Shown here in pieces: positions 1 through 24,702 of a DNA stretch of 24,702 nt. The DNA lies in IMG/VR virus record IMGVR_UViG_3300030099_006540, positions 1-24,702 of that record; one strand, 5' to 3'. The position numbers were made by a program, and so were the translations under genes. Under the pieces are notes generated by a model that worked only from the letters and a program-made list of their open reading frames with translations, searched no databases and had not been told where the DNA came from. Position 1 is the first letter of the stretch. The number at the start of each line of letters is the position of its first letter. The stretch is from a virus.

Positions 1-1416
1 TATGCCACTGGCATCAGTTGTTAGTACGAAGTTTGAGGTTGTTATACCTGCTGTAGTGCCAGCTGCACCAACAACTTTACCTGTTGTATCAAAGTATAAT
101 ACTCCGTTACCAGCAGTGGAGAAATCTCCATTCTGGAAGAATATACCTTTTATATCTAGGAAACCTTTTGTACCACTTAAAACATTACCAGTGATGGTTG
201 CATCAGGAATGTAAGTCCATGATCTTTCAGGTGCATTACTAGTTTCTCCACTACTATCATTATAACCAAAGAATCCAGTTTTATTATTTGCTACTCCACT
301 TCCAGTATTATAGTTAAACGAAATACCACGATCTGTATTTGTATCAAATCCGTGAGTGATTGTTAATTGTGTTGTAGTTGTAATACCAGCAGTTGTTTGT
401 CCATTGATAAAGACTGTAGAAACACCAGCTGATGAGGAGAATGAGTGAATAGTAGTTGTACCAGCACCTGGTAATGAAGAACTACCACTTATTTGATCTC
501 CAGTATTAATACCAACAATTGAATCTAAAGTAATTGCAGATGTCCCAGAACCAACAACTGCCATCACAGTTCTCTTACTAATCACATCACCAATATTCAT
601 TATTGGATCATTCAATGATGTATTCGTGGAATTAACTGTTGTGGTTGTTCCATCAACTTGCAAACTACCTTTGACAATGACTATACCGTCACTATCTAAA
701 CCATCTGGATATGGGTCGATGAATAATGTATTTCCACCGCCAGATCTAGTTCTGATAACATTGGAGGAAATACCGATATTATCAACTATCAATCCATCAC
801 CAACACCAGGATTCGCTATTTCAACAGGAACTCCCTCAAATATTATACCTTTACAAGAGGCTTGCTTAGTTACTCGAACGTGATCTGTTCCATTTTCATC
901 AAACTCGATACTTAAATCTTCACTCGCACCAAAAGTTAATTTGGTATCATCATTAATAATTACTTGCCCACCACCATTAGTTACGAAACGAATATCTCCA
1001 TCTACATTGTTTGATGATATTGAATTTCCATCTATTGTAATATTATCTACATTCCATTGGTTAACTCTTGGCATATTTGCCACAGCACCACTAATTTCAC
1101 CAAAACCTGAAGCACTTCCACCTGGATGACCTCCAGATTGTCTTTCAAGTATTGGTATGAATCCGTTAGCTAACGTACCAGGATTAGCATTCGCACCACC
1201 AGCAACTGTACCTGGCGTATTACTCATCATATCGGTAAAGTATTTACCACCGATTACTATTGGATCTGGATCTGGACTAGTATTATCTCCAACAAATAAT
1301 CTTCCACCTAAATTACCGTGTTCTCCATTTGAAACTGTAACCGCAAGTTCACCAAAGTTTATGGTTGCAGGTGCAGCAGTGCCAGTCGATCTTCTTGTTC
1401 TTATTATGCTGGCCAT
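1..1416 (-). CDS. Fibre-type virion structural protein, C-terminus beyond the window (partial)
   Basis: The frame stays open for 472 codons from the ATG at 1416 to the left edge, so only the N-terminal part is present. Residues 19-44 have the fibre N-terminal pattern (INFGELAVTV then GGRLFVGD), followed by GGKYFTDM at 56-63. VDGTTTTVNST lies at 254-264, then DRGI (362-365), GFFGY (381-385), IPDA (403-406) and SGTKG (414-418). I recall this order from tail-fibre-like proteins of marine cyanophages, where the block is a repeated beta-rich segment. The ATG directly follows the stop of the preceding gene (TAAATG), with GGGGGAAG as a possible weak ribosome site. It probably forms a distal tail or fibre component expressed late with its small upstream neighbours. 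The receptor-binding end would be outside the window. The family call is from recalled motifs; the exact fibre type is unknown. Confidence 0.85.
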   Translation of the reverse strand, partial: MASIIRTRRSTGTAAPATINFGELAVTVSNGEHGNLGGRLFVGDNTSPDPDPIVIGGKYFTDMMSNTPGTVAGGANANPGTLANGFIPILERQSGGHPGGSASGFGEISGAVANMPRVNQWNVDNITIDGNSISSNNVDGDIRFVTNGGGQVIINDDTKLTFGASEDLSIEFDENGTDHVRVTKQASCKGIIFEGVPVEIANPGVGDGLIVDNIGISSNVIRTRSGGGNTLFIDPYPDGLDSDGIVIVKGSLQVDGTTTTVNSTNTSLNDPIMNIGDVISKRTVMAVVGSGTSAITLDSIVGINTGDQISGSSSLPGAGTTTIHSFSSSAGVSTVFINGQTTAGITTTTQLTITHGFDTNTDRGISFNYNTGSGVANNKTGFFGYNDSSGETSNAPERSWTYIPDATITGNVLSGTKGFLDIKGIFFQNGDFSTAGNGVLYFDTTGKVVGAAGTTAGITTSNFVLTTDASGI

Positions 1417-1644
1417 TTAAAAACTTCCCCCATTAATGTTTAAATTTTGCGTTGCTCCTGGCGTTAATTCTAAAGTTGCTTCAAATTTACTTGTTGCTGC
1501 ATTGAAAACTAACACCATTCCATTTTCTAATCCACCAGATATATCAACATCTGATAATCCACCTAAAGTTCCTCCACCACCAGATATCGTGGATATAACT
1601 TTATTTGCATTTCTTGAACCGACTCTGACTTTTATATCAGCCAT
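1417..1644 (-). CDS. Small fibre/baseplate-type structural protein (75 aa)
   Basis: This short protein has a basic N-terminus (MADIKVRVGSRNANKV), a Gly-rich hinge at 22-29, then GLSDVDISGGLENG at 29-42 and LVFNAATSKFEAT at 45-57. The last part matches a short motif common in phage fibre and tail proteins, where a 'description of a datum then KFEA/KWV' strand pair repeats along the shaft. I recall small proteins starting MADIKVRVG beside the fibre genes of marine cyanophages. The start is the ATG at 1644, five bases after the upstream stop, with CAGG as a weak ribosome site. The stop is immediately followed by the ATG of the long fibre-type gene, so the two are probably translated together. 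It may be an adaptor or capping piece of the fibre; that role is inference. Confidence 0.75.
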   Translation of the reverse strand: MADIKVRVGSRNANKVISTISGGGGTLGGLSDVDISGGLENGMVLVFNAATSKFEATLELTPGATQNLNINGGSF

Positions 1645-1649
1645 ATTAA

Positions 1650-1988
1650 TTAACCTGTAGTAACTCCAGCAGTAACAATTGCACTTCCACTAACGATCCT
1701 AGTTTTGACAGAACCATCATTTAACAATACATCATAACTATATCTACCTGCTTTTAAGGCAGATGTAATTGACGATCCTAATGCTATCTTTAATTCACCT
1801 TGAGCTCTGTTTGTAAAAGAAACAGAAAACGTTGCCTGTTCTTTTAATGAAGCAGGATGTTTTTTTAATTTTGAGGTGGCTGTAAAACCAGTCAAATCTA
1901 AAGGTGAGTTAGCCGCAGTCTCCAAATTAAAAACTTGGTTAAAATCCGCACCAGCATCAATTACTATGTTGCTAATATATGCTGCCAT
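1650..1988 (-). CDS. Small beta-sandwich-like virion protein (112 aa)
   Basis: The protein is compact and strand-rich: GADFNQVF (13-20), LDLTGFTATSKLKK (30-43), GELKIAL (64-70), GRYSYDVLL (81-89) and GSAIVTAGVT (101-110). This order resembles the small Ig-like or beta-sandwich fibre domain seen in phage baseplate and fibre proteins (LtfC/BppU N-terminal type): a polar opening strand, a 'pLdLtG' strand, a charged turn, 'G.Y.YDv' and a closing 'G...V...VT'. The resemblance is by eye. It is the first gene after a consensus late promoter at 2018-2025, about 30 bases upstream of the ATG. The leader is AT-rich with no obvious Shine-Dalgarno sequence. The gene heads the set of three fibre-type genes at the left end. 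A structural role is likely; a specific one is not established. Confidence 0.75.
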   Translation of the reverse strand: MAAYISNIVIDAGADFNQVFNLETAANSPLDLTGFTATSKLKKHPASLKEQATFSVSFTNRAQGELKIALGSSITSALKAGRYSYDVLLNDGSVKTRIVSGSAIVTAGVTTG

Positions 1989-2017
1989 TATTTAATTAAT
2001 TAGAATCTATCTTGGAA

Positions 2018-2025
2018 TATTTATA
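2018..2025 (-). promoter_or_regulatory. T4-type late promoter octamer TATAAATA
   Basis: The minus strand reads TATAAATA exactly, the T4 late promoter core recognised by the phage sigma factor gp55. It starts two bases after the TGA of the coiled-coil gene, and the next ATG is about 30 bases downstream at 1988. By T4 spacing, transcription would start near 2012. It would drive the three fibre-type genes separately from the giant upstream genes. Confidence 0.75.
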
Positions 2026-2027
2026 AA

Positions 2028-2252
2028 TCATTTATCCATAATATTTTTGAGAAGGGTTTTTATCTCATCCATATCCTTTTTTAAAGAATTTAAATCCTCA
2101 CGCATATTGTCAAATTTTCTTTTTTCCTCATATTTTTTCTGAGAAACTCTTACAAATTTATCATATTCACTTTGATTTTGATTGATAATTGCATTTGAAT
2201 TCATATCTCTTACGAGAGATACATCAGATTTAACCTTCAGATACTTATTCAT
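2028..2252 (-). CDS. Small coiled-coil protein (74 aa), probably virion-associated
   Basis: The N-terminal half (MNKYLKVKSDVSLVRDMNSN, then AIINQNQSEYDKF) is a pattern I recall from small conserved proteins of marine T4-like phages. The C-terminal half is a predicted coiled coil: M50, L54, L57, M61, I64, L68 and I71 fall at alternating 4- and 3-residue spacing, the canonical a/d heptad pattern. No membrane segment or signal peptide is seen. The ATG overlaps the TAA of the giant DUF4815 gene by one base (TAATG), and there is no Shine-Dalgarno sequence, so translation is probably coupled to that gene. The protein may oligomerise and help assemble or attach the fibre complex. I know of no assigned function for it. 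Confidence 0.8.
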   Translation of the reverse strand: MNKYLKVKSDVSLVRDMNSNAIINQNQSEYDKFVRVSQKKYEEKRKFDNMREDLNSLKKDMDEIKTLLKNIMDK

Positions 2253-5200
2253 TAATCAATTTGAAATGATCTAAGTGCAATTGCTCTAAAGTTCTTGACT
2301 CTAGGTGGTTTTGCTTGATTTGTAGATGTCATAACAACTTTAATCATAAATGATTTAAACTGAGCTGTATTTTCTGCGGTAAATTTGTACTCACTAAAGG
2401 TATCTCTTGTTCTATTTGGATTCACAGGACTATCAGAAGAACCATCATTATTAAATGGAATGTAAGTTGCATGATCATCATCACCATCACCTCGAATTAA
2501 CTTATAGAATAATTTGATATCACCCTCGGCCTCTCTATGACCATCAAACTGAACAAATAGTGAATTTGAGACAAACTCTAAGTTAATCATTTTTGTTTCA
2601 TATATTGCAGTATTTGGATCAGAACCAGGTATTTTTGGTCTACTGTCAGTCTCAAAATTATCTACATTATCATCTACTAGGTTGCTTATGAGAATAGCAT
2701 TTGGATTTTCTAAGTCAACTACTGGAGATACATCAGGATTATCAGTTAAAAGTGTTAACTCTAAACCAAATGATTTTTCATTACCAAGTAAATTAAATTC
2801 ATTTGCCTTTGATGCAATTATTCTTGGACTATCAAGGAAGTTTAATTTGTTTAGAGATATATTTTCATAACCAACATCTCTAAATGAACCTTCATTACCA
2901 CTTATGCTGGTTCCAGATGTTGTTTTAATTCTACCAGATATATTTGTTCCTGTGGGTGTTATTGATGTAATTTGAGGATCAATCATCTCGAAAGGAATAT
3001 TTTGAGATGCATGAACTGCATTTCCACCACCAGATTTAGTGGTATTAAATGTTGGATCAGTATCTGTATCAGAAACTTTTATAAAATAACTATCAAATGT
3101 TTTCTCTCTGGAATCTATATTATGTTCTTTATTAATTTTTGATAAAGATACTCCATTAAATTCATATTTGTAAACTAAAGTATCTGCAGAGTGATTTGAT
3201 TTTAAACTAGAATCAATACCTCTATCAGCACCATCAATGGTTATGGTGTTACCAGAAATTGCATTATATTGAATAATTTCTTTATCAACAAGAAGGAATC
3301 CTGATTGCCCAGCTCCAACTGCAGTGCCTTCAAATGTTGAGAAGTTTGTTCCATCTGAAAGAGTGATTGCTGTGGTATCATCATCTATGTTACCAGTTAA
3401 TACTGTTGGTATTCCATCAGGATGGAAGTTTGATATCCTTACTTTATTAGTGCTTGAATGCATTCCGTGGTTTTTATGGTCAAACTGAAGTGTATGCCCA
3501 TCTCTTATTGAATCTGGATTAACTGTAGCAATATCGGCATTTGCAATTGTAGTTTGAGTTCCACCACCAGCATAGTGAACTATATCTCTATTGTTCACAA
3601 AATTATCTTTAACATCATCTAAAACTAATAAATCTGTGTTGTTTATACTTGAGGCACTCTTGACAACTGCTCTTACTCCTGATCCTGTATCACCAATATT
3701 TCCTAGCAATAGTAAATCACCAGGAGCATAACCTGAACCAGCAGTGGTCACAGTCACTGCAGCACCTGCTATGTTTGGGGTAGCTCCAGTGTCAACTCTT
3801 AGTTTAACAACTGCACCTGTTCCAGATCCTGTTAATGCAGTCACGCTAATATTATCAAATGCCTGATTATTGGGAAGAGAGGAAGTTAATCCAATTCCAC
3901 TAACACCTGCATCATCTGTTACAATGGTTAATTTATTATTTCCAGTTGCTAAAGGCCCACCAGTTGCAGATATTCTTCCAGTATTTACAACACCTGTCGC
4001 AGTTGTTTGCCTAACCTCTTCACCTTGTGCGAATGTCGCAGAACTAGCAGATGATAATTTTACATTAACTCTCTTTGAGAATCCTATTGCTGGATTTTCT
4101 TTTCTAATCTTACCAAGAGGTAATTCACTATTATGAAGTAAAACACTTGATGGTATATTTGCTACAAAGTTTGCTTTGTTAAGTTTAAACTTAAGATCTT
4201 CATATTGGCTTGGAGTCCAAGTTTTATTATTTTGTGATTTAAACAATGAACCAAGAGTTGGTTGAGAACTGTTCAATGCTTGAGTAATTAAATCAATTTC
4301 ACCTATTCTATTAATAAATGTTAGATAATCAAGAGTTTTACCTGCTAGTAATACTAAAGCATATTCATATCCACTTTGTAGATAGACTGGTGATTTAAAT
4401 TTAAATTCTGTTGAAGCACTACCATCATCAGATAAATTAATATCATCTGGATCTATTTCAGTTTCAGCAAATGGAACAACTACTTTTGTTGGTGTACCGT
4501 CTCTCATTGTTCTTATTTGAACAGTTACTGGTTTACTACTATCTTTCGTCTTAAAGAATAATTCTCCACTAGTAATAAATAAACCATCTTTATAACTTTC
4601 AGAATCAACAAAGAATGACTGTGCCAATGGATCATCATCATCAATTTCCTCTCTCTGAACATCTACCGTGACTTCGGTAACTTGCTCTGTCCTATCTCTT
4701 GTGAATGTTCTAGTTACATCTTTTACTCCAACTTGTTTTCTCTCTATCTTAGGTGTTTTAATAGATAATGTTTGCTCTTGTGTATTTGTTTGATATCCAC
4801 TTGCTAAGTACTCTGCCTCTGCTGAACTGGAACCAGGATCTAATATACTTGCATTAACAGCACTTGTTGTTACTCTTATAGTGTTGTTACCAGTAGTGAA
4901 TAAAGGATTACCTATAACTTTTGGATCAGGAATATGTAGAGAGAATATTAAATCACCCCTTTCATCACTGATCAAAGCTATATCACCAACTGTTGCCTCT
5001 CCATCACCTAAAATAGCAGCAATTTTCATTCCTTTTTTTACATATCCACCAGTTCCAATATTATTATCAAGAGATAAATCAGCAGTATCAATGTTTATAA
5101 TTTCGCTAGTGCTTGAATATGCTGTAGGGATAGTTATTTCACCAACATTTGGCAACACACATCTATCAAGAGTTTTATCGGGATTATTGAATGGGCCTAA

Positions 5201-8200
5201 CTTATGATTTATAGCTGCAGTTCTAAATTGTATACTAGCACTTCCAGGATTTACCTCACCTACACTTTCGACTATATCATTAGGGAGGAAAGTTCCTCTG
5301 TTCATTGTAATTGGAAGATACTTAGGAACTGCAAATGATGTAAGATCAGTATTTTCCATAAAGACATAAAATCTTGTATTTGGTTTCAATCTCTTCGCAT
5401 GTACTTGAACATTCCTTGATCTTACATTATATAATACATCAATACCTACGACTTTAGTTCCCAAATCGACAACCTGTGTAGTAGCTGATAACTCAAGTCC
5501 AAACTCTTTTTCTACTCCTGTCTCTTCGAATGTTTGTCTAATTGTGTTTTCAACATCAGCAGTAGTTGTAGTTGTAGTGACTATTTCATTACCACGATCT
5601 CTAACATCACGATCCGAACTAGATGAAAGTACTTTCTTATCAATGACATCTTCACCAACTAAAGTTGCACTATCTCTACCATTCCAAGTAGTTTCGTGTG
5701 AATTAAAGAAACTGGATGCCATTCCACCATTTTCACGATCTTCAACTCCCAATAATTGTGAAATTGCATCAAATGCATTATCAATTTCAACATTTTGTGG
5801 TTCTAATGGTATTTCCTCTATCCAAAAATCAGAACTAGGAAGTAAATCAATCGTACCAACAAATACATCAACAAGGAATGGATTTAAGTTTTCTGTTCGA
5901 GTTGCATTTGGTTGATTTATGAACACTTCTTCAGTATAACTTAAAGTTAAGGCTGCACCACCTCTTGTAATATTTGAATCAGGAAAGTCATTAACAAAAT
6001 TATAGTCTGTGGTTGTTGGGTTTGCTTGAGTAGTAACAGTTTCAAATACTAAACTTACATTTCTTTCTGTTGTTCTTGGTCTTAATTCACTTTTTTCAAT
6101 ATCAATATCAAACTTAGACTCTCCAGTTAAATTGTGAGAATTATGATTTCTAAAATTATCTACGAAGAAACCAGACTTAAATTTATCTAATCCAGTATTT
6201 GGATCTTTGATTGTTAGATTTTTAGTATCTGTCTCTAATAAAGATAATGTTGTATAATTTTCTAAATTTTTAATTCTACTTTCTAGACTTCCAATGTCCC
6301 TCATTGTGTATCTTTTATGAGGAACTGTTTTAATTAAAACTTCAGATGATGCGTTTCTAATGTAAGGTGGTAATTTTAATGTAGCAACTTGGAATGACTC
6401 CTCGTTTGGTAGAGGTGCTTTTGGAAATCTGGATGGTGTTCCTTCTTTTGTAATAAAAGTTCCTTCTTTTGTTAGATATAATCTATCAACTCTACCTAGA
6501 TAATATGAATAATCGACTACAACAGTTTTACCAGATACCACTGATTCTGAATTAGTGGATGAGAAATCTCTAGATGCATATGAGAATGGAGAAATGCTAC
6601 TTCCTGTATTATATGATGCGACTCTTGGCCTAAAATCAATAAAGTCAGAAGCATAATTGTCAAAGACATATGGTATTTCTGTTGAATAATCTAGACCAGT
6701 ATAACTATTAACTGTTTCTATATTTCCTGATACTTCATTATTTTGAAGGTGGTCAAATATAACTCTTAATTTACGAGATGGTTTTTCAACATTAGATTTT
6801 CTAATAAGTCTAGAAAAATCAGCAAATTCAACTCTTTGCCCATTATCTAATTTAAAGTTTTTAAGAATATTTCTATCACCTGGTGTAACTCCAGTTATCG
6901 TAGCAAAGATCCCAGAGGTCTTCAGAGAGATGTTTTCACCAACTTCGAAGACATTTTCGTTTTCATAAACAAAGGACAACTGAGTCGCTTGTACAACCAC
7001 TACACGGGCAACTGCACCTGATGATCCACCAACAAATTGCTCTCCAACAATTACATTCCCACTAAATGTATCTGTTTGATTTGTAACACCAATCAATGGT
7101 AAATCTGGATCAGTTGAGTCATTGGTTTCAAATACTGCTAAAACACGAACAACATCTGGTACATTTAAAGATATTTCTTCATCTTGAACTCTTGTTCCAT
7201 AAACACCACTTGCTGTTAGACCATCATCAAAGGATGTAGTTGTAATACCTGATCCACTTAAATCTGATCTATTAACAATCAAATTACTACATCTTACTAA
7301 TGACTTTTCTTTTGATGCCAATGCACTTCTTCTCACTGCAGCTGTTAATTTTGCAGCACCACTCGCTTGTGATAATCCAGTTATAACAACTGTTTTAAGA
7401 CTCGCATTTATGGTTACCATTGGTTCAAAAAGATCCTCTAATTTTCCACCAACTTCTAAAACATAATTTGATCTAGTGAATGGTTCAAAGAAAAGATCAC
7501 TTGTATCTCCACCAATCGAACTAATATTAAATGTAACGCTATTTGAACTTGCAGTTGCTGTAAGTTGCTTTCTTGTAATATAAGAACTATCTAAAACGTT
7601 AATTGATTCAACATATTTGTCTGCTAATTTAACTCTAAAACCAGGATCATCAGATTCTTTTAAAGAGGGAACTAAAACAGAAACACCAGTTTGAGTATTA
7701 CTGTTAACAACTGCACCATTACAAACTTCATCAATAGACTCAACAGCAGTGAGAGGCACACTATTTTTAGTAGGTGTTCCGACTTCATTAAAAACTGGAT
7801 CATCAGAAGTTGCTGTTGCATATGAAATTATATCTCCTTCTTTTAATTGACTTCTAAAATCAGCAACTGCTCCAGATGCCAATGTGTTTCCACCAGTGAT
7901 GGCAAACTGTGCACCTTCATTAAATACTTGCTTTTTACGATCTAAAACTGTATTTGCTGTAAATCCAGATGAGTGACTGACTGATTTAACGTCTTCAAAA
8001 CTACTATCTACAATTTTTTTAATATTATTTCCTTCAGTAACACCGTTGATAATTAATGGTTCATTTATTTGAAAAGTTCCAGTCACATCACGGAGAGTTA
8101 TAGTACTATTACTAGTTACAGTTGCAATTCCATATCCAACAGCTCCACTAAATTTTCCTTTTACATGAGAATGTATTGCTGTTGAAAAATTATTTGTAGT

Positions 8201-9619
8201 TACTAAAGTTGTATAGAGTTGAAGATCATATATTTTTAAATCATACGTGGAAAGTGATGCAGATGTTCCCACTATTTTTTCATTATAGTCAAAAACTCTA
8301 ACTTGACCAATTACAGAACCTTGAGTTACTTGATCTAAACCAGTTCTTCTATTTTTTAAATCAATTGATGAATTTGCACTAAATCCAATAGTTGGTGTTC
8401 CTTTTATATTTGTAACTCTCATAGAATTACCAATTCGAATGGGAACACTTTGATTTTCAACTAATTTGGTTGTTCTTGGTTTTAGCACATCAATCGATGA
8501 TGATGATATTTTTTCTACTTCATAACCCCTTACATATGCCTTTCCTGAAGATACTTGCAAACTGAGCATATCTTCTTTAGGTATATTACCATTTTGTGTT
8601 TGTTGATTATCAAAGTATACTCCCCTATTACCAATTCTATCATTTAATGTTTCTTTAGCACTTAATGAAAATGGTTTTACATAATAATCTCCAGATTCAT
8701 CATAAGTTCTTCTTGCTAATTCTTGTGCAAATATATTATATTCTGTTCTAGTGACTATATTTTTTACAATACCGTTTTCAACTCTTAATAATTCAACGAA
8801 ATCATTATCATTAACATCTGACAAGAGTTTTTTATGTAAAGTTACTGATAATCTAAATCTATCTGCACCAGGTGCTGCCTCATTTGCAAATCCTTTAGCA
8901 TTATCATATAAATCAGAATTTACGGTTGATGGCCCAACAGTTTCTTCTGTTATTAAAAACCCAACTCTGTAACTTGGAGAGTTTAAATATTGATCTAATA
9001 TTATAGTAGAACTAACATTTTTTACAAAAAATCCACGGATAAAGAAAACACCCTCACTTACAGAAAATGCAGATCCAATTGATGTTGCATCAGATACTAT
9101 ACATCTAGCAAATTGACTATTTGCTGCGATACTTGTGTTTAGATAGTTAAAAGTTGAAAGAGTTATTAGATTTTCACCATCTGCAAAAACACCAGTGCTC
9201 CCATCTGGCCCAGATTTTGTATACTTAATGTATAAAGTATCAAAACCATCAATGGATTCTGACGATGTTAAACGATTAACTACCGTTGCCTCTACTCCTG
9301 TTGTCTCTCCTTTTATTTTTATTTTATTGTCAACTAATATTTTTGTATAATTATTGACTGGAATATTTAAAAAATTAGGATCTATTTTTACTGCAGAATA
9401 CTCAGCATCATAAGAAGTTCCACCAGGAATTATCATTGAACCTTCTTTAAAGAAGTGTTGTCCAAATTTTTCAACCTGATTTTGAAGAATTGACTGTAAT
9501 GTTGTTAATTCTCTTGCTTGAACTGGAAATCCTGGTTTAAACAAAACTTTGTGATAGTTTTTACTATCAACAAAATCATCAAAATAAGGAGAGACGTTTA
9601 AATTGGTATTTTGTGGCAT
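2252..9619 (-). CDS. Giant DUF4815-type baseplate/tail structural protein (2455 aa)
   Basis: The N-terminus has the segments NYHKVLFKPGFPVQARELTT (21-40) and LQNQVEKFGQHFFKEGSM (45-62), which I recognise as the DUF4815 type of phage structural protein. GFFVDNF lies at 1150-1156. A second conserved block runs from DPLAQSFF (1663-1670) to GSLFKSQN (1790-1797). A GxGY-type repeat lies near 1925-1988, and an 'EIIQY' module near 2080-2140. It occupies the place of T4 genes 9/10, after gp8, but I see no gp10 similarity. Its ATG follows the gp8 stop by four bases with no strong ribosome site, so translation may be coupled. It is expected in the outer baseplate, holding fibres. Its length is extreme for a baseplate protein; the exact T4 equivalent is unknown. 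Confidence 0.85.
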   Translation of the reverse strand: MPQNTNLNVSPYFDDFVDSKNYHKVLFKPGFPVQARELTTLQSILQNQVEKFGQHFFKEGSMIIPGGTSYDAEYSAVKIDPNFLNIPVNNYTKILVDNKIKIKGETTGVEATVVNRLTSSESIDGFDTLYIKYTKSGPDGSTGVFADGENLITLSTFNYLNTSIAANSQFARCIVSDATSIGSAFSVSEGVFFIRGFFVKNVSSTIILDQYLNSPSYRVGFLITEETVGPSTVNSDLYDNAKGFANEAAPGADRFRLSVTLHKKLLSDVNDNDFVELLRVENGIVKNIVTRTEYNIFAQELARRTYDESGDYYVKPFSLSAKETLNDRIGNRGVYFDNQQTQNGNIPKEDMLSLQVSSGKAYVRGYEVEKISSSSIDVLKPRTTKLVENQSVPIRIGNSMRVTNIKGTPTIGFSANSSIDLKNRRTGLDQVTQGSVIGQVRVFDYNEKIVGTSASLSTYDLKIYDLQLYTTLVTTNNFSTAIHSHVKGKFSGAVGYGIATVTSNSTITLRDVTGTFQINEPLIINGVTEGNNIKKIVDSSFEDVKSVSHSSGFTANTVLDRKKQVFNEGAQFAITGGNTLASGAVADFRSQLKEGDIISYATATSDDPVFNEVGTPTKNSVPLTAVESIDEVCNGAVVNSNTQTGVSVLVPSLKESDDPGFRVKLADKYVESINVLDSSYITRKQLTATASSNSVTFNISSIGGDTSDLFFEPFTRSNYVLEVGGKLEDLFEPMVTINASLKTVVITGLSQASGAAKLTAAVRRSALASKEKSLVRCSNLIVNRSDLSGSGITTTSFDDGLTASGVYGTRVQDEEISLNVPDVVRVLAVFETNDSTDPDLPLIGVTNQTDTFSGNVIVGEQFVGGSSGAVARVVVVQATQLSFVYENENVFEVGENISLKTSGIFATITGVTPGDRNILKNFKLDNGQRVEFADFSRLIRKSNVEKPSRKLRVIFDHLQNNEVSGNIETVNSYTGLDYSTEIPYVFDNYASDFIDFRPRVASYNTGSSISPFSYASRDFSSTNSESVVSGKTVVVDYSYYLGRVDRLYLTKEGTFITKEGTPSRFPKAPLPNEESFQVATLKLPPYIRNASSEVLIKTVPHKRYTMRDIGSLESRIKNLENYTTLSLLETDTKNLTIKDPNTGLDKFKSGFFVDNFRNHNSHNLTGESKFDIDIEKSELRPRTTERNVSLVFETVTTQANPTTTDYNFVNDFPDSNITRGGAALTLSYTEEVFINQPNATRTENLNPFLVDVFVGTIDLLPSSDFWIEEIPLEPQNVEIDNAFDAISQLLGVEDRENGGMASSFFNSHETTWNGRDSATLVGEDVIDKKVLSSSSDRDVRDRGNEIVTTTTTTADVENTIRQTFEETGVEKEFGLELSATTQVVDLGTKVVGIDVLYNVRSRNVQVHAKRLKPNTRFYVFMENTDLTSFAVPKYLPITMNRGTFLPNDIVESVGEVNPGSASIQFRTAAINHKLGPFNNPDKTLDRCVLPNVGEITIPTAYSSTSEIINIDTADLSLDNNIGTGGYVKKGMKIAAILGDGEATVGDIALISDERGDLIFSLHIPDPKVIGNPLFTTGNNTIRVTTSAVNASILDPGSSSAEAEYLASGYQTNTQEQTLSIKTPKIERKQVGVKDVTRTFTRDRTEQVTEVTVDVQREEIDDDDPLAQSFFVDSESYKDGLFITSGELFFKTKDSSKPVTVQIRTMRDGTPTKVVVPFAETEIDPDDINLSDDGSASTEFKFKSPVYLQSGYEYALVLLAGKTLDYLTFINRIGEIDLITQALNSSQPTLGSLFKSQNNKTWTPSQYEDLKFKLNKANFVANIPSSVLLHNSELPLGKIRKENPAIGFSKRVNVKLSSASSATFAQGEEVRQTTATGVVNTGRISATGGPLATGNNKLTIVTDDAGVSGIGLTSSLPNNQAFDNISVTALTGSGTGAVVKLRVDTGATPNIAGAAVTVTTAGSGYAPGDLLLLGNIGDTGSGVRAVVKSASSINNTDLLVLDDVKDNFVNNRDIVHYAGGGTQTTIANADIATVNPDSIRDGHTLQFDHKNHGMHSSTNKVRISNFHPDGIPTVLTGNIDDDTTAITLSDGTNFSTFEGTAVGAGQSGFLLVDKEIIQYNAISGNTITIDGADRGIDSSLKSNHSADTLVYKYEFNGVSLSKINKEHNIDSREKTFDSYFIKVSDTDTDPTFNTTKSGGGNAVHASQNIPFEMIDPQITSITPTGTNISGRIKTTSGTSISGNEGSFRDVGYENISLNKLNFLDSPRIIASKANEFNLLGNEKSFGLELTLLTDNPDVSPVVDLENPNAILISNLVDDNVDNFETDSRPKIPGSDPNTAIYETKMINLEFVSNSLFVQFDGHREAEGDIKLFYKLIRGDGDDDHATYIPFNNDGSSDSPVNPNRTRDTFSEYKFTAENTAQFKSFMIKVVMTSTNQAKPPRVKNFRAIALRSFQID
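3655..3845 (-). repeat. GxGY-type protein module in the DUF4815 protein
   Basis: Residues about 1925-1988 contain GSGTGAVVKLRV, then AGSGYAPGDLLL, then GDTGSGVRAVV. This is the same 'GSGA...strand...GxGY' pattern found in the gp7-type protein and in gp8. It is a protein-level repeat; the DNA copies are diverged. Confidence 0.55.
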
Positions 9620-9623
9620 TTTT

Positions 9624-11216
9624 TTAGAACTCTATGACTATTTTTACTTCTTCTTTTTGTGAAGCTGTTCTCGTTACTGGTGCTCTGTTATCAATGTATA
9701 TAATTTCACCAGAGTATTTTTTAACTTCTGGACTTGCTTTTCCAAGATTAAATGTTTGACCCAAATCAACATTCTTTCCACCAATTGTAGTTGTTTTTCC
9801 ACTAAAAGTGCCGTCAACAACTAAATTTTCAGGAGATCCTCCAGTTATAGGAGAAGTGTTCCCACTTCCAACAAAATCAAGTTTTTTATAAGAATATGTT
9901 GAAAGAGTAGAAAAACCAACTGGTTGATAATATCTCAAAACTCCAGTATCTGGATTCCAAGATGCAACGTAACCTACTGCAGTAGAACCAACTCCAACTG
10001 TTTGTGTAATTAGATCATTTGGAGCATATGTAACTTGTGAGGTTGAAAGTCCTGATGTAGTATCAGGTTGTAACTTTAAAGCACCCAAATTAGTCGCAGT
10101 CGTATTATTTAGAAGGTCAGTTCCACCGAATTGAAGTGGATTTTTCACTAACCCCACACGAGAAAAATCATTACCAACAACGTAATCAGGCACATGATCA
10201 ACATTATTATCATACTTAGAGTATAACATAACTCTAAAACCACCAAGTTCACGGTATATATCTGCACCGTGACCACCCTTCGGTGGTATAATAACTTCAA
10301 ATTCTGCTCCAGATCCAACTATAAGAGTTTTTCCTCCAAACTGTCCAGACTCAAATCTAACTGCAGCATATGTATAACCACTTCCACCAACCACACCAGA
10401 TATACTTTCTACGATACCGCTATTAATATTAATTGATACTGTACCTCCTGTTCCATCACCTGTTATAGGTATATCTGAAATTGTTCCTGTAGATGAAACA
10501 GTTCCACTTGTGTCAATGCTGTATCCAGATCCACCATTTTTAATAATTACAGTTTCAATTTTTCCATCTACAGATGCATCTTTTATAGTTTTAGTAGATG
10601 TATCGCCCCATTTTTTTGGTAGAGGTATATATGTAGTAGTTACAAACTTAACTATATCTGATGGTGAAATGGTAAACAAGTATTTCCAAAGATAACCGTC
10701 AGAACCATTTCCAGCTTCTTGAGGAACAGTATTAGTATGGGTTGGTTCAAATAATGATTTCTGTCCATTTGGGTTATCTGGGTTAGAACCATTATTAATA
10801 CACAAATATACATTAAATTCTGAATTTACTACAAAATACTGAGATCCATATAAAGTAGTTGATTTGGTTTGTGGTGTTCTGTTGCTTGAGGAATAATTAT
10901 TTCTATACATCTCATACGTTGTTCCAGTTTGCCAATCAAGTCTTGGAACTACTCTTCTAACATCATTAGGAGTTACTTTTTTTAAAAAAAGCATACTATC
11001 ATAATAAAAATTCTCTTGGTCAAATGCATCTATGGGATTTGGGACAGGATTACCCCAACCAGAATCTCCATAATTTTTAACATCTGTATTTTTTGGATTT
11101 GGGTGTCCTAAAAAACTATAATAGTTATTAATTCTATTTGTGCCAATACCTGAAAAACTGTCTACAAAAGTTTCTGCATTTAATATACGATATTGGTCAG
11201 TGATTATTGCTGGCAT
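9624..11216 (-). CDS. 8: Baseplate wedge protein gp8, enlarged
   Basis: Several blocks match T4 gp8 as I remember it: VVPRLDW (89-95; T4 VIPRRDW), DGYLWKYLF (173-181; T4 DGYVWEYLF), a VKNPL segment (T4 ITNPL), and the C-terminal SGEIIYIDNRAPV near residue 505 (T4 SGEMIYMENRPPI). gp8 is the wedge protein that binds gp7 and gp10. At 530 residues it is much longer than T4 gp8 (334). The extra length lies in two inserts. One is a GxGY-type repeat near 219-305. The other, before the C-terminal motif, has a 'GYVASWNPDTGVLRYY' segment. It lies directly after gp7 and before the DUF4815 gene, as in T4 order 6-7-8. A consensus late promoter precedes it. The ribosome site is weak, with no clear purine-rich sequence before the ATG at 11216. 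Confidence 0.93.
   Translation of the reverse strand: MPAIITDQYRILNAETFVDSFSGIGTNRINNYYSFLGHPNPKNTDVKNYGDSGWGNPVPNPIDAFDQENFYYDSMLFLKKVTPNDVRRVVPRLDWQTGTTYEMYRNNYSSSNRTPQTKSTTLYGSQYFVVNSEFNVYLCINNGSNPDNPNGQKSLFEPTHTNTVPQEAGNGSDGYLWKYLFTISPSDIVKFVTTTYIPLPKKWGDTSTKTIKDASVDGKIETVIIKNGGSGYSIDTSGTVSSTGTISDIPITGDGTGGTVSININSGIVESISGVVGGSGYTYAAVRFESGQFGGKTLIVGSGAEFEVIIPPKGGHGADIYRELGGFRVMLYSKYDNNVDHVPDYVVGNDFSRVGLVKNPLQFGGTDLLNNTTATNLGALKLQPDTTSGLSTSQVTYAPNDLITQTVGVGSTAVGYVASWNPDTGVLRYYQPVGFSTLSTYSYKKLDFVGSGNTSPITGGSPENLVVDGTFSGKTTTIGGKNVDLGQTFNLGKASPEVKKYSGEIIYIDNRAPVTRTASQKEEVKIVIEF
10300..10560 (-). repeat. GxGY-type module inserted in gp8
   Basis: Residues about 219-305 of gp8 read GGSGYSIDTSG, then GDGTGGTVSININSG, then VVGGSGYTYAAVRF. 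They fall between two blocks shared with T4 gp8 and have no counterpart there as I recall it. The same pattern occurs several times in the neighbouring gp7-type protein. Confidence 0.65.
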
Positions 11217-11237
11217 TGATACTTACATTTTTTTGAT

Positions 11238-11245
11238 TATTTATA
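11238..11245 (-). promoter_or_regulatory. T4-type late promoter octamer TATAAATA
   Basis: The minus strand reads TATAAATA exactly, four bases after the stop of the giant gp7-type gene. The gp8 ATG is about 22 bases downstream, so the leader would be only about 16 nt by T4 spacing. It would allow gp8 and the genes after it to be made without reading through the 10.4 kb gene. Confidence 0.75.
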
Positions 11246-11249
11246 CCTC

Positions 11250-14200
11250 TTATGTATAAAGTGTTTTCATGGGTAAAGTTCTTATCACTTGAGCAGATGT
11301 TTCAATTCCAACCACTCCATTTTGATTATGGAAGGTAAACGCTTTTGAATTTGCGTTTCTAGAAATACCAATTGACCCCCAACTGTAAGATCCAAACTTG
11401 AAGTGTGTTGATAATCCTGTTGTGTTTATTCCTGCAATTGAACTAACATTTGCAAAAACTCTTGTTATAGAAGACCCGACAGAAACAAAATGCTCGGCAA
11501 AATATACATTATCTAAGAATGTATTTCCAACACCAACAGTTTCTGGGCCAGAGGATGTAGTTTTAATTCCAGTGATACCATCACCGATAAATGTATTTTT
11601 TATTACAAAATAATCACCAGTTGATATTCCTGATTTTTCAATTTGATTTCCACTTGGACTTAATGAGAATATTGTAGGATCTGGTTTAATTTCAAAGAAT
11701 ATCGCAGGGCCAGTCGTATTGATACCAACAGCACTTGTTCCAATCCCTACCACAATACCATAATCACCAGCGTAGGTTACTTTTTCAATCTTTTCAACAA
11801 CTGCTGTTGTTCCTAAACCAACAATGTTTATATCGTTCTTAGTTTGTCCTAGATTATCAACTTGCTTGAATAACCAAGTATCCTTTACATAAATTTTAGT
11901 GTCTGTTGGAGAAATTGACTTTATAATACCTGTCGTGGGTAATATTTGTGGTTCAAGATAGTTTCTTTCTTTTGATATTTTTACCCCATCAATAATTAAG
12001 TCTTTTGTTTGCTTCCTCCACATTGTTGGCCTCTTAAAGTCAGCATTAGTTGATATTCCGACTCCACCGTAAGTGGTTGTTTCAACTGTATCTGATGCAA
12101 TCAATTCATAAACTATTCTGTTATCTTGTTCAGATATTCTATCAAAGTATTGTAATCTCAATTCATCACCTGGTTTTACACTTTCATCAACATCAACCTC
12201 AACAAAATCATCAGTTGATCCAGTGTAGAAATACATTTTAAATTTACTACCTGCCTTTGGTGCCTCTTTGAATGATATTCTTGTTCCACCTGCAAATTCA
12301 TAATCTTTATCTGGTTTTTGTAAAATATCATTTATGAATATAAGTAAATTGTTTTTTAGTATAACACCTGATCCTTTTTGGGCAACTATACTATAGTATT
12401 CTTTATTTGTTACTGTGCGAGTAATGAGGAATGATTTTCTAAAACCATTGAATTGTGCACTGAAATCATCAAGTTCTAATAGTTGTCCAAAACACCAACC
12501 TGCAAATTTATCTTGGAATTTATTTCTAATTGTTATGTTGAATACACTTGTTCCAATTCCAACTTGGAAGGGTAAAGTAGTTAACTCTAAATTATCCCCG
12601 ATTTCATAACCAATACCACGATCTGCCATATCAAAAGATATGATACTACCACCAGTTCCTACTACAACATCTATTTTTGCACCAGATCCACTTCCACCAT
12701 CCAATGGTATGTTTGTATATGGACTTGGTAAAGGAGCAGTTACGAAGTTTAAACTTGTAGAAATACCTGAAGATGTATAACCACTGCCAGGATTTGTAAT
12801 ACTTACAGCTGTTACTATACCTGCTGTTATAGATGCTGCAATAACAGCACCAGATCCTGTGGATGATGTTATAGAAATAAGTGGTGGAGATATGTATCCA
12901 GCACCACCAGTTACTATACCAACTGATTGAATTGTTCCAGTTGCCGATACAACTGCGTTAAATAATGCCTTTCTAGGAACTTGATATCCACTTCCTATAC
13001 CAACATCAAATTCATTTATAATTCCACCTCTAGGTAAATCTTTATTAACTGGAGATCCTGTAAAATCAATAGTTTGTCCCGTCCCTACAATTTGATAATC
13101 AGATTGATTAATATCACCAACATCACCATAAAAAGGTCTTTGGAATATATTATTAATCAAAACCACACCAAAACTAGTATTAATGCCAGTTAATTGTGTT
13201 CCACTAGTGGTTAAATTAAATTTATCAGTAGACCCATCAAACCTATCTGATATATCATCTATAATTTTGTTAGTGTTATAATTTAATCTATAGTATGCTC
13301 TTCCATTAAAGGTGGAAAATGTTGTAATTCCTGTACTTCCTGTTGGCCCATAAGGTGCCTCAGAGAAGTATATTCTACCTTCTTTAATTCTATAGTCACC
13401 CTTTAATACTGTAACTGCTGCACCAACAGTATGTGCTGCAGCAACTGATCCCATTTCACCTCTTACAACGTTTAATGAATTAGTAGATCCTACACCAACT
13501 AAATTAACTTTAATTATTTCATCTTCAATTCTAAGTAAAGATTTACCTGCTATTTCAGAAACATCATTTAAAAAGATAGTATCAGTTGATATTCCAACTT
13601 CGGTTGATAATCCAACAGATATGACTGTTGTTACTCCCACAGGACTTTGAATTATATTATCGATACTAATTAAAGTTCTAATGGTAGCATCATCTGGAGG
13701 AACTGACAATGTGTGATTAGTTCCAATGCCTGTTATACTTGTAAATGATACTGCAGTTCCAGCATTTGCAAAACTAGCAGCAGTGGCAACCTGTATTATA
13801 TCTGAATCAATTTTTATTGCAAAAATACTTGATGGTAATAATGTGGTGATACCAATACCAGGAACATCAGTGCTTGCAATTCCAATTGCTGATTGACCAG
13901 ATTGTGGTTTGTAAATTAATCTTTCACCTGTGTTAAAATTATGTTTTGGTATTGTAAGTTGATGAGTATCGGTTGATATGCCTGAAGATGGATTAAATCC
14001 TCTATGGAATAAAGTATCTCCATCAGTGAATAAATTAAAACTACTAACACCTACAACTCCACCACCAGTAGTGGTAACTATACCTGTAAATTGAGAACTT
14101 ATATCATCTATCAAAAGAACTTTATTGGTTCTGGATTCATTATAATCAGTTATGATTTTAGAATCAAATACAACTAATTTTGACAAATTTGGATCTTCAG

Positions 14201-17200
14201 TGTCTTCACTAACCATATCATAATAGAATTTTTCATGAACTGAAGCCTCTTGATCAATATCAACTTCTAAACCAACTTCACTATCTGAATTTAAAGTATG
14301 TTGTGCAGTTGACCCTATTCCTAAATTACAGAAATTTTTAAATCCAGCTACGTGATCTAAACTATCAACAGCATCTTTCCAAGTGGTAAAAGGAACATCA
14401 CCTTTAACAGAATATGAAAATCTCTGATAGTAATCATTATCATGTAATCTTTGAATATCTAAATTTAATTTACCAATATCAGTTTTCCAATTATTTAAAA
14501 TATTTGCTGTTGCATCTACATTTAAATCAAAATCAAATTTAAATTGATTCGTTACAGTTGCTTTATTATTACTGATCGTACCTACAATAGAGTCCTCCTT
14601 AATAAAATCTCCATTAACATTAAACACCTTTAATGTTTGTGATACTGGATCCCAACCATTTTCTGCAACTGTTCCTGAAATATTTTTACCAACAATTTCT
14701 ACTATTTCATTCTCAAAGAAAGAGGATTTTTCAAATTCAGGTGCAAATTCTGCAAGATCAGTTTTTTTGATAACTCGACCAAAGTTATTTTCTTGTTGAT
14801 ATGTTCCTCCTGTAGTTCCAAGTCCAACTAGAGAGTAACTTACAGATTCCTGTCCACCAGTGGTAACAATGCCAGTTACCGTAAAATAAGCATAGTTGTA
14901 AGCACTAGAATTATATCCATCATTACCATCAGTAGTTTTAATATTTTCAACAAATATTTCATCTTTTACTGCGAATGGGAAACTTCCTCCTTGATTAAAG
15001 AATCCACTATCTGATCCAGTCTCTGGATTTGGAGCTCTTAAACTTAAAGTAACTGTTTTATTGCTATCAGTGGTTGCTCCAATAACTACAACTCCATTTG
15101 AGTTTATAGTTGGAACTATTCTGAGATCTTTAGATAATCCACTATCATTAGTTAAAATTTGAACTTTATTAACTGAAGTTCCATTTAAACTGGTTTGTGC
15201 AACTATATTTGGTTTTCCAATTGCAATTACTTTTGGTGGACTTGTATAGTTAGTTCCTCCAGTAACAATTCCTATACTTTTAAGTGTGAATATATCTTTT
15301 AACTCTAGGATAACATTACTATCTGCTTTTGGTTTTAGAGTATGATCTGGAGAAAATTCTAGTCCTTGTTCAAATACTTGAGTGCTATTAACAGTTCCTA
15401 TTTTATCTGTCTCTACAGTCAATACAGCATTTTTTCCGTTAGTAGTCCTGATTGATGTGATTATTGGAAGTTTATCAACATTAAATCCTTTATTTAAAAC
15501 ATTTATTGAGTGTATTCCACCAATTTCTCCTAAAGATTTGGTTGAATAGAATGCAGAAGAAATTCCTGTAGATGTATATGAATTAGTTTCAGCAATTTCA
15601 GCTGGATTAAATTTAAATACATTTGTTCCAATTCCTGTCACTTTAAATTCTTTATTAAATTTAGAATCAACTATTACTATTTGTGAATAATTTGGAACTC
15701 TTTCATCTACAGCAAATGATAAAGTTTTAATTACATTTGTATTTTTTCCTTCAACTCTATAATAAAATTCAGTTGCTAACGAATCTCCAACTGATATAGT
15801 TGTCTTAGCGTCAGTTTTAGTAATTAAATCATTATTGTATTTTGATTTAAAGTTTTGATCTTCATAAAATTCTATACTGAAATCATTTAAACTTGAATCA
15901 GAAGTTAAAAATTCAATTGTATTATTTTTATATAAAGATAATTTTGGATTTATTTTGGATATTTGATGGTTTGTTCCACCAGTGGTTCCAATCCCAATAT
16001 AATTATATGGGAATACTGATAAATCATAAGCATTTTCTGCTAATCTTATGGTATCTCTTGAATCTTTTACAACATAATACACTCCGTTATCAACTAAAGG
16101 AGTAGCTGGAGTTGTTGAATTATATACAATTAAATCTCCAGTTTCGAATTCATGATCACTGATTGTTATTTTTGATACTGTTGTTCCAATTCCAATTGCT
16201 GAATCTGTAAACGATGTTGGATTTACAACTAATTTTCTAATATTTTCATTATATCTTAAATCAAAAGTTTGTGTTCTATCAGATTTTATATGTAATTCAA
16301 AATCATCACCAACAGACATTCCGTGTTGTTGACCTATGGTTGTAGCAGTTGCAACAGTAACAGTTCCATTTATTCTTCTTAATGATCCAGTTAGGTTATC
16401 TGTAATTGTTTCGATCTTATTATCATCTCCACCAACAGTTAAAACTGATGTAAAGAATACTGTATTTGTATCAAATCCAACTTTTTCAGTTGCTAATCCA
16501 ACATACAAATTATTCAGTCTAAGACAATAAAGTTTATCAAAATCTGCCAAATCAAAATCATTTGCTAAACTTGCAGTTTTAGCTGCTCTAATAGTAGATC
16601 CGATTGAAACTAAGGTCACTTCATCTCCATTTTGGAAAGGATGATTTGGTAAATATATTGCCCTAGGTGGAATTGATTTATTAACTGCTGTGCTTCCTGC
16701 AAATCCAACTACAACATTTGTAGTAGTGCTTCCAATACCAACTGATTTTGCTGCCTCAAAATATTTTACTTTAGATAATTCTAAATTTTTATTTTCAATT
16801 TTTTTAGGTACTGAATATGTAAATTCTGTCTCTAACCTAGTAACTAATGCACCAGAGGTATGTGAATTTGCAATAGTTGTTGAATTATGTCCTCTTCTCA
16901 ATCTATATTTGTTATTAACATCATCATGATCAATAATTAAAAATTGTTCTGAATTAATTTGTACTACATCATTAATATTGAATTTTCTATTTACGGTTGG
17001 ATCTAAGAAAGCTATAAATGTCGTAATTCCAGTAGCAGCAAGATTTCCAATGTTTTCAGATAACCCAGTTGTTACCGTTGATACTCCAATTGTTCTAGCT
17101 CCCTCTATATTTTTATATGTAATTGATGATATTCCAGATATTTCAACTACATCTCCACTAGAGAGTCCATGTGGAATAGTAGATACACCAGTTACTTCAC

Positions 17201-20200
17201 CATCAAGTATGGAAAATCTTAAGTTATCGACTATGGTATTTGTAGTTGCTACTGAAACTAGAGGTTGTCCTATAATTTGATCAACACTAGCAGTTATGGT
17301 TGGATCATTAAAGTTTATCTTATCGTTTACTTTATAACCTGTTCCAGATTCATTTACAGTAATTGTTGTTATTGTTGATGAATCAATACCATCAACTTTA
17401 ATTTTTGCTTTTGAATTTAATGAATCATCAAGTAATGGGTATCTTCTAAAAGTATCATTTAAACCCAAATGAGTTACATTTCTTTTATAATCTCCAGTAT
17501 TTAAAATTTTATCTGATTGAACTTTTGTTATATCATAATTAAACTCGTCTGTGGCGTTACGGTGTAAAAATGTTATGTATGGGAATGATGGATTTTTTGT
17601 AGAATTATCTATAGTTGAAAAATAAGCATATGTTCCATTTGGAAAATCACTATTTTTTACAAATTTTCCATTGTATTCATCTAAATCACCACTTTCCTTA
17701 TAAACATAATCTTGCACAAAATATCCATTTTGATATAATGGTCTCAAAGAAGTATCACCAATAATATCCAATTCATAACTAGATTGCATAAATGTTGTAA
17801 TTCCAGAGTTATTTTCACTCACTGGGCCATAAATTGGGTTACCATCATATGCCCATCCAACTATTTTAGAATGCTCATCAGTAGATTCAGTAAAACTAGA
17901 ATCAATATTATCTCTAAGTAAACGACGATACTTTTTAACTGGATAAAATGAACATAATTTATTATTATTTGTTAGTGATATAGCTCTTACTTGAACAAGT
18001 TCGGCATTACTTTCATTTATTACATGATTATATCGTTCTACAGAGTTTATTTTCCATTCATGTACTTGGGATCCAATGATAGATTCTGATCCAGCTGGAG
18101 TTACTTTTATAATTGTATTGTTAGTATCATATCCTGTCCCTCCAGAAATTATATTAACATCTGTTATCTTTCCTCCCGATACCACAGACTCCAATTTAGC
18201 GAATTGCCCAACTGTTCCAGATGTTCCTCCAACTCCAACAACTTCAAGTTCTGGTGGTGTTGTATACTCTGATCCAGAATTTAAAATATCAACATCAGTT
18301 ATTTTTCCCTGTGAAATAATTGGAACTATAAATCCATCCTTTCCAGTTAGTAATTTAACTATTGGTCTACGAAGATAATTAACTATATTTGTAACTCCAT
18401 ACCCAACTCCTCCATCTTTTACAAAAATATTTGATAAACCACCTTTTACTATTGCTTTTGCTGATGATTTATAATAATCAGGTATGGTGGTTGTTGAACC
18501 GACAGAAACTTTACCCTCAATTTTAACCTCAATCTCTGGATATTTAAATGTATGAATACCAACTCCAACACTATCTAAATTAACATATATTTTTCTATCG
18601 TAATCTATACTAGATATGGTTGTTGCTGTTCCTGCATTACTTAACTTAAACTTATTATTATCAATGACTGTTACTTTATAAACTGTAGATTCAGACAATC
18701 CAGAAATAACAGTTCCACTGCAACTATATTCTAATACGTCTCCGTTACTAAAATTATGATTTTTTGCATATATGTAATTATTAAAAGTGTTTATACCAAC
18801 AAATGTTTTAAATAAATCTTTTCTATCTGGAGTGGGATATTGTTGTGATGATATTAAAACTTTACGATTTGAGTATAAAGATCCTGATTCCTTAACAATG
18901 ATTCTATCAATTATTTGTCTATTCTTATTTGATCTAAAAGTGTGACTTCTATTTCCAAATGTACGAAGATCTATTAAATTAGTTTTTGTTAAAGCTCTTT
19001 TTTTAGTAATTGCTAACTTGAATGAGTTATTAGTAATTTTAGCAATAAAATAATTACTTCCAGAAGATAGTAAATCTGTAGAGAAACCAACATTAACTCC
19101 AGTCGTGATTCCGATTGGTGTTCCTGTGGCAATATATGTAACCTCCTCTCCATCTAAAAATCTATGTTCTCCTACAATTGTGTTATCGGTTAGATTTACA
19201 TCAAAATCAGTAAAAGTTTTACTGTGAGTGAATCCTCTCATTTTTGCTTCACAGATTGCACCAGTTCCGTTTCCACCCGTAATACTAACAGAAGGTACTT
19301 CAGAATAGTCAAATCCACTCTCATTTACTATTATCTCAGATAAAGTACCAGAAAAGTTTGCATATGCCTCACAACCGCTTCCAGTATCGTCTGTGATTGA
19401 TAGTGTTGGTGCATTAACTACGTTAAAATCTCTTCCTGAATTTAAAACTTCAATATTATCGAGTTGGCCATAAAAAACTGAATCTTCAGAAATTGGTGAA
19501 TGATATTCAACTCCATTCAATGATACTCCAACTGGGCCACTAATATTTAAATTACCTTTTGATATTTGAGGGGTTTTAAAAATTCTTTTAAAGTAATTTT
19601 GATTTGTTAATTGTCCACCATCATAAAGATTTGCAGGTGTTAAACTATGCATACCAGTTCCTACACCGTTATACTTAATCTGTTCAAATGTGTTTCTGTA
19701 AAGATTCGAGGGGTTTAGTGCTAATCTTATAGTGTCACTATCAATAACATTTACATAAAAATATCCACTTGTGCTTCCACTGATTCCAGAATCAGAAGAA
19801 ATTGACATATAAATTCTTTCACCATTAAGGAAATTGTGATCATTTATTGTAATTGTGCTTGCATTAGTGCTAATACCTGATGATGCAACGGATTTTGATC
19901 TATTTGTAGTTTGAGTATCAAAAGATGGATATCCCGTAAATGCCACATATGTATTTTTATCAACATCAGAAAATGAATTTTGTATATTTGATAGTAAAGA
20001 AGTGATACCAAAATTTGATGAAGCATAATTTAATTTCTTTTTGATAATATAATCACCAAAAATTATAGAACCAAATAAAATTCCACCAGTAATTAAAAAA
20101 CGAGTCGGTGTATAAACATCATCAACAATAGCATCCTGTATAATTAATCCTTTTGTATCTTTGTATATAATATCTACTTTATCTCCAATTTTTAAAAAAT

Positions 20201-21617
20201 GTTCTGTTAAAGTCGTAAAAGTAGATGATCCAGCTGGATGTTGCTGAACATCTGTGTATGAAAGGTTATTATAAAACCAAGTATTAAATTTTTTATCAGA
20301 AACATCATACTTTTCACCTAAATGTTTAACTCGGATAGAATCATCTAGATCAAAATACTTAGTAACACTTACATTATCTGATGCACCAGAGATAGATCCA
20401 GTTATTCTCATTATACAGATCTTTGTTAAGTCATTATCTTCATAACCATATACAAAATTAGTATCAATAACTGGGTCAGATTCTGTTAAAAGTCTTGATA
20501 TACCAGTGCATCCAAAAAATTGATTGCTTGATTTAGATGTATACTCTGCTAATGTATAAACATTATCTGCATTTGGATAATAAAAATTACCTGTTGCACC
20601 AAATCCAATTGTGGAGTCAACTGTAAGAACTTCTGTTGTTGAAGCTGTACCAACTACCTTTGTTTTTGTCGAAACATTAAATTTATCTTGAATTGTTCCT
20701 TTTGAAAAAGATATTTGATAATATTTGGTATTTCCTAAAAATTTTGTAGTTACATTTGAAACTGCACCACTTGCAGTTGGATTAGTAAAAGAATCTTGAT
20801 ATATTTTAACACCAACTAGATTTAAAGGATCACCAGAAAGAACTTCGACTACAATATCATCAGTTACATCCCATTCAGCCTCTGACGGTGCAATTGTTTG
20901 ATCAAAAGGTTTAATTATTTCAACTTGCTCACCATACAAAACTTGAAAAAGTATTTGTAATGAAGTATCTGTTCCTTTTGAACTATAAAAATCTCTTGCT
21001 CTTGATAAAATATTTTCTACATTTATTCCATATATGAGACTTCTATCTTCTAAACCAGGTAAAAAGTTTTTTCTAAATTTTTTGTAGAATTCAGTTACAA
21101 ATAGAAAACTTAAGTTAAGGACAGATGAACTAGATTCATGTGCTGATGCATTAGTATCACTAAATGTTAAAAACTCTGGATTTCCTTGAGTTTTCAATTC
21201 AGATATACCACTAAATCCACGAACACATCCTGTGAATGAACTATTAGTTTTTCCAGTATATGTAATAATTTCATTACCGATTTTTATTAATCCATACGTT
21301 TCTGGAAATCCTATTGTTTGATTTACATTAATTATATCATCATATGCAAAAGTTTCAGATGTTAAAAAAACTGGAGATTCTGGAACCGTGCTATTTGGTA
21401 CAGGAACTGTTTGTTTTTCAACTAAAGAAATGTCTGCAACAGTTGATATCTTTTTAAGTGATGCAATATGATCAGCTAAATATGTCGTACCATACTCACG
21501 TTCTTCAGACTCATAATATTGAGTCAAAAACTCTTTAAAAAGTGGATTATCTGCTTGTATAAAATCTGGTATTTGACTTCCCAGAATATTTGAAATTTTG
21601 ACTTTTTTATCAGACAT
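11250..21617 (-). CDS. 7: Giant gp7-type baseplate wedge protein (3455 aa)
   Basis: It sits between gp6 and gp8, the T4 gene 7 position. The N-terminal region resembles the C-terminal part of T4 gp7 as I recall it: DFYSSKG (209-215), then LFQVLYGEQVEI ending at 234 (T4 DFYSTKG and LFKVLYNEEVEI). A second T4-like block appears far downstream, DYYQRFSY (2395-2402) with W2413 and HVAGF (2422-2426). Between and after them lie many beta-rich modules, including a YHYH-like domain (GWAYDGNPIYGP, 1254-1265; PNGTYAYF, 1326-1333). T4 gp7 is about 1032 residues, so this is over three times longer, and I see no match to its N-terminal half. The protein probably links gp6, gp8 and the baseplate periphery. 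The ATG at 21617 follows the gp6 stop by three bases, with AAGG as ribosome site. I am sure of a wedge protein, and fairly sure of gp7. Confidence 0.88.
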   Translation of the reverse strand: MSDKKVKISNILGSQIPDFIQADNPLFKEFLTQYYESEEREYGTTYLADHIASLKKISTVADISLVEKQTVPVPNSTVPESPVFLTSETFAYDDIINVNQTIGFPETYGLIKIGNEIITYTGKTNSSFTGCVRGFSGISELKTQGNPEFLTFSDTNASAHESSSSVLNLSFLFVTEFYKKFRKNFLPGLEDRSLIYGINVENILSRARDFYSSKGTDTSLQILFQVLYGEQVEIIKPFDQTIAPSEAEWDVTDDIVVEVLSGDPLNLVGVKIYQDSFTNPTASGAVSNVTTKFLGNTKYYQISFSKGTIQDKFNVSTKTKVVGTASTTEVLTVDSTIGFGATGNFYYPNADNVYTLAEYTSKSSNQFFGCTGISRLLTESDPVIDTNFVYGYEDNDLTKICIMRITGSISGASDNVSVTKYFDLDDSIRVKHLGEKYDVSDKKFNTWFYNNLSYTDVQQHPAGSSTFTTLTEHFLKIGDKVDIIYKDTKGLIIQDAIVDDVYTPTRFLITGGILFGSIIFGDYIIKKKLNYASSNFGITSLLSNIQNSFSDVDKNTYVAFTGYPSFDTQTTNRSKSVASSGISTNASTITINDHNFLNGERIYMSISSDSGISGSTSGYFYVNVIDSDTIRLALNPSNLYRNTFEQIKYNGVGTGMHSLTPANLYDGGQLTNQNYFKRIFKTPQISKGNLNISGPVGVSLNGVEYHSPISEDSVFYGQLDNIEVLNSGRDFNVVNAPTLSITDDTGSGCEAYANFSGTLSEIIVNESGFDYSEVPSVSITGGNGTGAICEAKMRGFTHSKTFTDFDVNLTDNTIVGEHRFLDGEEVTYIATGTPIGITTGVNVGFSTDLLSSGSNYFIAKITNNSFKLAITKKRALTKTNLIDLRTFGNRSHTFRSNKNRQIIDRIIVKESGSLYSNRKVLISSQQYPTPDRKDLFKTFVGINTFNNYIYAKNHNFSNGDVLEYSCSGTVISGLSESTVYKVTVIDNNKFKLSNAGTATTISSIDYDRKIYVNLDSVGVGIHTFKYPEIEVKIEGKVSVGSTTTIPDYYKSSAKAIVKGGLSNIFVKDGGVGYGVTNIVNYLRRPIVKLLTGKDGFIVPIISQGKITDVDILNSGSEYTTPPELEVVGVGGTSGTVGQFAKLESVVSGGKITDVNIISGGTGYDTNNTIIKVTPAGSESIIGSQVHEWKINSVERYNHVINESNAELVQVRAISLTNNNKLCSFYPVKKYRRLLRDNIDSSFTESTDEHSKIVGWAYDGNPIYGPVSENNSGITTFMQSSYELDIIGDTSLRPLYQNGYFVQDYVYKESGDLDEYNGKFVKNSDFPNGTYAYFSTIDNSTKNPSFPYITFLHRNATDEFNYDITKVQSDKILNTGDYKRNVTHLGLNDTFRRYPLLDDSLNSKAKIKVDGIDSSTITTITVNESGTGYKVNDKINFNDPTITASVDQIIGQPLVSVATTNTIVDNLRFSILDGEVTGVSTIPHGLSSGDVVEISGISSITYKNIEGARTIGVSTVTTGLSENIGNLAATGITTFIAFLDPTVNRKFNINDVVQINSEQFLIIDHDDVNNKYRLRRGHNSTTIANSHTSGALVTRLETEFTYSVPKKIENKNLELSKVKYFEAAKSVGIGSTTTNVVVGFAGSTAVNKSIPPRAIYLPNHPFQNGDEVTLVSIGSTIRAAKTASLANDFDLADFDKLYCLRLNNLYVGLATEKVGFDTNTVFFTSVLTVGGDDNKIETITDNLTGSLRRINGTVTVATATTIGQQHGMSVGDDFELHIKSDRTQTFDLRYNENIRKLVVNPTSFTDSAIGIGTTVSKITISDHEFETGDLIVYNSTTPATPLVDNGVYYVVKDSRDTIRLAENAYDLSVFPYNYIGIGTTGGTNHQISKINPKLSLYKNNTIEFLTSDSSLNDFSIEFYEDQNFKSKYNNDLITKTDAKTTISVGDSLATEFYYRVEGKNTNVIKTLSFAVDERVPNYSQIVIVDSKFNKEFKVTGIGTNVFKFNPAEIAETNSYTSTGISSAFYSTKSLGEIGGIHSINVLNKGFNVDKLPIITSIRTTNGKNAVLTVETDKIGTVNSTQVFEQGLEFSPDHTLKPKADSNVILELKDIFTLKSIGIVTGGTNYTSPPKVIAIGKPNIVAQTSLNGTSVNKVQILTNDSGLSKDLRIVPTINSNGVVVIGATTDSNKTVTLSLRAPNPETGSDSGFFNQGGSFPFAVKDEIFVENIKTTDGNDGYNSSAYNYAYFTVTGIVTTGGQESVSYSLVGLGTTGGTYQQENNFGRVIKKTDLAEFAPEFEKSSFFENEIVEIVGKNISGTVAENGWDPVSQTLKVFNVNGDFIKEDSIVGTISNNKATVTNQFKFDFDLNVDATANILNNWKTDIGKLNLDIQRLHDNDYYQRFSYSVKGDVPFTTWKDAVDSLDHVAGFKNFCNLGIGSTAQHTLNSDSEVGLEVDIDQEASVHEKFYYDMVSEDTEDPNLSKLVVFDSKIITDYNESRTNKVLLIDDISSQFTGIVTTTGGGVVGVSSFNLFTDGDTLFHRGFNPSSGISTDTHQLTIPKHNFNTGERLIYKPQSGQSAIGIASTDVPGIGITTLLPSSIFAIKIDSDIIQVATAASFANAGTAVSFTSITGIGTNHTLSVPPDDATIRTLISIDNIIQSPVGVTTVISVGLSTEVGISTDTIFLNDVSEIAGKSLLRIEDEIIKVNLVGVGSTNSLNVVRGEMGSVAAAHTVGAAVTVLKGDYRIKEGRIYFSEAPYGPTGSTGITTFSTFNGRAYYRLNYNTNKIIDDISDRFDGSTDKFNLTTSGTQLTGINTSFGVVLINNIFQRPFYGDVGDINQSDYQIVGTGQTIDFTGSPVNKDLPRGGIINEFDVGIGSGYQVPRKALFNAVVSATGTIQSVGIVTGGAGYISPPLISITSSTGSGAVIAASITAGIVTAVSITNPGSGYTSSGISTSLNFVTAPLPSPYTNIPLDGGSGSGAKIDVVVGTGGSIISFDMADRGIGYEIGDNLELTTLPFQVGIGTSVFNITIRNKFQDKFAGWCFGQLLELDDFSAQFNGFRKSFLITRTVTNKEYYSIVAQKGSGVILKNNLLIFINDILQKPDKDYEFAGGTRISFKEAPKAGSKFKMYFYTGSTDDFVEVDVDESVKPGDELRLQYFDRISEQDNRIVYELIASDTVETTTYGGVGISTNADFKRPTMWRKQTKDLIIDGVKISKERNYLEPQILPTTGIIKSISPTDTKIYVKDTWLFKQVDNLGQTKNDINIVGLGTTAVVEKIEKVTYAGDYGIVVGIGTSAVGINTTGPAIFFEIKPDPTIFSLSPSGNQIEKSGISTGDYFVIKNTFIGDGITGIKTTSSGPETVGVGNTFLDNVYFAEHFVSVGSSITRVFANVSSIAGINTTGLSTHFKFGSYSWGSIGISRNANSKAFTFHNQNGVVGIETSAQVIRTLPMKTLYT
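12220..12350 (-). repeat. 'INDILQ..DY...F.EAP' module in gp7-type protein
   Basis: Residues about 3089-3132 read LLIFINDILQKPDKDYEF, then ISFKEAPKAGSKFKMYFYTG. Related copies lie near 2646-2762 (IDNIIQSP with IYFSEAP) and 2815-2860 (VVLINNIFQRP). As I recall, T4 gp10 has a similar segment (VRFNGILQE), so this may be a general fibre/baseplate beta module. Confidence 0.6.
12596..12931 (-). repeat. Tandem GxGY-type modules in gp7-type protein
   Basis: Residues about 2896-3008 contain TGGAGYISPPLISIT, then GSGAVIAASITAGIV, then NPGSGYTSSG, then GGSGSGAKIDVVVG and DRGIGYEIGDN. The alternation of 'GxGY' turns with 'GSGA' strands suggests a stacked beta fold. Confidence 0.65.
13740..13970 (-). repeat. 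'H.F..GE.V.Y' module in gp7-type protein
   Basis: Residues about 2549-2625 start HQLTIPKHNFNTGERLIYK and end in IDSDIIQVATAASF. Other copies in the same protein are near 586-642 (NDHNFLNGERIYM ... DSDTIRLAL), 806-877, 944-1000, 1649-1716 and 1812-1866 (SDHEFETGDLIVY ... DTIRLAENAY). Each pairs a 'His-Phe-Gly-Glu/Asp' opening with a 'Y.V..ID..T.rLA' closing. Confidence 0.65.
14334..14456 (-). other. Second gp7-core-like segment in the giant protein
   Basis: Residues 2388-2428 carry DYYQRFSY, W2413 and HVAGF. They resemble a T4 gp7 stretch, recalled as INRSRSYYV, then RWKSDV, then HPVGF. In T4 this lies about 95 residues after the VLYNEEVEI motif; here it lies about 2,160 residues after it. 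The alignment is from memory. Confidence 0.55.
17540..17880 (-). other. YHYH-like domain inside the gp7-type protein
   Basis: Residues about 1247-1360 include HSKIVGWAYDGNPIYGP (1249-1265), DEYNGKF, PNGTYAYF (1326-1333) and NPSFPYI. The YHYH family, as I recall it, has 'HSP.IGYA.DG.PIYGP' followed by 'NG.Y.Y..T' and 'FPY'. The domain is found in secreted bacterial proteins and in marine phage baseplate proteins; its function is not established. A literal YHYH tetrapeptide is not present. Confidence 0.75.
18105..18435 (-). repeat. GxGY-type modules in gp7-type protein
   Basis: Residues about 1061-1170 contain KDGGVGYGVTNIV, ISQGKITDVDILNSGSEY, TTPPELEVVGVGGTSG, and VSGGKITDVNIISGGTGY. Two 'GKITDV.I...G..Y' units repeat within about 45 residues. 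A further pair lies near 721-794. Confidence 0.65.
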
Positions 21618-21620
21618 TTC

Positions 21621-23507
21621 TTACCTTGTATATTTTTTATTACTAATGAAACTAGAGGGTGGTGTGTAATTTGTTCCTGAAATATTTGAACCTGAGACAA
21701 GAACGTCCTCTAATAGGTTTAATTTACTATTTCCTGTAGTATCTAGCACAATATAAAGGTTCTCTTTTGCCACAATATCATTTGATTCTGGAGTGACTTC
21801 AATTTCAATACGATTGGATAGTGATGTAGATGAAATATTCACTGGAAATAGTATTACTTCACCTTTCACATAGTCTACAGTGCCTGCATTATTATTAATA
21901 TAAGTAATTACTCCATTTTCAATTTTAAAAAATTTAATTATTCCAGTTAATTGGTCATTGTTAGGAAAATCTGTTAAAAATATGTTTCCATCAACACTTT
22001 CAAGTTTAAAAGCTGAGGAACGAACATTAAATCCTTCCAAATCAGCATGAAACTTATTTCCATAACAAACTTCATAAGTTGCAACCGTATTATATGCTGG
22101 AATTAAGTTCCTTCTCATTACAAGAGTTGTAATATTTGAAGTTATTCCAGTATCAACCTTATCAATTTGAGAAAGTAACTTACTATACTTCAATCTTCCA
22201 CCAAAAGAATTTATATCTGGTGATTTTGCATAAGATTGGATTGCAGATTGTATTCTAGTTTGTAAATTTAATGAATCTGAAATAAATCCTGAGTCATAAG
22301 AAACAGTTGTGTTATATTCAACATACAAATACATTAAATCTAAAAATTCTTGCTTAATTCCAGCTACCGTATACTTTTTTAAGTCATTTTTAATTGAATC
22401 TTTTGCTACAGCTGATAAAAATTCACCATTTTTTGGTTTAACTGTAATATAGACCTTACCAAATTCAGGTGGATCAAGTTCTTCACCACCGTAAGCACTT
22501 ACTGAGTCAATATTTGGGTATAAAAAGGGTATTAGACTCTTATAATCATTAGGTGTAACTGCTCTATACTGCGATGCATAGACTCTTGGAGCAAGATATT
22601 TGACATTATCAATGGATTCTATAGAATCTCCATTTTCGGATCTCTGAATGGTTGATATGGGAGATACATTATTTGTAATATTAGTAGAGACACCACCAAC
22701 AGGATAAGTTAATGTGCCAGAAAAGGTAAAGTTAGCAGCATTATTTCCCTCCACTCCGTTTGTGACGATATATGACACTCTAATTACAGATCCATTTGAT
22801 GGTTTTCTACCTAAAATATTATCACCAAACATAATTTGATATTTTTCATCATCTACTTCTTGAATTAAAAACAATCTTGATTGAGGATTAACATCAAAAA
22901 TATTTGTATATGCGTTATATGTAAAACTCTCACCCTTCTCTACTACTTCAACACGAATTGATGAAGTATCAATATTTTGATTTGGCAAAATAAACCTTTG
23001 ATTTGTCTGTGAACTATCCACAGTAAAAGTTTTTATTAAATAATTACCCTCAAATATGGAAATATTATCAAAATTTGCAATTCCGTTGCTATTTGGTGTG
23101 ACTGTTATGCTTTCTGGAATTGAAAATGTGTAATTGCCACCCTGAACTGCACCTAAAGCCACTAAACCTGCGTTTAACCTAACAGATAGTGCATCTAAAG
23201 ACGATACATCCACACTAAAACTAATAGTTGCAGTTGATGATTTTTTAGATCTTGGAACATAACCTATATTTCTTGCCAAAGAAACTACATTTTCACGTAA
23301 AACAGCACTATCAATGAATGACTCATTGACAGCCATATTCGTATTATAAGCAGTTATATAAGAGTTATATGCTAAAGTGTCTATTAATATAGAGAAATTA
23401 GATCCCTCGAAGTCAAAATCTGTAAAATTTGAATTTGATCTCAAATAATCTTTGATCTGAGCTCTTAAAGTATTAAAATCGAGGTTTGTAAACTGTGTAA
23501 ATGACAT
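21621..23507 (-). CDS. 6: Baseplate wedge protein gp6
   Basis: gp6 joins neighbouring wedges into the inner ring of the T4 baseplate and belongs to the Baseplate_J superfamily. The N-terminal third is very typical: DYLRSNSNFTDFDFEGSNFS (20-39), LAYNSY (45-50), NMAVNESFIDSAVLRENVVS (57-76) and GYVPRS (82-87). The length of 628 residues is close to T4 gp6 (660). Upstream lies gp25, its wedge partner in T4, and the ATG at 23507 overlaps the gp25 stop by one base (TAATG), so the two are probably made in coupled amounts. Three bases separate its stop from the giant gp7-type gene. The start is fixed by this overlap and by the conserved MSFTQFTNLDFNTL opening. I am very sure of the identification. 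Confidence 0.96.
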   Translation of the reverse strand: MSFTQFTNLDFNTLRAQIKDYLRSNSNFTDFDFEGSNFSILIDTLAYNSYITAYNTNMAVNESFIDSAVLRENVVSLARNIGYVPRSKKSSTATISFSVDVSSLDALSVRLNAGLVALGAVQGGNYTFSIPESITVTPNSNGIANFDNISIFEGNYLIKTFTVDSSQTNQRFILPNQNIDTSSIRVEVVEKGESFTYNAYTNIFDVNPQSRLFLIQEVDDEKYQIMFGDNILGRKPSNGSVIRVSYIVTNGVEGNNAANFTFSGTLTYPVGGVSTNITNNVSPISTIQRSENGDSIESIDNVKYLAPRVYASQYRAVTPNDYKSLIPFLYPNIDSVSAYGGEELDPPEFGKVYITVKPKNGEFLSAVAKDSIKNDLKKYTVAGIKQEFLDLMYLYVEYNTTVSYDSGFISDSLNLQTRIQSAIQSYAKSPDINSFGGRLKYSKLLSQIDKVDTGITSNITTLVMRRNLIPAYNTVATYEVCYGNKFHADLEGFNVRSSAFKLESVDGNIFLTDFPNNDQLTGIIKFFKIENGVITYINNNAGTVDYVKGEVILFPVNISSTSLSNRIEIEVTPESNDIVAKENLYIVLDTTGNSKLNLLEDVLVSGSNISGTNYTPPSSFISNKKYTR

Positions 23508-23908
23508 TATACCCTAGTCGGTTGGAGTAAAAATTCTATATTTTGTGTTGGAAATGGTAATCCAGTAATTTCATACTCAACTCGAATCTGTAATTCATTT
23601 GAATCTATAATTGATTCAACTAATACGTTCGTTAAATTGATTCTAGGTTCAAAATTTTTAAGTAAAACAGTAATTTCTCTTTCTAAAAAAGATGAAATAT
23701 CACCTAAATCTGTTTCAAATAATGAATCTTCAATTGATGTACCCAATAATTCGTTAAAAAATCTCTCATTTATACGTGTTCGGCATAAATTCACAACTGA
23801 TTTCTTAATTGCATCTTCATTTTTCAGCACAGTCACATCATTTGTGACGGGATGCTTCGTAAATGACAAACTAATGTCCTTAAATGCACGAGAAATTTTA
23901 ACTACCAT
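23507..23908 (-). CDS. 25: Baseplate wedge protein gp25
   Basis: The 133-residue product matches the GPW/gp25 family in length (T4 gp25 is 132) and in key features: CRTRINERFFNELLG (42-56), FLEREITVLLKNFEPRI (74-90) with the conserved EPR, and the C-terminal LLQPTRV, similar to the SSNRV end of T4 gp25. gp25 is a small wedge protein that helps start sheath assembly on the baseplate. The stop overlaps the gp6 ATG (TAATG). The ATG at 23908 is preceded by an AT-rich leader with AGGA some 18-20 bases upstream, too far to be an ideal ribosome site. Two promoter-like octamers lie in the 58 bp gap upstream. The family call is firm. Confidence 0.95.
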   Translation of the reverse strand: MVVKISRAFKDISLSFTKHPVTNDVTVLKNEDAIKKSVVNLCRTRINERFFNELLGTSIEDSLFETDLGDISSFLEREITVLLKNFEPRINLTNVLVESIIDSNELQIRVEYEITGLPFPTQNIEFLLQPTRV

Positions 23909-23933
23909 TCAATTTGATATATTTTTCCTAATA

Positions 23934-23941
23934 TATCTATA
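23934..23941 (-). promoter_or_regulatory. Possible late-promoter variant TATAGATA before gp25
   Basis: The minus strand reads TATAGATA, one mismatch from TATAAATA, about 26 bases upstream of the gp25 ATG. The spacing fits a late promoter, but the mismatch and AT-rich context make chance likely. Confidence 0.3.
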
Positions 23942-23963
23942 AGGGTTTTTGAAGTAATACGTT

Positions 23964-23971
23964 TATTTATT
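23964..23971 (-). promoter_or_regulatory. Possible late promoter AATAAATA before gp25
   Basis: The minus strand reads AATAAATA, which fits the NATAAATA form reported, as I recall, for cyanophage late promoters. It overlaps the stop codon of the 43-codon gene and lies about 56 bases upstream of gp25. It sits between the arms TTTTTGAA (minus strand) near 23980-23987 and its complement near 23946-23953. Confidence 0.35.
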
Positions 23972-24098
23972 GATCCTCTTTCAAAAATTCGGGTTTTTTC
24001 TCTTCTTCCTCTTTAAAATAGGCATCACCATCATATTCACTGATCAATTTTCGACCAGATTTAATGAATTCCTCTGATTTATCGATTTTAATCACCAT
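23967..24098 (-). CDS. Small charged protein (43 aa), unknown function
   Basis: The frame runs from the ATG at 24098 to TAA at 23967 and encodes MVIKIDKSEEFIKSGRKLIS, then EYDGDAYFKEEEEKK, then PEFLKEDQ. It is rich in Glu and Lys with no hydrophobic stretch, so it is probably soluble. Translation is well supported by AAGGAGGTAA ending a few bases before the ATG, the strongest ribosome site in the window. A late-promoter-type octamer lies 20 bases upstream. I do not recognise the family. It lies between an unrecognised gene and gp25, so a role in virion assembly or late expression is possible but unproven. Confidence 0.75.
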   Translation of the reverse strand: MVIKIDKSEEFIKSGRKLISEYDGDAYFKEEEEKKPEFLKEDQ

Positions 24099-24100
24099 TT

Positions 24101-24110
24101 TTACCTCCTT
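24101..24110 (-). promoter_or_regulatory. Strong ribosome binding site of the 43-aa gene
   Basis: The minus strand reads AAGGAGGTAA two bases before the ATG at 24098, with the AGGAGG core at about 7 bases' spacing. It nearly matches the 16S anti-Shine-Dalgarno sequence, while neighbouring genes have weak or no such site. It fixes the start of the 43-codon gene. Confidence 0.85.
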
Positions 24111-24117
24111 AATAATT

Positions 24118-24125
24118 TATTTATC
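24118..24125 (-). promoter_or_regulatory. Late-promoter-type octamer GATAAATA
   Basis: The minus strand reads GATAAATA, fitting the NATAAATA pattern I recall for marine T4-like phages. It overlaps the stop of the unrecognised upstream gene and lies 20 bases before the ATG of the 43-codon gene, a spacing similar to the promoter before gp8. Confidence 0.5.
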
Positions 24126-24702
24126 CTAATTCTGGTTCAATATCAATACTTACTTCATTTTCTGGCTCAAATGGGAGTCTTTCTTTCCTCTCTTTTGCTG
24201 TTTTCCAGAAATAATTCTCTTCAGAACCTAATCCATCACGATCATGACCGTTTTCCACCTGATAATACACAGTTGATACCTTAAAATCGGGATTCTTAGG
24301 TGTCTCAGGAGTGATACTGTTGTCATATATCCTCATTCTGTTGTTTGGATAGAGACAAAACTGACCATTATCTAATTCAATGATATTATGTGACTTATGT
24401 TCAGCTGGTATCTCACTCGTTGAGTAGTCAATCGCATCAACATCAGCATGATAGTTGTCTAAAGTACACACATATGTACCAGTTTGAGTGCCATAGTCAC
24501 GAGTATAGACTTCATAGTGCATTGAACCGATAAACTGCTTCTGTACTGCCACTACACCGTAGTCCATACAGTTCCAGAACTGTAGGTTATGTAGAGTCAT
24601 ATCTGGATCTGGTGTCTGTGGACGAGATAAGAAGGCAGATATCGGTAACTTATCAAACATTGCTGCATATTCTGGTAGATATGTTTCAAAGTAGAAAGCA
24701 CG
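24121..24702 (-). CDS. Conserved-looking protein of unknown function, N-terminus beyond the window (partial)
   Basis: The frame is open to the right edge: 14 codons (RAFYFETYLPEYAA) precede the first internal ATG at 24660, so the true start lies outside and at least 193 residues are present. The sequence is rich in aromatic and polar residues: NLQFWNCMDYGVVAVQKQF, MHYEVYTRDYGTQTG, NYHADVDAIDYS, then STVYYQVENGHDRDG. It ends in an acidic tail (EPENEVSIDIEPELG). No membrane segment is visible, and I can assign no family. It lies directly upstream of the baseplate genes, reads in the same direction, and its stop overlaps a late-promoter octamer. A virion or assembly role is plausible from context only. 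Confidence 0.8.
   Translation of the reverse strand, partial: RAFYFETYLPEYAAMFDKLPISAFLSRPQTPDPDMTLHNLQFWNCMDYGVVAVQKQFIGSMHYEVYTRDYGTQTGTYVCTLDNYHADVDAIDYSTSEIPAEHKSHNIIELDNGQFCLYPNNRMRIYDNSITPETPKNPDFKVSTVYYQVENGHDRDGLGSEENYFWKTAKERKERLPFEPENEVSIDIEPELG

Follow-up and report, generated by a model that had tools for sequence, protein, structure and literature searches.

A 43-residue protein encoded beside gp25 of a cyanophage and its conserved peptide motif at several genomic locations

Upstream of the baseplate gene gp25, a T4-like cyanophage carries a gene of 43 codons that is real and under purifying selection. We think it fairly probable that its product is a small, probably disordered protein in which a peptide of about 25 residues docks on a partner outside the baseplate. 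We favour a partner outside the baseplate because the motif occurs at other genomic locations, because the gene is absent beside gp25 in some relatives and because the motif is conserved better than gp25 itself. The DNA analysed, in the following called the window, is a stretch of 24,702 nucleotides and comprises the baseplate region of the phage with gp25, gp6, a 3455-residue ORF in the place of gp7, and gp8. The features around the small gene are collected in Table 1.

Table 1. Features around the 43-residue gene, in window coordinates
Feature	Position	Strand	Remarks
43-residue gene	23967..24098	minus	ATG at 24098, TAA at 23967-23969 (stop included)
Motif within the 43-residue protein	residues 6 to about 28		the acidic tail is variable
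Shine-Dalgarno sequence AAGGAGGT	24103..24110	minus	4 nt 5' of the ATG
gp25, baseplate wedge subunit	23507..23908	minus	PF04965, E 7.6e-10; PHROG 261; downstream neighbour
PHROG 3704 gene	24121..24702	minus	E 1.4e-87; upstream neighbour; 5' end beyond the window
ATAAATA box (T4 late-promoter-like)	24118..24124	minus	overlaps the PHROG 3704 stop; 19 nt upstream of the 43-residue gene
Second ATAAATA box	23964..23970	minus	overlaps the stop of the 43-residue gene; upstream of gp25

The 43-residue gene and its ribosome site

A reading of the sequence alone had proposed that an unlisted gene of 43 codons is located here, that it has the strongest ribosome site of the window and that most of its neighbours have weak or absent Shine-Dalgarno sequences. 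The product of the frame is MVIKIDKSEEFIKSGRKLISEYDGDAYFKEEEEKKPEFLKEDQ (43 aa). To compare it among relatives, IMG/VR was scanned with gp25 and 80 loci were kept from 423 relatives. Ten loci in which the DNA upstream of gp25 was shorter than 170 nt were set aside, such that 70 were analysed, and the frame was present and open in 53 of them. Over 45 distinct sequences we obtained a pooled dN/dS of 0.106 and a pN/pS of 0.17, while the control frames (the other two forward and the three reverse ones) gave pN/pS values from 0.29 to 2.99. Variable sites were distributed as 16/11/34 over the codon positions 1/2/3. Such selection at the amino-acid level rules out a chance frame or a remnant and confirms the unlisted gene.

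Computed against the 3' end of 16S rRNA, the duplex of AAGGAGGT has an energy of -12.5 kcal/mol, which is the best value among the ten genes tested in the window. The remaining nine genes cover a range from -8.4 to +0.1 kcal/mol. Eight of them are at -4.0 kcal/mol or weaker, and the exception is a 472-residue ORF at the lower end of the range. Both proposals about the ribosome sites of the window thus held, the one on the neighbours with a single exception. Of 484 minus-strand ATGs three reach -12.5 kcal/mol, including that of the 43-residue gene.

Conservation in relatives, the check suggested by the sequence-only reading, was found for the frame but only loosely for its ribosome site. Among 54 sequences (the window and the 53 loci with the gene) the exact AAGGAGGT occurs solely in the window and in L011, and in the window's clade 3 of 28 distinct leaders drop to -3.5 kcal/mol. 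Strong sites as such are nevertheless common in the wider family. In the 13 named phages with an unfused copy beside gp25, annotated starts being accepted as given, the median duplex energy is -8.9 kcal/mol for the small gene and -2.5 kcal/mol for 80 annotated neighbours (Mann-Whitney P 4e-6); the small gene has the strongest site of its stretch in 8 of the 13. Copies at other locations, which are described below, include two beside regA that reach -11.9 kcal/mol and one in S-SCSM1 at -6.6 kcal/mol; the gp25-side copy of S-H35 has a weak site (-2.4 kcal/mol). The site in the window is the strongest form of a family tendency towards strong ribosome sites. Given how common such sites are in the family, abundant synthesis of the protein is plausible.

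Alleles of the gp25 locus and the flanking boxes

At six of the 70 loci the frame is absent with a clean junction (L026, L027, L043 and L069-L071), and in all six of these close relatives gp25 is matched over its full length. Five further loci carry another small frame at the site (L078, L080-L083). The last six (L085-L090) carry a divergent frame whose likeness to the motif is visible by eye (example PVDRNQNYMREMWGTAKLITD) and were not counted as members; for L086, the one record of them tested, the motif profile found nothing up to E 1. The gp25-side frames of L085-L090 (L085:2716-2961) have an EDYDxWxYGTEP-like stretch, which is also seen at the start of nrdB-side proteins in S-RIM8 (L094:1764-2105) and S-RIM2.

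A tree was built from 60 sequences, each 0.9-2.2 kb long and beginning at the gp25 start. It places L026 and L027 inside the gene-bearing group, while L043 and L069-L071 together form its sister group. Because L026 and L027 nest in this way, they have apparently lost the small gene. For the other four, loss and original absence fit the tree equally and cannot be told apart.

The window and the 53 loci with the gene all have an ATAAATA box on either side of it (54 of 54). Each of the two boxes in the window includes the stop codon of the preceding gene (A-TAA-ATA). ATAAATA resembles the T4 late promoter TATAAATA as given in the available parts of PMC3014915 and PMC3037559. We therefore call the boxes late-promoter-like, and the small gene may have its own late transcription. 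The whole window has five ATAAATA boxes, four on the minus strand and one on the plus strand. The minus-strand boxes precede the 43-residue gene, gp25, gp8 and a 112-residue ORF, each in a gap or at its edge. Over the whole window the five occurrences are fewer than expected (mean of 17.8 in shuffles). In the gaps, which total 164 nt and were counted with 6-nt edges, the four boxes compare with 0.86 expected from gap composition (P about 0.015), a modest excess. All six gene-less alleles retain one box, and their junctions match the product that would be expected from an exchange between the two boxes. The flanking boxes would thus suggest a simple route by which phages may gain and lose small genes, namely through exchange between short promoter-like repeats in which the preceding stop codon lies.

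The protein of the PHROG 3704 gene is labelled differently from record to record, namely as ferredoxin, PurM, transcriptional regulator or virion structural protein; Pfam and NCBIfam gave zero matches for it. In P-SSM2 its gene adjoins another gene annotated purM, and in the window it adjoins gp25 on the far side of the small gene. The leader of gp25 (23916-23937, minus strand) is predicted to form a hairpin of 8 bp whose loop contains AGGA, and the 40 nt upstream of gp25 are nearly identical among the gene-bearing relatives. L080 has a different, also hairpin-forming leader, and L085 has no such fold; the hairpins of the window and of L080 reach z-scores of only -1.9 and -1.5. A search of positions 23400-24702 against Rfam returned only two matches, both under the gathering scores. 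For T4 gene 25, the available part of PMC3014915 describes a ribosome site split by a hairpin that is said to be absent from distant T4 relatives.

The motif family and its genomic locations

The conserved core of the protein spans about 25 residues, DKSEEFIKSGxxLIxxxxSDxYLK, and the stretch shared by the aligned family members reads DKSEEFIKSGMTLITxxxSDxYLK. Across 17 aligned members L18 and I19 (numbering of the window protein) never vary, and D6 hardly does. The 43-residue protein matches PHROG 1336 (E 1.1e-5, profile positions 65-94 of 97), 12480 (1.4e-5) and 1414 (7.1e-5), and weakly 13227 (E 0.14); the members from S-H9-1 and Syn33 match 1336, 12480 and 1414 at better E-values. We assign the window member to the family of PHROGs 1414, 12480 and 1336, since its profile match runs over the motif and its gene lies directly upstream of gp25. 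L149, a copy beside regA, has no PHROG match at E 0.01; it is considered a member because its N-terminal part is near-identical to that of the window protein (73% identity overall). Beyond the motif the relatives differ: 30 records have the end CGGxGGFDDYVERWHE, and others carry an ELWEMExKK stretch or nothing extra.

Using tblastn with an E limit of 10, the window protein found 132 records and the S-H9-1 member 257, with one place per record. These counts include many near-identical isolates and are not prevalences, and a few of the 257 match through the tail only, e.g. S-CREM1. By name the records of both searches are all cyanophages, the 257 being phages of Synechococcus or Prochlorococcus. 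A corresponding search with gp25 gave 869 records from many hosts, 458 of which are named Synechococcus, Cyanophage or Prochlorococcus phages. So far the motif family has thus been seen only in cyanophages.

With a motif profile we located the copies in 23 named cyanophage genomes, which were chosen largely from hits and are not a prevalence sample. Exactly one copy was found in 20 of them and two copies in none. The commonest place is beside gp25, with 14 of the 20 copies (S-CAM1, P-SSM4, Sf-FS3, S-H9-1, S-PM2, S-CRM01, S-MbCM7, S-CAM9, Syn1, S-WAM2, S-RIM14, S-SZBM1, S-H35 and S-IOM18). For S-CRM01, where the region runs across the start of the circular record, one ORF lies between the copy and gp25, and for S-IOM18 the placement was read from an overlapping baseplate wedge annotation. 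In P-SSM4, S-RIM14, Sf-FS3 and S-H35 the small frame overlaps gp25 as annotated. Five phages (Syn33, S-RIM8, S-BM1, S-CAM22 and Syn19) have their copy downstream of nrdB. In S-SCSM1 an unannotated member of 53 aa with a fair ribosome site (L222:2539-2700) lies among metabolic genes, near plastocyanin and terminal-oxidase genes. Syn33 and S-SCSM1 possess gp25 with no copy adjoining it, and gp25 is present in all 21 genomes of the first set. In the three remaining named genomes (S-SM2, P-TIM68 and P-SSM2), all with gp25, the motif profile found no copy, and neither did it in two partial single-cell records. From these five cases we conclude that the small gene is dispensable.

A further location emerged from a motif-based scan of IMG/VR, in which 16 of 80 loci had neither gp25 nor PHROG 3704 in the stretch. 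Two of these 16 (L130 and L149) were read together with L148. All three have the copy directly downstream of regA, with a 59-residue ORF and an Hsp20-type gene after it; in L130 and L148 a DNA polymerase lies further downstream. The names in this region were confirmed by PHROG for L149 and for the polymerase of L130, and are otherwise given by likeness. Several metagenome samples (e.g. 3300020381, 3300020374) hold a contig of the gp25-side type as well as one of the regA type, such that a phage of the window's clade may carry two copies.

In the five phages of the nrdB type the motif lies near the C-terminal end of the protein encoded beside nrdB. The corresponding proteins of S-H35 and S-IOM18 end before the motif, which in these phages is found at gp25 (the preceding gene of S-H35, labelled ribonucleotide reductase A in its record, was taken as nrdB by size and order). 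As the nrdB-side protein occurs both with and without it, the motif seems to behave as one movable unit, either free or as a tail. The nrdB-side protein as such, recognised by GWDDLLDKADQPxNPFAExLWxMEKKKA (L307:989-1120; L308:923-1111), was found in 172 phage records, all of named cyanophages. It directly follows nrdB in all seven phage regions read, and among 60 listed matches 14 overlap a gene annotated as ribonucleotide reductase.

Across locations the motif is better conserved than gp25. For 17 of 19 phages (S-H9-1 and S-SZBM1 left out) the median pairwise identity over 136 pairs was 52% for the motif compared to 40% for gp25, where the value of the motif is inflated since the core was picked for conservation. 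Between nrdB-linked and other copies, with the same inflation, the motif reached 56% and gp25 40%, and the motif was higher in 49 of 60 pairs.

AlphaFold2 predicted the window protein with a mean pLDDT of 58.8 and short helices at residues 9-14 and 24-27 (alignment of 39 sequences). A longer relative reached a pLDDT of 61.6 with a low-confidence helix at 24-49 (18 sequences). The small protein is thus probably mostly disordered and may fold on a partner, although a thin alignment could give the same pLDDT. Searches of the window protein against Pfam, NCBIfam and PADLOC, and of solved structures with the family alignment, returned zero matches. A search for host mimicry in genome contigs (84,980 species by description) yielded 40 matches to the pattern, and tblastn found no relative.

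One known peptide was considered and rejected. The capsid-targeting peptide of T4 is N-terminal and has a conserved (I/L)xE cleavage site for gp21. In the window a helix is followed by LISE, which recalls this arrangement, but in many members the E is replaced by D or Q and in the nrdB-side proteins the motif is located near the C-terminus.

Possible roles and comparison with known systems

In the model that we favour, the protein would work through the peptide of about 25 residues in its N-terminal part, and the C-terminal part would be an exchangeable tail. In the window's clade the gene would be an add-on between the PHROG 3704 gene and gp25, equipped with a late-promoter-like box of its own and an excellent ribosome site. 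In infected cyanobacteria the peptide would probably dock on a single conserved protein, either a host protein or one made by the phage, and docking would change the activity of this partner. We infer four parts of this model: late timing, abundance, disorder as the working state and docking itself. Two of the other locations belong to DNA-synthesis operons, and on account of this weak hint nucleotide or replication enzymes would be the first class of partner to test, if only as a tentative suggestion. Equally tentative is the more complete picture of a movable docking peptide specific to cyanophages, which would exist as a free micro-protein or as a tail of the nrdB-side protein, in one copy per genome, at baseplate, ribonucleotide reductase or regA locations, and with a shared partner in nucleotide metabolism or DNA synthesis.

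The sequence-only reading had suggested that the protein, made in excess from its strong ribosome site, acts as a chaperone or assembly regulator in the baseplate, e.g. for gp25 or gp6. The real gene and the family-wide strength of the ribosome sites bear out part of this suggestion, and the preference for the gp25 side, with frames that even overlap gp25 in four phages, would suit it as well. A component of the baseplate should, however, be kept whenever the baseplate genes are kept, and the small gene is not: it is missing in six close relatives with a full-length gp25 match, two of which have apparently lost it. In the five nrdB-type phages and in S-SCSM1 the sole copy is found far from gp25, and it is the motif rather than gp25 that is better conserved across these locations. 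A baseplate role of the protein is thus unlikely. If instead only the act of translation mattered, by coupling to gp25 or by opening its start region, the position just upstream of gp25, the overlapping frames, the weak ribosome site of gp25 and the predicted hairpin in its leader would all be understandable. Selection at the amino-acid level, the persistence of the motif at nrdB, metabolic and regA sites, and the 58-nt gap with its own box that separates the frame from gp25 in the window make such a leader function very improbable.

A peptide that inhibits a host protein unrelated to DNA synthesis, for example in transcription, proteolysis or metabolism, in the manner of a moron used for host takeover, would agree with a gene that is dispensable and independent of location. 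It would also agree with a family confined to cyanophage records, whereas relatives of gp25 span many hosts. On the other hand, none of the searches of Pfam, solved structures, PADLOC and NCBIfam linked the protein to a known factor of this kind, and a late-type box would be late for a takeover factor in the window's clade. We consider such a function doubtful and prefer the docking peptide as outlined above. Cyanophages abound in the sea, and annotation leaves out many of their tiny genes or scatters them over separate clusters labelled 'unknown'. The motif of about 25 residues provides a clear and small target for finding the partner.

Morons are described in temperate phages. Like the morons of tailed phages, the small gene is an extra gene between conserved genes, and it is absent from otherwise collinear relatives, as seen for the six gene-less alleles among the 70 loci. 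Its promoter-like box may correspond to the own promoter of a moron. It differs from them in belonging to a single conserved family that is kept across genera. As far as the available text of Sullivan et al. 2010 (PMC3037559) goes, the interval between gp46 and gp25 is a hot spot of small genes in Synechococcus myoviruses. It shares with the window gene the side of gp25 and the presence of small hypothetical genes, but is treated there as a place and not as one family with further locations. T4-GC 659 (Syn33_195, Syn19_185), which is encoded after nrdB, ends in the motif of the window gene; it is a longer protein and, unlike the window protein, starts with the stretch given above for the nrdB-side protein (the PHROG 12245 region in Syn33). 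PHROGs 1414, 12480, 1336 and 13227 have the motif in common with the window protein and are listed in the library as separate families without function. Compared to some relatives in these families the window member is shorter, as the C-terminal CGGxGGFDDYVERWH and ELWEMExKK parts are missing. A literature search based on listings and the starts of abstracts found no paper that joins these motif clusters as one family. The pieces are already known as separate unknown clusters in PHROGs and in the T4-GC record notes; what is new is that sequence comparison reveals one selected peptide in several of these clusters, encoded at a number of unrelated loci and often with a strong ribosome site.
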